Of a stretch of DNA of 64,000 nt, positions 1-64,000 are shown in pieces. Numbering within the stretch: position 1 is the first letter of the stretch; every line of letters starts with the position of its first letter. Under the pieces are notes generated by a model. It saw only the letters and a program-made list of their open reading frames with translations. It was not told where the DNA came from and did no database searches. The stretch is from an uncultured Lachnospiraceae bacterium (GTDB lineage Bacteria > Bacillota > Clostridia > Lachnospirales > Lachnospiraceae). The position numbers and the translations under genes were made by a program. Location of the stretch: contig CAMWJF010000018.1 of assembly GCA_947174505.1 (NCBI GenBank), positions 1 to 64,000 on the forward strand, read 5' to 3'.

Positions 1-2
1 CA

Positions 3-299
3 AGGTACAAACAAGATCAGATATTAATTAATGTGTCTTTTGACACCCTAATCCTTGTAAGCAAAGAAGAAATGATTGGATCTGTCGCATGTTATGGAAA
101 CGAAATAGATGATTTGATAGTCAATAAAAAATTTCAAAATAAAGGATATGGAAAACAACTTTTACTATGGGGAATGAATCATATTCGCCAAAAGAGTAAT
201 GAGCCCATTTTGCTGCATGTTGCTAAATGGAATGAAAAAGCTTTGATGTTGTACGAAAAAGTTGGATTTGCTATTATAAATACTGAGAGGGTACGTTAA
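3..299 (+). CDS. GNAT family N-acetyltransferase, 5' end missing
   Basis: The reading frame is open to the left edge, so the N-terminus lies outside the window. The visible part ends at a TAA at 297-299. It carries the acetyl-CoA binding loop of the GNAT fold (FQNKGYGKQL, matching the R/Q-x-x-G-x-G/A pattern) followed by the usual C-terminal helix and strand (NEKALMLYEKVGF). The substrate cannot be told. The DNA is AT-rich compared with the core genes further right. A GTG at 33 could be called as a start, but the conserved fold needs the sequence upstream, so I treat the gene as partial. Confidence 0.8.
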   Translation, partial: RYKQDQILINVSFDTLILVSKEEMIGSVACYGNEIDDLIVNKKFQNKGYGKQLLLWGMNHIRQKSNEPILLHVAKWNEKALMLYEKVGFAIINTERVR

Positions 300-315
300 C
301 GATTAGAAACTTTTT

Positions 316-819
316 ATGATGAGATTAAGACCATACAAAGCCCGCGATGCACAGGCAATAACACCGTGGATAAAGGATGAATATGCGTTTCGGCAATGGA
401 GTGCGGACCGTTATGAGAAATACCCCATTACTCCCGAAGATATGAATTCGTATTATGACAGGGACAGGCATAATGATCGAATGTGGGGTATGACGGCATT
501 TGATGAGACAGGGATCGTCGGACATTTTACCATGCGTTTTCCGAATGACCATAGTTGCGATGAAATCCGGTTAGGGTTTGTGATCGTTGATGATAAAAGA
601 CGGGGGAAGGGGTATGGAAAGGAAATGCTTTCCTTGGCTATCCGATTTGCATTTGACCTGGTTAAAGTAAAGAAAATTTCATTGGGCGTTTTTGAAAACA
701 ATAAATCTGCCATCAAATGTTATGAATCCTGCGGGTTTAAAAGAGTGAAATTGGAAAGCACAGAAAGCTACCGCTGCATGGGTGAAGTGTGGAACTGCAT
801 TGAAATGGAGATGATGTGA
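316..819 (+). CDS. GNAT family N-acetyltransferase (RimJ/RimL-like)
   Basis: A complete 167-residue protein of the Acetyltransf_3 type. The N-terminal MRLRPYKARDAQ and the CoA loop KRRGKGYGKEML with the following ENNKSAIKCYESCGF are typical of the family that acetylates protein N-termini or small amines. It starts 17 bp after the previous GNAT gene ends, and there is no obvious strong ribosome binding site (only an A/T-rich stretch), so the two may be translated from one message. The target is unknown. An ATG ATG doublet opens the gene and either codon could be used. Confidence 0.8.
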   Translation: MMRLRPYKARDAQAITPWIKDEYAFRQWSADRYEKYPITPEDMNSYYDRDRHNDRMWGMTAFDETGIVGHFTMRFPNDHSCDEIRLGFVIVDDKRRGKGYGKEMLSLAIRFAFDLVKVKKISLGVFENNKSAIKCYESCGFKRVKLESTESYRCMGEVWNCIEMEMM

Positions 820-856
820 GATGTTTCATTTAGCGGAAGGGAGGTGACAGACCCCC

Positions 857-1600
857 TTATCGGCTTTCCAGATACCTGATCAGCTCCTCCGCATACCGGT
901 CACTGTGCTCATGTAAATATTGGCCATGCCCCATGTTTTCCATTTCAACATCCGTTAAACCGGGGAGATATTTTTTCAGGAGTGCAGCGCTTTTCCGCGG
1001 ATATCGCTCGTTAGAGCCCCGCCAAAACAGAACCGTTCCTTTATAATCGCGTATTTTTTCGGGGATATGATAGGCGTACACAAATGCGCAGGCATTTCTG
1101 ATGGTTTCCTGCGTAATAGCCGGATAGAGCATTTCCATAATGCCGTTGTTATCTTTCCCCATAACTGCGTCCAGCATAAATTGGGGAATCGGTTTTTGGT
1201 TATTGATCCGTTTGATTGCCTTGCAGAAAAGAAAGGTATACGGTTTGGACAGCAATCCCATTTTTACGAGAAACGCCGCGTCCAGATGCGTTTTCTCCAC
1301 ATGGACGTTACCTCGGCCGATGATTTCCACCGCCATGGTCGCGCCCATAGAAAACCCGGAAAGGCAGTATAAATGACCGGACAGATGATTCGTTATGTAA
1401 TTTTCTATTTTATCACAGTTCTTTTCAACACTGACAAGGTCGCCCGACTGCGGGCTGTGACCATCCACTTCCGCCAATATGACATAATAGTCTGACAGCG
1501 GCGCCAGTATGGGTTCGTAACAGAGCATCGCTGTGGAGGCCATGCCGTGTATAAACAGTATGGACTGCTTACTTTTATCTCCAAAGCATCTAAAATTCAT
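857..1600 (-). CDS. Alpha/beta hydrolase
   Basis: 247 residues with the alpha/beta-hydrolase layout: oxyanion-hole HGM at residues 18-20, nucleophile elbow GFSMGA with Ser84, and a catalytic His near residue 225 in NMGHGQY. An acidic residue in the strand before it (around the WRGSNERYP segment) would complete the triad. There is no signal peptide, so it is cytoplasmic. The ribosome binding site AGGAG lies 6-7 nt upstream of the ATG. It converges with the GNAT gene and has no operon partner that gives its substrate. It resembles small esterase/lipase or proline-iminopeptidase-like proteins, and the substrate is not predictable. Confidence 0.85.
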   Translation of the reverse strand: MNFRCFGDKSKQSILFIHGMASTAMLCYEPILAPLSDYYVILAEVDGHSPQSGDLVSVEKNCDKIENYITNHLSGHLYCLSGFSMGATMAVEIIGRGNVHVEKTHLDAAFLVKMGLLSKPYTFLFCKAIKRINNQKPIPQFMLDAVMGKDNNGIMEMLYPAITQETIRNACAFVYAYHIPEKIRDYKGTVLFWRGSNERYPRKSAALLKKYLPGLTDVEMENMGHGQYLHEHSDRYAEELIRYLESR

Positions 1601-1647
1601 AGCGCCTCTCCTGTTTTCGCATCTGGGATTCCGTTTTCGTAAAGGGA

Positions 1648-1691
1648 AAAGAGAAAGCAGACGGGAGCGTGTTGGCCCGGTCTGCTTTCCC
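1648..1691 (-). terminator. Intrinsic terminator downstream of the cytidylate-kinase-like gene
   Basis: Read on the minus strand, a ten-base stem (GAAAGCAGAC at 1653-1662 against its complement at 1680-1689, with extra GC pairs inside) is followed by a T-rich tail toward 1640. It lies between the stop of the gene at 1707 and the next minus-strand start at 1600. Confidence 0.6.
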
Positions 1692-1706
1692 CGTAAAGTC
1701 AGGCAT

Positions 1707-2306
1707 TTATCCTTTCGCAGCCTCCATCAAAATCCTGACGCACAGATCAATCCCCAGATTTCCGGCGTTCATGTACAGGTCATAGTTTTTCGGATCGCCC
1801 CACTCATGGGTGGTGAGGGCACTGTAAAAATTCTTTCTCCTCTTATCGTTCTTTTTCAGGGCATTTTCGGCCTCCGCCTGCTGGACACCTTCCCGCTCAA
1901 CCGCCCGCTGTATTCTCTTTTCATGGCTGGCATAGACAAATACGTGCAGGGCGTTTTCTTTTTCCTTTAAAATATAGCCGGAGGCCCTTCCCACAATCAC
2001 GCAGTTGCCCTCATCGGCAGCCTTTTCGATGATGCTTTTTTCTTCCAGAAAAAGCTGATCGGCCAGGGGCAGGTTTTTATTCCCGGAAAGCCCGCCAAGG
2101 GGTGTCTTGGAAAGGTTTAATAGGACATTGCCGGGGCTGCTCTCCTCAAGCGCTTCGATCTTATAAAACGGTATGTCAAGCTTCTGCGCCGCTTCCAGCA
2201 GGATGTTCCTGTCATAAAGCTTGTATCCCAGCGCTTCGGCCAGCCTTTTTCCGATCTCGTGTCCTCCGCTGGCATAACGCCGTTCGATTGTTATGATATT
2301 GTACAT
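1707..2306 (-). CDS. Cytidylate kinase-like family protein
   Basis: 199 residues matching the cytidylate-kinase-like family common in Clostridia. It opens with a variant P-loop region (ERRYASGGHEIGKRLAEALG) where classical Cmk has a GxxGxGKS-type loop. It continues with LYDRNIL, the lid-like arginine stretch KRRKNFY and the closing segment YDLYMNAGNLGID. The family probably phosphorylates a nucleotide or related small molecule, but its substrate is not established. It is distinct from the true Cmk fused or adjacent to ispH in many genomes. The start has AGGAGG 8 nt upstream, and a good sigma-A promoter lies just upstream. Confidence 0.8.
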   Translation of the reverse strand: MYNIITIERRYASGGHEIGKRLAEALGYKLYDRNILLEAAQKLDIPFYKIEALEESSPGNVLLNLSKTPLGGLSGNKNLPLADQLFLEEKSIIEKAADEGNCVIVGRASGYILKEKENALHVFVYASHEKRIQRAVEREGVQQAEAENALKKNDKRRKNFYSALTTHEWGDPKNYDLYMNAGNLGIDLCVRILMEAAKG

Positions 2307-2354
2307 AGATGCGACCTCCTTTCTGCTCTGTGTTTTCCTGATTATTCTATAATT

Positions 2355-2383
2355 ATTATAAACAATTCACGGACATATCTCAA
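2355..2383 (-). promoter_or_regulatory. Sigma-A-type promoter for the cytidylate-kinase-like gene
   Basis: On the minus strand, TTGAGA (2378-2383) and TATAAT (2355-2360) are separated by exactly 17 bp. This places the transcription start about 40 nt before the ribosome binding site of the gene beginning at 2306. Confidence 0.65.
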
Positions 2384-2410
2384 TTTATTTTTGCAGGTAT
2401 ATTCGGATTT

Positions 2411-2995
2411 CTAAAACACGCCTGTCACAAAAATTTCAATGCCGATGAGGATTAAGATCGTGCCGCCCAGCATAGCCGCCTTTTCGGCGTACGCGGTTCC
2501 GAATTTTTTTCCGATGACAAGTCCTCCCATGCAGATCACAAATGTGACAACCGAAATGATAAAGGCGCAGACAAGGGCCATGACGAAATCGTATCCCGCA
2601 ACGGTAAATCCGACGGAGAGGGCGTCTATGGATGTGGCGATTCCCTGTAGTAAGAGGGAGAGCAATCCTGCTTTGGGCTTATCTGCCTCCCCGCTGCCGC
2701 CTTTTATGCCGTCCGCAAACATTTTTCCGCCAATAAACAGCAGCAGGGCAAGGGCAATCCACGGTATCAGTTTTTGAAACGCGGTGAAATATTGGATGAA
2801 TGTGTGGACGCAGATCCAGCCCGTCATAGGCATTGCCGCCTGAAAAAAGGCGAACACTCCTGCGATGCCGCACATCTTTCTGCGCGACATGTCCGGCTCG
2901 TTCAGGCCGTTAGCAAGCGACACGGAAAAGGCGTCCATGGAAAGCCCGACACCAAGCAGTACGCTGTTAAAGAAAAACAACAAATTCCACTCCAT
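2411..2995 (-). CDS. mntP: Manganese efflux pump MntP
   Basis: A 194-residue, six-helix membrane protein that exports Mn2+. The sequence shows the duplicated MntP/DUF204 pattern, with the acidic signature GLSMDAFSVSLANGL in the first half and its counterpart GIATSIDALSVGFTVAG in the second. The conserved Asp residues in these helices form the cation path in the family. The length matches the usual 180-195. The ribosome binding site GGAGGG lies 8 nt upstream of the ATG. The leader contains a yybP-ykoY manganese riboswitch followed by an intrinsic terminator, so expression should rise when cytoplasmic Mn2+ is high. Confidence 0.95.
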   Translation of the reverse strand: MEWNLLFFFNSVLLGVGLSMDAFSVSLANGLNEPDMSRRKMCGIAGVFAFFQAAMPMTGWICVHTFIQYFTAFQKLIPWIALALLLFIGGKMFADGIKGGSGEADKPKAGLLSLLLQGIATSIDALSVGFTVAGYDFVMALVCAFIISVVTFVICMGGLVIGKKFGTAYAEKAAMLGGTILILIGIEIFVTGVF

Positions 2996-3021
2996 CTTTT
3001 GTCCCTCCTGAATTTGAATGC

Positions 3022-3056
3022 AAAAAACCGGATACAGTCTTAAAAACTATACCCGG
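3022..3056 (-). terminator. Riboswitch-controlled terminator before mntP
   Basis: On the minus strand, an 11-bp hairpin (3028-3038 paired with 3046-3056, with two G-U pairs and a 7-nt loop) is followed directly by six T residues (3022-3027). It lies between the riboswitch aptamer and the mntP ribosome binding site, as expected of a transcriptional expression platform. Confidence 0.8.
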
Positions 3057-3061
3057 TAAAT

Positions 3062-3195
3062 GTAAAAATAAACAGACGCCACGTATAGTTTCACTATACA
3101 TGAGTCTCGCAATTTAAAACAAGCCAGACCAGACGGCCAGTATGTTGACTTGCTACGATATACGCTTGCTACTCCCCCATGGGAATGATAGTAAA
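3062..3195 (-). ncRNA. yybP-ykoY manganese riboswitch
   Basis: Read on the minus strand, the leader has the conserved pieces of the yybP-ykoY aptamer in order: GGGGAGTAGC (3168-3177), AGTCAACATACTGGCC (3135-3150) and GCGAGACT (3103-3110), with a stable hairpin at 3082-3099 after the last motif. This class senses Mn2+ through the two loops that dock on each other, and ligand binding favours expression of the downstream gene. The outer boundaries are approximate. Confidence 0.88.
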
Positions 3196-3198
3196 AGA

Positions 3199-3227
3199 AA
3201 TCTATCATGAAAGGTAAAATTTGTCAA
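3199..3227 (-). promoter_or_regulatory. Promoter of the mntP riboswitch transcript
   Basis: On the minus strand, a perfect TTGACA -35 box (3222-3227) lies 17 bp from TAGATT (3199-3204). Transcription would start just before the riboswitch aptamer. Confidence 0.65.
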
Positions 3228-3394
3228 CCGTTAATTTTATGTATTCGTCAGATTAAAATCTACTTTTTTTTTCACCGTTTTTATGGCATGATGAAAGAGA
3301 AGAGAAATTCGGTTTTTCAATAGGAATAAGAGACAGAATCAGGATGTGTTGGGGAAAGCGAGAGGCGAGTTTTCTATCAAGGAGGAGGTATGAC

Positions 3395-5980
3395 ATGAAA
3401 CTACTGGTGATTGGCGGCGTGGCGGCCGGTACGAAGGCTGCCGCGAAATTTAAGAGGGTAAATCCTGAAGCGGAGGTGACCATTGTCACCAAGGGCAAGG
3501 ATATTTCTTACGCGGGATGCGGGCTTCCCTATTATGTGGGCGGGGCCATCCCGGAGAAAGAGCAGCTTATTGTCAATACGCCGGAGAAATACAGTTCCCT
3601 CACAGGCGCCATGGTGTATCCGCAGCGCGAGGTGGTGGCCCTTGACCCGTCGGCAAAGAAGGCGACGGCGAAGAATCTCCGCACGGGCGCGGAAGAAATT
3701 TATGAGTATGACGCCTGTATCGTGGCAGTGGGGGCTTCCCCGGTGATTCCGCCTTTGCCGGGTTTAAATCTGCCGGGTGTATTCGTGATGCGCACGCCGG
3801 ACGACGCCATTGAGACGAGGGATTACATAGGGGGCGATGATGTGAAGCGGGCCGTGGTAGTGGGCGGCGGCTTCATCGGTCTGGAAGTGGCCGAGAATCT
3901 GCTGGAAAAAGGCTTATCCGTGACGTTGATTGATATGGCGCCCCAGATTATGCCGGGATTTGACGCGGAGATGGCGGATTACGCGGTGCGTCATCTGGCC
4001 AAGAAAGGCATCAGGGTGATGACCGCCACGAAGCTGGAAAGCGTGACCGGGGACGGGAGAGCGGAAGGCGTGCAGACGGACAAGGGACTTCTTCCCGCGG
4101 ACGTGGTGATTCTCTCCATCGGTATCCGTCCCAACACGGGCTTTTTGCAGGATACCGGGATTGAAATGTTTAAGGGAACGATTCTGGTGGATGATAAGAT
4201 GGCCACCAATGTGGCGGACGTCTACGCGGCCGGTGACTGCGCCATGGTGAAAAACCGCCTTACCGGGGAAAGGCAGTGGTCGCCCATGGGTTCCTCTGCC
4301 AATATGGAGGGCCGTACCCTTGCGCTTGCTCTGGGCGGCAGGGATGTGACTTATCCGGGTGTTCTGGGAACAGGCGTGGTGAAGCTTCCCGGTCTGTCGG
4401 GCGGCAGAACCGGACTGTCCGAGGAACAGGCGAAGGCGGCAGGGTATGAGCCGGTCTGCGTGCTGGCGGTAACGGACGACAAGGCGCACTACTATCCCGA
4501 CAGTGCATGGTTTGCAATCAAGCTGGTGGCGGATAAAGCAACGCACAAGCTGCTGGGCGTACAGGTACTGGGTCCCGGCGCGGTGGATAAGGTGACGGAC
4601 ATCGGTGTGATGGCGGTGACCTTCGGGGCCACGCTGGAACAGATGACATGCCTGGATTTAGCCTATGCGCCCCCGTTTTCCACGGCGATCCATCCGTTTG
4701 TGCAGGCGGTGCATATGCTGTTGAATAAAATAACGGGTGATATGGACAGCTTCACGCCTGCGGAATATCTGGCAGGAGCGGCAGAAGGTTACCGTGTCAT
4801 CGACGCGAATCCGGCAGGCCCCACGATTGCGGGCGCGACTTATGTGGATCTGCTCAAGGTAAAGGGCGAGGTGCCGGGGCTTTCAAAGGACGAGAAGTTA
4901 CTGCTTGTCTGTGCCAAGGGCAAGAGAGCCTATCTGCTGCAGAACAGGCTGAAACGTTACGGCTACACGAACACGAAGGTGCTGGAGGGTTCCTCTTTCT
5001 TTAATGTGGTGAAGGTGGCAGGCAAACCGGGCGTGGTGACGGTGCCCGCGGAGGAGATTACCCGTGTGAAGGCGCTTGGCTGTCTGCACAACAAAGGAAC
5101 GGACAATTTTAACGTCCGTGTGATTACGAGAAACGGAAAAGTAACCGCTGCGGAGCATAAGAAAATCGCGGAGGCGGCGGCGCTCTTTGGCAGCGGCGAT
5201 GTGGTGATGACAACCCGCCTGACCATGGAAATTGTGGGCGTGCCCTTTGACAGGATTGAGGATGTGCGCGCATTTCTGGCGCAGGAGGGCTTAGAGACCG
5301 GCGGCACCGGCTCCAAGGTACGCCCGGTTGTGGCATGTAAGGGAACCACCTGTCAGTATGGACTGCTGGATTCCTACGCGTTATCCGACAAGATACATGA
5401 GCGTTTCTTCCACGGTTACGCATCCGTGAAACTGCCGCACAAGTTTAAGATCGCGGTGGGCGGCTGCCCGAATAACTGTGTGAAGCCTGACCTGAACGAC
5501 TTCGGCATTGTGGGACAGAGAGTGCCGGCGGTTGATCTGGAGAAGTGCCGCGGCTGCCGGATCTGTCAGGTTTCGCTGGCGTGCCCGGTGGAGGCGTCTC
5601 AGGTGGTGGACGGCAAGCTTTTGATTGATCCCGACAAGTGTAACAACTGCGGCCGCTGCGTGGGCAAATGTCCATTCAAGGCGTCGGAGGAAAGCGAGTA
5701 CGGCTACCGTATCTATATCGGCGGCCGCTGGGGCAAGAGAGTGGCCCATGGGCAGAAGCTGGATAAAATTTTCCTGGATGAAGAGGAAGTGCTCTCCGTT
5801 CTGGAAAAAGCCATTCTGCTGTTCCGCGAGCAGGGAAATACGGGAGAGCGTTTTGCGGACACCATAAGCAGGCTGGGATTTGAGAACGTGCAGGCGCAGC
5901 TTATGGCGGATAATCTGCTTAACAGAAAGGAAGAGATCATCGGGGCGAAGATGCATTTACATGGCGGAGCCACTTGTTAA
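3395..5980 (+). CDS. Multidomain FAD oxidoreductase-rhodanese-siroheme reductase-ferredoxin protein
   Basis: 861 residues; the start is chosen at 3395 because GGAGGAGG lies 6 nt upstream. Residues 1-455 form a CoA-disulfide-reductase/NADH-oxidase-like flavoprotein with GGVAAG near the N-terminus, redox Cys42 in CGLPYY, the NAD loop VVVGGGFIGLE and the FAD-binding YAAGDCA. A rhodanese domain follows (active loop CAKGKRA, Cys506). The next module has the siroheme/4Fe-4S pattern C648-X4-C653 and C691-X3-C695 (GGCPNNC) of sulfite and nitrite reductases. Two 4Fe-4S clusters (CRGCRIC and CNNCGRC motifs, about 718-770) close the redox chain. It heads an operon for siroheme synthesis, which supports a siroheme enzyme. 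I infer NAD(P)H-driven reduction of sulfite or another sulfur compound with persulfide handling; nitrite is the alternative. Confidence 0.85.
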   Translation: MKLLVIGGVAAGTKAAAKFKRVNPEAEVTIVTKGKDISYAGCGLPYYVGGAIPEKEQLIVNTPEKYSSLTGAMVYPQREVVALDPSAKKATAKNLRTGAEEIYEYDACIVAVGASPVIPPLPGLNLPGVFVMRTPDDAIETRDYIGGDDVKRAVVVGGGFIGLEVAENLLEKGLSVTLIDMAPQIMPGFDAEMADYAVRHLAKKGIRVMTATKLESVTGDGRAEGVQTDKGLLPADVVILSIGIRPNTGFLQDTGIEMFKGTILVDDKMATNVADVYAAGDCAMVKNRLTGERQWSPMGSSANMEGRTLALALGGRDVTYPGVLGTGVVKLPGLSGGRTGLSEEQAKAAGYEPVCVLAVTDDKAHYYPDSAWFAIKLVADKATHKLLGVQVLGPGAVDKVTDIGVMAVTFGATLEQMTCLDLAYAPPFSTAIHPFVQAVHMLLNKITGDMDSFTPAEYLAGAAEGYRVIDANPAGPTIAGATYVDLLKVKGEVPGLSKDEKLLLVCAKGKRAYLLQNRLKRYGYTNTKVLEGSSFFNVVKVAGKPGVVTVPAEEITRVKALGCLHNKGTDNFNVRVITRNGKVTAAEHKKIAEAAALFGSGDVVMTTRLTMEIVGVPFDRIEDVRAFLAQEGLETGGTGSKVRPVVACKGTTCQYGLLDSYALSDKIHERFFHGYASVKLPHKFKIAVGGCPNNCVKPDLNDFGIVGQRVPAVDLEKCRGCRICQVSLACPVEASQVVDGKLLIDPDKCNNCGRCVGKCPFKASEESEYGYRIYIGGRWGKRVAHGQKLDKIFLDEEEVLSVLEKAILLFREQGNTGERFADTISRLGFENVQAQLMADNLLNRKEEIIGAKMHLHGGATC

Positions 5981-6068
5981 AGTGACGTGGCGGGGCAGGA
6001 GGACACCTGAAACAGGGTGTCTGTATGCCTGGTCAAAAACAGGAGACCACAAGACAGGTTAAGAAGAG

Positions 6069-7202
6069 ATGGAGTGTATCAGTATCAGCCATAAGACGGC
6101 GGCATCCGAAGAACGGCAGAAGTTTTATATTCCGAAAGAAAAGGCGGGAGATTTCCTGCAAAAGATCCGGGCGGATGCGGGGGTGGAGCAGTGTGTGCTG
6201 TTATCCACCTGCAACCGCACGGAGATTTATGTGGAGGGTGAGGAGAACCGCTTCCGGGAACTGGAGAAAGCGCTCGAGACGTTTTCGGGAAGCGACGCCG
6301 AGCAGATCAGAAATCTTGCCAGAAGATATCAGGGAAAAAGAGCGCTGCACCATCTTTTCCGTGTCGTCTGCGGCATGGAGTCCATGGTGCTGGGAGAGGA
6401 TGAAATTCTCGGACAGACGCGGGACGCCTATGGGTTAGCCAGTGAGGCAGGATATACCGGGTATGAACTGAACAGCGCGTTTCAGGCGGCGCTTGCCTGC
6501 GCCAAACGGGTGAAGACGGAGACGATGATTTCGAAAACGGCGGTCTCCGTGGCCACGCTGGCGGCAAGTGAAGTGGCGCACCTGCCGGTGCCGCATAAGA
6601 CGGTACTCCTGATGGGCGGCAGCGGACAGATGGGCGGGATTATCTTGAAGAATCTGCTGGGTCAGAAAAATGTCCGCGTGATCGCTACCGTGCGGTCGCA
6701 CAATGGAATCCGTCAAAGCGGCAGTCCACAGGTGGAGCATGTGGATTATCAGGACCGCTATGCCGTTTTGGATGAGGCGGATGCTGTTATATCGGCCACT
6801 ACAAGCCCCCACTATACGCTGACGGCGGGGCGGGTGCAAAAGGCCATGAAGACCCCAAAGGAGAGGCTGTTCCTTGATATATCCATGCCGCCGGATCTGG
6901 ATGCGGAGATCGGGAAACTGGCGCACTGCCGTCTGGTGGCATTAGATGATATCAAAAAGCTGGCGGAGGAGAACAACAGGCGCAAACAGCAGGCGTTTGC
7001 GGATGCGGAGGAGATTCTGGAGGAGGAGCTGGAAAGGCTCTCTAAAGTACTGGCCTTTCACCATTTTACCGAAAGAGATGCGTGCTGGAAGGAGCGGTAT
7101 GCGGACTGTTCTGCGGAGAAACTGCTTTATTTGCTGAGAGACGGGCTGGACAGCGGTTCTTTTGAGACGGTTTTGAATGCGTTGACTAATATGGTCATAT
7201 AA
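6069..7202 (+). CDS. hemA: Glutamyl-tRNA reductase
   Basis: Reduces glutamyl-tRNA(Glu) to glutamate-1-semialdehyde, the first committed step of C5 tetrapyrrole synthesis. The N-terminal catalytic motif LLSTCNRTEIY has nucleophile Cys48. The MESMVLGEDEILGQ stretch and the NADPH-binding segment VLLMGGSGQMGG follow. At 377 residues it is shorter than most family members (about 400-460), mainly in the C-terminal dimerisation region. The gene begins 88 bp after the reductase gene and is followed 14 bp later by the sirC-hemC fusion, so it is co-transcribed. The DNA before the ATG has only a weak AAGAAG ribosome binding site. Confidence 0.92.
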   Translation: MECISISHKTAASEERQKFYIPKEKAGDFLQKIRADAGVEQCVLLSTCNRTEIYVEGEENRFRELEKALETFSGSDAEQIRNLARRYQGKRALHHLFRVVCGMESMVLGEDEILGQTRDAYGLASEAGYTGYELNSAFQAALACAKRVKTETMISKTAVSVATLAASEVAHLPVPHKTVLLMGGSGQMGGIILKNLLGQKNVRVIATVRSHNGIRQSGSPQVEHVDYQDRYAVLDEADAVISATTSPHYTLTAGRVQKAMKTPKERLFLDISMPPDLDAEIGKLAHCRLVALDDIKKLAEENNRRKQQAFADAEEILEEELERLSKVLAFHHFTERDACWKERYADCSAEKLLYLLRDGLDSGSFETVLNALTNMVI

Positions 7203-7216
7203 GAGGGTACGTTTGC

Positions 7217-8977
7217 ATGGGACATTTTCCTTTTTTTATGGAGCTGGAGGGAAAACGCGGCGTGATCGTGGGCGGCGGGAAGGTTGCGGCCAGAAAAGTG
7301 GAGAAGCTGCTCATGTTTGGCCCGGATCTGACGGTGATTGCACCGGAAATAAAGGCGTGCGTGAGAATACAGGGAGAACTGTTGCAGGAGGACGCGGCGG
7401 CCTCCCTTCATTTTGAGGAGCGGGCGTTTCAGGTGGCTGATCTGCACGGCGCGCATTTTGTGATTGCCGCTACGGACGATGAAGCGTTGAACGGGCAGAT
7501 AGCGGATTACTGTAAAACACAGCGGATTCCGGTCAATGTGGTGGATGACAGGGAGAAATGCACCTTCTTTTTCCCGGCGCTCGTAAAGGACGGCCCTCTC
7601 ACAGTCGGGATTTCCACGGACGGCAAAAGTCCGCTCGCGTCGTCGTGGGTGAGGAGGGAGATTGCCGAAATGCTGCCGGAAGGGCTGGGTGGAATTATTG
7701 ACCTACTTGGTCAAATTCGGCCTGCAGTGATGGCGCTGAAGGCAGAGGAGGCCGAAAGAAAGGTATTGTTTGAGAAGCTGTTTTCCTACTGTATGGATTG
7801 TTTGAAAAGAGGGCAGAAGGTGACGGCAGAAGAGTTGACTGAATTGGTCGGCCTAAGAGAACCACATGAGAATATGGATGAACCGGGCAGGAGCCAGAGC
7901 CGGATGGAAACAGGGGAATTGGAATTGACGCAGGCGGAAAGCGGGAGGAACGCTGAAAATAGGAACGCAATCAAAATCGGCACAAGGGGGAGCAGACTGG
8001 CTTTGCGACAGGCGGCTCTCGTGCAGGAAGCAATATCGAAAGCGTGTGGCGGGATCGAAACAGAGCTTGTCATTCTGCGTACGAAAGGGGATCAGATACA
8101 GGATACGCCCATCTCAGAAATCGGAGATAAGGGTGTCTTTGCATCGGAGCTGGAGCAGGCGCTGCTTTCCGGCCAGATTGATCTGGCGGTGCATTCTGCG
8201 AAGGATCTGCCGATGAGACTGGCGGCGGGGCTTGTTATTGCGGCTGTCCTGCCGAGGGCCGATGTGCGGGATGTGCTTGTGGTTCCAAAAGGAGGGAGAG
8301 TGCCGTATGCGAGGGGGAAATGCAGGGATTCCCGGCCGTTTCTGCTCGGAACCGGCAGCAGGCGGCGGCAGCTTCTTGCCGGGAAAGTTTGGGAGAATGT
8401 AATCTGTGAGGAAATCCGCGGCAATGTGGACACCAGACTGCGCAAACTGCAGGAGGGAGGTTACGACGGTATTATTTTGGCGAAGGCCGGGCTGGACCGT
8501 TTGGGCAGTAACCCGGATTGGGAAAGTGCCTTTGACTTTTATCCCCTTCCCCCGGAGCTGTTTTTGCCGGCGGCCTGTCAGGGCATCATCGCTGTGGAGA
8601 CTGTGCAGGGCTCTGTGGCGGCCGGCATCTGCAAAGAAATTTCGGATGCGGAGACAGAGCTTTGTTATCTGGTTGAGCGGGAAGCGCTGGCGCAGCTTTC
8701 GGCGGACTGCAGTGAGGCTGCGGCGGCGTGGTGCAGGCGTGCGTCATCGATGCACGGGGGGCATTCGCCTTCGGTCCGGGGGCTGGAAGTGCCGCCAGTG
8801 CAGAGCATGGAGGCGGCGTACGCAGCGTTCATGCATGGGGCGGAAATGGCCTACCCGGAGGATAGTATTCTGCTGGATGTCATGTATGCGGAAAACAGGG
8901 TCAGGCTGATCGGTGCGGCAGATGTGGCGGAGGGCGGGAGAATGGCGCGCCGGGCGGCAAAGATGGTCAGAAAGTAA
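7217..8977 (+). CDS. Precorrin-2 dehydrogenase (SirC-like) fused to hydroxymethylbilane synthase (HemC)
   Basis: 586 residues in two enzymes. Residues 1-215 are a SirC/Met8p-type module: an NAD-binding GVIVGGGKVAARK loop, then VNVVDDREKCTFFFPA. It oxidises precorrin-2 to sirohydrochlorin and in Met8p-like proteins also inserts iron. After a polar linker, residues 253-586 are porphobilinogen deaminase with IKIGTRGSRLALRQ and HSAKDLPM. The dipyrromethane cofactor cysteine is present as Cys498, but the usual EGGC context reads SADCSEA, which is unusual. The fusion lies between hemA and cobA-hemD. The two activities are not consecutive in the pathway, so the fusion probably secures co-expression rather than direct channelling. 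No separate SirB chelatase is in the cluster. Confidence 0.88.
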   Translation: MGHFPFFMELEGKRGVIVGGGKVAARKVEKLLMFGPDLTVIAPEIKACVRIQGELLQEDAAASLHFEERAFQVADLHGAHFVIAATDDEALNGQIADYCKTQRIPVNVVDDREKCTFFFPALVKDGPLTVGISTDGKSPLASSWVRREIAEMLPEGLGGIIDLLGQIRPAVMALKAEEAERKVLFEKLFSYCMDCLKRGQKVTAEELTELVGLREPHENMDEPGRSQSRMETGELELTQAESGRNAENRNAIKIGTRGSRLALRQAALVQEAISKACGGIETELVILRTKGDQIQDTPISEIGDKGVFASELEQALLSGQIDLAVHSAKDLPMRLAAGLVIAAVLPRADVRDVLVVPKGGRVPYARGKCRDSRPFLLGTGSRRRQLLAGKVWENVICEEIRGNVDTRLRKLQEGGYDGIILAKAGLDRLGSNPDWESAFDFYPLPPELFLPAACQGIIAVETVQGSVAAGICKEISDAETELCYLVEREALAQLSADCSEAAAAWCRRASSMHGGHSPSVRGLEVPPVQSMEAAYAAFMHGAEMAYPEDSILLDVMYAENRVRLIGAADVAEGGRMARRAAKMVRK

Positions 8978-9003
8978 ACGGACCGGCTGCCGCGCCTTAT
9001 ATA

Positions 9004-10695
9004 ATGGAGGAAATACAGAGATTGAGCGGCGGAAAAGTATATCTGACGGGCGGTGGCTGCGGCGATGCCGGGCTTGTGACGTTAAAGGCAATAAAAGCTT
9101 TGCAGAGCTGTGACACAGTGGTTTATGACAGTCTGGTGTCCGAGGAGCTGCTGCAGTGGACGGGGCCGGAATGCGAAAAAATATATGTGGGAAAGCGGTA
9201 TGGCTGTCACAGCAGGAAACAGGCTGAAATAAATGCCCTTCTGGTGGAAAAGGCGCGGGAGGGGAAGACGGTGGTGCGCTTAAAGGGCGGAGATCCCTAT
9301 GTGTTTGGCAGGGGTGGGGAGGAGTTTATGGCGCTGCGGGTTGCGGGCATCTGCTGTGAGGTGATTCCCGGAATCACCTCGGCCATAGCGGTTCCGGCGG
9401 CGGCCGGTATCCCGGTTACCCACAGGGGGCTTTCTGACAGCGTGACGGTGGTGACGGGAACGGCGGCGGAAACAGGAGGACAGGCAGAACTGAGACTGGA
9501 TTTTCGCACATTGGCACAGTTAAAGGGAACGCTGGTGATCCTGATGGGGATGCACCATCTGGCTGAAATCGTGACAGGACTGCTCGAGGCTGGAAAAGAC
9601 CGGAATACGCCCTGCGCCATTATTATGGAAGGGACGACCGAAAGGCAGAGAGCCTTAAGGGCGCCGCTGTTCGAACTCCCGGCCAGGGCGGTCGGGCAGG
9701 GGTTTACCTCCCCGGCGGTGACCGTGGTTGGCGCGGTGGCGGAATTGGAGCTTATGGCGGAGAAAGAGGCGGAAGGGGCAGGAAGCTCCCGTGCGGAGAC
9801 GGAAAGTACATGGACGGCTCACATAGAAACCGGTGAACCGGAGGCCGTAAAACCCAGCGTGCTGCCTTTGGCAGGAATCAGCGTCGGGGTGACAGGGACA
9901 GCGCACTTTGCAGACAGGCTGTCCCTGACGCTCCGGGAAAAGGGTGCGGATATCCGGGATATGAGCTTTATGGAGATTCAGCCTGCGCAAGGCCAGCTGC
10001 CGGATTTGACGGACTATGGCTGGCTTGTTTTTACCAGCCCCAACGGGGTGCATGTTTTTCTGGATAAAATGCGGCAGTCACAGTGCGATCTGCGGACGCT
10101 CTCCGACAAGAAAATCGCGGTGATCGGACCGGGGACGGCGGCGGCGCTGCAGGAGGCGGGGATCTATGCGGACTATATGCCGGAGGTTTACGATGCCATA
10201 CATCTGGCGGAAGGGCTGGCACACAGGATGACGCAGGAGCGGACGGACGATGGCTCCGGCAGCGCGGAAGGATTTTTGGAGGAAGCGGCACAAAGCAAGG
10301 GCGCGGATGGAAGTAGCCGGAGGCTTGACGGGGCACGGCGTCCCGCGATTTTCCTGCGGGCAAAGCAGGGAAGCGACGTGCTGCCCCGGATTTTCCGCGG
10401 GCGGGGGATCCCTTTTACCGAGTATGCCCTCTACGGGCTGTGCGTGCGGGAGGAGAAGCGGGACGCGGTGATCCGCAAAGAGCCGGATTATATTGTCTTT
10501 GGTTCCGCCATGGGTGTGAGAGCCTATTTTGAAGGATTGGAAAGGACAGGCATCCGGAATACAAAGAGCCGCTATGTCTGCATTGGGGAATGGTGCGCGA
10601 AGGAAGCGCGGAAATATGTGGCAGAGCCGCCCCTGATCCCGGAGGAATCCAGTGTGGATGCCATTGCAGAGTGCCTGTGTAGACTGGGCTGCTAA
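9004..10695 (+). CDS. cobA-hemD: Uroporphyrinogen-III C-methyltransferase fused to uroporphyrinogen-III synthase
   Basis: 563 residues. Residues 10-250 are a SUMT (CobA) domain: the SAM-binding entry GGGCGDAGLVTLKA (a variant of GxGPGDxxLLTLKA), VRLKGGDPYVFGRGGEE and IPVTHRG. Residues 290-563 are HemD-like, with VFTSPNGVHVF and FGSAMGVRAYF. Together they close hydroxymethylbilane to uroporphyrinogen III and methylate it to precorrin-2. The ATG at 9004 has no ribosome binding site. GGAGG at 9006-9010 lies 11 nt before a TTG at 9022, so the true start may be that TTG, six codons downstream. A low-complexity insert sits near residues 415-450 of the HemD part. Confidence 0.9.
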   Translation: MEEIQRLSGGKVYLTGGGCGDAGLVTLKAIKALQSCDTVVYDSLVSEELLQWTGPECEKIYVGKRYGCHSRKQAEINALLVEKAREGKTVVRLKGGDPYVFGRGGEEFMALRVAGICCEVIPGITSAIAVPAAAGIPVTHRGLSDSVTVVTGTAAETGGQAELRLDFRTLAQLKGTLVILMGMHHLAEIVTGLLEAGKDRNTPCAIIMEGTTERQRALRAPLFELPARAVGQGFTSPAVTVVGAVAELELMAEKEAEGAGSSRAETESTWTAHIETGEPEAVKPSVLPLAGISVGVTGTAHFADRLSLTLREKGADIRDMSFMEIQPAQGQLPDLTDYGWLVFTSPNGVHVFLDKMRQSQCDLRTLSDKKIAVIGPGTAAALQEAGIYADYMPEVYDAIHLAEGLAHRMTQERTDDGSGSAEGFLEEAAQSKGADGSSRRLDGARRPAIFLRAKQGSDVLPRIFRGRGIPFTEYALYGLCVREEKRDAVIRKEPDYIVFGSAMGVRAYFEGLERTGIRNTKSRYVCIGEWCAKEARKYVAEPPLIPEESSVDAIAECLCRLGC

Positions 10696-10781
10696 ACTGC
10701 AAAATGCCATTGTAGAAGAAGGCTTTATGGATTTTGCCCGGAAACGTGAAGGTATTTAACAGTTACGGAGGAAGATAAATC

Positions 10782-11747
10782 GTGTACCGATTCAGAAGAC
10801 TGAGAAGAGATGGGAGAATCCGCTCCATGATGCAGGAGACGAGACTGCACCCGAAGGACCTTGTTTACCCGATATTTGTGACAGAGGGGGAAAGGATTCA
10901 GAATCCGGTGGATTCCATGCCGGGTGTTTTCCAGTACTCGATCGACCGTATGGATGAGATTTTAGAACAGGTGAAAGCGGCGGGGATCGGGGGCGTGATG
11001 CTTTTCGGCATTCCGGCCCACAAGGACCCGCAGGGGAGTCAGGCTTATGCCCGGGACGGCGTCACCCAGAGGGCGGTCCGCTATATCCGGGAGAAGTACC
11101 CGGAAATCTATATTGTGGTGGATGTGTGCCTTTGTGAATACACATCCCACGGGCATTGCGGGATGGTGCGCGGGGAGGAAATCCTGAATGATGAGACGCT
11201 GCCCTATCTGGTGAAAATGGCGGTGAGCCTTGCACAGGCCGGGGCGGATATGGTGGCGCCTTCGGATATGATGGACGGCCGGGTGGCGGCCATACGGGAA
11301 GGACTCGACCAGGCGGGCTTTACCCAGACGCCCATTATGGCTTACAGTGCGAAATTTGCATCCGCCTATTACGGGCCCTTCCGGGATGCGGCGCAGTCGG
11401 CGCCGGGATTCGGGGACCGCAAAAGTTATCAGATGGACTGTGCAAACGGACAGGAGGCGCTGCGGGAAATCCGTGCGGATATAGAGGAGGGGGCGGATCT
11501 TGTGATGGTCAAACCGGCCCTTGCCTATCTGGACGTCTTAAAGGAGGCGGCGCTCACTTTTGACCTGCCTCTTGCAGTGTACAATGTGAGCGGGGAGTAT
11601 GCCATGGTAAAGGCGGCTGCCGCTAACGGGTGGATTGACGAGAGAAGGATCGTACTGGAGAATCTTACGGCCATGAAGCGGGCGGGCGCAAAGGTGATCA
11701 TTACTTATCATGCGCTGGACGCGGTAAACTGGCTGAAAGAGGAATAA
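10782..11747 (+). CDS. hemB: Delta-aminolevulinic acid dehydratase (porphobilinogen synthase)
   Basis: Condenses two 5-aminolevulinates to porphobilinogen. 321 residues, the normal length. It has the zinc-binding cysteines in DVCLCEYTSHGHCG, the first active lysine in MAYSAKFASAYYGPFRDA and the Schiff-base lysine in LVMVKPALAYLDV. It starts with GTG, with GGAGGAAG 6-7 nt upstream. It lies in the siroheme operon between cobA-hemD and hemL. Confidence 0.95.
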   Translation: MYRFRRLRRDGRIRSMMQETRLHPKDLVYPIFVTEGERIQNPVDSMPGVFQYSIDRMDEILEQVKAAGIGGVMLFGIPAHKDPQGSQAYARDGVTQRAVRYIREKYPEIYIVVDVCLCEYTSHGHCGMVRGEEILNDETLPYLVKMAVSLAQAGADMVAPSDMMDGRVAAIREGLDQAGFTQTPIMAYSAKFASAYYGPFRDAAQSAPGFGDRKSYQMDCANGQEALREIRADIEEGADLVMVKPALAYLDVLKEAALTFDLPLAVYNVSGEYAMVKAAAANGWIDERRIVLENLTAMKRAGAKVIITYHALDAVNWLKEE

Positions 11748-11847
11748 GGATTGAAAATTAAAACTTTCAATCACGAGATTTGTGTCTGCGCATTGCTTGC
11801 CACAAACTCGGTTATGCGCAAAAAGCAGCGCAGAAATCAGGTGAAAT

Positions 11848-13197
11848 ATGAAATGTGACAGATCGGAACAGCTTTATGAAAAGGCACAGCGGCTGATCCC
11901 CGGCGGGGTCAATTCCCCGGTGCGGGCTTTCGGCGCGGTCGGAAGACATCCCTTCTTCGTGGAGAGGGCGCAGGGGCCTTTTTTATATGATGTGGACGGC
12001 AACCGGTATCTGGATTACGTCTGCTCCTGGGGACCGGGTATTTTGGGACATGCCCATTCCCGGGTAGTGGAGGCGGTACAGCGCGCATGCGCGGGTGGGC
12101 TTACCTTCGGCGCGCCGACGGCCGGGGAGGTGGAGCTGGCGGAGCTGATAGGCGTCTGCGTGCCGGACGTGGAGATGGTACGTCTGGTCAGTTCCGGGAC
12201 GGAGGCGGTGATGAGCGCCGTGCGCGTGGCCAGAGGGTTTACGGGCCGGGAAAAAATCATCAAGTTTGCGGGAAATTATCACGGCCATTCCGACGGTCTT
12301 CTTGTGAAGGCGGGCTCCGGTCTTATGACCCAGTCCGTGCCGGACAGCGCGGGCGTGCCTGCCGGATATGCGGCGGAGACTTTGACGGCAGTCTATAATG
12401 ACGAGGAATCCGTGCGCGCGCTGATGGAGGAAAATGACGGACAGGTGGCGGCGGTCGTGGTGGAGCCGGTGGCTGCCAATATGGGCGTGGTGCCGCCGAA
12501 AAAAGGGTTTCTGGAATTTTTGCGCCGCATCACAAAAGCACATGGTGCGCTTCTGCTGTTCGACGAGGTGATTACGGGGTTCCGTCTCAGTCTGGGAGGC
12601 GCGTCCCAGTATACGGGCGTGCACGCGGACCTGTACACCTTCGGAAAGATTGTGGGAGGCGGCATGCCTCTGGCGGCTTACGGCGGCAGACGGGATATCA
12701 TGTCCTGCGTGGCGCCGTCGGGCGCGGTTTATCAGGCGGGTACGCTGTCGGGAAATCCTGTGGCGGTGGCGGCGGGCATCACAACGCTGAAAATCCTGAT
12801 GGAGGATACGGGCATCTATGAGAGGATTGACAGGCGGGCGCAGACGCTGGCGGAGGCTTACAGGAACGCAGGGCTGACAGTAAACAGGGCGGGTTCGCTG
12901 CTCTCGGCATTTTTTGTTCCCGGCAGGAACGACTGTGACGGGAGAGAAACCGTTTCCCGGCTTAAAGAGCAGGAACAGCGGAAACAGGCGCGGAAGGTGG
13001 AAAATTACGAGGATGCCTGCCGCTGCGACAGAAAAGCATTTGCGGAGTATTTCCATCACATGCTGGAGCGGGGCATTTACGTGGCGCCGTCCCAGTTTGA
13101 AGCGATGTTTGTGTCGGATGCCCATTCCGATGAGATGATCGGAATGACGTGTGAGGCGGTTTCGGCGTGCGCCGGGAATTGGGACAGAACGGAATAG
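11848..13197 (+). CDS. hemL: Glutamate-1-semialdehyde 2,1-aminomutase
   Basis: 449 residues. A PLP enzyme that turns glutamate-1-semialdehyde into 5-aminolevulinate. It shows the N-terminal LIPGGVNSPVRAF, LLFDEVITGFR and the PLP lysine in TFGKIVGGGMPLAAYGG. An extra charged segment of about 25 residues (around residues 360-385, rich in E, Q, R and K) precedes the NYEDACRCDRKAF region and makes the protein slightly longer than the usual 425-430. It is separated from hemB by 100 bp containing inverted repeats but remains in the same direction. Confidence 0.93.
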   Translation: MKCDRSEQLYEKAQRLIPGGVNSPVRAFGAVGRHPFFVERAQGPFLYDVDGNRYLDYVCSWGPGILGHAHSRVVEAVQRACAGGLTFGAPTAGEVELAELIGVCVPDVEMVRLVSSGTEAVMSAVRVARGFTGREKIIKFAGNYHGHSDGLLVKAGSGLMTQSVPDSAGVPAGYAAETLTAVYNDEESVRALMEENDGQVAAVVVEPVAANMGVVPPKKGFLEFLRRITKAHGALLLFDEVITGFRLSLGGASQYTGVHADLYTFGKIVGGGMPLAAYGGRRDIMSCVAPSGAVYQAGTLSGNPVAVAAGITTLKILMEDTGIYERIDRRAQTLAEAYRNAGLTVNRAGSLLSAFFVPGRNDCDGRETVSRLKEQEQRKQARKVENYEDACRCDRKAFAEYFHHMLERGIYVAPSQFEAMFVSDAHSDEMIGMTCEAVSACAGNWDRTE

Positions 13198-13251
13198 CAA
13201 GCCGGGAACGGAGCAGAATACAATATAGTAAATATTTATGGAGGGAAACCG

Positions 13252-13446
13252 ATGAGCGAAATCGATGATGTCATCAACATGCTGGACAATCTGACAAAGG
13301 ACGGCGTCAGCCGGATCAAGGTGGAAACCTCGGAGGAGCTTCACGGGGGAGAGCAGAAAAAGGCGTACCATCACGGCCGCTGCGACGTGGGAAGCCCCTT
13401 TGCCACAGGGAAACTGTTCGACGCGCAGGAGCCTGACTGCGGATAA
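13252..13446 (+). CDS. Small protein of unknown function at the end of the siroheme operon
   Basis: 64 residues, preceded by GGAGGG 7 nt before the ATG, and 54 bp after hemL. It is acidic in the first half (EIDDVINMLDNLTKDGVSRIKVE) and has a distinct second half with a HHGRC motif and a final cysteine (DCG). The conserved-looking start signal and operon position support a real gene. I do not recognise the family. The two cysteines and paired histidines would fit a metal- or cofactor-related accessory role, but that is only inference. Confidence 0.6.
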   Translation: MSEIDDVINMLDNLTKDGVSRIKVETSEELHGGEQKKAYHHGRCDVGSPFATGKLFDAQEPDCG

Positions 13447-13513
13447 CGGTCAAAACAGCGGCCGCCTTTCAAAAAATCTGCTAGAAAGTGGAATCGGGAT
13501 TTGATTTAAATGA

Positions 13514-13542
13514 TTGCAATAAAACAGTGATTATGCTACAAT
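13514..13542 (+). promoter_or_regulatory. Promoter of the chemoreceptor gene
   Basis: TTGCAA (13514-13519), a 17-bp spacer and TACAAT (13537-13542) form a good sigma-A promoter. It leaves a leader of roughly 140 nt before the start at 13689. I looked for c-di-GMP riboswitch motifs in this leader and saw none. Confidence 0.6.
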
Positions 13543-13688
13543 TTACTCATATATTTCCGGCTTTGTTTTATGGAAGGATAACCCCGATACGGCTATGTTG
13601 CCATAAGAAAGCTGGAGTTTTGCTGTCTGTAAATGTTACGGACAGCCGACGTACATATCACATAATTTCATTAAAAGGAGAAATGAGG

Positions 13689-15338
13689 ATGCGGAAAAGT
13701 ATAAAGATCATGGCCGGGGCCCGGGTTGTGGCTGCGCTGCTGGCGGTAGTGCTGTTCAGTGTGCTGACCACCAGAAATATCTATAGTATGGAGGCTTCCG
13801 AGGAGGCCAATATTGCGGTGAACGCCCTCTTGCAGAAGGCGCAGAAAGCGGAGGCGGCCCATTATAAGTGGTCCTCCAATCTGAGCAACGCGCTGTACAG
13901 CGGCTCGGAATTTACGGGCAGCACAGACCCGACGGGCTGTGTGCTGGGGCAGTGGCTCTACGGGGAGGCGGGAACAGAGGACAAGACGATTCTTGACCTG
14001 CGCAGTCAGCTTGAGCCGCTTCACAAGGAGCTGCACGAGTCGGCCATTTATGTGCTGGAGCTGTATGCGGAAGACCCGGCGCAGGCCCAGGCGTATTATC
14101 AGGACACCATTATGAGCAATCTGGGCGTTCTGGTGGGTCTTTTGGAAGAGGTAGTGGAGCGGGGCACGGCGCTGAATGAGATTAGCGAGGCGAATATGGA
14201 AAAAACCGTGTCCACCATGCATATTGTCACGGGCGTGGGTCTTCTGCTGACTTTGTTCTTTCTCTTGAGTCTGGTGCTTTATATTATGAAACGCGTGGTA
14301 AAACCGATTCTGGTGATCACGGAAAAAACCAAACCTTTGCAGGAAGGCCGCATGAAGCTGGATTTGGATTATAATGCCAACGATGAGATCGGTGATCTTT
14401 CCAGAACGCTGAAGGACTCCATTAAGCGGATCAATCAATATATAGAAGATATCAATCACATGATGCACCAGCTTTCCAAAGGTAATTTTGACGTGTCCGC
14501 ATCGGTTCCGTTTATCGGTGATTTTAGTTCCATTGCGGATTCGATCGACAGCTTTACGGCGTCGCTCTCTTTGGCGATGTCCAATATCAACAATGTGGAG
14601 CATAAGGTGTTCGGCCATGCGCAGAGCCTCTCCAACAGCTCCCATCTGCTGGCTGAGGGCGCGACCGACCAGGCTGCGGCGGTGGAGGAGCTTTCCGCTA
14701 CCACGGAGGATCTGGCGAGAAGCGCGGAGAAAAACATAAAGATGGCGACTGAGATGCGGGATAATGCACATCTCACCGGAGACCAGGTGAACCTGAGCAG
14801 CCACCAGATGGAGCAGCTGATCAGTGCAATGACGGATATCAGCGATACGTCACAGCAGATTGCAAATATCATTTCCACGATTGAGAATATTGCCTTCCAG
14901 ACGAACATTCTTGCCCTGAATGCGGCGGTGGAAGCCAGCCGGGCCGGTGAGGCGGGCAAGGGCTTTGCCGTGGTTGCGAAGGAAGTCCGCGATCTGGCAG
15001 CGAAGTCTGACCAGGCAGCTAAGGAGACGAAGGAGCTGATTGAAAATTCCGTGCAGGCTGCGGGACGGGGCAGCAGGATTGTGGATGAAGTTTCCACTTC
15101 CTTAAAGAAGACGCTTACACTCGTTACGCAGTCCAATAATGCTGTGGAGGAGTTCGCGGATGCGGTACAGATTGAGGCTACCGCGATCTCACAGGTGTCC
15201 GATGCGCTTGGGCAGATCTCCAATGTGGTACAGACAAACACGGCAAACAGCGAGGAGTCTGCGGCTGTCAGCGCGGAGCTGTTTGAACAGGTGAACCAGA
15301 TGCAGAGGGAGACCAGCAGATTTAAGCTCAAACATTAA
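13689..15338 (+). CDS. Methyl-accepting chemotaxis protein with extracellular CZB zinc-binding domain
   Basis: 549 residues. The start at 13689 is preferred because AAGGAG (13675-13680) lies 8 nt upstream; an ATG at 13683 is too close. Transmembrane helix 1 covers residues about 8-27 and helix 2 about 175-200. Between them is a chemoreceptor zinc-binding (CZB) pattern: His58, Cys84 in CVLGQW, His112 and His116. A HAMP region and a methyl-accepting signalling domain follow, with the hairpin tip [22 protein letters not shown] domains are mostly cytoplasmic and C-terminal, so the extracytoplasmic location is notable. Known CZB domains sense zinc, oxidants such as HOCl, or pH-linked signals. The ligand here is not shown. 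Confidence 0.88.
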
Positions 15339-15356
15339 AAACAGGGGAGAGGAATC

Positions 15357-16736
15357 ATGTCAGAGAAGACGATACCGTATAAAATTTATCTGGAAGAGGA
15401 GGAAATGCCAAGACAGTGGTATAATGTCCGGGCCGATATGAAGAATAAGCCCGCGCCCCTCCTGAATCCTGCTACGCTGCAGCCCATGACTTTCGAGGAG
15501 CTGCGGGGGGTATTCTGTGACGAGCTTGCCAGACAGGAATTAAACGACACGGACGCCTATATCGACATTCCGCAGGAGATTCTGGATTTTTATAAGATGT
15601 ACCGCCCGTCGCCTCTTGTGCGTGCGTACTGTCTGGAGAAGAAGCTGGATACGCCTGCTAAGATCTATTATAAGTTTGAGGGAAACAATACGAGTGGCAG
15701 CCATAAGCTCAATTCTGCGATTGCACAGGCATATTATGCGAAGCAGCAGGGGCTTAAGGGAGTGACCACGGAGACGGGGGCCGGACAGTGGGGGACGGCG
15801 CTTTCCATGGCATGCTCCTATTTTGATCTGGACTGTCATGTCTATATGGTAAAGGTGTCCTACGAGCAGAAGCCCTTCCGCCGTGAGGTGATGCGCACCT
15901 ACGGCGCGCAGGTGACGCCGTCGCCCTCAGATACCACCGGTGTGGGGCGGAAAATTCTGGAGGAGTTCCCGGGAACGGGCGGCAGTCTCGGCTGTGCCAT
16001 ATCCGAGGCGGTAGAGGCGGCCGGCGCGAGGGAAGGATACCGTTATGTGCTGGGCAGTGTGCTGTCACAGGTACTGTTACACCAGTCGATTATCGGTGAG
16101 GAGACGAAGGCGGCGCTTAAGAAATATGACATTAAGCCGGATATGATTATCGGCTGCGCGGGCGGCGGCTCCAATCTGGGAGGCCTGATTTCACCTTTCG
16201 TCGGCGAGAAAATAAGAGGAGAGGCGGACTACCGGATCGTAGCGGTGGAACCGGCGTCCTGTCCGAGCCTGACCAGAGGAAAATATGTGTATGATTTCTG
16301 TGATACAGGAAAAGTCTGCCCGCTGGCGAAGATGTATACGCTGGGTAGCGGATTTATGCCCGCCCCGAACCATGCGGGGGGCCTGCGCTATCACGGTATG
16401 AGCTCTGTCGTTTCACAGTTGTACGACGACGGGCTGATTGAGGCGGTCAGCGTGGAGCAGACGGCGGTATTTAAGGCGGCGGAGGAGTTCGCGAGAGTGG
16501 AAGGGATTCTGCCTGCGCCGGAGAGCGCCCACGCGATCAAGGCAGCCATCGACGAGGCGGAAAAGTGCAAGGAGACCGGGGAGGAGAAGACCATTGTCTT
16601 TGGCCTGACCGGCACGGGTTATTTCGATATGGTGGCTTACGGGAAGTTCCACGACGGCCAGATGTCGGATTACATTCCCACGGACGAGGATCTGGAAAAA
16701 GGGTTTGTGGGCCTCCCGCCGGTTGCAGGGAAGTAA
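15357..16736 (+). CDS. trpB: Tryptophan synthase beta-like, TrpB2 type
   Basis: 459 residues. A fold type II PLP enzyme joining indole and serine to tryptophan. It is of the longer TrpB2 class (about 450 residues against about 400 for TrpB1), beginning with PYKIYLEEEEMPRQWYN. The PLP lysine lies in NNTSGSHKLNSA, the phosphate-binding loop is GCAGGGSN, and the ETGAGQWG substrate loop is present. No trpA or other trp genes are nearby, so it may salvage indole rather than work in the synthase complex. It follows the chemoreceptor by 18 bp and ends at a strong terminator, so the two may share a transcript. Confidence 0.92.
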   Translation: MSEKTIPYKIYLEEEEMPRQWYNVRADMKNKPAPLLNPATLQPMTFEELRGVFCDELARQELNDTDAYIDIPQEILDFYKMYRPSPLVRAYCLEKKLDTPAKIYYKFEGNNTSGSHKLNSAIAQAYYAKQQGLKGVTTETGAGQWGTALSMACSYFDLDCHVYMVKVSYEQKPFRREVMRTYGAQVTPSPSDTTGVGRKILEEFPGTGGSLGCAISEAVEAAGAREGYRYVLGSVLSQVLLHQSIIGEETKAALKKYDIKPDMIIGCAGGGSNLGGLISPFVGEKIRGEADYRIVAVEPASCPSLTRGKYVYDFCDTGKVCPLAKMYTLGSGFMPAPNHAGGLRYHGMSSVVSQLYDDGLIEAVSVEQTAVFKAAEEFARVEGILPAPESAHAIKAAIDEAEKCKETGEEKTIVFGLTGTGYFDMVAYGKFHDGQMSDYIPTDEDLEKGFVGLPPVAGK

Positions 16737-16767
16737 ATATAGTTACAGAACGGATACAGGGTTTAGG

Positions 16768-16802
16768 AGAGAGAAGATCACGGGGTCTTCTCTTTTTTTT
16801 GT
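16768..16802 (+). terminator. Intrinsic terminator after trpB
   Basis: An 8-bp stem AGAGAAGA/TCTTCTCT (16770-16777 and 16786-16793) runs into a T-run of about nine bases. Confidence 0.85.
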
Positions 16803-16946
16803 TATTCTATAGGAAATGACTCCCTTTGCCGCGATACGGTTCCCCTAACCGGGCGGAGCCTGAGTGGAGTATTGTCATATGAAAATGTGACAGATGTCAT
16901 AACGGATTCATTACAAAGGACAGGTGTCGGCAGGAAAGAAAACACT

Positions 16947-16952
16947 TATAAT
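16947..16952 (+). promoter_or_regulatory. Possible -10 box of the sugar transporter operon
   Basis: A perfect TATAAT at 16947-16952 lies about 20 bp before the ribosome binding site. No good -35 box is placed 16-18 bp upstream, so the promoter may need an activator, perhaps the response regulator encoded at 22983. Confidence 0.35.
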
Positions 16953-16985
16953 CATCTTATCAAAAACGTAAGGGAGGAAATGAAG

Positions 16986-18035
16986 ATGAAGAAAAAACTT
17001 GTAAGTGCAGTTTTATGTAGCGCAATGCTGGCGACGATCCTTGCAGGCTGCGGCGGAGGCGGCGAGGCGGCGCCGGCGGCGGCAGAGCCTGCGGCGGAGG
17101 CACCGGCAGCAGAGGAGGCGGCAGCAGAGCCTGCGGCAGAGGAAGAGGCTCCGGCGGCAGAAGCGCCCGCGGCATCAGAGGGAGGCAGAGTGATCGGTTA
17201 CACCTGTATGGATGGCACCAATCCTTTCTTCGTAGCCTTGGAGGGCGCGATCAAGGAGGTTGTAGAGGCCCACGGCGATACGCTGATTTCCATGGACCCG
17301 GCCAATGATTCCAATACGCAGGTTGACCAGATCGAAGATATGATTTCCAGAGGCGTTGACGTGGTGTTCGTGAATCCGGTAGACGCGGACGGCATTCTTC
17401 CGGCCCTCGATATGTTAAAGGACGCGGATATCCCGATGTTCGGTTTCGATACACAGGTGGGCGACATGAGTTATCTGGTTTCCTACGCGGGTTCCGACAA
17501 CTACAATGCGGGCTATGTGTGCGGTAAGGATCTGGCGCAGAAGTGTCCCGAAGGCGGCGATATTCTGGTTCTGGATTCCCCGACCATGCAGTCCGTGACA
17601 GACAGAACGAACGGTTTCCTTGCGGCTTTGGAGGAGTCCGGCGTGACCTTCAACGTAGTCGGCCAGCAGGATGCACAGGGTAACCAGCAGGTAGCAAATG
17701 AGAAGGCAACGGATCTGCTGACAGCAAGCCCTGACGTGGTGGCGATCTTCGGCGGCAACGATCCCACGGCTCTCGGCGCATATGCGGCAGCGGATGCAGC
17801 GGGCGTATCCCCGATGATTTACGGCGTAGACGGCTCCCCTGATATCAAGGCGCTGTTAAAGGATACGATGATCGAGGGAACAGGTGCACAGTCCCCGATC
17901 TCTATCGGCAAGACCATCGCCGATACGGCATACCAGTGGCTGGATGGTGAGACGGTAGAGGAGTTTATTCCGATTGAGACATTCCTGATTACTGCTGACA
18001 ATGTGGACGAGTTCGGGACAGACAGCTGGCAATAA
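16986..18035 (+). CDS. Sugar ABC transporter substrate-binding lipoprotein (RbsB family)
   Basis: 349 residues from the ATG at 16986, which has GGAGG about 8 nt upstream (an ATG at 16980 is too close). The signal peptide ends in the lipobox LAGC. A tract of some 45 Ala/Glu/Pro residues then forms a flexible tether. The binding domain is a Peripla_BP_4 protein with MDGTNPFF, FVNPVDADG, GGNDPTALGA and YGVDGSPD. It delivers a sugar, or a related small polyol, to the RbsA/RbsC-type proteins encoded next. The exact sugar is not deducible. It is paralogous to the protein at 20722. Confidence 0.9.
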   Translation: MKKKLVSAVLCSAMLATILAGCGGGGEAAPAAAEPAAEAPAAEEAAAEPAAEEEAPAAEAPAASEGGRVIGYTCMDGTNPFFVALEGAIKEVVEAHGDTLISMDPANDSNTQVDQIEDMISRGVDVVFVNPVDADGILPALDMLKDADIPMFGFDTQVGDMSYLVSYAGSDNYNAGYVCGKDLAQKCPEGGDILVLDSPTMQSVTDRTNGFLAALEESGVTFNVVGQQDAQGNQQVANEKATDLLTASPDVVAIFGGNDPTALGAYAAADAAGVSPMIYGVDGSPDIKALLKDTMIEGTGAQSPISIGKTIADTAYQWLDGETVEEFIPIETFLITADNVDEFGTDSWQ

Positions 18036-18089
18036 CAAATCGGGCGAAGTCCGATTGCGAGATTCGCTCCGCGGACTCGGATGAAATCT

Positions 18090-18123
18090 AAAAGGCTTTG
18101 TTCTGGGAGCAAAGCCTTTTTTT
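18090..18123 (+). terminator. Terminator or attenuator between binding protein and ATPase genes
   Basis: AAAGGCTTTG (18091-18100) pairs with the sequence at 18110-18119 and is followed by a run of T residues to 18123. Partial read-through here is the usual way to make more binding protein than ATPase and permease. Confidence 0.8.
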
Positions 18124-18147
18124 AAAATAGGCAGGAGGTGGTTAGAG

Positions 18148-19632
18148 ATGGGTGAGCAATATTTACTTGAAATGAAAGGGATCAGTAAATCATTTCCGGG
18201 CGTTAAGGCGTTGAGTAATGTAAATCTACAGCTTCGTGCGGGGGAGGTTCACGCCCTTTTGGGTGAGAACGGCGCCGGAAAATCCACCCTGATAAAGGTT
18301 CTTGGCGGTATCTATCATGCGGAGGAAGGGGAAATCTGGATTGACGGGCAGAAAGTGAATATCGACGGCGTGGCGTCTTCCAGAAGCGCCGGGGTATCCA
18401 TTGTGCATCAGGAGCTGGTGCTTGTCCCGTATATGACGGTTGCCGAGAATATTTTTCTTGGCAGGGAAGCAGGCAGCAAATTTAATATCAGGCGCAGGCA
18501 GATGAGTGAGGAAGCGCAGAAGCTTCTGGACACCTACGAGATGCATATTGATGCGGACACGCTGGTGGAAAAACTTACCATCGCCCAGCGGCAGATGGTG
18601 GAAATTGTGAAGGCAATTTCCTTCAATTCGAAAATACTAGTGATGGATGAGCCTACTTCTTCCATTTCGGATAAAGAGGTCGGATTCCTGTTTGAAACCA
18701 TGCGCACCCTGACAAAGAAGGGGGTAGGAATCATCTATATTTCCCATAAAATGAGCGAGCTGGAGGAAATCTGTGACCGCGTCACGGTTATGCGTGACGG
18801 GCAGAGCGTTGGCACGAGAGTGGTGAAGGAGACCGGTAAGGACGACCTGATCGCCCTGATGGTTGGCCGTGAGCTGACAAACTACTATACGAGGGACTTC
18901 CAACAGCCCGGTGAGGTAATACTGAAGTGTGAACATATCGCGGACGGGAAGATGGTGAAAGACGCCAGCTTTGAACTGCATAAGGGCGAGATTATTGGCT
19001 TCGCCGGTCTGGTGGGGGCAGGGCGGAGCGAGACCATGAAGGCGGTTTTCGGCCTGACGCCTGACAGGAAGGGCGAGGTCTGGGTGGAAGGACAGCAGGC
19101 ACATATCAAATCCCCGATAGACGCGCTGAAATACGGAATCGCCCTTGTGCCGGAGAGCCGCAAGGAGGAAGGACTCTATCTGGTGCAGGATGTGCAGTTT
19201 AATTCCACGATAGAAATTTTGGGACAGTTTATCAGAAACTTACGCGTGGACTTTAAGAAGGAGGAAGAAATCACGCAGAAATATATTGATATGATGGCGA
19301 CCAAGACGCCGAGCCAGCAGCAGATCATCGGCAATCTTTCCGGTGGAAACCAGCAGAAGGTGATGATCGGACGGTGGCTTGCCACAGACCCGAAGATATT
19401 GATTCTGGATGAGCCAACCCGCGGCGTCGACGTGGGCGCGAAGGCGGAAATTTATGCGATCATGAACGAGCTGGTGAAACAGGGCATGTCGATTATTATG
19501 ATATCCTCGGAGATGCCGGAGATCATTAATATGAGCGACCGGGTATACGTGATGAACGACGGCCGGGTAACAGGGTGCCTCAGCCATGAGGACGTAACAC
19601 AGGAAAAAATCATGCAGTTAGCAGCGAAGTAA
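18148..19632 (+). CDS. Sugar ABC transporter ATP-binding protein, two ABC domains (RbsA/MglA type)
   Basis: 494 residues. The first ABC domain has Walker A GENGAGKS near residue 40 and Walker B ILVMDEPTSS. The second, degenerate at Walker A (GLVGAGRSE), keeps the signature LSGGNQQK and ILILDEPTRGVDVGAK. This tandem layout defines the ATPases of ribose/galactose/xylose-type importers. It sits between the binding protein and permease genes, after AGGAGGT. It powers uptake by the permease encoded at 19652. Confidence 0.93.
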   Translation: MGEQYLLEMKGISKSFPGVKALSNVNLQLRAGEVHALLGENGAGKSTLIKVLGGIYHAEEGEIWIDGQKVNIDGVASSRSAGVSIVHQELVLVPYMTVAENIFLGREAGSKFNIRRRQMSEEAQKLLDTYEMHIDADTLVEKLTIAQRQMVEIVKAISFNSKILVMDEPTSSISDKEVGFLFETMRTLTKKGVGIIYISHKMSELEEICDRVTVMRDGQSVGTRVVKETGKDDLIALMVGRELTNYYTRDFQQPGEVILKCEHIADGKMVKDASFELHKGEIIGFAGLVGAGRSETMKAVFGLTPDRKGEVWVEGQQAHIKSPIDALKYGIALVPESRKEEGLYLVQDVQFNSTIEILGQFIRNLRVDFKKEEEITQKYIDMMATKTPSQQQIIGNLSGGNQQKVMIGRWLATDPKILILDEPTRGVDVGAKAEIYAIMNELVKQGMSIIMISSEMPEIINMSDRVYVMNDGRVTGCLSHEDVTQEKIMQLAAK

Positions 19633-19651
19633 GTGTGGAGGAGGTATCAAC

Positions 19652-20620
19652 ATGGTTAGATTGAAAAACGGAGCTGTCAAATATTTTAAGGACAATATCG
19701 GTATTATCATTGCGCTGTTTGCAATGTGTTTGTTTCTCGTCATTTTTCCGACGACCAGATCTACCTTCCTGACCCAGAAGAATGTGTTCAATATTCTGCG
19801 TCAGAATGCGTCCAATCTGTTTCTGGCAACAGGTATGACGATGGTCATTATTCTGGGAGGCATTGATCTTTCGGTCGGTTCCGTCATCGCCCTGTCGGGA
19901 TGCGTGGCAGCGGGGTGCGTGGTGAATCTGGGGCTTCCTGAGATTGTGGGCTTTGCTGTGGCAATCGGCATCGGTGCGCTGGTCGGTATGGCGAACGGCC
20001 TGGTGATCTGCAAGACGAATATTCCGCCCTTTATTGTGACCCTGGCGTCCATGAATATCACCAAGGGTATTGCGCTTGTCTATACACAGGGCGCGCCGAT
20101 CCGCTGTATGACGGATGCGTTCAAGTTTCCGGGCGCCGGTTATGTGGGACCGATTCCGACGCCGGTTATCCTGATGCTGATTATATTTGTGATAGCGGTA
20201 CTGCTTGTGAACCGCACCCATTTCGGCCGGCATATCTATGCGGTGGGCGGTAATGCGCAGGCGGCGAGCTTTTCCGGTATCAACGTAAGTAAGGTGAAAT
20301 TCTGGGTACATACTTTTACGGGCATTATGGCCGGTATCGCCGGTGTGGTTGTGGCCTCCCGTCTGTATTCGGGACAGCCTACGGCGGGCGACGGCGCAGA
20401 GATGGATGCCATTGCCGCAGTTGTGGTCGGTGGCACTTCCATGAGCGGCGGCTCCGGGCGCCTGGGCGGCACCCTGATCGGTGTACTGATCATCGGTGTT
20501 CTCAACAACGGCCTGAACCTGATGGGCGTGGATTCCAACTGGCAGTATATTGTTAAGGGATTCGTTATCCTGCTTGCGGTTTATGTGGATTTCTTAAGGA
20601 ACAGAAAAGCGGGCAGATAG
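19652..20620 (+). CDS. Sugar ABC transporter permease (RbsC family)
   Basis: 322 residues with 8-10 predicted membrane helices. It has the BPD_transp_2 features GGIDLSVGSVIAL, NIPPFIVTLASM and AVGGNAQAASFSGI, which include the cytoplasmic coupling region. GGAGGAGG lies about 6-7 nt upstream of the ATG, 19 bp after the ATPase gene. It forms the membrane channel of the importer. Confidence 0.93.
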   Translation: MVRLKNGAVKYFKDNIGIIIALFAMCLFLVIFPTTRSTFLTQKNVFNILRQNASNLFLATGMTMVIILGGIDLSVGSVIALSGCVAAGCVVNLGLPEIVGFAVAIGIGALVGMANGLVICKTNIPPFIVTLASMNITKGIALVYTQGAPIRCMTDAFKFPGAGYVGPIPTPVILMLIIFVIAVLLVNRTHFGRHIYAVGGNAQAASFSGINVSKVKFWVHTFTGIMAGIAGVVVASRLYSGQPTAGDGAEMDAIAAVVVGGTSMSGGSGRLGGTLIGVLIIGVLNNGLNLMGVDSNWQYIVKGFVILLAVYVDFLRNRKAGR

Positions 20621-20641
20621 TGCTTATGCAAGGCTGCTTGA

Positions 20642-20666
20642 ACTCGGGATACGCGGTATCCCGAGT
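20642..20666. promoter_or_regulatory. Perfect 11-bp inverted repeat, terminator hairpin or operator
   Basis: ACTCGGGATAC at 20642-20652 is mirrored at 20656-20666 around a 3-nt loop. No T-run follows. A perfect TATAAT lies at 20681-20686, so the repeat covers the -35 position of a possible promoter for the sensing operon. It could terminate the transporter message, serve as an operator, or both. Confidence 0.5.
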
Positions 20667-20721
20667 CTGCTTATATGTTGTATAATGGACATAGGCGGGC
20701 AGCCGGGAAAAGGGTAGGAAA

Positions 20722-21666
20722 ATGAAGCGGTATGTATTGGCAGCGGGGCTTGTACTTTTTATAATAGCAGTGATAGGGTGCTCTTTCATGGAGCGGTCGG
20801 AGGGGGTGGATGAGCCGCGACTTTTCGGCGCCACTTACATGACAAGAAACAATCCCTTCTTCGATGTGCTCAACGATGCGCTGGCGCAGGTCGTGGAGGG
20901 AAACGGGGACATTCTGATTTCCAGGGACCCCTGTCAGGACCAGGAGAAGCAGAACGGCCAGATTCTGGAGATGATTGACGAGGGCATTGAAGTACTGTTC
21001 TTAAATCCGGTGGATTGGGAGACCGTGCGTCCGGCGCTGGAGGCATGTCAGGAGGCGGGGGTGGTGGTCATCAATATTGACACGGTGGTCAGGGACAGGG
21101 AGTATGTGACTTCCATTATTGAGACGGACAACTATCAGGCGGGCGTGCTGTGCGCGCAGGATATGATGGAGAGAGTGGAGGAGGCCGGAATAGTCGTGAT
21201 TGACAGTCCGGGCCAGGCGTCCATCAACAACCGTCTTCAGGGCTTTCTGGATACCATCGACGGCAATGACAGCTACCGGATTGTCTATACGGGGACGAGC
21301 CGTGGGGAGTTTGAAATTGCGGCGGAGGTCATGCAGGAGGTGCTGGAGGAGGGCGTGGAGTTCAATGTGGTGCTGGGCGGCAATGACCCGACGGCGCTGG
21401 GAGCGCTTGCCACGCTGCAGCAGTACCGCAGGGAGGACGGGGTGCTGATCTACGGGATCGACGGCTCCCCCGATTTTAAGGCCATGCTAAAGCTGGGCTA
21501 TGTGACGGGAACCAGCGCCCAGAGCCCGGAAACCATCGGCAGGGTGGCGGCGGAGATCGCATACGATTATCTGAATGGTGAGGAAGTGCCTGAGTATCTC
21601 AGTATTGAACCCTACATGATTACCGGAGATAATCTGGATCAGTATGAAGTGAATGGCTGGCAGTAG
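20722..21666 (+). CDS. RbsB-family sugar-binding lipoprotein, probable sensor subunit
   Basis: 314 residues with a short hydrophobic leader and a lipobox-like VIGC, so it is tethered outside the membrane. It is clearly a paralogue of the binding protein at 16986: NNPFFDVL, EVLFLNPVDW, GGNDPTALGA, YGIDGSPDFKAML and a matching C-terminus ending in WQ, but without the Ala/Glu-rich tether. It is followed 13 bp later by a histidine kinase gene rather than by transport genes. By analogy with the XylFII-LytS sugar-sensing pair, I infer that it reports sugar to the kinase. Confidence 0.85.
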   Translation: MKRYVLAAGLVLFIIAVIGCSFMERSEGVDEPRLFGATYMTRNNPFFDVLNDALAQVVEGNGDILISRDPCQDQEKQNGQILEMIDEGIEVLFLNPVDWETVRPALEACQEAGVVVINIDTVVRDREYVTSIIETDNYQAGVLCAQDMMERVEEAGIVVIDSPGQASINNRLQGFLDTIDGNDSYRIVYTGTSRGEFEIAAEVMQEVLEEGVEFNVVLGGNDPTALGALATLQQYRREDGVLIYGIDGSPDFKAMLKLGYVTGTSAQSPETIGRVAAEIAYDYLNGEEVPEYLSIEPYMITGDNLDQYEVNGWQ

Positions 21667-21679
21667 GCAGAGGGAGAGT

Positions 21680-22990
21680 ATGAACGGAAAAAAGGAGCAT
21701 TACACGGATATGTTTCAGTGGGCCATGCTGGTATTGAACGGCATTGCGGTAGCATTCCTGTGTACATTCATTTATGTGACCACCAACCGGATCAGGGCGA
21801 ATTATGATGCCAGGGATTTTCTGGGCCGTGTGATGACGATACCGGACAATCCCAGAACCAATCTGTGGCTCTGCCTGATCCTGTTTGGCCTGCTCATGGT
21901 CAATTTTGTTTTCAGGTATTTTCTGCAGATGCGAAACAGCAGGGGGAGCGCGGTTTCCCTGATTGTGGAGATGCTGATCTGCGTGGTGATCATTTACCGG
22001 CTGGATTTCAATTACAACGGGCTTTTACTTCTGGTGTTCGCCAACGTGATCGCCTATGTCAAGGACAGCAAGGCGAAGATGGCGTTCCTTCTGCTCGCCA
22101 TCGTCGGCTATCTGCTGGCGGACTATGAGCTTTTGTCCATCTACATGCCCCTCTTTAACATGTCGGACTATGTGAGCTATTATACTTTTACCAGCCAGCA
22201 GTGGCTTTTCTGTATCTGGAATACCATGATTTCACTGAATATCATCCTGTTTGTGGGCTACTGCTTTTCCGTGATCAATCTCCAGAGGGGTACCATCGAG
22301 GAGGTAAACGTGCTCTACCACGAGCTGCAGAATGCCAATGAGCAGCTTTCGGAGTACGCCGACATGGCGGAAAAGATGGCGCAGACCAATGAGAGAAACC
22401 GGCTCGCCAGAGAGATCCACGATACGCTGGGACACAGCCTGACGGGGATTATCGCCGGGCTGGATGCCTGTCTGGCGCTGGTGGATGTGGCGCCCCAGGA
22501 GGTGAAGAAACAGCTTAAGCTGCTGGCGGATGTGAGCCGCGACGGTATGAAGGATGTGCGCCGTTCTGTCAGCGAGCTGCGGCCGGACGAGATGGAGCGG
22601 CTGTCCTTAAACGCGTCGATTCGCAAAATGGTGACCGATATGGGCCGGGTGTCGGACACGCAGATTTATTTTGACGGAGGCGGGGAAAAGCTGGAGTTCG
22701 GGGAGGATGAGGAGAATATCATCTACCGTGTCATTCAGGAGAGTATCACCAATGCGGTTCGCCACGGGCACGCGGGTCAGATCTGGGTCACGCTGAAGCG
22801 GATAAACGGGGAGGTGCTGCTCGAGGTGAAGGATGACGGCATCGGCTGTAAGGAGGTAAAAAGCGGGTTCGGAACCAGACATATGAAGGAGAGGATAGAG
22901 ATGCTTGGCGGTACGGTCGCCTTTGACGTGCAGAAAGGCTTTAAGGTGACCGCGCACATACCGATTCGTTGGGGGGAAAGCTATGATTAA
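21680..22990 (+). CDS. Sensor histidine kinase, NarL/DegS type
   Basis: 436 residues from the ATG at 21680 (GGGAG upstream). The N-terminal half has about six membrane helices (residues 10-205) with little extracellular domain, so it needs a partner to see external ligands. A short coiled coil leads to the HisKA_3 dimerisation domain with phospho-acceptor His247 in REIHDTLGHSLTG. The HATPase_c domain follows, with an N-box in ESITNAVRHG and a G-box KDDGIGC. It overlaps the response regulator gene by 8 bp. Confidence 0.9.
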   Translation: MNGKKEHYTDMFQWAMLVLNGIAVAFLCTFIYVTTNRIRANYDARDFLGRVMTIPDNPRTNLWLCLILFGLLMVNFVFRYFLQMRNSRGSAVSLIVEMLICVVIIYRLDFNYNGLLLLVFANVIAYVKDSKAKMAFLLLAIVGYLLADYELLSIYMPLFNMSDYVSYYTFTSQQWLFCIWNTMISLNIILFVGYCFSVINLQRGTIEEVNVLYHELQNANEQLSEYADMAEKMAQTNERNRLAREIHDTLGHSLTGIIAGLDACLALVDVAPQEVKKQLKLLADVSRDGMKDVRRSVSELRPDEMERLSLNASIRKMVTDMGRVSDTQIYFDGGGEKLEFGEDEENIIYRVIQESITNAVRHGHAGQIWVTLKRINGEVLLEVKDDGIGCKEVKSGFGTRHMKERIEMLGGTVAFDVQKGFKVTAHIPIRWGESYD

Positions 22991-23657
22991 AGTGTTGGTG
23001 GCGGACGATCAGGAGCTGATCCGCCAGAGCTTACAGATTGTATTAAACAGCAAGGAGGGCATCGAGGTCTGTGATGTGGCGACGGACGGCCGGGAGGTGA
23101 TCCAGTGCGTGCGGAAACAGAAACCGGACGTCATACTGATGGATATCCGGATGCCTAAGATGGACGGCGTACAGTGCACGAAAATCATCAAGGAGAATTA
23201 TCCGCAGATCAAGATCATCATTCTGACGACCTTTGATGACGATGAATATGTTTACAATGCGCTCAAATACGGAGCCAGCGGCTATCTCCTGAAAGGCGTG
23301 TCCATGGATGAGCTGGAAAGCGCCGTGAGGACCGTGTACAGCGGGCGGGCCATGATTAATCCTGACATCGCGGCAAAGGTGCTTACCCTGTTTTCCAAAA
23401 TGGCGCGGGCCGATTACACGATCCAGGTAGGGAAAAGGGGTATGGAGGAACTGACAAAGACCGAGTGGAAGATTATCGAGCAGGTGGGGACGGGCGCGGC
23501 CAACAAGGAGATCGCGGAGACTTTGAAGCTGTCGGACGGAACCGTGAGGAACTATCTGAGCACAATCCTGAACAAGCTGGAGCTGCGGGACCGTACGCAG
23601 CTTGCGATCTGGGCGGTTCAGACAAATGTTGCGCCCTATATGAGGGACGATGAGTGA
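22983..23657 (+). CDS. Response regulator, NarL/LuxR family
   Basis: 224 residues. The receiver domain has acceptor Asp54 in LMDIRMPKMDG, and the switch Thr and Lys are present in ILTTFDDDEY and YLLKGV. The C-terminal LuxR helix-turn-helix reads GAANKEIAETLKLSDGTVRNYLSTIL. It is translationally coupled to the kinase. The likely targets are the flanking sugar operons, but no operator is proved. Confidence 0.93.
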   Translation: MIKVLVADDQELIRQSLQIVLNSKEGIEVCDVATDGREVIQCVRKQKPDVILMDIRMPKMDGVQCTKIIKENYPQIKIIILTTFDDDEYVYNALKYGASGYLLKGVSMDELESAVRTVYSGRAMINPDIAAKVLTLFSKMARADYTIQVGKRGMEELTKTEWKIIEQVGTGAANKEIAETLKLSDGTVRNYLSTILNKLELRDRTQLAIWAVQTNVAPYMRDDE

Positions 23658-24973
23658 TGAAAGCATTGCATAACAGGAAAATAATAGCCGCCGCCGTTCT
23701 GCTTTTTCTCCTGCTTGTTGCGGGCGGGCTGTACGATGCAGGCACAGGGCCCGTGGTGCTGGAATTTGGCATGTTTACCGGGAGTAACTGGAATGTGGCG
23801 AACGCTAACAGCTTTTTGATTATTGACGAGGCGATCGCCCGTTTTGAGGCGGCGCATCCGGGGGTAAAGGTGCACTATTACAGCGGCGTTCCCAGGGAGG
23901 AGTACTCGGAGTGGCTTTCCAGAAAGATTCTGGCCGGGGAGGAACCGGACGTCTTTATGGTGCTGGGGAGCGATTTTGACCAGTTTTCTTCCATTGGCAT
24001 TATGAAAAATCTGGATGAACTGATCGGGCAGGATGCGGATTTTGACGCGGAAAAGTATTTCCAGAGCGCCCTGAATACGGGGAAGTACGGGGATGCCCAG
24101 TATGCCCTGCCCTACGAGACGGTGCCCACCTTAATGTTCGTGAACCAGACGCTGCTGACCAAGGAGGGCATTGAGATCCCGGATGCCGACTGGAACTGGG
24201 ACGAGATGTACGACATTTGCCGGCGGGTGACCAGGGATCTGGACGGAGACGGCATTCTGGATCAGTTCGGGATCTGTAATTATGACTGGCTGGACGCGGT
24301 CTACTCTAACGGCGGCGAGATCTTTCAGGCTGACGGAAAAACCTGTTATCTGGCGGAGGACAGCGTGGTAGAGGCGGTGAAGTACATCCGCCAGCTGAAT
24401 GAGCTGTATCAGGGACAGAAGGTGGCGCAGGACGATTTCAACGGCGGCAACGTGGCGTTCATGCCGCTGACCTTCGCGGAATACCGTACCTACAAGACGT
24501 ATCCTTATAAGATCAAGCGGTACGCCAATTTCAAGTGGGACTGCATTACCATGCCGGCGGGAAAGGCAGGCGGCAATGTGTCTCAGGTGGATACCCTTCT
24601 TATGGGGATCAGCGCCAACACCCGAAAGGAGGAGCTGGCGTGGGAGTTCTTAAAGCTCCTCACCTACGACGAGGAGATCCAGACCCAGATCTTTTCCCAT
24701 TCACAGGGCGCTTCGGTGCTGCGGGCGGTGACACAGTCGGCGGAGATGGAGGCCATTGTGCAGGCGGAGATGGAGGAGGGGGAGACGGTGATCAGCGGGA
24801 AACTTCTGGGAAAGGTAATCGAGGAGGGCTACACCGCGCCCCAGTTTAAAAAGTACGAGCAGGCGCTGGCGCTCTCCGACAGCGAGATCGGGGAAATTCT
24901 GGAAAACGACAAGACAATAGACAGCAATATGAAGATTTTGCAGCGGACGATAAACAGCTACTTACAGCAGTAG
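23657..24973 (+). CDS. Family 1 extracellular solute-binding protein without cognate permease
   Basis: 438 residues from the ATG at 23657, which overlaps the stop of the response regulator (TGATG). Residues 8-24 are hydrophobic, but there is no lipobox cysteine, so the protein is either secreted or held by an uncleaved anchor. The rest is an SBP_bac_1 fold: FEAAHPGVKVHYY, PDVFMVLGSDF, YALPYETVPTLMFVN and YDEEIQTQIF. No permease or ATPase for this family is encoded here. Its coupling to the kinase/regulator pair suggests a sensing role or a shared transporter. Confidence 0.82.
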   Translation: MKALHNRKIIAAAVLLFLLLVAGGLYDAGTGPVVLEFGMFTGSNWNVANANSFLIIDEAIARFEAAHPGVKVHYYSGVPREEYSEWLSRKILAGEEPDVFMVLGSDFDQFSSIGIMKNLDELIGQDADFDAEKYFQSALNTGKYGDAQYALPYETVPTLMFVNQTLLTKEGIEIPDADWNWDEMYDICRRVTRDLDGDGILDQFGICNYDWLDAVYSNGGEIFQADGKTCYLAEDSVVEAVKYIRQLNELYQGQKVAQDDFNGGNVAFMPLTFAEYRTYKTYPYKIKRYANFKWDCITMPAGKAGGNVSQVDTLLMGISANTRKEELAWEFLKLLTYDEEIQTQIFSHSQGASVLRAVTQSAEMEAIVQAEMEEGETVISGKLLGKVIEEGYTAPQFKKYEQALALSDSEIGEILENDKTIDSNMKILQRTINSYLQQ

Positions 24974-25049
24974 GGTTTGCACGCAGGGCGAGAATGTGGT
25001 AAGATCAATATGATCAGATCAAAACTTAGGTGAGGAGAATCGGAATCAT

Positions 25050-26693
25050 ATGAAAGCGTGCAAAAGAAAAATCGGAAAGTGCTGGAAGGGTTTTGCGGCC
25101 CTTCTGATGTTGACCGCATCAGTCATTATCTGCGGGAACCGTGTGCAGGCGGCAGGCCGCCCCGTGTCTATCAGTTCCTGTCAGATCGCGGGAGGGAATG
25201 TGAACTGTACGCTGACGGCGGCGAGCGTCCCGTCAGGCGACGACGGCAAATATTACATTTATGCGGACGAGGTCTTTCAGGACGGCCCTGTGGGAACGGT
25301 GGTGGCCACCGTGGATGCGGGAACTTCCGTGACGGCATCTTTTCCTCTGAATTATAATACGGCGGAATCCAACTTAAGCCGGAAGTTTCTGGTGGCGGTG
25401 AAGCGGGGCGGCCAGATGGTCCAGGTCAGTGACGAGCATTATATCACGAACCCGGAAGCTGTGGCGGCATTTACCTCAGGACGCATGAACCGGGGGATCA
25501 AGGGCATTCTGCCGGAGGTTTCCGCGATTGCCAGCGGGGAGCTTAAGGATCTCGGCGTGCAGCAGGTGGTCTACAATATCTATCTGGATGAGATCTGCGC
25601 CGCGCCCGGGGATGCGGGGACGATTTCCTTTGATTATAACGGACAGACCTACTATTTCAGCCATGGCAGGATCGACCACTATGATCAGATGATCAAAGGC
25701 TTTAACGGTCAGGGCATGCAGGTGACCATGGTGCTCCTGAACAGGGGAGGCACGGCAGGATCGCAGGATCTGGTGCATCCGCTGGCGAGCGGCGCGGAGT
25801 GTCCCAGCTATGCTCTGAATGTGGCGGAGAGCGGCGGTGTGAACCACCTGAAAGCGGTGTGCGCTTTTCTGGGACAGCGCTATTCCGGGAGGACAGGCAA
25901 CGGACAGATCGACAACTGGATCCTTGGCAATGAGGTCAACGCCAGAACCTCCTGGTGGTACATGAATTCCTCCTCGCTGGATGTGAACGTGAGCGCCTAT
26001 GTGAAGGCTTTCCGCATTTTCTACAATGAGCTGAAGGGCATGAACGCAAACGTATGGGTTTACAATTCCATCGACCAGGAATGGGGACGCAAGTCCAATC
26101 CCGGCAGTTTTCTGGCGAAGGATTATCTGGATCAGTTTAACTATTATATCAACCGCGAGGGAAATATCGACTGGGGACTTTCCTATCACCCGTACAACTC
26201 GCCCCTCTATGACCCTTACGCGTGGAACGGTCCGGCGGTGTGGGTGAAGCAGAGTGTTTCCACCCCCTATATCACCATGCAGAATATTGACGTGCTGATT
26301 GATTATATGCACCAGTCCAAGTTTTTAAATCCGGCAGGGCAGGTGCGAAGCATTTCGCTGGCGGAGATCGGTTATACTTCCTATTTCGGGAATGAGAAGC
26401 AGGAGGCGTCGGTGGCTTACGGCTATCTGAAAGCGGCTTCCCTGCCGGATGTGGACGCGTTCATGCTCTTCCGGTTTAAGGACGACGCGCACGAGATGGA
26501 GAGCAAGCTGAATCTGGGCCTCACAAATCTGGATGGCAGCCATAAGCCTGCCTACGATATTTACAGACAGTTGGGTACGGCCAGTGAGGGAGCCGCCAAG
26601 GCGCGGGCTTCCGAGATTATCGGCATGGATATCGACCAGATGATCAGTCAGAACATTGTCTGGACCAGAGGCGGAGACGGCGTGGTGCAGTAA
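25050..26693 (+). CDS. Secreted DUF5722 protein, glycosidase-like
   Basis: 547 residues with a signal peptide (residues 1-34, ending VQAAG). An N-terminal beta-rich region is followed by a TIM-barrel-like DUF5722 domain from about residue 130. NWILGNEVNA and ISLAEIGYTS resemble the acid/base and nucleophile strands of clan A glycoside hydrolases, each ending with a glutamate, and WGLSYHPYNSPLY fits a substrate-facing loop. No activity is established for this family that I can cite. It sits 76 bp after the solute-binding protein gene, so it probably acts on the glycan that the sensing system monitors. Confidence 0.75.
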   Translation: MKACKRKIGKCWKGFAALLMLTASVIICGNRVQAAGRPVSISSCQIAGGNVNCTLTAASVPSGDDGKYYIYADEVFQDGPVGTVVATVDAGTSVTASFPLNYNTAESNLSRKFLVAVKRGGQMVQVSDEHYITNPEAVAAFTSGRMNRGIKGILPEVSAIASGELKDLGVQQVVYNIYLDEICAAPGDAGTISFDYNGQTYYFSHGRIDHYDQMIKGFNGQGMQVTMVLLNRGGTAGSQDLVHPLASGAECPSYALNVAESGGVNHLKAVCAFLGQRYSGRTGNGQIDNWILGNEVNARTSWWYMNSSSLDVNVSAYVKAFRIFYNELKGMNANVWVYNSIDQEWGRKSNPGSFLAKDYLDQFNYYINREGNIDWGLSYHPYNSPLYDPYAWNGPAVWVKQSVSTPYITMQNIDVLIDYMHQSKFLNPAGQVRSISLAEIGYTSYFGNEKQEASVAYGYLKAASLPDVDAFMLFRFKDDAHEMESKLNLGLTNLDGSHKPAYDIYRQLGTASEGAAKARASEIIGMDIDQMISQNIVWTRGGDGVVQ

Positions 26694-26865
26694 AATGTAT
26701 TTAGTATTGATGTTTCGGAACTTGAATTTTAAACGCGAAGGAGCTGCACACGAATGTATTTCGTGTACAGCTCCATTTTTTCCATAGGAAATTGCGACAG
26801 TGTAAACCATTCTCAGAGTTTGCCGCAGGCATACTCTTAATGTTCGCTGCTGAGCGACGATTTTT

Positions 26866-27066
26866 TTAGATATCCAGCTCAGGCGGGACGTCCAGTTCAT
26901 GGGGAACGGGCGACCCGTTTTTCTTTCTCTGGCGCACGCACTCTGTCAGCAGATACTCTATCTGACCATTCACTGATCGGAAATCATCCTCGGCCCAGGC
27001 AGCAATGGCGTTGTAGAGCTTGGCGGACAGACGGAGCGGCACCTGTTTCTTGCCGTTATCCGCCAT
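26866..27066 (-). CDS. Ribbon-helix-helix (Arc-like) small protein
   Basis: 66 residues. The N-terminal half has the Arc/MetJ pattern: a basic strand [21 protein letters not shown], then helix [18 protein letters not shown]. The tail is Pro- and Asp-rich. Its ATG touches the TAG stop of the SPFH gene, so it is translationally coupled to it. It might autoregulate the pair. The alternative is a structural use of the RHH fold for membrane-associated dimerisation. Confidence 0.75.
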
Positions 27067-28104
27067 CTAGTAGAGGCTTCCGGAGTTGACAACGGGCTGG
27101 GCGTCCCGGTTGCTGCACAGCACCACCAGAAGATTGGATACCATGGCGGCCTTTCGCTCTTCATCCAGTTCCACGATCTCCTTTTCGGAGAGGCGGCTAA
27201 GCGCCATCTCCACCATGCCGACCGCGCCGTCCACGATCATCTTGCGGGCGTCGATGACTGCCGACGCCTGCTGTCTCTGCAGCATGGCCGCGGCGATTTC
27301 GGGCGCGTAAGCCAGATAGGTGATCCGCGCCTCAACGATCTCCAGCCCGGCCTGTTCCACCTTGCTCTGGATTTCCCCGCGGATCCTCTGTGCGACCACC
27401 TCACTGGAGCCGCGAAGCGATCCTTCATCCGCCAGTCCGTCCCCGGTCGTGTCCACGTTTTCCGCCACATCATATGGGTAGAGTCGTACAATGTTCCGAA
27501 GTGCGCTGTCGCACTGGAGGGACAGGTACTCTTTGTAGTTATCCACGTTGAATACCGCCTTTGCGGTGTCTGTCACACGCCACATCACGGCGATGGCGAT
27601 CTCAATGGGATTGCCTAGACAGTCGTTGATTTTCTGGCGGCTGTTGTTCAGTGTCATAATCTTTAAGGAAATCTTTTTGCTGGCGCCGGCCGGAATGTTC
27701 TGGCCGCCTGTGGACAGCGTGAGAAGATTGCGGGGGGACGAGCCGTCCACGTCGCCGCTCTGCTTCAGCTTCGTCTCCGCAGCGGGATTGAGTGCGCTGC
27801 AGAAGGGATTCACCCAGTAAAATCCCTCCTCCTTCAAGGTGCCGATGTACTTGCCGAACAGGGTCAGCACCACGGCCTCCTGCGGTCTTAATACCGTAAG
27901 GCCGCAAAACAGAATCCAGCCAAGAACCACATAGACAAGCCCTACCACAAAGAGGGCGATTCCCGCGGGACTCTGTGGGCCGCTTTCGCTCAGCCCTGTG
28001 ATGCCGCCCGCGATCATCGCCGCGATTGCCGCCAGATAGAGAAACAGCAGCAGGAGCAGCATTGTCATGCCGTTTTTGCTTTTGTTTAATACTTTTTCTT
28101 CCAT
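27067..28104 (-). CDS. SPFH/Band 7 (stomatin-like) membrane protein
   Basis: 345 residues from the ATG at 28104 (AAGGA about 7 nt upstream; the longer frame to 28179 lacks a start signal). Two hydrophobic helices at residues about 14-75 anchor the protein. The Band 7 domain follows: [29 protein letters not shown], then [22 protein letters not shown] and the helical [28 protein letters not shown] coiled coil ends the protein. Members scaffold membrane microdomains or shield membranes against stress. The coupled RHH gene is the only partner. Confidence 0.88.
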
Positions 28105-28169
28105 AACTGTGTCCTTTCTTTTGCTGTAGTTTTTTCTGCTTTTGGATATTGGGTTGTTTTGATACTTGT

Positions 28170-28198
28170 ATGATATCATAATGATATCAAAATGTCAA
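28170..28198 (-). promoter_or_regulatory. Promoter of the SPFH-RHH operon
   Basis: On the minus strand, TTGACA (28193-28198) and TATCAT (28170-28175) are 17 bp apart. The spacer contains a near-palindrome around GATATCA repeats (28171-28189), which could bind a regulator such as the RHH protein. Confidence 0.65.
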
Positions 28199-28340
28199 AC
28201 AGAATTATTACATAAGAAATTGCGTCAGCATAAAAGTCTGTTGTATGTTATACTAAGCTAATAAACAGCGTGCAGACGGATGAAAAATTGATTTTCGGCG
28301 CGCGTCACGGCAGGAAGCTGCTCTGATAGGGAGGTTTGGA

Positions 28341-29810
28341 TTGAGACAGAAGGTTTTGTTAATCGTGCCGCATCAGGATGATGAACTGTTCGTGGGCGGG
28401 GGACTTTTTAGGACACTTGCAAGATGCGGTGACTACGAGGCTTATGTGGTTTACATGACCAACGGTGATTTCTTTCCTTATGAGGCACAGGTGCGTCTGA
28501 GGGAGGCACAGCGCGTTTTAAATGGATTCTGTGCAGTAGAGGAAAGCCATATTTTTTTCCTGGGTTACGGGGACGGCTGGAAAGGCGGCGTCCATCTCTA
28601 TCATCAGGATGGAGAGGAGCCTCTTGTCTCGATGGCGGGGAGAACGGAGACCTATGGTCTGGAAGAACACGGGGATTACCGTTATACGAGATCGGGCAGA
28701 CACAGTGCGTACCGTAGGGCGGACTGGAAACGGGATTTAAAGGATGTGATTGCCGAGGTGCGGGCGGAGATTCTGCTTGTGGTGGATTTTGACAAGCACG
28801 CAGACCACAGGGCGGCGTCCCTTCTTGCGGAGGAATGTCTGGGAGAGATTTTCCGGGAGAATGTCTCCTACCGGCCTCTTGTGTTAAAACGCTTCGGCTA
28901 CGATGGCGTGTGGAAGGGAAAGGCGGATTTTTTTGAGCTGCCGAGGCGTGGCACTGTGCTTGCAGGGCTTTCACAGACACCTTATACGCCGGAGGAAGAG
29001 CTGAGGTTTGCCATGCCAGAGGACTGTGCGACACCCTGCCTTTCGAAAAACGCCTTCTATCGGGCGCTGCGTTGTCATCGGACCCAGGAGGCGTGGCAGA
29101 AGGCTGACGAGATCATCAATATTGACGAGGTGTTTTTTCGGAGAAATACGGACAATCTGCTGTACGGTGCGGCCCTTTCCGCTTCCTCCGGGAAGCCGGA
29201 ATATCTCAGGGATTTTAAGCTGTATGACTGCGGTGATGTGACGGCAAGGGAGACTGCCCTGAAAGAATGCGGCTGGAAGCCGGAAGAAGGGGATACGGAG
29301 AAAAAGGTGTGGATTCGGTTTGAGAGACCGCAGACGGTCGGCCGGATCGCCGTGTATGCGCTGGGAAACAGCGGGACGGACAGGTTGAATGTCGTTTTTT
29401 CCTTCGATACGGATGGGGAGCCAGTCAGTATGGAGATCAGGCCGGACGGGAAAAGAAACCTCTGCACGTTTGCGCCCCGGGAAGGCGTGCGTGAGATGAC
29501 GCTTCACATGGAGGCGTGGGAGGGTGTTTCCTGGGGCATTACAGAGCTTGAGATTCTGCCGCCGGAGGAGAAAGGGATGCCTGAGGCGTTGGGAGGTCTG
29601 CTTTTTCAGGAAGACCGTTTAAAGGTAACCGGACTGGTCAAAATACAGATGAAAATGGAAAAGGCTGTTTTGGCTTTCAGGAGAAGGATTTCCCGCTGGC
29701 TGCCGAACCATTATACGCTGCGGAGGCATTACCCGGAAATCGCAGAGAGGGAACAGGTGCCGTTTCGGTACAGGGTGTTGTATATTTTGGAACGGTTTCG
29801 GGAGAAGTGA
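28341..29810 (+). CDS. PIG-L family deacetylase with C-terminal discoidin-like domain
   Basis: 489 residues, starting at a TTG with GGGAGG 8 nt upstream. Residues 1-230 are a zinc-dependent LmbE/PIG-L deacetylase: the metal-binding PHQDDELF (His and Asp ligands) and the distant HADHRA motif. Such enzymes remove acetyl groups from GlcNAc-containing lipids, antibiotics or thiols. Residues 290-410 look like an F5/8-type-C (discoidin) beta-sandwich (VGRIAVYALGNSG, WEGVSWGITELEIL), and a basic C-terminal tail follows. No signal peptide is visible, so it is cytoplasmic. An extended -10 box (TGTTATACT at 28246-28254) lies upstream. Confidence 0.85.
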   Translation: MRQKVLLIVPHQDDELFVGGGLFRTLARCGDYEAYVVYMTNGDFFPYEAQVRLREAQRVLNGFCAVEESHIFFLGYGDGWKGGVHLYHQDGEEPLVSMAGRTETYGLEEHGDYRYTRSGRHSAYRRADWKRDLKDVIAEVRAEILLVVDFDKHADHRAASLLAEECLGEIFRENVSYRPLVLKRFGYDGVWKGKADFFELPRRGTVLAGLSQTPYTPEEELRFAMPEDCATPCLSKNAFYRALRCHRTQEAWQKADEIINIDEVFFRRNTDNLLYGAALSASSGKPEYLRDFKLYDCGDVTARETALKECGWKPEEGDTEKKVWIRFERPQTVGRIAVYALGNSGTDRLNVVFSFDTDGEPVSMEIRPDGKRNLCTFAPREGVREMTLHMEAWEGVSWGITELEILPPEEKGMPEALGGLLFQEDRLKVTGLVKIQMKMEKAVLAFRRRISRWLPNHYTLRRHYPEIAEREQVPFRYRVLYILERFREK

Positions 29811-29838
29811 AAAATGGCAACAAATTTCTGAAAAATTT

Positions 29839-29859
29839 GAGGAAAAGTGTTCCTCTTTT
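29839..29859 (+). terminator. Short intrinsic terminator after the PIG-L gene
   Basis: GAGGAA (29839-29844), a 5-nt loop and TTCCTC (29850-29855) are followed by TTTT. It separates the deacetylase from the giant gene. Confidence 0.55.
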
Positions 29860-29979
29860 GGCAATTGTCAGGTAAAATAGAGTATATTGCGGGGGATTGT
29901 TAGTATTGCTTGAATTTTCAGTCAACAGTTACATACCAGGGGGACGCGCAAAATACGATATAATGTCAGGAGGGAGCAA

Positions 29980-30354
29980 ATGAAAGCGAAAACAAAAAGA
30001 GTGCTTGCAGCGGTGCTTGCGGCGGTTATGATACTGTCCAGTGTACCGTATGGCGATGGAGTGCTGGTGGCCAACGCCTCGAATGTAAGTGACAGTCTGG
30101 AAACGGACAAGGAAGTCCCGGAAGAAGAGAAGGTTTCGGAAGATGGGAATGAAGAGAAAACGGATGATGGAAATGACGAAGTCACGGAGACACCCAGTGA
30201 CGGGGATGTGATGGGTGACGAAGTGCCTGGTGACGGAAATACTGAGGATGGTGACGTACCTGACAACGGGAACGCAGTAGGCGGAGAAACACCTGACGAC
30301 GAGATTACAGACGGTGGAGAAATGACCGGGGGGGGGGCAGAAACCCGAGGATAA
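29980..30354 (+). CDS. N-terminal piece of a giant secreted GH43 protein, frame-shifted at a G10 run
   Basis: 124 codons beginning with AGGAGG 7-8 nt before the ATG and a clear signal peptide (residues 1-34, KAKTKRVLAAVLAAVMILSS then ANAS). An acidic Asp/Glu/Gly-rich stretch with repeated DGN/DGE motifs follows. The frame ends at a TAA (30352-30354) just after ten consecutive G residues. If one G is removed, the frame continues as GGGQKPEDNEPEEGG straight into the large downstream frame. So this is the start of one gene, not a separate protein. It could be a phase-off allele, a recent mutation or a sequencing error. Confidence 0.8.
   Translation: MKAKTKRVLAAVLAAVMILSSVPYGDGVLVANASNVSDSLETDKEVPEEEKVSEDGNEEKTDDGNDEVTETPSDGDVMGDEVPGDGNTEDGDVPDNGNAVGGETPDDEITDGGEMTGGGAETRG
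30328..30337 (+). repeat. Poly-G tract of ten bases causing a frameshift
   Basis: Ten consecutive G residues follow ACC in codon 117 of the giant gene. Nine (or twelve) G residues would keep the signal peptide in frame with the 3,016-codon body. Homopolymeric G runs in this position are classical slipped-strand sites. Confidence 0.9.
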
Positions 30355-30409
30355 TGAGCCGGAAGAGGGAGGCTCCACAGAGGAATGTCAGCATGCTGAA
30401 TGGAGCTAT

Positions 30410-33400
30410 GTGTCATGTCAGGATGGCACACACGAGGTAATCTGTACAGAGTGCAGCACTGTTTTGAGAGTGGAGGACTGCACCTATGAGGAGACTGTCT
30501 CCAGCAATACAACGGAAACGGTCAGCATATGTACATACTGTGGATATATTTTGGAGGAGGATGAGGAGCGGGAAGCACTTGTCCCGGCGTTAAGGGTTAC
30601 GCCGAGATCCTCTGAACATAAGAGAATCGCCTACTTCTCCTTTGATGATGAGACGGACGGTTTCATGGGAGCAGGCGCGAAGGCGGAGAAAAACGGAGAT
30701 TCTGGCCTGACTGCTGCCGGATGGCGTGGAAAAGCGTTGCAGCTTTCGGGGAATCAGTATCTGAATGTGACGAAGGAAGACGGGACGAGCCTTCTGACCG
30801 GGTTGGAAGGGATTACCGTTTCCTACTATAGTAAATGTAAAGCGGATGGCAATCAGGGATGGAGCTTTTATGCGGCTCCGAGCACGGCGGCGCCAGTATG
30901 GGGCAGCAACGAAAATTATCTGGGTATTCTGGACACTAAAAATGCGGTGAGTTCAGAAAGCTATATAGGGCTTAGGAGTAACAACACATCCGCCAGTGCA
31001 AAAACAGAGGGACTGGCAAATGAGTGGCGTCATGTAGCAGTGACTTATGACAGTCAGGGTACACGGATTTATATTGACGGAAAATTAAAAGTAAGCGGAT
31101 CAAATAAGGAAAATGCCAGCATAGCGACAATGCTTGGCACATCCAGTATCATACAGATCGGAAAGGCACAGTGGGGCAGCGGTGAGTACTACCAGGGTCT
31201 GATTGATGAGTTTACCATCTACGACTTTGTCATGACGGAAACGGAAGTGAATGAACTGTATGAGGGTTCCTTTGAGGATAATGTGGAAGTATCGGATCCT
31301 AAGATGCTGGCGCATTATACCTTCAGTGATATAAAAACGGCTAACGGCATCGCGGACGGCACGGCAGTGCCCGCGAATGCGACAGTGCCGAATACGTCGG
31401 CGGACACACAGGGCGAAAATTATGACGCACAGATCATAAACAGCGGCGCACAGCTTTATGAGGAGGACAGCAGTCTGCTTCTTCCCGGTGGCGCGGCAAG
31501 TGCGAATCCCGCCTATGTGAAACTTCCGAACGGGATGTTTTTGGATGAAAACGGCAGGATGCGGGATGTCCTGACGGTTAACATATGGATGAAGAATATT
31601 TCGGAGAGTGGTGACTGGACAGGTTTTTATGTGGGTACCGATCCGACGAAAAATACAGGCGGTGTGATGCCACTGAACTATCTGCTTCTGAATCCGAGAA
31701 AGGGCAATAAGTTTAAGGCGACGCTGACCTGCAACGATCAGGCGACCGGACAGCCGTACAACGGGGAGCAGACGCTCACGGAAGGCCAGACTACGGGAGC
31801 ATGGCAGATGTATACGGTGGTTGTCGGTCCCAGTGTGATGACGGCCTATCTGGATGGACAGCAGGTCGGCAGACGGATGCACAGCATGAAGATGTCCGAG
31901 TGGACAGCAGACGGGTCGACTGCTGTGCCGGATATTTTGGCATCCATCGGTGCGGGCGGATATGTGAACGATGGCAGATGGAACGGCGCAGTCAAAGAGT
32001 GTTCTATTTATAATTACCAGCTGACGGCGGAGCAGATCGACCAGCTCTATCAGGACGGACAGGAGAAGGAGGAAGTGGCCAATCCCATGATGCTGGCACA
32101 CTATACCTTTGACGATATCGCTTCTTACGCAGGAAACGCTTCTCTGGTGGATAAGGGCAAGGTGACCGACGGTGCCATTGTGCCCAACACATCGGAAGCC
32201 ACAAAGGATAAAAATTATCATGCCGTTGTACATGGAAACGGGGGAACTCTGCGCGCTGGCGGCATCGGTCTGGAGCTGCCCGGCGGCGAAGCTTCCAAGG
32301 ACTCCGCCTATGTGGAGCTTCCATCGGAGATGTTTACGGATAGTAACGGTAGGATGCGCAACACGTTGTCTGTCAATATCTGGATGCAGAATATTTCGGG
32401 ACAGGGAGACTGGACAGGATTTTACGTGGGTACCGACCCAGAGAAAAATACGGCGAATACAGGCAGGCCGTTAAACTATCTGCTTGTCAATCCGAGGAAA
32501 AATGACAAGTTTAAGGTAGCGATGACCTACAATCAGACAGTGACCGGTGACCCGTATAACAAAGAGAATCTGAACCAGAACGGCACCACGGATGACTGGT
32601 GGCAGATGTATACCATTGTTGTGAACGGTACGGATCTTACCACCTATCTGGACGGAAAAAAACTGGGGACAGTGAAACATAGCATGAAGATGTCTGAGTG
32701 GACGGCTGATGGTACGGATGCCGTGCCGGATATCCTTTCCTACATCGGTAAGGGCGGGTATGTCAGCGATAAGAGATGGAACGGTGCGGTGAAGGAATGC
32801 TCCATCTACAACTATGAGCTGACACAGGAAGAGATTATCAGACTATATGATGATGTTCATGCCCCGGAGGAGAGTGCGGCGGCGCTTGTGACGGCCACAA
32901 GTGTGTCAACGGATTTCCTGAGTGCGGGCAGCAGTGCCGACATTTATTTTGGGGATTCCTATGAACTGCCGGCGAAGACGACGGTGACGCTGTCTGATGG
33001 AAGTTCCAATGCGGCCTATGTTACCTGGTATAATGAGAAGGGTGAGAAGGTGACGGATACTTCCGTGCTGGAGCCGGGCACTTATAACCTGACGGGAAAG
33101 GTGGAAAATTATTTTCCCGCGCCCTTTATCGAGGAGCGCGCAGATCCGCAGGTCTATTATGATGAACCGGGCGGGAAGTATTATTTTACGTCATCTTGGC
33201 CGGCGTATGGTTCTAAAGAGAAGGGTTACGATAAGATTGTAATTCGTCAGGCGGACAGTCTCTTAGGGTTGGTGGATGCTGAGGAACATATTATCTGGAC
33301 GGCACCGGGAGATAAGTACGCAGGCAGATATCATATCTGGGCGCCGGAGCTGCACCATATCGGCTCGAAGTGGTACTGCTATTTTGCGGGCACCCTGAGC

Positions 33401-36400
33401 GGAGACTGGGATATCCGCCCCCGTGTCTTGGTGTGTGACGATTCCAGGGATATCACTAAAGCGGAGAACTGGACGGAACACGAGCGCTTTATGAACAAGG
33501 ACGGCGCGGACAGCGGCGTTTCAGACCTGTTCTCTCTGGATATGACTCACTTTGAGAACAAGGGAAAGCACTATGTCATATGGGCATATAAGCCTATCGG
33601 TTCCGAGCTTTTGATGGGCGAAGTGAGCGGAGACGATCCGACGAAGCTGATCGGCGAGCCGATGGTGCTGACTTACCCTGAGTATGCGTGGGAGTGCGAC
33701 GGCAATCAGAATGTAGATGAGGGTCCGGCTGTATTAAAAGCGAACGGACGGATTTATGTGGCTTTTTCGGCGGCGGCTACCGGGGATATGTACTGTATGG
33801 GCATGATGAGCGCTGATGAAGATGCCGATCTGATGGATATTACCAACTGGACGAAGTCTCCTACGCCGGTACTGCAGAGCAAGGATTTACAGGGGCAGTA
33901 CGGACCTGGACACAATTCCTTTACCGTGGATGAGGACGGGAAGGTGATTCTGGTATACCATGCAAGGGATGAAGAATGTCATGCCAATCAGTGCGGCTAT
34001 TCCAATGGGGATCCGCTGTACGATCCGTGCCGGAATGCGATGCTGGCATATGTGAGATACGCTGCGGACGGAACGCCTGTCTTTAACAGCACGGCAGATA
34101 AGGAACTGGCTGGATTGGATACCAGCAGTCTGAAATATACGCTGACAGTGGGAACCTTGACGGAAGCGGAACCGCTTGCCGCCTACCCGCTTGTAACGGA
34201 TGCAAAAGATGTCGTCACGAATACCCATGAGGGCACGATGCACGGAAATGCCGCCGCCTTTGACGGGGGACTGGCTGTTTCCGGTGCGGAAAACGCGAAC
34301 CTGATAAACTATCTGGATATCAGTGACAACGCGGATTTGCTGGCGGGACTTGAGGCGGCAAATAGCCTGACCATTACTGCATGGGTAAGGAATGACAATT
34401 TGAGCAAAGATAATGACGGCCTGCCAAGCAACAATAACCGGCCTACGGTATTTTCCATTGGCCGTGACGAGAATAATTTCTTTGCCCTCAGCACAGGAAA
34501 CTGGGGAGCGGCAAGAGCTTCGTTCTACATTGACGGTAAGGAGATCGGGGATTCCAATGGACAGACCCGTATCCAATACAATACGCCTGGCATGGAGAAA
34601 TCTGTGGTGGGAGAATGGTATCCTGTTGCTATAACCATGCGGGACATCTCCGCCGGTGGCAAGTCGAAGACCAGAGTCTGCTATTACATGGATGATGAAC
34701 TTTTATGTTCTGTGGACACGCCGGCATCTCTCAAGGATCTTGGAGGTCTTAAGCAGTTTTATATCGGCGGCGGCGTGAGCGCGGGGAACTACCACGACAT
34801 GTATGGCAGTATCCGTAATGTGAAGATTTATGACAAGGTGCTGCCGGCGGATCTGCTTGCGAAATATGATAAGGAATATCTGGTGGATAACCTTGCCATT
34901 ATGCTGGGGGCGGATCTGACCACTCACGCGATCCGCACAGGGGTATCCCTGCCTCTCCCGAAAACAGGGCATCCCGGCGTGACCTATACCTGGCAGACAA
35001 GCGATGCCGATATTATGGATGAGAATGGTATGGTGACGCCTTCCAAGGAGGAGAGAAAGGTAACGTTGACCGCAACAATAAAGACGACTTTGGACAGCGG
35101 TTATGCGCAGACAGTTACCTTCCCGGTGACAGTTCTCGATACCTATACCTTTTGGCTTGAGGAGGTATATAAAAATCTGTTAATCCGTAATATCAGCGAT
35201 GTAAGGGGAAGCCTGTATCTTCCGGTCTCAGACGATAGGTATCCAGAGGTCAGGATTTCATGGAAGTCAGATCATGCAGATATTATTTCTGATGAGGAGA
35301 AGAACGGGATTGCGCCCGGTCTGGTGACCAGACCTGCCGCGGATACGGATGTGAAGCTGACGGCCACGCTCAGCGTAGGGGAAGGAAATGATCTGCGGGA
35401 GAAAACGAAGGAATTTACCGCAAAGGTAAAACAGAAAGCCCAGGTCGGAGAGATGACGGACTATATGTTTGCCTACTTTATCGGCGAGGGGACAAAGACC
35501 GGTGAGCAGATGTACTTTGCGGACAGCCGGGACGGCCTGCACTGGACAGCATTAAATGACGGTGAAGCGGTTATCACTTCCAGCTTGGGTGAGAAGGGGC
35601 TGCGCGACCCGTTTATCATGCGCTCCCATGAGGGGGATAAGTTCTATCTGATTGCGACCGATCTCTGGATAGCAGGGGGTACGAGCTGGGGAGATTCCCA
35701 GACAAAGGGAAGTAAGAGCATCATGGTCTGGGAGTCCACGGATCTGGTAAACTGGTCTGAGCAGAGAATGTGTAAGGTGGCGGTGGACGAGGCCGGATGT
35801 ACTTGGGCGCCTGAGGCGTTCTGGGATGAGGAGACACAGGATTATGCCGTGTTCTGGGCGTCCAAGACCAGCCTTGACGGGTATGGGCCGCACCATATCT
35901 GGAAGTGCCATACAAGAGATTTTTATACCTACAGTGAACCGGAAATATGGATCACATTGAAGAATGCTTCCGGAAATGACATTAGTGTCATAGATACGAC
36001 TGTGATAAAGGCAGGCGATACTTACTATCGCTTTAACAAGAACGAGGATGGCGGCAATGCGGTGATGACCAACGGCGATTCGATTGGTACCAAATTTGTC
36101 TACATGGAAAAGAGCAGTTCTCTGGATGGGACATGGGAGTATGTTCCCTCCTCGTATCTGTTGGATCCTTCCAACCAGTACAGGGAAGGGGCAACCTGTT
36201 TCAAGTTTAATGACGAGGATGTGGAGACGGATACCTGGTGTCTGCTTCTGGATAATTTTGGCGGCGGCGGTTACTATCCGGCTACCACAACGGATCTGGC
36301 TTCCGGGAACTTTACGAAGCTGGGAGCCTCTGAGTATTCCTTCCCGACCGAGGGAATTCTCCGCCACGGTTCGGTGCTGAATATTACAGCGGAAGAATAT

Positions 36401-39400
36401 GCGGCCATTGAAAAGAAGTGGGGGCCGTTCGTGGAGGAGGAAGAGACACCGACAACAACGCTGGAGGAAGCTCGCATTGCATCCTTTACCTTCGACGATG
36501 AGGAGAGCGGCTTTAGGGGCAGCGGCGCAGTGGCTGATAAGAAAGGTGAACCCGTGCTCTCTGAGGAAATCAGGGAAGGCGCTTCCGGGAAAAGTGCGAA
36601 ATTTGGCAGCGGAAGCTGGCTGGATGTGAAGACAAAAGGCGGGCACAGCCTGCTGACCGGTGTGGAAAGTATGAGTATTTCCTACTACAGTAAGTCGGAA
36701 GATCCAAACAAGGACGGAGCCGGATGGGCATTCTTTGCAGCGCCCAATGCCAAAGCGCCCGAGTACAACAAAAGCGAGAACTATCTGGGCATTTTGGACC
36801 ACGTGGGAGAAGTCAAGGCGGAAAGATACCATGGGACCAGGGGAAGTGCCACATCGACATCAACCCGTGCCTCTTCTTTGGAAAATACATGGCGTCACGT
36901 GGTGGTGTCTTACACGCCTAAGGGTGTGAGGATTTATATTGACGGGGCTTTGAAAGCAACCATATCAAAGAGACAACTTTCAGCGCTGCCTGATCTGCTG
37001 GGCGATAGCAGTATTCTCCAGATTGGAAAAGGGAACTGGGGCAGCGGCGAGTATTTTAACGGATATATGGATGATGTGACGATCTACAACCGGGCACTGA
37101 CCCAAGATGAAGTTACAGCCATCTATGAAGGAAGGGTGCCTATGCCGGGACCTGAGCCGGATGTGCCCACCTATACGGTTACGTTTGATCCCGATGGCGG
37201 TACACTCTCCGGGGCAGAATTTGTGGAGGTGGATGAAGGCGGAACGGTCGGCAGACCGGCTGATCCTATAAGAAGCGGCTATACATTCCTTGGCTGGAGC
37301 CGGGAAAAGGATGGGACGGTATACTGGGATTTTGAAGCGGATACAGTATCGGGCAACTTGACACTTTATGCGTGCTGGAAGTCAGTGGAAGGGCCAGTAG
37401 ATCCCGATCCCGATGAGCCTGGATCGGATGAACCCGGAAAAGGCGAATGGGGAGACATTCTTCCGGAAGACAGGCCTGCCAGTGAGGAAGCGGTTCCGAA
37501 AGGCCTGTGGATTGCGGGCGTGGAGGAACAGGGCTATACCTATACCGGGAAAGCAATGAAACCAGAGGTGCGCGTATATAACCATAAAAAACGGCTGACG
37601 CTTAAGACGGATTACACCATTGCCTACAAGAACAATGTGAAAGCAAGTGACGCATCGGATGCGAAGACAGCGCCGACCATCACAGTGACGGGCAAAGGCA
37701 ACTACACAGGCAAAGACACTGTGTGCTTCAAGATACAGCCCAAGGATATCAGCAGTGAGGATATCTCTATATTCGATATCGCAGTTGCCTATAAGAATAA
37801 TAAGGTGCAGAAGCCGGTTCCTGTTGTGAAATGGAACGGCAAAAAGCTGGCGAACAAGAAGGATTTTACGGTGGAATATCCCGACAGTGACAAGAATGAA
37901 TTAGTCGGAGGGGAAACCGTGACAAGGAAGGCATATTCGGATTCTGGCGACTGGCGTATCGCCGTAACCGGCGCCGGAAACTTTGCGGGGACGAAGGAGA
38001 TCACACTGACCATCGCAGATAAGGACGCTAAGCTGACAGAGAAGCTGAGTGTAGGAAAAATCCCGAACCAGACCTACACAGGAACGCCTCTAATGCCGGA
38101 ACTGGTGGTAAAGGATGGCAAAACGCTGTTGAATGAGGATAAGGATGAGGAGGGGCATGGACATTATAAGGTAGTTTATGAGAATAATACCGAAATCGGG
38201 ACGGCTACCGTGATTATCACAGGCATTACCAGGGCGGCCACAGAAACAGAGCCCGGTTTCAGCTATGTCGGGGAGAAACGCGTCACCTTTAAGATTGTCG
38301 GTGAGAAAATCGGCAAGGCAAAAGTGACGGAGGGCCTTGAAAAGTCTTATGTCTACACAGGCAGGGAGATCAAGCCGACTCCCAAACTTGCCGTAAGCGT
38401 AAAAGAAAACGGAGCCACTGTTTCGAAGCAGCTGGAGCCTGATAAAGATTATACGGTGAAGTACACAAACAACATGAAGGTCGGAACGGCGACGATCCTC
38501 TTTACGGGGAAAGGGGCATACACTGGCACACTGAAGAAAACCTTCAAGATCAGTGCCTATGATATCGGGACAGATCTATCCGAGAGGTTGGTGATTGAGG
38601 AATTGGGCGAGATCCCTTACGCCAAGGGTGGCAGTAAACCAAAGCCTGTGGTGACTTACAAGTATGGCGGGGACATGGTGACCCTGACGGAAGGTGCAGA
38701 CTACACGCTCTCCTACAAAAACAACACGAAGCTGAATGACTGCGGGGAAGGCACGGACCAGAACAAATGGCCGACTGTGGTTGTGAAAGGAAAGGGCAAT
38801 TATAAGGGAGCGAAAACGGCGACATACAAGATCGTACCTCAGGATATCGGAAAGCTGGAAATACAGGTTGCCGACAAAGTTTACCAGAATAAGCCGGGCA
38901 GATACCAGTCGGTTCCGAAAGTGATTGACCTCAACGGGAAAGCATTGGCGAAGGGGATGGACTATGACAAGACCTTCTCCTACGCGTATGCGGAGGATGT
39001 GACACTTGCGGACGGCACGCTGACTAAAGATTATAGACCAGTTGGAAGTACGGATATTCTGCCGGTTGGCACAGAGGTACAGGTGACGGTGACGGCGAAG
39101 GAAGGAAACTATACCGGCACGCTGGCAGGAACCTACCGCATTACGGCGAAAAGCATTACTGGGGCGTCTGTGACGGTGAACCCGCAGGTTTACACCGGAT
39201 ATGAGGTGAAGCCGGGGAAAGACCAGATTACAAAGATCAAAGTCGGCAAGGATAATCTGGAAGAGGGTGACTACGAGATTATCGGTTATACGAATAATAT
39301 CAAAAAGGGAACCGCAAAAATGACCATAAGGGGTGTCGGCAATTACGGCGGCATAAAGACGGTCAGCTTTAAGATCACGCCTAAGAAGTTTGTATGGTGG

Positions 39401-39460
39401 TCACCGGAGGAGGCGGGTAGTGTATACGAAATACTGCAGAATCTCCTACAATTTAATTGA
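30410..39460 (+). CDS. Giant secreted multimodular GH43 glycosidase, main body
   Basis: 3,016 codons; joined through a nine-G tract to the signal peptide at 29980 it would make 3,159 residues, the numbering used here. A Cys-rich segment (145-185) leads to LamG modules at about 214-430, 437-692 and 700-960. An Ig-like module and GH43 module 1 (1044-1377; Asp1055, Asp1187, Glu1247) come next. A fourth LamG (1395-1635), two Ig-like modules and GH43 module 2 (1825-2149; Asp1876, Asp2005, Glu2069) follow, then a fifth LamG (2164-2385), an InlB-type repeat (2394-2467), an acidic Pro linker and seven beta repeats to the end. GH43 enzymes cleave arabinan, xylan and related glycans. No LPXTG motif or membrane anchor is seen. 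The GTG at 30410 is not a convincing start. Confidence 0.88.
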   Translation: MSCQDGTHEVICTECSTVLRVEDCTYEETVSSNTTETVSICTYCGYILEEDEEREALVPALRVTPRSSEHKRIAYFSFDDETDGFMGAGAKAEKNGDSGLTAAGWRGKALQLSGNQYLNVTKEDGTSLLTGLEGITVSYYSKCKADGNQGWSFYAAPSTAAPVWGSNENYLGILDTKNAVSSESYIGLRSNNTSASAKTEGLANEWRHVAVTYDSQGTRIYIDGKLKVSGSNKENASIATMLGTSSIIQIGKAQWGSGEYYQGLIDEFTIYDFVMTETEVNELYEGSFEDNVEVSDPKMLAHYTFSDIKTANGIADGTAVPANATVPNTSADTQGENYDAQIINSGAQLYEEDSSLLLPGGAASANPAYVKLPNGMFLDENGRMRDVLTVNIWMKNISESGDWTGFYVGTDPTKNTGGVMPLNYLLLNPRKGNKFKATLTCNDQATGQPYNGEQTLTEGQTTGAWQMYTVVVGPSVMTAYLDGQQVGRRMHSMKMSEWTADGSTAVPDILASIGAGGYVNDGRWNGAVKECSIYNYQLTAEQIDQLYQDGQEKEEVANPMMLAHYTFDDIASYAGNASLVDKGKVTDGAIVPNTSEATKDKNYHAVVHGNGGTLRAGGIGLELPGGEASKDSAYVELPSEMFTDSNGRMRNTLSVNIWMQNISGQGDWTGFYVGTDPEKNTANTGRPLNYLLVNPRKNDKFKVAMTYNQTVTGDPYNKENLNQNGTTDDWWQMYTIVVNGTDLTTYLDGKKLGTVKHSMKMSEWTADGTDAVPDILSYIGKGGYVSDKRWNGAVKECSIYNYELTQEEIIRLYDDVHAPEESAAALVTATSVSTDFLSAGSSADIYFGDSYELPAKTTVTLSDGSSNAAYVTWYNEKGEKVTDTSVLEPGTYNLTGKVENYFPAPFIEERADPQVYYDEPGGKYYFTSSWPAYGSKEKGYDKIVIRQADSLLGLVDAEEHIIWTAPGDKYAGRYHIWAPELHHIGSKWYCYFAGTLSGDWDIRPRVLVCDDSRDITKAENWTEHERFMNKDGADSGVSDLFSLDMTHFENKGKHYVIWAYKPIGSELLMGEVSGDDPTKLIGEPMVLTYPEYAWECDGNQNVDEGPAVLKANGRIYVAFSAAATGDMYCMGMMSADEDADLMDITNWTKSPTPVLQSKDLQGQYGPGHNSFTVDEDGKVILVYHARDEECHANQCGYSNGDPLYDPCRNAMLAYVRYAADGTPVFNSTADKELAGLDTSSLKYTLTVGTLTEAEPLAAYPLVTDAKDVVTNTHEGTMHGNAAAFDGGLAVSGAENANLINYLDISDNADLLAGLEAANSLTITAWVRNDNLSKDNDGLPSNNNRPTVFSIGRDENNFFALSTGNWGAARASFYIDGKEIGDSNGQTRIQYNTPGMEKSVVGEWYPVAITMRDISAGGKSKTRVCYYMDDELLCSVDTPASLKDLGGLKQFYIGGGVSAGNYHDMYGSIRNVKIYDKVLPADLLAKYDKEYLVDNLAIMLGADLTTHAIRTGVSLPLPKTGHPGVTYTWQTSDADIMDENGMVTPSKEERKVTLTATIKTTLDSGYAQTVTFPVTVLDTYTFWLEEVYKNLLIRNISDVRGSLYLPVSDDRYPEVRISWKSDHADIISDEEKNGIAPGLVTRPAADTDVKLTATLSVGEGNDLREKTKEFTAKVKQKAQVGEMTDYMFAYFIGEGTKTGEQMYFADSRDGLHWTALNDGEAVITSSLGEKGLRDPFIMRSHEGDKFYLIATDLWIAGGTSWGDSQTKGSKSIMVWESTDLVNWSEQRMCKVAVDEAGCTWAPEAFWDEETQDYAVFWASKTSLDGYGPHHIWKCHTRDFYTYSEPEIWITLKNASGNDISVIDTTVIKAGDTYYRFNKNEDGGNAVMTNGDSIGTKFVYMEKSSSLDGTWEYVPSSYLLDPSNQYREGATCFKFNDEDVETDTWCLLLDNFGGGGYYPATTTDLASGNFTKLGASEYSFPTEGILRHGSVLNITAEEYAAIEKKWGPFVEEEETPTTTLEEARIASFTFDDEESGFRGSGAVADKKGEPVLSEEIREGASGKSAKFGSGSWLDVKTKGGHSLLTGVESMSISYYSKSEDPNKDGAGWAFFAAPNAKAPEYNKSENYLGILDHVGEVKAERYHGTRGSATSTSTRASSLENTWRHVVVSYTPKGVRIYIDGALKATISKRQLSALPDLLGDSSILQIGKGNWGSGEYFNGYMDDVTIYNRALTQDEVTAIYEGRVPMPGPEPDVPTYTVTFDPDGGTLSGAEFVEVDEGGTVGRPADPIRSGYTFLGWSREKDGTVYWDFEADTVSGNLTLYACWKSVEGPVDPDPDEPGSDEPGKGEWGDILPEDRPASEEAVPKGLWIAGVEEQGYTYTGKAMKPEVRVYNHKKRLTLKTDYTIAYKNNVKASDASDAKTAPTITVTGKGNYTGKDTVCFKIQPKDISSEDISIFDIAVAYKNNKVQKPVPVVKWNGKKLANKKDFTVEYPDSDKNELVGGETVTRKAYSDSGDWRIAVTGAGNFAGTKEITLTIADKDAKLTEKLSVGKIPNQTYTGTPLMPELVVKDGKTLLNEDKDEEGHGHYKVVYENNTEIGTATVIITGITRAATETEPGFSYVGEKRVTFKIVGEKIGKAKVTEGLEKSYVYTGREIKPTPKLAVSVKENGATVSKQLEPDKDYTVKYTNNMKVGTATILFTGKGAYTGTLKKTFKISAYDIGTDLSERLVIEELGEIPYAKGGSKPKPVVTYKYGGDMVTLTEGADYTLSYKNNTKLNDCGEGTDQNKWPTVVVKGKGNYKGAKTATYKIVPQDIGKLEIQVADKVYQNKPGRYQSVPKVIDLNGKALAKGMDYDKTFSYAYAEDVTLADGTLTKDYRPVGSTDILPVGTEVQVTVTAKEGNYTGTLAGTYRITAKSITGASVTVNPQVYTGYEVKPGKDQITKIKVGKDNLEEGDYEIIGYTNNIKKGTAKMTIRGVGNYGGIKTVSFKITPKKFVWWSPEEAGSVYEILQNLLQFN

Positions 39461-39492
39461 CGCTCATTAAATTAAATAAAGCAATATAAGAA

Positions 39493-39550
39493 AGAAGGGG
39501 CCGCTACAGGGACAGATGAAAAGGTCTGTCGGAGCAGCGGCTCCTTTTGT
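39493..39550 (+). terminator. Terminator after the giant gene
   Basis: A long hairpin pairs AAGG/GCCGCT (39495-39506) with AGCGGC/CCTT (39535-39546), enclosing an inner GACAGA/TCTGTC stem, and is followed by TTTT. The rest of the gap between 39461 and 39615 holds nothing else that I can support. Confidence 0.65.
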
Positions 39551-39615
39551 AATATATAGAAAACTAGGGAGAATGCAGAGCTTTCTCTAAATTGAGCGTA
39601 CGGGTTTCCTGCTTT

Positions 39616-40476
39616 TTAAATACGTTTTCCGGTTAACAGCTCATACCCCTGCAGATACTTGTCGATGGTCTTTTGCACGATCTCTTCGGGCAGCGTCCAG
39701 TCGTGCCCTTCGTTGGCTTTCAGCCAGTCTCTGGCGAACTGCTTATCGAAGGAGGGCTGGCTGTGCCCGGGCTCATAGCCCTCTGCGGGCCAGAACCGGG
39801 AACTGTCAGGCGTCAGCATCTCGTCGCCGAGCACAATATTACCGTCCTCATCCAGTCCGAACTCAAATTTCGTGTCCGCGATGATGATGCCCCGGGTCAG
39901 GGCGTATTCGGCACATTTCTTATAGAGGGCGATGGTGTAGTCCCGGAGCTTTCCGGCATATGACTCCCCTTTGCCGGGGAAACGCTTCTCCAGATAATCC
40001 ACACTCTGCTCGTAGGAGATATTCTCATCGTGGTCGCCGATCTCCGCCTTGGTGGAGGGGGTGTAGATGGGCTCTGGCAGCTTGTCGGACTCTTTCAGTC
40101 CTTCCGGCAGCCGTATGCCGCAGACGGTGCCGTCCTTCTGGTAGCTGGCCCAGCCGCTGCCGGTGATATAGCCGCGGACGATGCACTCGATGGGAAGCAT
40201 GTTGAGCTTGCGGCAGAGCATACTGTTCCCGTCAAACTTTTCCTGTCTGAAAAATTCGGGCATGTCGTTCACGTCCACGGAAATCATGTGGTTGGGCAGG
40301 ATATCATCTGTCATGTCGAACCAGAATTTTGACATCTGGGTCAGGACCGTGCCCTTTTTGGTCACCTGATTTTTTAAAATCACGTCAAAACAGCTTATGC
40401 GGTCGGTTGCGACCATGACCAGGCTGTCGCCGTTGTCATAGATTTCACGTACTTTTCCTTCTTTGATCGGTTTCAT
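39616..40476 (-). CDS. purC: Phosphoribosylaminoimidazole-succinocarboxamide synthase
   Basis: 286 residues from the ATG at 40476 (AAGGA 5 nt upstream; an in-frame extension to 40518 is not needed). It joins CAIR and aspartate with ATP in purine synthesis. Family features are KEGKVREIYD, SCFDVIL, IECIVRGYITGSGW, IIADTKFEFGLD and DSSRFWPAEGY. The length is that of the longer, yeast/clostridial-type PurC rather than the roughly 240-residue form. It stands alone without other pur genes. Confidence 0.95.
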   Translation of the reverse strand: MKPIKEGKVREIYDNGDSLVMVATDRISCFDVILKNQVTKKGTVLTQMSKFWFDMTDDILPNHMISVDVNDMPEFFRQEKFDGNSMLCRKLNMLPIECIVRGYITGSGWASYQKDGTVCGIRLPEGLKESDKLPEPIYTPSTKAEIGDHDENISYEQSVDYLEKRFPGKGESYAGKLRDYTIALYKKCAEYALTRGIIIADTKFEFGLDEDGNIVLGDEMLTPDSSRFWPAEGYEPGHSQPSFDKQFARDWLKANEGHDWTLPEEIVQKTIDKYLQGYELLTGKRI

Positions 40477-40538
40477 GGCGTTCCTTTCTTTTATGGGGTT
40501 CGCAGCACGGCGCTGCAAATTATACTTGTCCGAATACT

Positions 40539-40567
40539 ATACTAAACCAATGCGGGAAGATTGACAA
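40539..40567 (-). promoter_or_regulatory. Promoter of purC
   Basis: On the minus strand, TTGTCA (40562-40567), a 17-bp spacer and TAGTAT (40539-40544) precede a leader of about 55 nt. No purine riboswitch motif is visible. Confidence 0.5.
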
Positions 40568-40624
40568 CCAAATCTCTGTCCTTTTGTAAAAAAATTAAAC
40601 GATAGAATTTTTAAAAAGTTTTGG

Positions 40625-40653
40625 GAGACATGCGGAAAGATTTAGTGTAAAAT
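40625..40653 (+). promoter_or_regulatory. Candidate promoter of the rubrerythrin gene
   Basis: GAGACA (40625-40630) and TAAAAT (40648-40653) are separated by 17 bp. The -35 box is a 4/6 match, so the call is tentative. Confidence 0.4.
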
Positions 40654-40727
40654 GGTAACATTATATAAAGAGCCGTTTTCGGGACGGATATCGTCCTGCA
40701 GGGATGGGCGGCAAAAAGGAGGATGTT

Positions 40728-41267
40728 ATGGATTTAAAAGGATCAAAGACGGAGAAAAATCTGCTGGCGGCGTTTGCGGGGGAATCCCAGGCCTACACAA
40801 AGTATACTTATTACGCGTCCAAGGCGAAGAAGGACGGGTATGTGCAGATGGCCAATATATTCGAGGAGACGGCGGCCAACGAGAAGGAGCATGCCAAGAT
40901 CTGGTTTAAGTATCTGCACGGCGGGGCCATTCCAGGAACGCAGGAGAATTTAAAGGATGCGGCAGAGGGCGAGAACTACGAGTGGACAGATATGTACGCG
41001 GGCTTTGCGGAGGATGCGCGTAAGGAAGGCTTTGAGGAGATTGCCCTGCTCTTTGAGGGCGTGGCCAGAATCGAGAAGGAGCACGAGGAGAGATACCGGA
41101 AGCTCCTGAAAAACATCGAGGACGGCGTTGTGTTTTCTAAGGACGGCGACTGCGTATGGCAGTGCCTAAACTGCGGCCACATCGTGATCGGGAAGAAGGC
41201 GCCGGAGCTTTGCCCCGTGTGCAAACATCCCCAGTCCTACTTCCAGGTGAAGCCTGAGAATTATTAA
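40728..41267 (+). CDS. rbr: Rubrerythrin
   Basis: 179 residues from the ATG at 40728, with AAAGGAGG about 6 nt upstream. The N-terminal ferritin-like four-helix domain carries the diiron ligands in [43 protein letters not shown]. The C-terminal rubredoxin-like domain has CLNCGH and CPVCKHP. It reduces hydrogen peroxide in the cytoplasm of anaerobes using electrons from rubredoxin or NADH reductases. It is monocistronic with a strong terminator. Confidence 0.95.
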
Positions 41268-41270
41268 ACG

Positions 41271-41349
41271 CAGACAGGAGATGGTTTCATGGGACGCAGA
41301 TGCGGCGACGGTGAAATCATCTCCTGACTTTCTGCCTGTCTTTTTTTTG
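41271..41349 (+). terminator. Composite terminator after rubrerythrin
   Basis: An outer AGACAGG/CCTGTCT pairing (ending at 41340) encloses an inner 13-15-bp stem (41275-41289 with 41312-41326). A T-run of eight bases follows from 41341. The stem is unusually long for a simple terminator. Confidence 0.75.
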
Positions 41350-41379
41350 ATACATAACAGGTGCTTTTTTGAAACATCA

Positions 41380-41408
41380 TTGTCAAAAAAACAGCAATGT
41401 GGTATGAT
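41380..41408 (+). promoter_or_regulatory. Promoter of the pantothenate/CoA cluster
   Basis: TTGTCA (41380-41385), a 17-bp spacer and TATGAT (41403-41408) lie about 40 bp upstream of the ribosome binding site of the ECF gene. Confidence 0.6.
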
Positions 41409-41456
41409 ACCACCGTATTGTATCTCGTATGAGAATAATAACAGGAGGATTGTACC

Positions 41457-42323
41457 ATGAAAAATGAAAAGACCTATGAACTTGTGCTTACGGCACTGTT
41501 CACCGCCATAATCGTGATTATGGCATTCACACCGCTGGGATATATCCCGCTTGTAGTCATCAATGCGACGATCATTCATATCCCGGTTATCCTTGGAGCG
41601 CTATTTCTCGGACCGAAGAAAGGTGCATTTTTAGGATTCGTATTTGGACTCACCAGCTTTATCAACAACACATTCAAGGCAGCTACGGCTTCGGCGTTCG
41701 TGTTTTCGCCGGTCTTAGCTTATCGGTTTGCGGGGGTATCAGGCATTTTTAAGAGCCTGTACATCTGCTTTGTGCCGAGAATTTTAGTCGGCGTGGCACC
41801 CTACTTTGTCTGGCTTCTGATCCGCAGGATCGTCAAAGGCGAGAACAAGGCAGGGAAGTTTGTTGTGGATTTAATAGCATCTGTTATATTATTTGTCTCC
41901 GTCAGGGCGTTTCTGATACGGCTGTTCCCGGAGGCGCTGAGCGCGGTTGTGTGCACGGTGTTCGGTCTGGCTGTAGGCGCGGCGCTTATGGCCGCGCTGA
42001 CCGTGGGGGGCATGAAGAAGACGTCAGCCAACATCGCCCTTTCCTATGCGGGACTTGCGGGTGCCTTTACCAACACGCTCTTTGTCATGAGCGGTATCTA
42101 TATTTTATATAAAGACGCCTACGCGCAGGCAGTGGGCGTGGCGGGCGACGCGGTGCTGGACGTTATCATGGGCGTGGTGGCCTTCAACGGTGTGGTTGAG
42201 GCTGTGGTGGCTGCGATTATCGTCACCGGCGTGGGTCTGGCGCTGACCAGAGTGAAGCCCCTGTACATGGGGAAAGGGCAGGAAGCGAAGGACGCCGTGC
42301 TGTCTGCGGCAAGGAAGGCGTGA
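41457..42323 (+). CDS. ECF transporter S component, probably for pantothenate
   Basis: 288 residues, hydrophobic, with the S-component fold: KTYELVLTALFTAIIVIMAFTPLGYI, then INATIIHIPVILGALFLGPKKGAFLGFVFGL. It would bind a vitamin and work with the shared EcfAAT energy module encoded elsewhere. coaX and coaBC follow directly in the same direction, so pantothenate is the likely substrate (PanT role). This is an inference from context. AGGAGG lies 7-8 nt before the ATG. The C-terminal tail after the last helix is basic and short. Confidence 0.8.
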   Translation: MKNEKTYELVLTALFTAIIVIMAFTPLGYIPLVVINATIIHIPVILGALFLGPKKGAFLGFVFGLTSFINNTFKAATASAFVFSPVLAYRFAGVSGIFKSLYICFVPRILVGVAPYFVWLLIRRIVKGENKAGKFVVDLIASVILFVSVRAFLIRLFPEALSAVVCTVFGLAVGAALMAALTVGGMKKTSANIALSYAGLAGAFTNTLFVMSGIYILYKDAYAQAVGVAGDAVLDVIMGVVAFNGVVEAVVAAIIVTGVGLALTRVKPLYMGKGQEAKDAVLSAARKA

Positions 42324-42457
42324 CAGGGCAACGGGCAGACGTTCACCGAAACCGGACAGGGAGCGCGAAAGCGTATCCTGCGGGAATAAGGAGCATCATA
42401 TAGAAACCGCAAAAGGGCGGGATTGAGATTACAATACAAAAAGGCAGGGGAGAGGGC

Positions 42458-43225
42458 ATGATTTTAGCAGTTGACATCGGCAATACCAATATTGTCATCG
42501 GTTGTATGGACGGGGAGAAGGTGTGCTTCGTGGAGCGGGTATCCACGAATCTGGCAAGTACAGAGCTAGAGTATGTGGTGGAGTTTCGGACGCTGTTTGA
42601 GCTGTACCGCATCGGTGTGGAGGATATCACCGGGAGCATTATCTCCTCCGTCGTGCCTCCCCTCAACAATATCGTGAAGGCGGCTCTGGAGAAGCTGTTT
42701 CACCGGGCGCCAATGCTGGTGGGGCCGGGGCTTAAGACAGGGCTTAACATTCTGATGGACAACCCGGCGCAGCTCGGATCTGACCTGGTGGTCAACGCGG
42801 TGGCGGGCCTGCACTATTACGGTGCGCCGATCATTATGATTGACATGGGCACGGCCACAACGATCAGCGTGGTGGACGAGAAGAAGAACTATATCGGCGG
42901 TATGATTCTGCCGGGCGTGAAGGTTTCTCTGGATTCTCTCGTAAACCGCACTTCCCAGCTTCCGCGCATCAGTCTGGAGCCGCCGAGGAAAGTGATCGGC
43001 AGAAACACCATCGACTGCATGAAAAGCGGAATCGTGATGGGCCAGGCTGCCTGTCTGGACGGCATGATCGAGCGGATTTATGACGAGCTGGGCTATGAGG
43101 CGCCCGTGGTGGCCACGGGCGGACTTGCGGGGAGCATCGTACCCCACTGCAAGAGAAAAATTGTCTGCGATAACGAGCTGACCCTGAAGGGGCTGGGGCT
43201 GATTTACTGTAAAAATATAGATTAA
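42458..43225 (+). CDS. coaX: Type III pantothenate kinase
   Basis: 255 residues. Phosphorylates pantothenate, the first step to coenzyme A. ASKHA-fold motifs are present: phosphate-1 loop VDIGNTNIVIG, GPGLKTGLNI, the phosphate-2 segment MIDMGTATTISVV, GGMILPGVKVSLDSL and VATGGLAG. Type III kinases are not inhibited by CoA and need a monovalent cation. It is followed 24 bp later by coaBC. Confidence 0.95.
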   Translation: MILAVDIGNTNIVIGCMDGEKVCFVERVSTNLASTELEYVVEFRTLFELYRIGVEDITGSIISSVVPPLNNIVKAALEKLFHRAPMLVGPGLKTGLNILMDNPAQLGSDLVVNAVAGLHYYGAPIIMIDMGTATTISVVDEKKNYIGGMILPGVKVSLDSLVNRTSQLPRISLEPPRKVIGRNTIDCMKSGIVMGQAACLDGMIERIYDELGYEAPVVATGGLAGSIVPHCKRKIVCDNELTLKGLGLIYCKNID

Positions 43226-43249
43226 TCATGTTACGTGGAGGTTTCGTGT

Positions 43250-44437
43250 ATGTTGTTAAAAGGAAAACATATCGTTCTGGGTGTGACCGGCAGCATTGCG
43301 GCCTACAAGATCGCATCTCTTGCCAGTATGCTCGTGAAGAAGCGGGCGGATGTGACGGTGATTATGACGCCAAACGCTACAAACTTTATCAATCCCATCA
43401 CTTTCGAATCGCTGACGGGTAACAAGTGTCTGGTGGACACCTTTGACAGGAATTTTGAGTTTCAGGTCGAGCATGTATCGCTGGCGAAGCAGACAGACGT
43501 CTTCCTTGTGGCGCCTGCGTCCGCCAATGTGATTGCAAAGGCCGCCCACGGGATCGCGGATGACATGCTGACTACCACGCTCCTTGCCTGCCAGTGTCCG
43601 AGGATTTTCGCACCGGCCATGAATACCAGGATGTATCAAAATCCGATTGTGCGGGATAATATGGAGAAGCTTAAGGATTATGGCATGGAAGTGATAGTAC
43701 CGGCGGCGGGCTATCTGGCCTGCGGGGATACCGGGGAAGGCAAGATGCCGGAGCCGGAGGTTTTGTTTGAGGCCATAGTGCGGGCGCTTACGCCCAAGGA
43801 TCTGGCAGGGAAAAAGGTGCTGGTCACGGCCGGGCCTACGCAGGAAAAACTGGATCCCGTGCGGTATATCAGCAATCATTCCACAGGGAAGATGGGATAT
43901 GCCATCGCCAAGGCGGCTGTGCGCCGCGGCGCAGATGTGACGCTTGTGTCAGGAAAGGTGGAACTTGCGCCGCCCATGGGCGTAAAGGTTGTGCCGGTCG
44001 TTTCGGCGGCGGATATGGCGCAGGCGGTCAAGGCGGCGGCTCCGGAACAGGATATCATTATCAAAGCGGCGGCTGTGGCGGATTACCGGCCCCGACAGGC
44101 GGCGGATGAGAAGCTCAAAAAGAAAGACGAAAATTTGTCCCTGGAACTGGAGCGCACAGAGGATATTCTGGCGTGGCTCGGCGCGCATCGCCGGGAAGGG
44201 CAGATTTTATGCGGGTTTTCCATGGAGACGGAGCATCTGCTGGAAAATTCCCGTGCCAAACTGGAAAAGAAAAAGATTGATATGATCGTTGCCAATCATT
44301 TAAAGCAGGAGGGCGCGGGTTTCGGCACGGACACCAATGTGGTAACCCTGCTCACGAAGGAAGGGACGGAAGAGCTGCCGCTTCTTTCCAAGGAGGAAGT
44401 GGCGTCCCGGCTGCTTGACAGGCTTCTTGTGCTGTAA
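43250..44437 (+). CDS. coaBC: Bifunctional phosphopantothenoylcysteine decarboxylase/phosphopantothenate-cysteine ligase
   Basis: 395 residues from the ATG at 43250 (GGAGG about 9 nt upstream). The N-terminal half is the FMN-dependent decarboxylase CoaC, with GVTGSIAAYK, the catalytic His in EHVSLAKQ, the APAMNTRMYQNP motif and the active cysteine in GYLACGDTGEGKM. The C-terminal half is CoaB, with VTAGPTQEKLDPVRYISNHSTGKMG and AVADYRP. It catalyses steps two and three of CoA synthesis. Confidence 0.95.
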   Translation: MLLKGKHIVLGVTGSIAAYKIASLASMLVKKRADVTVIMTPNATNFINPITFESLTGNKCLVDTFDRNFEFQVEHVSLAKQTDVFLVAPASANVIAKAAHGIADDMLTTTLLACQCPRIFAPAMNTRMYQNPIVRDNMEKLKDYGMEVIVPAAGYLACGDTGEGKMPEPEVLFEAIVRALTPKDLAGKKVLVTAGPTQEKLDPVRYISNHSTGKMGYAIAKAAVRRGADVTLVSGKVELAPPMGVKVVPVVSAADMAQAVKAAAPEQDIIIKAAAVADYRPRQAADEKLKKKDENLSLELERTEDILAWLGAHRREGQILCGFSMETEHLLENSRAKLEKKKIDMIVANHLKQEGAGFGTDTNVVTLLTKEGTEELPLLSKEEVASRLLDRLLVL

Positions 44438-44558
44438 AGATCACGACTGCGCGGGGCCCTTGGCGGAACCGCGTCTGCCTGTAATGGATGCCGCGCGGAA
44501 GGAAGACGCGGCGTGCGCCATGAGCTGACGGTGGGAGAAGAAGGCGGGGAGGAACGCT

Positions 44559-45113
44559 ATGAGAATTGGAACAGGATATGACGTACACAGACTGACGGAA
44601 GACAGAAAATGTATCATCGGCGGTGTGGAGATTCCTTATGAGAAGGGACTTCTTGGCCATTCTGACGCGGATGTGCTGCTTCACGCCATTATGGACGCGC
44701 TTCTGGGAGCGGCGGCGCTGGGGGATATCGGTAAGCATTTCCCGGACAGCGATCCCGCCTATCAGGGCATTTCCTCCATAAAGCTTCTGGAGCATGTGGC
44801 GGCGCTTCTTACGGAAAATCTGTTTCTGGTGGAAAACATTGACGCCACGATTATCGCGCAGGCGCCCAAAATGCGTCCCCATATAGACCGGATGCGGGAG
44901 AATATCGCGAAAGCCCTTGGAATAGAAGTATCACAGGTGAATGTGAAGGCCACCACCGAGGAGGGGCTGGGCTTTACCGGGAGCGGCGAGGGCATTTCCG
45001 CCCAGGCCGTGTGTCTGCTCACGAGTCCGAGGGAGCTGTACAGCGTGGATGTGGCGAAGGACTGCGGCGCGTGCGGCGGCTGTCCCCGCAGGACAGAGCC
45101 GGAAAAAAGATAA
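44559..45113 (+). CDS. ispF: MEcPP synthase (IspF) with cysteine-rich C-terminal tail
   Basis: 2-C-methyl-D-erythritol 2,4-cyclodiphosphate synthase of the MEP isoprenoid pathway. The first 157 residues are standard: metal ligands Asp8 and His10 in [19 protein letters not shown] with the third metal His, and [15 protein letters not shown]. At 184 residues it is about 25 longer than usual. The added tail has the pattern CGACGGC followed by charged residues, with three closely spaced cysteines that could bind a metal or be redox active. GGAGG lies 6 nt before the ATG. It converges with sigH, with only 7 bp between stops. Confidence 0.92.
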
Positions 45114-45120
45114 AGGCTTT

Positions 45121-45735
45121 TTATTTCATCGCCCTTCGGAGTTTCGTCTTGATTCTCTGGAGGGCGTTGTCTGTGGACTTGTCGTCACGTCCCAGCACCT
45201 TCGCGATCTGCTGGTATCCCATGCCTGTCAGATACAGGTCGAGCACCTGTTTTTCAAAACTGCTCAGTTCACGTTCTATCAGCATTTCCAGCCGGTCCAC
45301 GTTTTCCCTGTCGATGATAAGCTCCTCGGGATTTAAGCCGGAGCCGGAGGCAAGCACGTTGACAAGCGCTTCCTCCTCACCGTCATGTCCCGCGGAGGCG
45401 TTTCCGTAAAGAGAGATATAATTATTTAAGGGGATGTGTTTTTGCCTGCGGGAGGCCTGCACCGCCGTGTACATCTGTCTGGAGACACACAGATCCGCGA
45501 AGGTGAAGAAGCTGGCGTCCCGGCCGCTGTCGTAGTCACGGACGGCTTTAAAGAGGCCGATCATGCCCTCCTGAATCAGGTCCTCGCTGTCCGCGCCGAG
45601 GATGTACATGGATTTGGCCTTGCTCCTCACCAGATTTTTATACTTATTCATAATGTGATCCGTGATGCCCTGCTCGCCGTCCCGCAGACGGATCAGAAGT
45701 TCCTCATCGCTGTACTGTGTGTAATCTTCGCGCAT
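45121..45735 (-). CDS. sigH: RNA polymerase sigma factor SigH (Spo0H)
   Basis: 204 residues. A sigma-70 family factor of the early sporulation and transition-state class. Region 2 reads DLIQEGMIGLFKAVRDYDSGRDASFFTFADLCVSRQMYTAV, and region 4 reads LSSFEKQVLDLYLTGMGYQQIAKVLGRDDKSTDNALQRIK. Its presence implies a sporulation-capable lineage. No strong promoter was identified in the 160 bp upstream. Confidence 0.93.
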   Translation of the reverse strand: MREDYTQYSDEELLIRLRDGEQGITDHIMNKYKNLVRSKAKSMYILGADSEDLIQEGMIGLFKAVRDYDSGRDASFFTFADLCVSRQMYTAVQASRRQKHIPLNNYISLYGNASAGHDGEEEALVNVLASGSGLNPEELIIDRENVDRLEMLIERELSSFEKQVLDLYLTGMGYQQIAKVLGRDDKSTDNALQRIKTKLRRAMK

Positions 45736-45900
45736 AATAGCTTTTTCTCCGTTTCAGGATCTGATGCGGCAATGCAGGCTTTTGGCCGGTCAGGTTTGGA
45801 TCTGGTTCCCATTATCAGTCAGATAGCCTTTTTTATTTTACTGTAACAAAATAGAAAAAGTCAATTTGATTCTTTTTCCGGTTTTAGCGTGTCCTGTGCT

Positions 45901-46125
45901 TTATCTTTTGTGCGGCGGTGAGGGATCATTTGTCAAACCGCCAATATAATCCAGCGATACATCATAGAATTTTGATAGTGTGATTGCCAGTTCAAACGGC
46001 AGTTCTCTTTTCCCTGTTTCATAATTATGATAGGTAGTCCGTTGCATATAAAGTAAATCAGCTAATTTCCTTATGGATAAATCTTTATCTTCCCGTAAAT
46101 CCCGTAATCGTGGATAATAGCCCAT
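45901..46125 (-). CDS. XRE-family HTH transcriptional regulator
   Basis: 74 residues from the ATG at 46125, which has AGGTGA 5 nt upstream; a GTG nine bases earlier sits inside that site. The whole protein is a Cro/CI helix-turn-helix: LRDLREDKDLSIRKLADLLYMQRTTYHNYETGKRELPFELAITLSKFYDVSLDYIGG. It is divergent from the LysM gene, and the gap holds two matching palindromes. I infer that it binds them as a dimer to repress the LysM gene and perhaps itself. Confidence 0.88.
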   Translation of the reverse strand: MGYYPRLRDLREDKDLSIRKLADLLYMQRTTYHNYETGKRELPFELAITLSKFYDVSLDYIGGLTNDPSPPHKR

Positions 46126-46146
46126 ATATATCACCTAACCTTTTCA

Positions 46147-46175
46147 TTGACAGTGTACAACATATGATGTACAAT
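46147..46175 (+). promoter_or_regulatory. Promoter of the LysM protein gene
   Basis: A perfect TTGACA (46147-46152), a 17-bp spacer and TACAAT (46170-46175). The first palindrome starts in the spacer and ends in the -10 box, so a bound regulator would block RNA polymerase. Confidence 0.75.
46154..46173. promoter_or_regulatory. Operator 1, perfect 20-bp palindrome
   Basis: TGTACA-A-CATATG-A-TGTACA reads as a near-perfect dyad (only the two single bases around the CATATG core are not complementary by position to each other's copy in operator 2). It overlaps the spacer and -10 of the LysM promoter. Confidence 0.8.
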
Positions 46176-46184
46176 TATTTTTGG

Positions 46185-46206
46185 TTGTCCATCATATGTT
46201 GGACAA
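46185..46206. promoter_or_regulatory. Operator 2, 22-bp palindrome
   Basis: TTGTCCA, T, CATATG, T, then TGGACAA: the arms mirror each other around the same CATATG core as operator 1. The centres of the two operators are 32 bp apart, about three helical turns, so bound dimers would lie on the same face of the DNA. Confidence 0.8.
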
Positions 46207-46232
46207 AAATATTACCCACAAGGAGGAAGGAA

Positions 46233-47102
46233 ATGAGAACAAAACTAATGAAAACAGTATGTAAGGCGGTTGCGCTAAGCGTAACCGTGGGAATGATGCT
46301 TGCAGGTAATGGTATGGTGGCAAATGCAGAGGGAAGCTATACGGTAAAGAAGGATGACTATCTGAAAAAGATTGCCCAGGAAGCATATGGTGACGCGTCA
46401 AAATGGGAATCTATCTATGAAGCAAACAGGGACAGCATCAAAAATCCCAATCTTATTTATGAAGGACAGGTATTCATTCTTCCTGACAATGGGGATGCAG
46501 CTGCCGTTCCTGCCGCGGAAACTTCTGCAGCCGAGACATCTGCCGAGACAGATCATCAGGCGGAAGCGGCCGCAGCGCAGGCAGACTTTGAAAAGTATGG
46601 GTTAGTCTGTAACGCAAAATTAAATACCACATACCCTTATGTGATACCTTGCTATGACAGAGAATACACAACGAATGGAAAAGTTACATTTTCCGATTAC
46701 AAAGTATTTGGAGGAGACGAAACGCACGAGGCATTGGACGGATATGAATGGAGAGCCGTTACCTGTACGGTAGTTTTAGATGATGAAAATGCTTATAATC
46801 ATGGCTATAGTGGTATTGGTCCGGCAACTACTGACTATTACAATGATGCTTTTTTTGATAATTTTAAAGAAAAGAAAGTTTCGTTTTCAGCAACCTATAA
46901 CGGAGTAGAATATACAGGCATACAGTATGACCAAACGTTATTACAAAATGGTTGGGATAATGATACCTTTACCTATCAGTTCCGCGATTTCTATCGCGTA
47001 CCCACGGGATATGACGGTGTTGTACTGGCAGTCTATAACCCGACCGTTGATTGGAGTATAGCAAAGACAAGTAAAGATACCATATTTTTCCGTTTGAAAT
47101 AA
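46233..47102 (+). CDS. Secreted LysM-domain protein
   Basis: 289 residues from the ATG at 46233 with AGGAGG about 6 nt upstream. A signal peptide (residues 1-33, ending ANAEG) is followed by one LysM domain (about 34-83: YTVKKDDYLKKIAQEAYG, NPNLIYEGQVFILP). An Ala/Glu-rich linker and a C-terminal beta-rich domain of about 170 residues that I do not recognise come next. LysM binds N-acetylglucosamine in peptidoglycan, so the protein should sit on the wall. It is more AT-rich than its neighbours, which suggests transfer with its XRE regulator. Confidence 0.85.
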   Translation: MRTKLMKTVCKAVALSVTVGMMLAGNGMVANAEGSYTVKKDDYLKKIAQEAYGDASKWESIYEANRDSIKNPNLIYEGQVFILPDNGDAAAVPAAETSAAETSAETDHQAEAAAAQADFEKYGLVCNAKLNTTYPYVIPCYDREYTTNGKVTFSDYKVFGGDETHEALDGYEWRAVTCTVVLDDENAYNHGYSGIGPATTDYYNDAFFDNFKEKKVSFSATYNGVEYTGIQYDQTLLQNGWDNDTFTYQFRDFYRVPTGYDGVVLAVYNPTVDWSIAKTSKDTIFFRLK

Positions 47103-47113
47103 TGTAAACAGTA

Positions 47114-47160
47114 AACAAGGGATATCCCAAAGTAGTGAATCGGGATATCCCTTGTTTTAT
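47114..47160 (+). terminator. Terminator after the LysM gene
   Basis: A 15-bp perfect stem (47114-47128 with 47142-47156) is followed by TTTAT. It would work for the plus strand, and the opposite strand also has a short T-run. Confidence 0.8.
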
Positions 47161-47200
47161 TCTAGAGCAAAAATAACTGTCTGCCGGTTCTATAGACACA

Positions 47201-47236
47201 TAAAAATCGAGAACCCTGAAAAATCAAGGTTCCCGA
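47201..47236 (-). terminator. Terminator of the tRNA-Thr gene
   Basis: On the minus strand, the arms at 47224-47235 and 47209-47220 pair with one mismatch around a 3-5-nt loop, and a T-run follows toward 47203. Confidence 0.65.
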
Positions 47237-47248
47237 CATTTCTGACAA

Positions 47249-47321
47249 AGCTGCTGACGGGAATCGGACCCGTGACCTCCGCACTACCAATGCGACGCTC
47301 TACCGACTGAGCCACAGCAGC
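47249..47321 (-). tRNA. tRNA-Thr, anticodon GGT
   Basis: On the minus strand the acceptor arms GCTGCTG and CAGCAGC pair perfectly. The D stem GCTC/GAGC, the anticodon stem TCGCA/TGCGG with loop TTGGTAG (anticodon GGT, reading ACC and ACU), and the T stem ACGGG/CCCGT are all present. The CCA end is not encoded. It has its own promoter and terminator. Confidence 0.92.
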
Positions 47322-47357
47322 CTGAGACAAAGGACTTGCCTTCTGTCACCGTGTAAT

Positions 47358-47386
47358 AGTTTATCAAAAAGAAAAACCCTTGTCAA
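47358..47386 (-). promoter_or_regulatory. Promoter of tRNA-Thr
   Basis: On the minus strand, TTGACA (47381-47386), a 17-bp spacer and TAAACT (47358-47363) lie about 36 bp upstream of the tRNA. Confidence 0.7.
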
Positions 47387-47587
47387 TAAATATACGGATT
47401 TTTTGAGGGGCTTTGTCACTTTTTACAAACTCATTAACTGTTTCCGGGGAGCATTTAGCAATAATTGTTAAACCCAGAGCAAGAAGTGTAAAGAATAAAC
47501 AAATCCGACTGCATAAAATAGAGTTACGCTATCAAATCATACAAGATGGCGGCAACAGAAAAGTGTAAAAGAAAAGGAGGATGAAAG

Positions 47588-49033
47588 ATGAAAAAGTTTT
47601 TAGCATGTATGCTGTGCGGCTGTATGGCAGCTTCTCTTCTGACAGGCTGCGGCGGCGGTGACAGCAGCGCACCGGCGGCGGATGCTGGCGACAGCGGGGC
47701 AGCGGCGGAGGCTCCGGCAGCGGATGCGGGTGATTCCGGAAGTGAGGCCCCGGCAGCGGATGCGGGTACATCCGGCGGCGGTTCTGATACGATCAATGTG
47801 TGGGCGTTTACCGATGAGGTGCCCGGTATGATTGAGAAGTATATCGAGTCTCATCCCGAGTTCGGTTACAAGATTAACACCACGATTATTGCTACCACAG
47901 ACGGCGCTTACCAGCCCGCCCTTGACCAGGCGCTGGCAGCAGGCGGCGCGGAGGCTCCCGACCTTTACTGTGCGGAGGCGGCTTTCGTACTGAAATATAC
48001 GCAGGGCGACGCAAGCCAGTATGCAATGCCGTACGCTGATATGGGTATTGATGTGGATGCGAAGTTAAAGGAAGCGGATATTGCGCAGTACACCGTTGAT
48101 ATCGGAACCAACACCGACGGTCAGCTGGTAGGCCTTGGTTATCAGGCGACGGGCGGCGCATTCATTTACCGCCGTTCTATCGCGCAGGATGTCTGGGGCA
48201 CAGATGATCCGGCTGAGATCGAAAAGAAGATCGGACCCGGCTGGGACCAGTTCTTCACGGCAGCGGAAGATCTGAAGGCAAAGGGTTACGGCATTGTCTC
48301 CGGTGACGGTGATATGTGGCATGCGGTTGAGAACAGCTCCGACGCGGGCTGGATCGTTGACGGCAAACTCACCATCGACCCGAAGCGTGAGGAGTTCCTC
48401 GACCTCTCTAAGAAGTTAAAGGACAACGGCTACCACAATGACACACAGGACTGGCAGGATGCATGGTTTGCGGATATGAAGGGTGAAGGAGAGAAGGGTA
48501 TCTTCGGTTTCTTCGGACCCGCCTGGCTGATCAACTACACCATGGCTCCCAACTGCGGCGGTGCGGCTGTAGGCGAGGGTACATATGGTGACTGGGCTGT
48601 CTGCACACCTCCGATCGGTTTCTTCTGGGGCGGCACATGGGTTCTGGCTAACAAGGATACCCAGAAGGCGGAAGCAGTTGGCAAGATTATTGAGTGGATT
48701 ACGCTGGACAGCTCCGAGGACGGTCTGCAGTATAAGTGGGCAAACGGTACCTTAAACGGTGAGGGCGGCACGAAGGACGCGGTTGCAAGCGGCGCGGTTA
48801 TGTCTAAGTCCGACGGTTCGGTAGACTTCCTTGGCGGACAGAACATGTTCGAAGCATTTGTTCCCGCAAACCAGTATGCGAAGGGCACAAACCTGACACA
48901 GTACGACGAGACCATCAACCAGTATTGGAGAGATCAGGTCCGTGAGTACACATCCGGCAACAAGTCCCGTGAGCAGGCGATCGCAGACTTTAAGCAGCAG
49001 GTGGCGGACAATCTGGACGTTGTCGTAGAGTAG
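47588..49033 (+). CDS. Carbohydrate ABC transporter substrate-binding lipoprotein (family 1)
   Basis: 481 residues. A signal peptide with lipobox LTGC is followed by an Ala/Gly/Asp/Ser-rich tether containing a repeated EAPAADAG-like motif (residues 25-62). The SBP_bac_1 fold comes next: INVWAFTDEVPGMIEKYIESHPE, GGAEAPDLYCAEAAFVLKY and GPAWLINYTMAPN. It binds an oligosaccharide for the MalF/MalG-type permeases encoded next. The GH3 enzyme nearby suggests beta-linked xylo- or gluco-oligosaccharides. GGAGGATG precedes the ATG. No ATPase is in the locus, so a shared MsmK-type ATPase is likely. Confidence 0.9.
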   Translation: MKKFLACMLCGCMAASLLTGCGGGDSSAPAADAGDSGAAAEAPAADAGDSGSEAPAADAGTSGGGSDTINVWAFTDEVPGMIEKYIESHPEFGYKINTTIIATTDGAYQPALDQALAAGGAEAPDLYCAEAAFVLKYTQGDASQYAMPYADMGIDVDAKLKEADIAQYTVDIGTNTDGQLVGLGYQATGGAFIYRRSIAQDVWGTDDPAEIEKKIGPGWDQFFTAAEDLKAKGYGIVSGDGDMWHAVENSSDAGWIVDGKLTIDPKREEFLDLSKKLKDNGYHNDTQDWQDAWFADMKGEGEKGIFGFFGPAWLINYTMAPNCGGAAVGEGTYGDWAVCTPPIGFFWGGTWVLANKDTQKAEAVGKIIEWITLDSSEDGLQYKWANGTLNGEGGTKDAVASGAVMSKSDGSVDFLGGQNMFEAFVPANQYAKGTNLTQYDETINQYWRDQVREYTSGNKSREQAIADFKQQVADNLDVVVE

Positions 49034-49075
49034 GAGCGGCCGCGGGTACATAGAAAAGCATTATCGCAGTAACGG

Positions 49076-49105
49076 CAGGGCGGACACAATAGCGTCCGCC
49101 CTGTT
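49076..49105 (+). terminator. Hairpin between binding-protein and permease genes
   Basis: CAGGGCGGAC (49076-49085) pairs perfectly with 49094-49103. Only TT follows, so it is more likely a message-stabilising or partial terminator hairpin than a full stop. Confidence 0.55.
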
Positions 49106-49149
49106 GAAGTGAAAAGTAATATAACACGATTGCGGGAAGGTGGGGAAGG

Positions 49150-50145
49150 ATGAAAAGTAAGAAACCGGGTTATGACAGATATGCGAAATACGGTTATATT
49201 TTCAGTATTCCGTTTGTGATCGCATTTTTACTGTTTTCATTATATCCGACCGTGTATACGGCGGTGATCGGGTTTACCGATCTGAAGGGTCTGGGGAAGA
49301 CGGATATTCATTTCCTGACAGACGATCTTTTCAGGAATTTTAAGACTGTATTGTCGAGTCCGTCGTTTCAGTTGGCGTTCCGGAATACGGTAGTCATATG
49401 GCTGGCAAATTTTATTCCGCAGATGTTACTCGCGCTTCTGCTGGCGGCGTGGTTTACGGATAAAAGGAGTAAGGTAAAGGGACAGGGTGCGTTTAAGGTA
49501 TTGCTCTATATGCCGAATATCATTACGGCGGCGACCATCGCCATCCTATTCAGCGGATTTTTCGGATATCCCATGGGCCCGATCAACGATCTGCTGGTGC
49601 GGTTCGGATTCATTGATGCGCCTATCGAATTATTGAGAAGCAAAACCGTGGCAAGAGGCGTTGTGATCTTTATCCAGACATGGATGTGGTACGGCTCCAC
49701 AATGATTACGCTGATCTCCGGCATTCTGGGAATCAGCCCTGAAATATTTGAGTCGGCGGAGGTGGACGGCGCGAACCGTGTGCAGACCTTTTTCCATATT
49801 ACGATGCCAAATATCAAGACCATTCTCCTGTTTACGCTTGTTACAAGTCTGATCGGCGGTCTGAATATGTTCGATATCCCGAGACTGTTCCAGGACGGCA
49901 AACCGGACGATGCGACACTGACGACCAGCCTGTTTATTTACAAGCAGGCATTCAGCGGAAGCTATATGTACAACAGGGCAGCGGCGGCGAGCATGGTTAT
50001 GTTTCTGATTATCGCGGTTCTTGCTGCAATGATGTTCTTTGTTATGCGGGATAAGGATGAGGTGAAGCTCAATAAACAGATCAGACAGCAGCAGAAGGCT
50101 TATGCGAAAAAAATGAAAGCCGGAAAGGAGAACGGATCATGTTAA
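49150..50145 (+). CDS. Sugar ABC transporter permease, MalF-like
   Basis: 331 residues with six membrane helices. The binding-protein-dependent transport signature is the EAA loop around EIFESAEVDGANRVQTFFHITMPNI. The C-terminal tail is basic. It overlaps the next permease gene by 7 bp, as expected for the two halves of one channel. Confidence 0.92.
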   Translation: MKSKKPGYDRYAKYGYIFSIPFVIAFLLFSLYPTVYTAVIGFTDLKGLGKTDIHFLTDDLFRNFKTVLSSPSFQLAFRNTVVIWLANFIPQMLLALLLAAWFTDKRSKVKGQGAFKVLLYMPNIITAATIAILFSGFFGYPMGPINDLLVRFGFIDAPIELLRSKTVARGVVIFIQTWMWYGSTMITLISGILGISPEIFESAEVDGANRVQTFFHITMPNIKTILLFTLVTSLIGGLNMFDIPRLFQDGKPDDATLTTSLFIYKQAFSGSYMYNRAAAASMVMFLIIAVLAAMMFFVMRDKDEVKLNKQIRQQQKAYAKKMKAGKENGSC

Positions 50146-50981
50146 AGAATAAAGAAAATCGTGTGATGAAGATTGTGATCTATGTGGTATGCATCCTTCT
50201 GGCCATTTTGAGTGTTCTGCCTTTCTGGATCATGATCGTGAACGCGACCAGATCCACGACGGAGATCCAGCAGCACGCAATCTCGCTCATTCCTTCGTCT
50301 TATATGATGAATAATATCAAAATCCTGCTCGGCAAGAGCTTTAATCCGGCGGTTGGTTTTATGAACTCACTGATCATTTCCATAGGAGCGACCGTGCTGG
50401 CAATTTATTTTTCCTCGCTGACGGCGTACGCACAGGTGGCCTACAACTGGAAGCTGCGGAACGTGTTTTTCAGTTTTATCATGGTGGTTATGATGATTCC
50501 GGCGCAGGTGACGATGATCGGTTTTTATCAGATGGTCTACAAGATCCATATGACAAACAGACTGTCCATGCTGATCTTACCGGCCATCGCATCGCCGACT
50601 ATGGTGTTCTTTATGAGACAGTACTTACAGCCGACGCTCTCCATGGAAATTGTGCAGTCGGCCAGAATCGACGGCGCGAAAGAGTTTATGATCTTTAACC
50701 GGATTGTGCTGCCGATTATGAAACCGGCCATCGCAACGCAGGCGATCTTCAGTTTCGTGGCTAGCTGGAACAACCTGTTTACACCGCTCGTACTGCTGAC
50801 AGACCAGAAAAAATATACCATGCCTATCATGGTAAGCCTGCTGAAAGGCGATATCTATAAGACGGAGTATGGCTCTGTCTATATGGGACTGACATTGACG
50901 GTACTGCCGCTTATCGTGGTATATCTGCTTCTGTCCAAGTATATCATAGCCGGTGTGGCGCTGGGTGGCGTAAAAGGCTGA
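50139..50981 (+). CDS. Sugar ABC transporter permease, MalG-like
   Basis: 280 residues with six helices. The EAA loop reads EIVQSARIDGAKEFMIFNRIVLPIMKPAIATQ. It pairs with the upstream permease. The C-terminus (YIIAGVALGGVKG) is typical of the family. It converges with the AraC gene, with only 1 bp between the stops. Confidence 0.92.
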   Translation: MLKNKENRVMKIVIYVVCILLAILSVLPFWIMIVNATRSTTEIQQHAISLIPSSYMMNNIKILLGKSFNPAVGFMNSLIISIGATVLAIYFSSLTAYAQVAYNWKLRNVFFSFIMVVMMIPAQVTMIGFYQMVYKIHMTNRLSMLILPAIASPTMVFFMRQYLQPTLSMEIVQSARIDGAKEFMIFNRIVLPIMKPAIATQAIFSFVASWNNLFTPLVLLTDQKKYTMPIMVSLLKGDIYKTEYGSVYMGLTLTVLPLIVVYLLLSKYIIAGVALGGVKG

Positions 50982-50982
50982 A

Positions 50983-51918
50983 TCAGATTTCTTCGCGGCG
51001 CAGCTTATTGCGGTATTCCGTGGGGGAACAGCTTGTGAATTTGCTGAAACAGCGGTTGAAAGTAGTCAGGTTGTTAAAGCCGCTGCAAAAAGCAATGTCC
51101 GTAATGGGCCGGTTCCTGTCCTCGGTGAGCAATGACTGCGCCGCCTGTATTCTTTTGTGGCACAGGTAGTTATGAAACGTCGTGTTGGTATGCTGCTTGA
51201 ACAGACGGGTAAAGTGGTATTTGGAAAAGCCGATATATTCCGCCGCCTGTTCCAGCGTCAGGTCATCCGCGTAATGCGTGTCGATAAAATTGAGCAGATT
51301 GGAGAATAGCGCGTAGTTTTCCGACTGACTGCCAGCGGCGTTTTCCACATTCTCATCCGTGCTCTGGAGATAGTGGTCCGCGCCTATGACTGCAAAAAGC
51401 TCCAACAGCGCGGCGTAGATGGAAATTTCCCAAAAAACCTGATGGGAGAAATAGAGATCGGCCATCCGCATCAGGGAATCGTAAACCTGTCTGTAGATTT
51501 TAGGGTGCGAGGCAGTGGTGCACAGATAGGCTTCCATAAAAGCCGGGTCAAGCGCCTTATAGTCCTGAAAACAGCGCAGCATTTCAATGTCGATAAGATA
51601 GATGAAGCGCGCCCCGGAAGGCTTGCTGCGAAGCTCGTGCAGCATATATGGGGGAATGATCAGAATATCTCCCGGCTCCAGCGAGTAGGTGTGGCTGCCG
51701 GTGGTAATGATATACTGGTTTTCGGCGCAGACGATAATTTCCAGGGCGTTGTGGTAGTGGTTTGCATAGTCTTCGTCCTGGGTATTATACCAGATACGCA
51801 GATGGGATTCGGGGATGAAGTCGACATATTCCCTCGAGCCGCTTAATGAGCGTGCCGTGAAATTCAAAACGGGCTGCTCATAATTGAGGGGGGGGGGTAA
51901 ACTTTTTTCATGTTTCAC
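50983..51918 (-). CDS. AraC family regulator with a C10 tract in its first codons
   Basis: 311 residues from the GTG at 51918, chosen because AGGAG lies 8 nt upstream. The N-terminal cupin domain has NHYHNALEIIVCAENQYIITTGSHTYSLEPGDILIIPPYMLHE. The C-terminal pair of helix-turn-helix motifs reads LTLEQAAEYIGFSKYHFTRLFKQHTNTTFHNYL and ITDIAFCSGFNNLTTFNRCFSKFTSCSP. It probably senses a sugar and controls the ABC transporter and GH3 genes on either side. Ten consecutive C residues encode prolines at codons 8-11. A change in tract length would remove the protein or switch it to an ATG at 51911. Confidence 0.88.
   Translation of the reverse strand: MKHEKSLPPPLNYEQPVLNFTARSLSGSREYVDFIPESHLRIWYNTQDEDYANHYHNALEIIVCAENQYIITTGSHTYSLEPGDILIIPPYMLHELRSKPSGARFIYLIDIEMLRCFQDYKALDPAFMEAYLCTTASHPKIYRQVYDSLMRMADLYFSHQVFWEISIYAALLELFAVIGADHYLQSTDENVENAAGSQSENYALFSNLLNFIDTHYADDLTLEQAAEYIGFSKYHFTRLFKQHTNTTFHNYLCHKRIQAAQSLLTEDRNRPITDIAFCSGFNNLTTFNRCFSKFTSCSPTEYRNKLRREEI
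51888..51897 (-). repeat. Poly-C (coding strand) tract of ten bases in the AraC gene
   Basis: Ten G residues on the plus strand equal ten C residues in the coding strand, within codons 8-11. As sequenced, the GTG start is in frame with the body. Eleven C residues would instead put the ATG at 51911 in frame. Confidence 0.9.
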
Positions 51919-52030
51919 GTTTTTCACTCCTGTTATTTGTATGTTGGATATGATAATATGATAATATGATATCATATCTTGCAGGCGGTAATCCTTAGCA
52001 ATGTCAGGAAGAATGACACGGTAATTCTTT

Positions 52031-52056
52031 AGACGCAGGCTGCTGAGTCTGCGTCT
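52031..52056. promoter_or_regulatory. Inverted repeat upstream of the GH3 gene
   Basis: AGACGCAG (52031-52038) is mirrored at 52049-52056. A TATACT -10-like box follows at 52059-52064 without a -35 box, which fits an activator-dependent promoter. The AraC regulator encoded next door is the natural candidate. Confidence 0.45.
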
Positions 52057-52146
52057 ATTATACTCTATGGGGAATAAAGGCGCAACTGGACGATTTTTGG
52101 TAAGGCAAAGTTCGGGAAAACCGGGCGGAAAGGATAAGAAGATCAT

Positions 52147-54267
52147 ATGACGAGAGAAGAGGCAAGACGCAGGGCAGAGGAGTTAGTGGGGCAGATGACG
52201 GTGGAGGAGAGAGCTTCCCAGCTCCGCTATGATGCGCCTGCGATTGAGCGGCTTGGCGTGCCGACGTATAACTGGTGGGGAGAGGCTTTGCACGGCGTGG
52301 CAAGGGCCGGTGTGGCGACCAGCTTTCCGCAGGCCATTGGCATGGCGGCCACCTTCGATACGGAATTGGTGCATAAGGCCGGGGATGTGGCGGCGACAGA
52401 GGGCAGGGCGAAGTATAATGCGCTGTCTGCGGAAAATGACAGGGATATCTATAAGGGACTGACCTTCTGGTCGCCCAATGTGAATATTTTCAGGGACCCC
52501 AGATGGGGAAGAGGACAGGAGACTTACGGGGAAGATCCCTATCTGACTTCCCGGCTGGGCGTAGCCTATGTGGAAGGACTGCAGGGCGATGATGGCGACA
52601 CGATGAAGTCCGCGGCCTGTGCCAAGCACTTTGCGGTACATTCCGGGCCGGAGGCGGTGCGCCATGAGTTCAATGCCGTGGCCACGAAGAAAGATATGGC
52701 GGAAACCTATCTGCCCGCCTTTAAGGCATGTGTGCAGGAGGCCGGGGTGGAGGCCGTGATGGGCGCCTATAACCGGACGAACGGGGAACCGTGCTGCGGC
52801 AGTAAGACGCTGATGCAGGATATTCTGCGCGGTGAGTGGGGATTTGAGGGGCATTTTGTGTCGGACTGCTGGGCCATCAAGGATTTCCACGAGAAGCATA
52901 TGGTGACGCATACCATGGAGGAGTCCGCGGCGCTTGCCTTAAAGTGCGGCTGTGATATCAACTGCGGCGTGACTTATCTCTATCTGCTGAAGGCGCTGGA
53001 ACAGGGGCTGGTGACGGAGGAGGAGATCACGGAGGCGGCCGTGCGCGCGTTTACCGCGAGATACCTTCTCGGCCTGTTTGACGGCAGCAGATACGATGAC
53101 ATTCCCTATGAAAAAGTGGAGTGTGAAGAGCATCTGGAGGTGGCGCAGCAGCTTGCCAGAGAGGCGGTGGTGCTTCTCAAAAACGACGGCGTCCTGCCGC
53201 TGAAAGCAGCGGAGGGCCGGACTATCGGTGTGATCGGACCGAATGCCGACAGCAGGGAAGCGCTGGTCGGGAACTACCACGGCACTTCTTCCAGATATAT
53301 TACGGTTTTAGAAGGCATACAGGATAAAATCGGACGAAACGGCAGGGTTTTATACTCGGAGGGATCCCATCTGTTTCAGGACCGCGTGGAGAACCTTGCA
53401 TGGGAGAACGACCGCATCGCGGAAGCGGTTACGGTGGCAAAGCACAGCGACGTGGTGGTGCTCTGCGTGGGACTGAACGAGACGCTGGAAGGGGAGGAAG
53501 GCGACACGGGCAACAGCTATGCGTCCGGGGACAAGGCGGATCTTCTGCTGCCCGCGTCCCAGAGAAAGCTGATGGAGGCGGTGTTTGCCGTCGGTAAGCC
53601 TGTGGTCGTCTGCCTGATGGCGGGCAGCGCGATTGACCTGTCCGATGCGCAGGAGAAGGCGGCGGCGGTGCTGCAGCTCTGGTATCCCGGCGCAAGGGGC
53701 GGAAAGGCGGTGGCGGACATTCTGTTCGGGGACTGTTCCCCGTCGGGAAAGCTGCCAGTGACTTTTTACCGGTCTCTGGAGGGACTTCCGGCTTTTGAGG
53801 ACTACAGTATGAAGGGGAGAACCTACCGCTATATGGAGCAGGAGGCGCTTTATCCTTTCGGATACGGACTGACCTACGGCGACGTGCAGGTGGAGAGCGC
53901 GGATCTTTCTTCGAAAGATGATGTTTCCGGGGATGTGACCTTGCAGATAACCGTGAAAAATGCGGGAAATACAGCAACGGGCGACGTGCTCCAGGTTTAT
54001 GTGAAAGATCTGGAGTCTCCCTACGCCGTGCCGAATCACAGCCTCTGTGCGTTTGCGAGAGTTTATCTGGAAGCGGGAGAGAGCAGGGAGTTGGACATGA
54101 CCGTTTCCGGCAACGCTTTTCTTGCGGTCAATGAGGAGGGTGCTTTTGTTGAAGGCGGCGGCAGTTATGTGCTCTATGTGGGCACCGGGCAGCCGGATGA
54201 GCGGACAGCCGCGCTTTCGGGCAGGAGATGCGTGGAGGTGGCTGTGAAGCAGGCGCATGTGAAGTAA
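52147..54267 (+). CDS. Glycoside hydrolase family 3, beta-xylosidase/beta-glucosidase
   Basis: 706 residues with no signal peptide, so it acts inside the cell on imported oligosaccharides. The GH3 N-domain has NWWGEALHGVAR, WSPNVNIFRDPRWGRGQETYGEDP and the nucleophile Asp240 in HFVSDCWAI. The GH3 C-domain has EAVVLLKNDGVLPL, VIGPNAD and the candidate acid/base region GLNETLEGEEGDT. A fibronectin-III-like domain ends the protein (VTLQITVKNAGNTATGDVLQVY). The WGEALHGV and SDCWAI contexts favour the xylosidase-type subgroup. It works downstream of the transporter at 47588-50981. Confidence 0.92.
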   Translation: MTREEARRRAEELVGQMTVEERASQLRYDAPAIERLGVPTYNWWGEALHGVARAGVATSFPQAIGMAATFDTELVHKAGDVAATEGRAKYNALSAENDRDIYKGLTFWSPNVNIFRDPRWGRGQETYGEDPYLTSRLGVAYVEGLQGDDGDTMKSAACAKHFAVHSGPEAVRHEFNAVATKKDMAETYLPAFKACVQEAGVEAVMGAYNRTNGEPCCGSKTLMQDILRGEWGFEGHFVSDCWAIKDFHEKHMVTHTMEESAALALKCGCDINCGVTYLYLLKALEQGLVTEEEITEAAVRAFTARYLLGLFDGSRYDDIPYEKVECEEHLEVAQQLAREAVVLLKNDGVLPLKAAEGRTIGVIGPNADSREALVGNYHGTSSRYITVLEGIQDKIGRNGRVLYSEGSHLFQDRVENLAWENDRIAEAVTVAKHSDVVVLCVGLNETLEGEEGDTGNSYASGDKADLLLPASQRKLMEAVFAVGKPVVVCLMAGSAIDLSDAQEKAAAVLQLWYPGARGGKAVADILFGDCSPSGKLPVTFYRSLEGLPAFEDYSMKGRTYRYMEQEALYPFGYGLTYGDVQVESADLSSKDDVSGDVTLQITVKNAGNTATGDVLQVYVKDLESPYAVPNHSLCAFARVYLEAGESRELDMTVSGNAFLAVNEEGAFVEGGGSYVLYVGTGQPDERTAALSGRRCVEVAVKQAHVK

Positions 54268-54290
54268 AAAGTGCACAATACCATATCTTG

Positions 54291-54335
54291 TATATAGCGG
54301 ATGAGAGTTGCTTCTCCTCCGCTATATCTTGTTTA
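54291..54335 (+). terminator. Terminator after the GH3 gene
   Basis: A 10-bp stem (54291-54301 with 54318-54327) is followed by a T-rich stretch. The remainder of the gap up to 54554 is AT-rich, and I see no gene or recognised RNA in it. Confidence 0.6.
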
Positions 54336-54554
54336 GGAAGATAGGATTATCACTATTTCGTTAACTATTTTTCTACAGGGCAAACTCAAATTGCTCGTTG
54401 CATTTCCGGGATTACTGTGTTATATCTGAGGTATACAAAATATACGGGCCGCGATTCCCGGCCTGTACTTATGTGAAATTCGGATTGTCTTTGATTTCAC
54501 CGTTTCTTTGGAGCATGGCTCCGTCACTCTTGTCTAAGAAAGGAAAGCACATCT

Positions 54555-55541
54555 ATGAAGAAAAAAGAAAAGAATGATCAGACGCAAATTTCATTGGCGG
54601 CCCTTGACAGAGATTTTCAGAATGTCAACGGAAAAATCCCTTACAATATGACAAATGATTATATGTTCCGTGCGGTTTTGCAATCTAATAATAAAGTGCT
54701 GCGTGGATTGATCTGCTCCCTGCTTCACCTTGCCGAATCAGAGGTAAATGCAGTTGAGATCACCAATCCCATTATTTTGGGAGAAACGGTTAACGATAAG
54801 GAATTTCGTCTGGACATAAACATAATAATGAACAATTCTGTTCTCATCAATTTGGAAATGCAGATTACAAATAAGTTAAATTGGGAAAACCGTTCGGTCA
54901 TGTATTTATGCCGTTCCTATGACAAATTAAACCGCGGACAGGATTACAGGGAGGCCAGACCGGCTATCCATATCAGCTTTTTGGACTATACGCTGTTTGA
55001 TGAGTATCCGGAGTTTTATGCATCCTACAAGCTGATTAACGTGAAAAGCCACCAGAAATACAGTGATAATCTGACTATGTATGTTGTAGATTTATCCCGC
55101 ATTGATCTTGCCACGGAAGAGGATAAACAGTATCATATTCACGATTGGGCGTACCTTTTTAAAGCTGCCACATGGGAGGAACTGAAAATGATCGCATCAA
55201 AGGACGAATATTTAAAAGAAGCATCCCAGACCATATTCCGCATGAGCGCTGACGAAGAAATACGTAAACGTTGCCGCGACCGGGAGGAATATTATCAGGA
55301 TCTGCGCAATTACGAGAGGGCGATAGAAGAGAAGGAGCAGATCATAGAGCGGGATCGGAAAGAGCATGAGGAGGATCTGCGCAATTACGAGAGGGCGATA
55401 GCGGAGAAGGAAGAGAAGATAGAGAGGAACCGGAAGGAGCATGAGGAGGATCTGCGTAATTACAGGAATTCCCTCGCTGAGCGGGATGCCCGAATCCGGC
55501 AGCTGCAGGCAGAACTGGAAACACTGAGAAAACGGGGTTAA
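54555..55541 (+). CDS. Rpn family recombination-promoting nuclease/putative transposase (PD-(D/E)XK)
   Basis: 328 residues. The N-terminal 230 residues match the Rpn/YhgA-type PD-(D/E)XK family: YNMTNDYMFRAVLQ, then the catalytic core with Asp in RLDINIIMN and ExQ in NLEMQIT, and DYTLFDEYPEF. From about residue 240 it becomes a charged coiled coil made of a 25-residue unit repeated two and a half to three times (EEDLRNYERAI, EKEEKIER, RKEH). The gene is AT-rich relative to its neighbours and lies alone, as such elements usually do. It has GAAAGGAAAG upstream of the ATG. Confidence 0.87.
   Translation: MKKKEKNDQTQISLAALDRDFQNVNGKIPYNMTNDYMFRAVLQSNNKVLRGLICSLLHLAESEVNAVEITNPIILGETVNDKEFRLDINIIMNNSVLINLEMQITNKLNWENRSVMYLCRSYDKLNRGQDYREARPAIHISFLDYTLFDEYPEFYASYKLINVKSHQKYSDNLTMYVVDLSRIDLATEEDKQYHIHDWAYLFKAATWEELKMIASKDEYLKEASQTIFRMSADEEIRKRCRDREEYYQDLRNYERAIEEKEQIIERDRKEHEEDLRNYERAIAEKEEKIERNRKEHEEDLRNYRNSLAERDARIRQLQAELETLRKRG
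55299..55475 (+). repeat. 75-bp tandem repeat inside the Rpn gene
   Basis: GATCTGCGCAATTACGAGAG starts at 55299 and 55374, and a slightly changed copy starts at 55449, giving a period of 75 bp (25 codons). It encodes the coiled-coil tail, and its length may vary between strains. Confidence 0.8.
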
Positions 55542-55579
55542 TATACGCTCTTATAAAAACATTGTCAAAATGACTTCAC

Positions 55580-55607
55580 TTGAAAATGCTTTTTCATATG
55601 GTATACT
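55580..55607 (+). promoter_or_regulatory. Promoter of cysE
   Basis: TTGAAA (55580-55585), a 16-bp spacer and TATACT (55602-55607) lie 17 bp before the ribosome binding site AAGGAG. Confidence 0.6.
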
Positions 55608-55637
55608 ATACATATAATTCATAGAAGGAGCGGTTCA

Positions 55638-56309
55638 ATGGGTTTTATCGGAAATATAAAGGAGGAAATCCGTATCATACGGGAGAGAGACCCGGCGATT
55701 CACTCAAATATGGAAGTTTTCCTCTACCCCAGCTTTAAGGTGATGTGTTATTACCGGCTGGCGCACAGGCTGTATCTGCACCGCCATTATTTCTGGGCCA
55801 GATGGGTTTCCCAGAAGGGTGCGCGCAGGACGGGTATTGAGATTCATCCGGGGGCGCAGATCGGCAGAGGATTTTTTATTGACCATGGCCACGGCGTCAT
55901 TATCGGGGAAACCACGGTAATCGGTGATAACGTGACGCTCTATCAGGGCGTGACCCTTGGCGGAACAGGTAAGGAGCAGGGAAAAAGACATCCTACGATT
56001 GGGAATAATGTAATGATAAGCACCGGCGCAAAGGTGCTGGGGTCTTTTAAAATAGGGGATAACAGTAAAATCGGGGCGGGCAGCGTAGTGCTCAACGAGG
56101 TGCCGCCGGGTTCCACAGTGGTGGGCGTGCCCGGGCGCGTGGTTAAGCGCGACAATATGGCATTGCCGCAGGAGGAGCTGGATCAGACCCATCTGCCCGA
56201 TCCGGTGCGGGAGGATATTATGGGTCTGCAGAGGGCAAACGCAGAGCTGACGAACCGGCTGCTTGATCTGGAGCAGGAGTTGAAGAACCTTCGGAAGAAA
56301 ATGCCGTAA
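55638..56309 (+). CDS. cysE: Serine O-acetyltransferase
   Basis: 223 residues. Transfers acetyl from acetyl-CoA to serine, giving O-acetylserine for cysteine synthesis. The left-handed beta-helix hexapeptide repeats include the catalytic His in IDHGHGVVIGE-like [10 protein letters not shown], then [16 protein letters not shown] and the closing GVPGRVVKR. The short N-terminal domain is typical of the EpsC-like clostridial form. The C-terminal coiled coil ([16 protein letters not shown]) is extra. It precedes cysS, so the region links cysteine supply with its charging. Confidence 0.92.
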
Positions 56310-56403
56310 GGGATAAGGCTGTATAAATTCTCTTGAGTGCAGAGTAGAAACTGATATTCTGCCCGCATTCCCCAGCATAGAATGCTTTGGAGTGGAGAAA
56401 AGA

Positions 56404-56487
56404 ATGACGACGGCAGAAGTGATTGACATAATAAATAGGAAGGGCGGAAACGGGGTAGGGGCTGCCCGGGAAAAGAGGAGATTATGA
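56404..56487 (+). CDS. Possible 27-codon leader peptide coupled to cysS
   Basis: ATG at 56404 follows GGAGAAAAG. The frame (TTAEVIDIINRKGGNGVGAA) ends in a TGA that overlaps the cysS ATG as ATGA. It contains no cysteine codons, so it is not a classical attenuator for Cys. It may only couple translation, or be chance. Confidence 0.25.
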   Translation: MTTAEVIDIINRKGGNGVGAAREKRRL

Positions 56488-57893
56488 AAGTATACAATAC
56501 ATTATCGGGAAAGAAAGAAGAGTTTGTGCCGATTGAGGCAGGAAAGGTCAGCATGTATGTCTGCGGGCCTACCGTCTACAATCTGATCCACATCGGCAAT
56601 GCCAGACCCATGATCGTGTTTGACACGGTGCGCCGTTATATGGAGCACAGGGGCTATGAAGTCAATTATGTGTCGAACTTTACAGATGTGGACGATAAGA
56701 TCATCAAGAAAGCCAACGAGGAGGGCACAGATCCTTCCGTGATCTCAGAACGCTATATCGAGGAGTGCAAAAAGGACATGGAGGCGCTGCATGTAAAGCC
56801 TGCCAACACGCATCCCAAGGCGACCTGCGAGATTGACGGCATGATTGAAATGATTCAGACGCTCATCGACAAGGGGCACGCTTATGTGGCGCAGGACGGC
56901 ACTGTTTATTTCAGGACCAGAAGTTTTCCGGGATACGGAAAGCTTTCCCATAAGAATCTGGACGATCTGCGCAGCGGCGGCCGCTCCCTACTGGTTTCCG
57001 GGGAGGAGCAGAAGCAGGATCCTCTGGACTTTGTGCTGTGGAAGCCGAAGAAGGAGGGTGAGCCTTTCTGGGAGTCCCCCTGGTGTGAGGGAAGACCGGG
57101 CTGGCATATTGAGTGTTCGGTGATGAGTAAAAAATATCTGGGGGAGGAGATTGATATTCACGCGGGCGGTGAGGATCTGATTTTCCCCCATCACGAGAAT
57201 GAGATCGCCCAGTCAGAAGCCGCCAACGGCAAGCCCTTTGCCAAGTATTGGATGCACAACGGTTTCCTGAATATTGATAATAAGAAAATGTCCAAGTCTC
57301 TGGGGAATTTCTTCACGGTGAGGGATATCAGCGAGAAGTACGATCTGCAGGTGCTGCGGTTCTTCATGCTCTCCGCCCACTATAGAAGCCCCTTAAATTT
57401 CAGCGCGGAGCTGATGGAGGCGGCCCGGAACGGGTTGGAGAGGATTGTGACCTGCGTGTCGAATTTAAACTTCCTTCTGGAGAAGGCTGGGACGCAGGAA
57501 CTGCATGCCGGGGAGGAGAAGGCGCTCCAGCAGGCGAAGGACTTTGTGAAAAAGTTTGACGAGGCGATGGACGATGATTTTAATACGGCGGATGCCATTT
57601 CCGCTGTTTTCGAGCTGGTGAAATTTGCCAATACCTCTGTGGGAGAAGATGCCAGCGCGGCCTTTATCCGTGCACTTAAGGATGAAATCGTGGAGCTTAT
57701 GGACATTTGCGGGCTTACGGCGGAGCGCGGTCAGGAGATATTGGATTCGGAGATTGAGTCGCTGATTCAGGAGAGACAGGACGCCAGAAAGGCAAAGAAT
57801 TTTGCAAGGGCTGACGAGATCCGGGATCTGCTGGCGGGGAAGGGTATTATTCTGGAAGATACGCGTGAGGGAGTCAAATGGAAGAGAGCGTGA
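56484..57893 (+). CDS. cysS: Cysteinyl-tRNA synthetase
   Basis: 469 residues. Class I synthetase with the HIGH-type motif NLIHIGNARP, the zinc site beginning at Cys in MYVCGPTVYN and continuing in the GWHIECSVMS and HHENEIAQ segments, and KMSKS in NKKMSKSLGNF. The length is normal. AGAGGAG lies 5-6 nt upstream of the ATG. It overlaps mrnC by 16 bp. I saw no T-box leader in the 170 bp upstream. Confidence 0.96.
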   Translation: MKVYNTLSGKKEEFVPIEAGKVSMYVCGPTVYNLIHIGNARPMIVFDTVRRYMEHRGYEVNYVSNFTDVDDKIIKKANEEGTDPSVISERYIEECKKDMEALHVKPANTHPKATCEIDGMIEMIQTLIDKGHAYVAQDGTVYFRTRSFPGYGKLSHKNLDDLRSGGRSLLVSGEEQKQDPLDFVLWKPKKEGEPFWESPWCEGRPGWHIECSVMSKKYLGEEIDIHAGGEDLIFPHHENEIAQSEAANGKPFAKYWMHNGFLNIDNKKMSKSLGNFFTVRDISEKYDLQVLRFFMLSAHYRSPLNFSAELMEAARNGLERIVTCVSNLNFLLEKAGTQELHAGEEKALQQAKDFVKKFDEAMDDDFNTADAISAVFELVKFANTSVGEDASAAFIRALKDEIVELMDICGLTAERGQEILDSEIESLIQERQDARKAKNFARADEIRDLLAGKGIILEDTREGVKWKRA

Positions 57894-58318
57894 CGATACT
57901 TGATGCCATCAAGCGGAATTTTAACTGCGGGGAGGTTGACATACGCACTTATTCGCCGCTGGCGCTGGCGTATATCGGGGATGCGGTCTATGATCTGGTG
58001 ATTCGCACTGTCGTGGTGGAGCGGGGCAATACCTCAGCCAATAAGCTGCACAAAAAAACGGTCTCTTATGTGAATGCACGGATGCAGGCGCGGATGATTG
58101 AGGCGCTTATGGACGAACTGACGGAGGAGGAGCGGACGGTCTACAAACGCGGACGGAACGCCAAATCCTACACTACTGCAAAAAACGCCACAGTCATCGA
58201 GTATCGGAAGGCTACGGGTTTTGAGGCGCTGTGCGGGTATCTGTACCTGACGGGCAGGCAGGAGCGGATGCTTGCGCTGGTGAAGAAGTCGATCGCGCTG
58301 GTGGAGATGGAAATTTAG
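57878..58318 (+). CDS. mrnC: Mini-ribonuclease III
   Basis: 146 residues: an RNase III catalytic domain without the double-stranded RNA binding domain. The motif YSPLALAYIGDAVYDLVIR carries the catalytic Asp, and KRGRNAKSYTTAKNATVIEYRKATGFEALCGYLYLTG carries the second signature with its Glu. It processes 23S rRNA precursors. The start lies within cysS, the usual clostridial order cysS-mrnC-rlmB. Confidence 0.93.
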   Translation: MEESVTILDAIKRNFNCGEVDIRTYSPLALAYIGDAVYDLVIRTVVVERGNTSANKLHKKTVSYVNARMQARMIEALMDELTEEERTVYKRGRNAKSYTTAKNATVIEYRKATGFEALCGYLYLTGRQERMLALVKKSIALVEMEI

Positions 58319-58398
58319 TAGGTGTAAGCTTGCGAATTTGAAAAAGCGGAACTGGGGAAACGAGCGGCTGTAATCGGGAAAGGGAGGTTTACATAAGT

Positions 58399-59139
58399 TT
58401 GGAAGAGAACACAGGAATCATAGAGGGCAGAAATGCCGTGATCGAGGCTTTCCGGGCGGGCCGTACCATAGACCGGCTCTATGTGCTGGACGGCTGCAAG
58501 GACGGCCCGGTTATGACCATCAGGCGGGAGGCGTCCAAACAGGGAACGCCGGTCAAATATGTGACGAAGGAGCGGCTGGACCAGATGTCTGAGACGGGAA
58601 GACATCAGGGAGTGATTGCGGCTGCTGCGGCTTACAGATACGCGGAGGTTTCGGATATACTGCAGAAGGCAAAGGACAAGGGGGAGGAGCCCTTTGTTTT
58701 GCTTTTGGACGGTATTGAAGATCCCCACAATCTGGGGGCTATCATCCGCACGGCGAATCAGGCGGGCGCGCACGGTGTTATTATTCCGAAAAACCGCGCG
58801 GTGGGTCTGACGGCCACGGTGGCAAAAGCATCCGCCGGTGCGCTGAACTACACGCCGGTTGCCAAGGTGACAAATCTGGGGCAGACTATTGAGGAGCTGA
58901 AAAAGGAAGGGCTCTGGTTCGTGTGCGCGGATATGGGGGGCACACCCATGTATGAATTGGGCTTAAAGGGTCCCATTGGCCTTGTGGTCGGTGCGGAAGG
59001 AAACGGCGTAAGCCGCCTCGTCAGGGAAAAATGCGATATGGCTGCACAGATTCCCATGCGGGGAGATATTGATTCCCTGAACGCCTCCGTGGCAGCGGGG
59101 ATTTTAGCTTATGAGATTGTCAGGCAGAGGTTAGACTGA
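58399..59139 (+). CDS. rlmB: 23S rRNA 2'-O-methyltransferase, TrmH family (RlmB)
   Basis: 246 residues starting at a TTG with GGGAGG upstream. It has an N-terminal substrate-binding domain (IIEGRNAVIEAFRAG). The SPOUT knot motifs are NLGAIIRTANQAGAHGVIIP, GPIGLVVGAEGNGVSRLV and IPMRGDIDSLNASVAAGILAYE. It methylates a guanosine in 23S rRNA (G2251 in E. coli numbering). It follows mrnC in the expected order. Confidence 0.93.
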   Translation: MEENTGIIEGRNAVIEAFRAGRTIDRLYVLDGCKDGPVMTIRREASKQGTPVKYVTKERLDQMSETGRHQGVIAAAAAYRYAEVSDILQKAKDKGEEPFVLLLDGIEDPHNLGAIIRTANQAGAHGVIIPKNRAVGLTATVAKASAGALNYTPVAKVTNLGQTIEELKKEGLWFVCADMGGTPMYELGLKGPIGLVVGAEGNGVSRLVREKCDMAAQIPMRGDIDSLNASVAAGILAYEIVRQRLD

Positions 59140-59200
59140 AAAATATTTCGTGTCAGAGAATGTTTAAAATACGGGCATTCTCCGGCACGTGGATGGCAAA

Positions 59201-60814
59201 ATGAAAAAGGTGAACGAGATATTGGCGGTCGTGATCCTGTCGCTTATGGCCGTGCTCGTGGCGGCGGTGGGAATGCGCCTGTACGATACATATGTTATAA
59301 ATAAACAGATAGAGTCGGAAATAAGGCGGCAGGAGGAAGTGCTCTCAAGGAATAAAGAAGCCAATGACCGGGTGCATGAGATGCGCCGGGAGCTTGAGGG
59401 GCTTTCTGGGAACCGGGAAAAACTGGGGCAGTTTCTGGAAGAGATTCGAATGGATTACGAGGAGGCGGTTCCTGTTTCTGCGATGGACTTCGGCACGGGC
59501 GGTTTGACCGGGAATCAGGAGATCGCAAAGGAGCCTCGAGGCGCGTCGGAGAATGCGGCGGACGATATGCTGAGTCTGTCGGAGAACGAAATGGATGTGG
59601 CAGACAGCACAGCCATCCAAAATGATATGCAGAGTGTTTCCGGAAGCAGCACGGTATCAGACAATACGCCGTGGGTGTCTGGTCATGTGGTTACTGCGTC
59701 GGGTAATACGACCAGTGTGTCAGATAATATGACCTCAATGTCAGAAAATACGACTATGGTGTCAGATAATATGACTGGTGTGTCAGGCAATATGCGCAGT
59801 GTATCGGGTAACGGTACCGTATCGGTCAATAAGTTCAGTATGTCAGGTAACAATATGATATCGGTCAATGTGAGCAGTGTGTCGGGTAATGACACAGTGT
59901 CAGGCAATGCGCGCAGTGTCTCGGGTAATGGCACAGTGTCAGGCAATGCACGCAGTGTATCAGGCAACGGTATCGTTTCTGAAAATGCGAGTGTGTCGGA
60001 TCAGGTGTCCGTGTCGGGAAATATGCTGGAGCTGCTGCCGAAAATAGAAATGGTGTATCCCGAGATCACGCTTGCACAGCGCAGGCAGATACGGCGTTCT
60101 ATGGAGGAGACGCTTTTGGAAAACTGGGAGGACCAGGCCTGTCTGGAGGAACGGGGCGTGGATTTTTCCGGGAAGAAAATCGCCTGTCTGGGGGACAGCA
60201 TCACAGCGGCTGCCAATCTGGAAGGGGAAGAAGGCTATCTGTCCTATGCCTATCCTTCCGTACTGAAAGAACTGTTAGGGGCGGAAGAAGTATATAATCT
60301 GGGCGTCGGCGGCTCCTCCATCGGGCGGTACTGGTCGGACGCTTTCGTGGAGCGCTATACGCAGATTCCGGAGGATACGGACATCATCATTGTCATGGGA
60401 GGCACCAACGACGGCTTCTGCCTTTCCGGGAAAGAGTTTGGCACCCTTGCGGAGCGAAAGCCCTGGACTTTTTGCGGGGATCTGGATGAGCTGATGCGGG
60501 GGCTTAAGGAGAATTATCCTGATGCGGATATCTTTTTTGCCACGCCGCTGCCGAATATCTTACAGGACTATCTGATGCGGGAGCGGACTTATCTTCTGCC
60601 ACAGAAGAATATAGCGGATATGATTTTAACGTTATCCGCGGCCTATGATTTTCAGGTGATAGACCTGTACAATTCCAATATACTGGATTCCCATGACGCG
60701 GATATTGTGGCGGATTACATGCCGGACGGCGTACATGCAAACAGGGCGGGCTATCGGATCCTGGCTGAGCATATCGCGGCCGAGCTGGTGCGGCACTATG
60801 AAGAAAATGAGTGA
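59201..60814 (+). CDS. Membrane-anchored SGNH/GDSL hydrolase with VSGN-repeat stalk
   Basis: 537 residues from the ATG at 59201 (a GTG four codons earlier is possible; neither has a strong ribosome binding site). One membrane helix (residues about 5-27) is followed by a coiled coil to about 85. A Ser/Asn/Gly-rich stalk from about 145 to 275 is built from units such as SVSGN, TVSGN and MVSDN. Residues 315-537 are an SGNH esterase: GDSI with the nucleophile Ser, GVGGSS, GGTND and DGVHANRAGY with the Asp-His pair. It probably deacetylates wall or extracellular glycans. The stalk would place the enzyme away from the membrane and may be glycosylated. Confidence 0.85.
   Translation: MKKVNEILAVVILSLMAVLVAAVGMRLYDTYVINKQIESEIRRQEEVLSRNKEANDRVHEMRRELEGLSGNREKLGQFLEEIRMDYEEAVPVSAMDFGTGGLTGNQEIAKEPRGASENAADDMLSLSENEMDVADSTAIQNDMQSVSGSSTVSDNTPWVSGHVVTASGNTTSVSDNMTSMSENTTMVSDNMTGVSGNMRSVSGNGTVSVNKFSMSGNNMISVNVSSVSGNDTVSGNARSVSGNGTVSGNARSVSGNGIVSENASVSDQVSVSGNMLELLPKIEMVYPEITLAQRRQIRRSMEETLLENWEDQACLEERGVDFSGKKIACLGDSITAAANLEGEEGYLSYAYPSVLKELLGAEEVYNLGVGGSSIGRYWSDAFVERYTQIPEDTDIIIVMGGTNDGFCLSGKEFGTLAERKPWTFCGDLDELMRGLKENYPDADIFFATPLPNILQDYLMRERTYLLPQKNIADMILTLSAAYDFQVIDLYNSNILDSHDADIVADYMPDGVHANRAGYRILAEHIAAELVRHYEENE
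59630..60040 (+). repeat. Degenerate codon-level repeat encoding SVSGN units
   Basis: About nineteen copies of a 15-21-bp unit around GTGTCAGGCAAT encode x-V-S-x-N motifs separated by one or two residues. Third-position variation between copies shows protein-level selection on the unit. Confidence 0.75.
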
Positions 60815-61032
60815 AAGGCTGAATGACGGCCGGGTGTGAATGGCAATTGGGTGAAGCGGCGGAGGGCGCAGCCCAGGCGGCTTTTGGTTGACGAATGACC
60901 GTGGATGCGGTATTGTCTATTATAAAGGAAATTCCGGCAACGTGAGAAATGGAAGGAGAGGGCGGGCATTTGGTTTTTGACAAACAGGAATGCAGTCGGA
61001 CACAGAAAGAATGCTGACAGGAGGGAAAATAA

Positions 61033-61311
61033 ATGGATTTTTTTGAAAAAATAGGGGATACCATCACTTCTAAGGGAAAAGAAGTATCGGGAAAGGCGAA
61101 GGATCTGGCCGAGATCGCAAACCTGAAGGGGCAGATCAGCACCTGCGAGGAGGTAATCAGAAAGAACTATATTGAGATCGGCAGATTATATTATGAAAAA
61201 GAAGGTTTGGAGCCGGGTACGGAGTATGAGGCGTTCTGTCGGGCCATCAGCAATGCGAAGACAGGGATTGAAGATCTGGAGGAGAAGATTCGGAAGGTAA
61301 AGGGAATCTGA
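61033..61311 (+). CDS. Small coiled-coil protein of unknown function
   Basis: 92 residues with a good ribosome binding site (AGGAGGG upstream). It begins MDFFEKIGDTITSKGKEVSG, then has a helical region (LKGQISTCEEVIRKNYIEIGRLYYEKEG) and a second helix (ISNAKTGIEDLEEKIRKVKG). It has the look of the small cytoplasmic proteins in Lachnospiraceae that elsewhere carry a zinc ribbon, but no ribbon is present here. The function is unknown. Confidence 0.7.
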   Translation: MDFFEKIGDTITSKGKEVSGKAKDLAEIANLKGQISTCEEVIRKNYIEIGRLYYEKEGLEPGTEYEAFCRAISNAKTGIEDLEEKIRKVKGI

Positions 61312-61324
61312 TATTGATAAGAAG

Positions 61325-61369
61325 ATAAAAAACAGGCTGTTTCCGCAATGTGGGCGGTGCAGCCTGTTT
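61325..61369 (-). terminator. Terminator between converging genes
   Basis: AAACAGGCTG (61330-61339) pairs with 61360-61369, with extra pairing inside. On the minus strand six T residues follow (toward 61325), so it chiefly ends the penicillin-binding protein message, although it can also act on the plus strand. Confidence 0.7.
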
Positions 61370-61455
61370 CGCTGTTATATAGAAAGCTGTAGTAACGCAA
61401 ATCATGGAAAGAGAATGCGGAGCATCTCTGAACCGGACGCAGAGCACTTGATCTT

Positions 61456-64000
61456 TTATTCTGCGGGCGGCTGATCGGGCTGGGGCTGTGCCTCCGGCTG
61501 CTGCTGTGCGGCCGCCTCGGCTGCTGCCTGCGCTGCCGAGGCGTTTCTCTGGGCAATCTCAGCCCGTTGTGCTTCGATGGTTCCCTCATAGCCAGGTGTT
61601 GCGAAAAAGACCTCGTCGTGAGGACACATATTGGTCTGCGGCGCGGGTACGGGCACTTCGCTGACGGAGCCGTCCTCATTCACCACTTCGGTGGTGGATG
61701 TGGAAGAACCGCTCTGCAGGGCGACATTTTCGATCGGTGTCAGCTCGATCACGCCCTCCACCTTGAAGGGACAGAACTCGCGGGCCGGAAGCATACTGTA
61801 CTGGCAGATCTGGCCTGCATAGTGCACGTCGCAGGTATCGGAGGGAATGGTGTTCTCTGCAAAGTATTCGGTGCGCAGTGTTCCGTCGCAAAGCCCTGCA
61901 ATAGGCATTTTTCCGGAGCGCGAGCAGACCGTGGCCGTCACAATACCGGAGGGAACGCTGAAGGACTTGCTGGGCAGATCCTCATGGATCTGTGACATGA
62001 CAGCCCGCCACAGCTTTTTCGCCAGATTTTTCTCATCACCTGTCAGCTTTACGTTGTTGTCAAAGCCTGCCCAGGTAGTAGCCGTGTAGTACGGGGTGTA
62101 GCCGGAAAACCACACATCGTTGTAATCGGAGGTGGTGCCCGTTTTTCCCGCGATAGCCATATTGCCGAAGTTGACTGAGCCGCCGGTGCCGCTTGTGACC
62201 ACGTCTACCATGGCGTCTGTCAGAAGAAAGGCGGTAGTCTCTTTGATGACCTGCTTGGAATTGGGCATGGTGTTGTCCAGTATAATGTTTCCGTCATGGT
62301 CTAAAACTTTCGTGTAAAGCTTGGGCTTGATATATGTGCCGCCATTTGCAATGCAGGCATAGGCGGCGTTCAGCTCTTCATTGGTAACGCCGTGCGTAAG
62401 ACCGCCGAGTGCGGTGGTCTGCTGGATGTCCGAAAATATTTCGCCGTTTATTTCTTCGCGCTCCGCCAGTGTAGTGAAGCCGAAATTTTTCAGATAGTCA
62501 AAACCAAGCTGGGGCGTGATCTGGGTCAGCGTCTTTACGGCCACGATATTCATGGAGTCGCGGATACCGTCCCGCAGGGAGGAAAGCCCACGGTACTGTT
62601 CGCCGTACCAGTTAGCTACCGGACGGCCTGTGGCGTAGTTAAAGGGCGCATCGTTCATAATCGTGGCAAGGGTCAGCCCCGCACTGTCTAAGGCAGGCGC
62701 ATAGGTGGACACAATCTTAAAGGTGGAACCGGGCTGTCTGGTCGTATCAGTGGCGCGGTTTAAGGTACGGCTGGCGGTTTTCGCGCCCCGGCCGCCGACC
62801 ATGGCCACGATACAGCCTGTGCTCTGATCCTCCACCACCAGAGATACCTGGGGCTGGGGGGTCAGATTGATGTTTTCACCGAGCACTTCGTCGCCGGAAC
62901 GCATCACATCTGCCTTGTAGGCTTCGATATCCTGATAAGCCTCCTCCTGTGAGGCGTAGATCAGGTTATAGCTGGAGGAGCGGTTTTCTTTCCAGTAGCT
63001 GCGGAACATTTCCGTGCTGACATTTTCCCTGTCCCCGCTTGCGCGCTCGATAGTCAGTTCGTAGTTCAGATACCATTTGGTGTTTGCGGGGAAGTTGCTC
63101 TCGTCCGCAAAAGCGCTGTCGCAGATTGCCTGAATTTTAGGATCCTGGGTGGAGTATATTTTCAGACCGCCGCTGTAGAGCAGGGTATAGGCCTGCGTCT
63201 CGTTGTAGCCGGCAGCGATCAGATCCTCCATGACATCATCCGTCAGTGCATCCACAAAATATGTACTGACAGCGTTGTCCTCGTTTTTGGCATCTGCCAC
63301 CTGAATGCGGGAGTATACGTCGTCAGCCAGCGCTTCCTCGCGTTCCTCCTCGGTTATATAGCCCTGCTCCATCATTTCTTTCAGGACCTTTTCCCGGCGT
63401 TCCGCGTTATCTTCCGGGTGCGTGATGGGGTTAAGGCGGGACGGGTTCTGCGTGATACCCGCGATCACTGCGCACTCGGACAGGGTGAGCTCGTTAACGT
63501 GCTTGCCAAAATAGCGTCTGGACGCAGCCTCAACGCCCAGCGTATTGGAGCCCAGATTGATGCTGTTCATGTAGTTGATCAGGATGGAGTCCTTGTCCAT
63601 GACCTTTTCCAGCTCCAGCGCCAGATACTGTTCCTGAAACTTTCTTTTGAACTTGTCTGCCAGAGAATCCTCGGAAGTCCAGTCTGTGAAGACATTGTTT
63701 TTCAGGAGCTGCTGGGTGATGGTGCTGGCACCCTCGGAGAAATGCCGGTTCTGGATGCCAATGACGCCCGCACGGATAATACCCTTGATATCGATGCCGT
63801 TGTGGTCATAAAAACGGGCATCCTCGATAGCCACAAAGGCGTCCTTTAAATCCTGGGGAACCATGTCGATGGAAACCGGGATTCGGTTGGCATCGGTGGA
63901 AACCAGCTTCTTAATCTGTGTCCCTTCTATATTGTATACAAAGGTGGAGAAGCCGGAGGGGGTCACGTCGATATTGCTGATATCCGGCGCTGCCGCCAGA
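61456..64000 (-). CDS. Class A penicillin-binding protein (PBP1A type), N-terminus beyond the window
   Basis: The frame stays open to the right edge, so the cytoplasmic tail and membrane helix lie outside. The glycosyltransferase domain (GT51) has the catalytic Glu in AIEDARFYDHNGID and GASTITQQLLKN. The transpeptidase domain has SxxK in PGSTFKIVS, SMN in RDSMNIVAV and KTGT in AGKTGTTSDYND. The C-terminus is a Gln/Ala/Pro-rich tail after a Cys-containing segment. It polymerises and crosslinks peptidoglycan. Confidence 0.93.
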   Translation of the reverse strand, partial: LAAAPDISNIDVTPSGFSTFVYNIEGTQIKKLVSTDANRIPVSIDMVPQDLKDAFVAIEDARFYDHNGIDIKGIIRAGVIGIQNRHFSEGASTITQQLLKNNVFTDWTSEDSLADKFKRKFQEQYLALELEKVMDKDSILINYMNSINLGSNTLGVEAASRRYFGKHVNELTLSECAVIAGITQNPSRLNPITHPEDNAERREKVLKEMMEQGYITEEEREEALADDVYSRIQVADAKNEDNAVSTYFVDALTDDVMEDLIAAGYNETQAYTLLYSGGLKIYSTQDPKIQAICDSAFADESNFPANTKWYLNYELTIERASGDRENVSTEMFRSYWKENRSSSYNLIYASQEEAYQDIEAYKADVMRSGDEVLGENINLTPQPQVSLVVEDQSTGCIVAMVGGRGAKTASRTLNRATDTTRQPGSTFKIVSTYAPALDSAGLTLATIMNDAPFNYATGRPVANWYGEQYRGLSSLRDGIRDSMNIVAVKTLTQITPQLGFDYLKNFGFTTLAEREEINGEIFSDIQQTTALGGLTHGVTNEELNAAYACIANGGTYIKPKLYTKVLDHDGNIILDNTMPNSKQVIKETTAFLLTDAMVDVVTSGTGGSVNFGNMAIAGKTGTTSDYNDVWFSGYTPYYTATTWAGFDNNVKLTGDEKNLAKKLWRAVMSQIHEDLPSKSFSVPSGIVTATVCSRSGKMPIAGLCDGTLRTEYFAENTIPSDTCDVHYAGQICQYSMLPAREFCPFKVEGVIELTPIENVALQSGSSTSTTEVVNEDGSVSEVPVPAPQTNMCPHDEVFFATPGYEGTIEAQRAEIAQRNASAAQAAAEAAAQQQPEAQPQPDQPPAE

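Follow-up and report, generated by a model that had tools for sequence, protein, structure and literature searches.

Mucosal pathogens are the best-known cases of slippage-driven phase variation. It has also been shown in a gut commensal, in the pili of bifidobacteria (PMC9187656). In the sortase-dependent pilus genes of Bifidobacterium breve UCC2003, as described there, an intragenic G-tract parts a Sec signal ORF from a very long body ORF, which in bbr_1889 encode 65 and 2,674 amino acids, respectively; replication slippage restores the frame, and a range of tract lengths was measured in the population (PMC9187656). A second layout is described for porA of Neisseria meningitidis, where the poly-G is located between the -35 and -10 elements (PMC3639595). 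The phasomes of Campylobacter and Neisseria, as presented in PMC6321876 and PMC5953494, comprise many long repeat tracts per genome, placed in reading frames and in promoters, and many of them are at surface-related genes.

Here we describe a giant gene in a 64,000-nucleotide stretch of DNA of an uncultured Lachnospiraceae bacterium, hereafter the window. The gene has the same layout of signal ORF, G-tract and body ORF as the B. breve pilus switch. We suggest that its run of ten G very probably serves as a slipped-strand (replication slippage) contingency switch in a gene for a giant secreted GH43/LamG enzyme.

Architecture of the locus

The signal-peptide ORF (Table 1) encodes a signal peptide that is typical by eye (MKAKTKRVLAAVLAAVMILSSVPYG...VANAS), followed by an acidic linker. 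The initial annotation had stated that this ORF and the body are in different frames across the G10 tract, which is read directly from the sequence, and that deleting one G joins them. The latter agrees with the distance of 348 bases from the start to the tract, for which the in-frame lengths are 0 modulo 3, the assembled length being 10. The body frame is preceded by TGA at 30323-30325 and is open from 30326 to 39460, with the GTG at 30410 as its listed start (3,016 aa). With G10 the signal frame meets a stop at 30352 and the third frame meets one at 30438. Hence, it depends on the tract length alone whether a short dead-end product or the full protein would be made. As expected of a translational contingency locus, the tract is inside the coding sequence and is longer than expected by chance, and the gene whose frame is set by its length is otherwise intact and under selection. 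The earlier description of the gene as switched off stands for the assembled consensus and does not reach beyond it; the length itself (10 as against 9 or 11) is given by one assembly and could be off by one.

Table 1. Coordinates and strands of the features discussed, numbered from the first base of the window
Feature	Position	Strand	Remarks
Shine-Dalgarno AGGAGG of the signal-peptide ORF	29968..29973	+	Read from the sequence
Signal-peptide ORF	29980..30354	+	124 aa, ATG start; signal peptide by eye, acidic linker, dead end 15 bases past the G-run
G10 tract, proposed slippage switch	30328..30337	+	Ten consecutive G
Body of the giant secreted protein	30338..39460	+	3,040 codons without a stop
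Best GH43 stretch	33122..34078	+	Residues 929-1247 of P0002; PF04616
Second catalytic domain	35456..36415	+	Residues 1707-2026; nearest to an alpha-arabinofuranosidase model
Best of the five Laminin_G_3 stretches	36776..37114	+	Residues 2147-2259
AraC-family regulator gene	50983-51918	-	GTG start, AGGAG upstream
Second G10 run	51888..51897	-	C10 on the coding strand; codons 8-11 of the AraC-family regulator, in frame if GTG 51918 is the start

We also considered an independent start of the body and rejected it, as no conserved start with a Shine-Dalgarno sequence was found. Of the start-type codons in the first 200 of the body only the GTG at 30410 has a weak GGAG upstream, and neither of the two orthologs described below has a body-frame start with a GGAG-type upstream sequence. 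This bears out the earlier remark that the body lacks a convincing start of its own.

The body matches the Pfam families GH43 (two stretches), Laminin_G_3 (five stretches), Flg_new, aBig_2 and Big_4. PF04616 scores 145 bits over the whole protein, above its curated cut-off of 32.2, and PF13385 scores 226.8 bits with a cut-off of 27.6; NF052546 reaches 190.6 bits against the second catalytic domain, under its cut-off of 500. No LPXTG is seen by eye at the C-terminus of the giant protein, and no pilin domain was found in it by Pfam. The product is probably a secreted GH43/LamG enzyme, and its domains point to an arabinose- or xylose-containing polysaccharide as the likely substrate.

Long G-runs stand out in the window. 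Runs of at least six G comprise eight of length 6, none of lengths 7-9 and two of length 10, and there are no C-runs of at least 6 on the forward strand. With the tracts masked during training, Markov models of orders 1 to 5 predict 0.43, 0.040, 0.038, 0.013 and 0.002 runs of at least 10 on both strands, respectively, and the observed runs are far above this expectation. The second G10 run is separate from the giant gene and of the same kind, and it may be another switch. The AraC-family regulator gene in which it is located adjoins a GH3 gene (52147-54267).

Conservation between species

Searches of 61 genomes with an 854-aa piece, of contigs with the body and of 77 genomes with the signal piece yielded two orthologs, the other matches being weak or different proteins. 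The first belongs to an uncultured Lachnospiraceae bacterium (G003; CASWVG010000039.1) and is 88-89% identical, and the second to Lachnospiraceae bacterium UBA7060 (DLAA01000017.1, or G063:C155) with 73% identity. Comparison with related genomes, a check that the initial annotation had proposed, showed that both orthologs are also split by a G-run (G9 and G10, respectively) and out of frame. The G9 of G003 is in the same place as the G10 of the window, 392 bases from the start. In UBA7060 the tract is elsewhere, 151 bases past the start, in a linker which by eye is different in sequence. The lengths that would keep the frame are thus 0, 1 and 0 modulo 3 in the window, G003 and UBA7060, and the assembled lengths are 10, 9 and 10. 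In all three species the assembled tract is out of frame and the signal frame ends soon after it, and no in-frame copy of the giant gene was found among them. The offset goes one way in the window and UBA7060 and the opposite way in G003. The body is open over 3,040, 3,181 and 3,250 codons in the window, G003 and UBA7060, respectively.

The comparison of the window with G003 gives a dN/dS of 0.125 over 3,033 codons in the body and of 0.275 over 112 codons in the signal peptide and linker. AGGAGG is present upstream of the signal ORF also in G003, with a similar AAGGGAGG in UBA7060. The dN/dS values indicate that both pieces are under purifying selection, which argues against a pseudogene. The differing directions of the offset and the moved site, in turn, argue against a fixed programmed frameshift; the variable offset and place fit a tract whose length is random and which takes up changes of frame.

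Poly-G tracts in coding sequences of the genus

The genome of the window has 15 G-runs of at least 10 outside the 100 bases next to contig ends. Seven more genomes of the genus have 120 runs, of which 106 are covered by 99 stretches; the 14 left-out runs are near contig ends, with the exception of the run of the UBA7060 ortholog. When 18 runs of the window's genome were added, some of them near contig ends, the set comprised 122 distinct tracts, 78 with 10 G, 26 with 11, 7 with 12, 8 with 13 and 3 longer. Poly-G at the contig ends themselves (L026-L028 and others) was set aside as a probable read artefact. In two contigs of the window's genome, at the end of G000:C4 (L012) and the start of G000:C6 (L194), the assembly breaks off at or next to a promoter-type G-run or poly-G of a secreted-protein gene, for which either mixed lengths or read artefacts could be responsible.

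A codon-score test was applied to 125 tracts, that is, to this set with the window's tract and those of the two orthologs. Coding sequence on both sides was called for 17 tracts, of which 9 are in frame and 8 out of frame. Of the others, 59 were filed as not coding on both sides, 43 as weak and 6 as lying too close to an end. The test left both ortholog tracts uncalled, and these were inspected by hand. Twelve of the 17 called tracts, from the eight genomes taken together, are by eye in the linker of clear signal-peptide genes. Seven of these are in frame (L010, L022, L082, L091, L114, L148 and L175) and five are out of frame (the window gene, L092, L104, L110 and L153). L177 was called out of frame and is in frame by eye, and it was kept out of the 12; L025, L095, L117 and L129 were called coding and are of another kind than the linker tracts. 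A profile scan of ten bodies, nine from linker-tract genes and that of L177, revealed four BspA-type LRR proteins, one other LRR protein, one GH53, one CBM27/CBM17_28 and one transglutaminase-like protein, and gave no Pfam match for the remaining two. L010 and L148, which are lipoprotein-like by eye, are without a Pfam match as well.

Strict flank matching between species produced five tract pairs, all of equal length (for runs of at least 8, with most loci picked for at least 9-10). In looser pairs, matched by eye, G13 stands against G11 (L149/L173) and G12 against G11 (L128/L162), the adjoining bases or the alignment differing too. The mismatch-repair domain MutS_I was found in 74 of the 77 genomes of the genus, and the three genomes without a match belong to the least complete ones, at 66-68%. 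This count does not support a lack of mismatch repair as the reason for the long tracts.

Poly-G tracts upstream of genes

Across the 77 genomes the pattern G9-TANNNT occurs 268 times and the reversed pattern 35 times; the former is more frequent in 62 genomes, less frequent in 1 and equal in 14. The excess does not consist of promoters only: TAA or TAAA also comes after several coding tracts (L022 and L110 among them), and the count includes the window's second tract, inside the AraC gene. Hence, a -35 test and a family-based test were added. In 46 genomes from other genera of the same family (order sample) there are 10 G9-TANNNT sites. Elsewhere in the order sample, G053 (family f18) has 12 such sites with a control of 1, and families f11 and f5 also exceed the reversed control; the poly-G habit may extend beyond the genus.

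With at least 5 of 6 bases and a spacing of 15-21 taken as the criterion, a -35 element is present at 13 of the 34 tracts of at least 10 that are followed by TANNNT, compared with 1.5 on average and at most 7 among 500 shuffles, and the spacing is 19 in 9 of the 13. A second tract set gave 7 of 29 (shuffled mean 1.2, maximum 6). Among control tracts without a following TANNNT a -35-like hexamer was found in 6 of 86, including the exceptions L149 and L173, which resemble real promoters with a shifted -10.

For the family test, the 77 genomes were searched with the 70-residue N-terminus of the L174 protein, so that loci were collected by protein similarity alone; the query had been found through its own tract. 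The search gave 36 matches in 22 genomes, of which 30 were read, including the query and several previously known loci. With the query excluded, 20 of the 29 upstream regions of this signal-peptide family contain a G-run of 7-13 (one of 7, seven of 9, five of 10, six of 11 and one of 13). The runs are 55-135 bases upstream, mostly between TTGAC- or TTGC-like and TA-AAT-like boxes. At the other nine loci the longest run is at most 5, one of them (L194) being at a contig start full of poly-C/G. As judged from these sequences, the length variation is between homologous promoters of species and paralogs, not within a strain. Eight of ten scanned promoter-tract proteins have no Pfam match in the part covered, and two are LRR/DUF285 proteins.

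Two further features of the upstream runs were seen. At L015, L089 and L150 an inverted repeat of the AAACACGTAAAAC...TTTTATGTGTTT type, recognized by eye, flanks the promoter G-run and could serve as an operator or form a terminator-like hairpin. At L083, L118 and L152 (genomes G063, G081 and G083) a run of G10-G11 is a short way upstream of flagellin genes (Pfam Flagellin_N); the run of L152 immediately precedes the start codon and could act on translation.

Discussion

We suggest the following mechanism for the giant gene. At an in-frame tract length the ribosomes would proceed from the signal peptide via the Gly-containing acidic linker into the body, and the full-length enzyme would be exported. 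At the other lengths translation would end about 15 to 100 bases past the tract and no enzyme would be produced. With the gain or loss of G in the tract during replication, ON and OFF cells would appear reversibly, most likely by replication slippage at the G-run of the kind measured in B. breve. A low product level in OFF cells through RNA-polymerase slippage is possible. The slippage rate, the mixture of states in the population, the effect on secretion and the substrate are what we infer for the giant gene from its sequence and from the likeness to the known switch.

The initial annotation had proposed slipped-strand phase variation, and the comparative data support this proposal. The gene is split in all three species with differing offsets while both halves are conserved, and in the genus there are linker tracts both in frame and out of frame together with promoter-spacer tracts that vary in length. 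Three observations count against a switch, namely the equal lengths in all five strict pairs, the wide presence of MutS_I, which would slow slippage, and the absence of an in-frame copy of the giant gene among the three species. Meningococci are described to switch at mononucleotide tracts despite repair, the loss of which raises the rate 100- to 1,000-fold (PMC3639595); thus, the presence of MutS_I does not refute the slippage model.

The plain alternative named in the initial annotation, a homopolymer error of sequencing or assembly, would mean that the true tract is fixed in frame and the gene is always on. The window's length does come from one assembly of a genome that also has artefact-like poly-G contig ends, and both orthologs are metagenome assemblies as well. 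However, an independent assembly has the homologous tract at a different length, and the second ortholog has an equally long run elsewhere. Three independent off-frame errors in one gene are hard to expect, and a G9-G10 run would serve no evident need in a gene that is always on. We therefore judge a pure artefact unlikely. If, alternatively, the frames as assembled are real, the gene might be expressed at a constant low level by RNA polymerase slippage or a programmed ribosomal frameshift, without genetic switching. Long homopolymers can cause RNA polymerase slippage, and such recoding would explain why three of three orthologs are out of frame yet conserved. A fixed frameshift, however, needs one direction, whereas G003 is shifted opposite to the window and UBA7060 and the site has moved in UBA7060; with the required direction differing between orthologs, the programmed ribosomal frameshift was rejected. 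Tracts of the same kind are, moreover, in frame in other genes of the genus, and those in promoter spacers cannot act by recoding, so that constant recoding appears an improbable account of the locus.

The separate frames of the assembly would also be expected of a decaying pseudogene or of two genes, one for a small secreted peptide and the other for a cytoplasmic enzyme. The dN/dS of 0.125 in the body and about 3,000 stop-free codons in each of the three species stand against this, and the pseudogene was ruled out on these two grounds. The body has no conserved start with a Shine-Dalgarno sequence, and the signal peptide upstream of it is conserved. We hold both versions to be extremely improbable, and replication slippage at the G10 tract is the reading that we prefer.

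We regard the genus-wide pattern as a more interesting claim than the single gene. It seems likely that a whole genus of gut Lachnospiraceae runs a poly-G phasome with two types of switch, post-signal-peptide and promoter-spacer, which would randomly toggle individual giant secreted and surface proteins; many enzyme and surface repertoires would then coexist in one clonal gut population. The targets in such a phasome would be glycan-degrading enzymes, BspA-type LRR proteins, lipoproteins and perhaps flagellins. Should the pattern hold, random switching would diversify the polysaccharide-degrading and surface proteins in one group of gut Lachnospiraceae. Surveys of gene presence would then overstate the momentary activity of a strain, automatic annotation would keep splitting G-run genes, and G-run lengths in metagenomic reads could show how diet or host selects between ON and OFF states. 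Among the matches listed in our search of open-licence PMC articles, which is weak evidence of absence, there was no report of poly-G phase variation in Lachnospiraceae. The kind of switch is already known; as far as these matches go, its extent across a Lachnospiraceae genus appears to be new, and so does a target that is a glycan-degrading giant.

Beyond the shared layout, the B. breve switch concerns an actinobacterial pilin that has LPXTG and is accompanied by a sortase cluster, whereas the giant gene encodes a Lachnospiraceae GH43/LamG enzyme without a terminal LPXTG; the length mixtures were measured in B. breve, and the tract of the giant gene is known from assembled sequence. The porA tract is in the promoter, unlike that of the giant gene, which is inside the coding sequence. 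The promoter-spacer tracts of other genes of the genus, in contrast, share with porA both the layout and the range of lengths (7-13 G). In having many tracts, in reading frames as well as in promoters, the genus is similar to Campylobacter and Neisseria with their phasomes. However, unlike in these, the tract genes of the gut Lachnospiraceae genus include giant secreted LRR and carbohydrate-active proteins.
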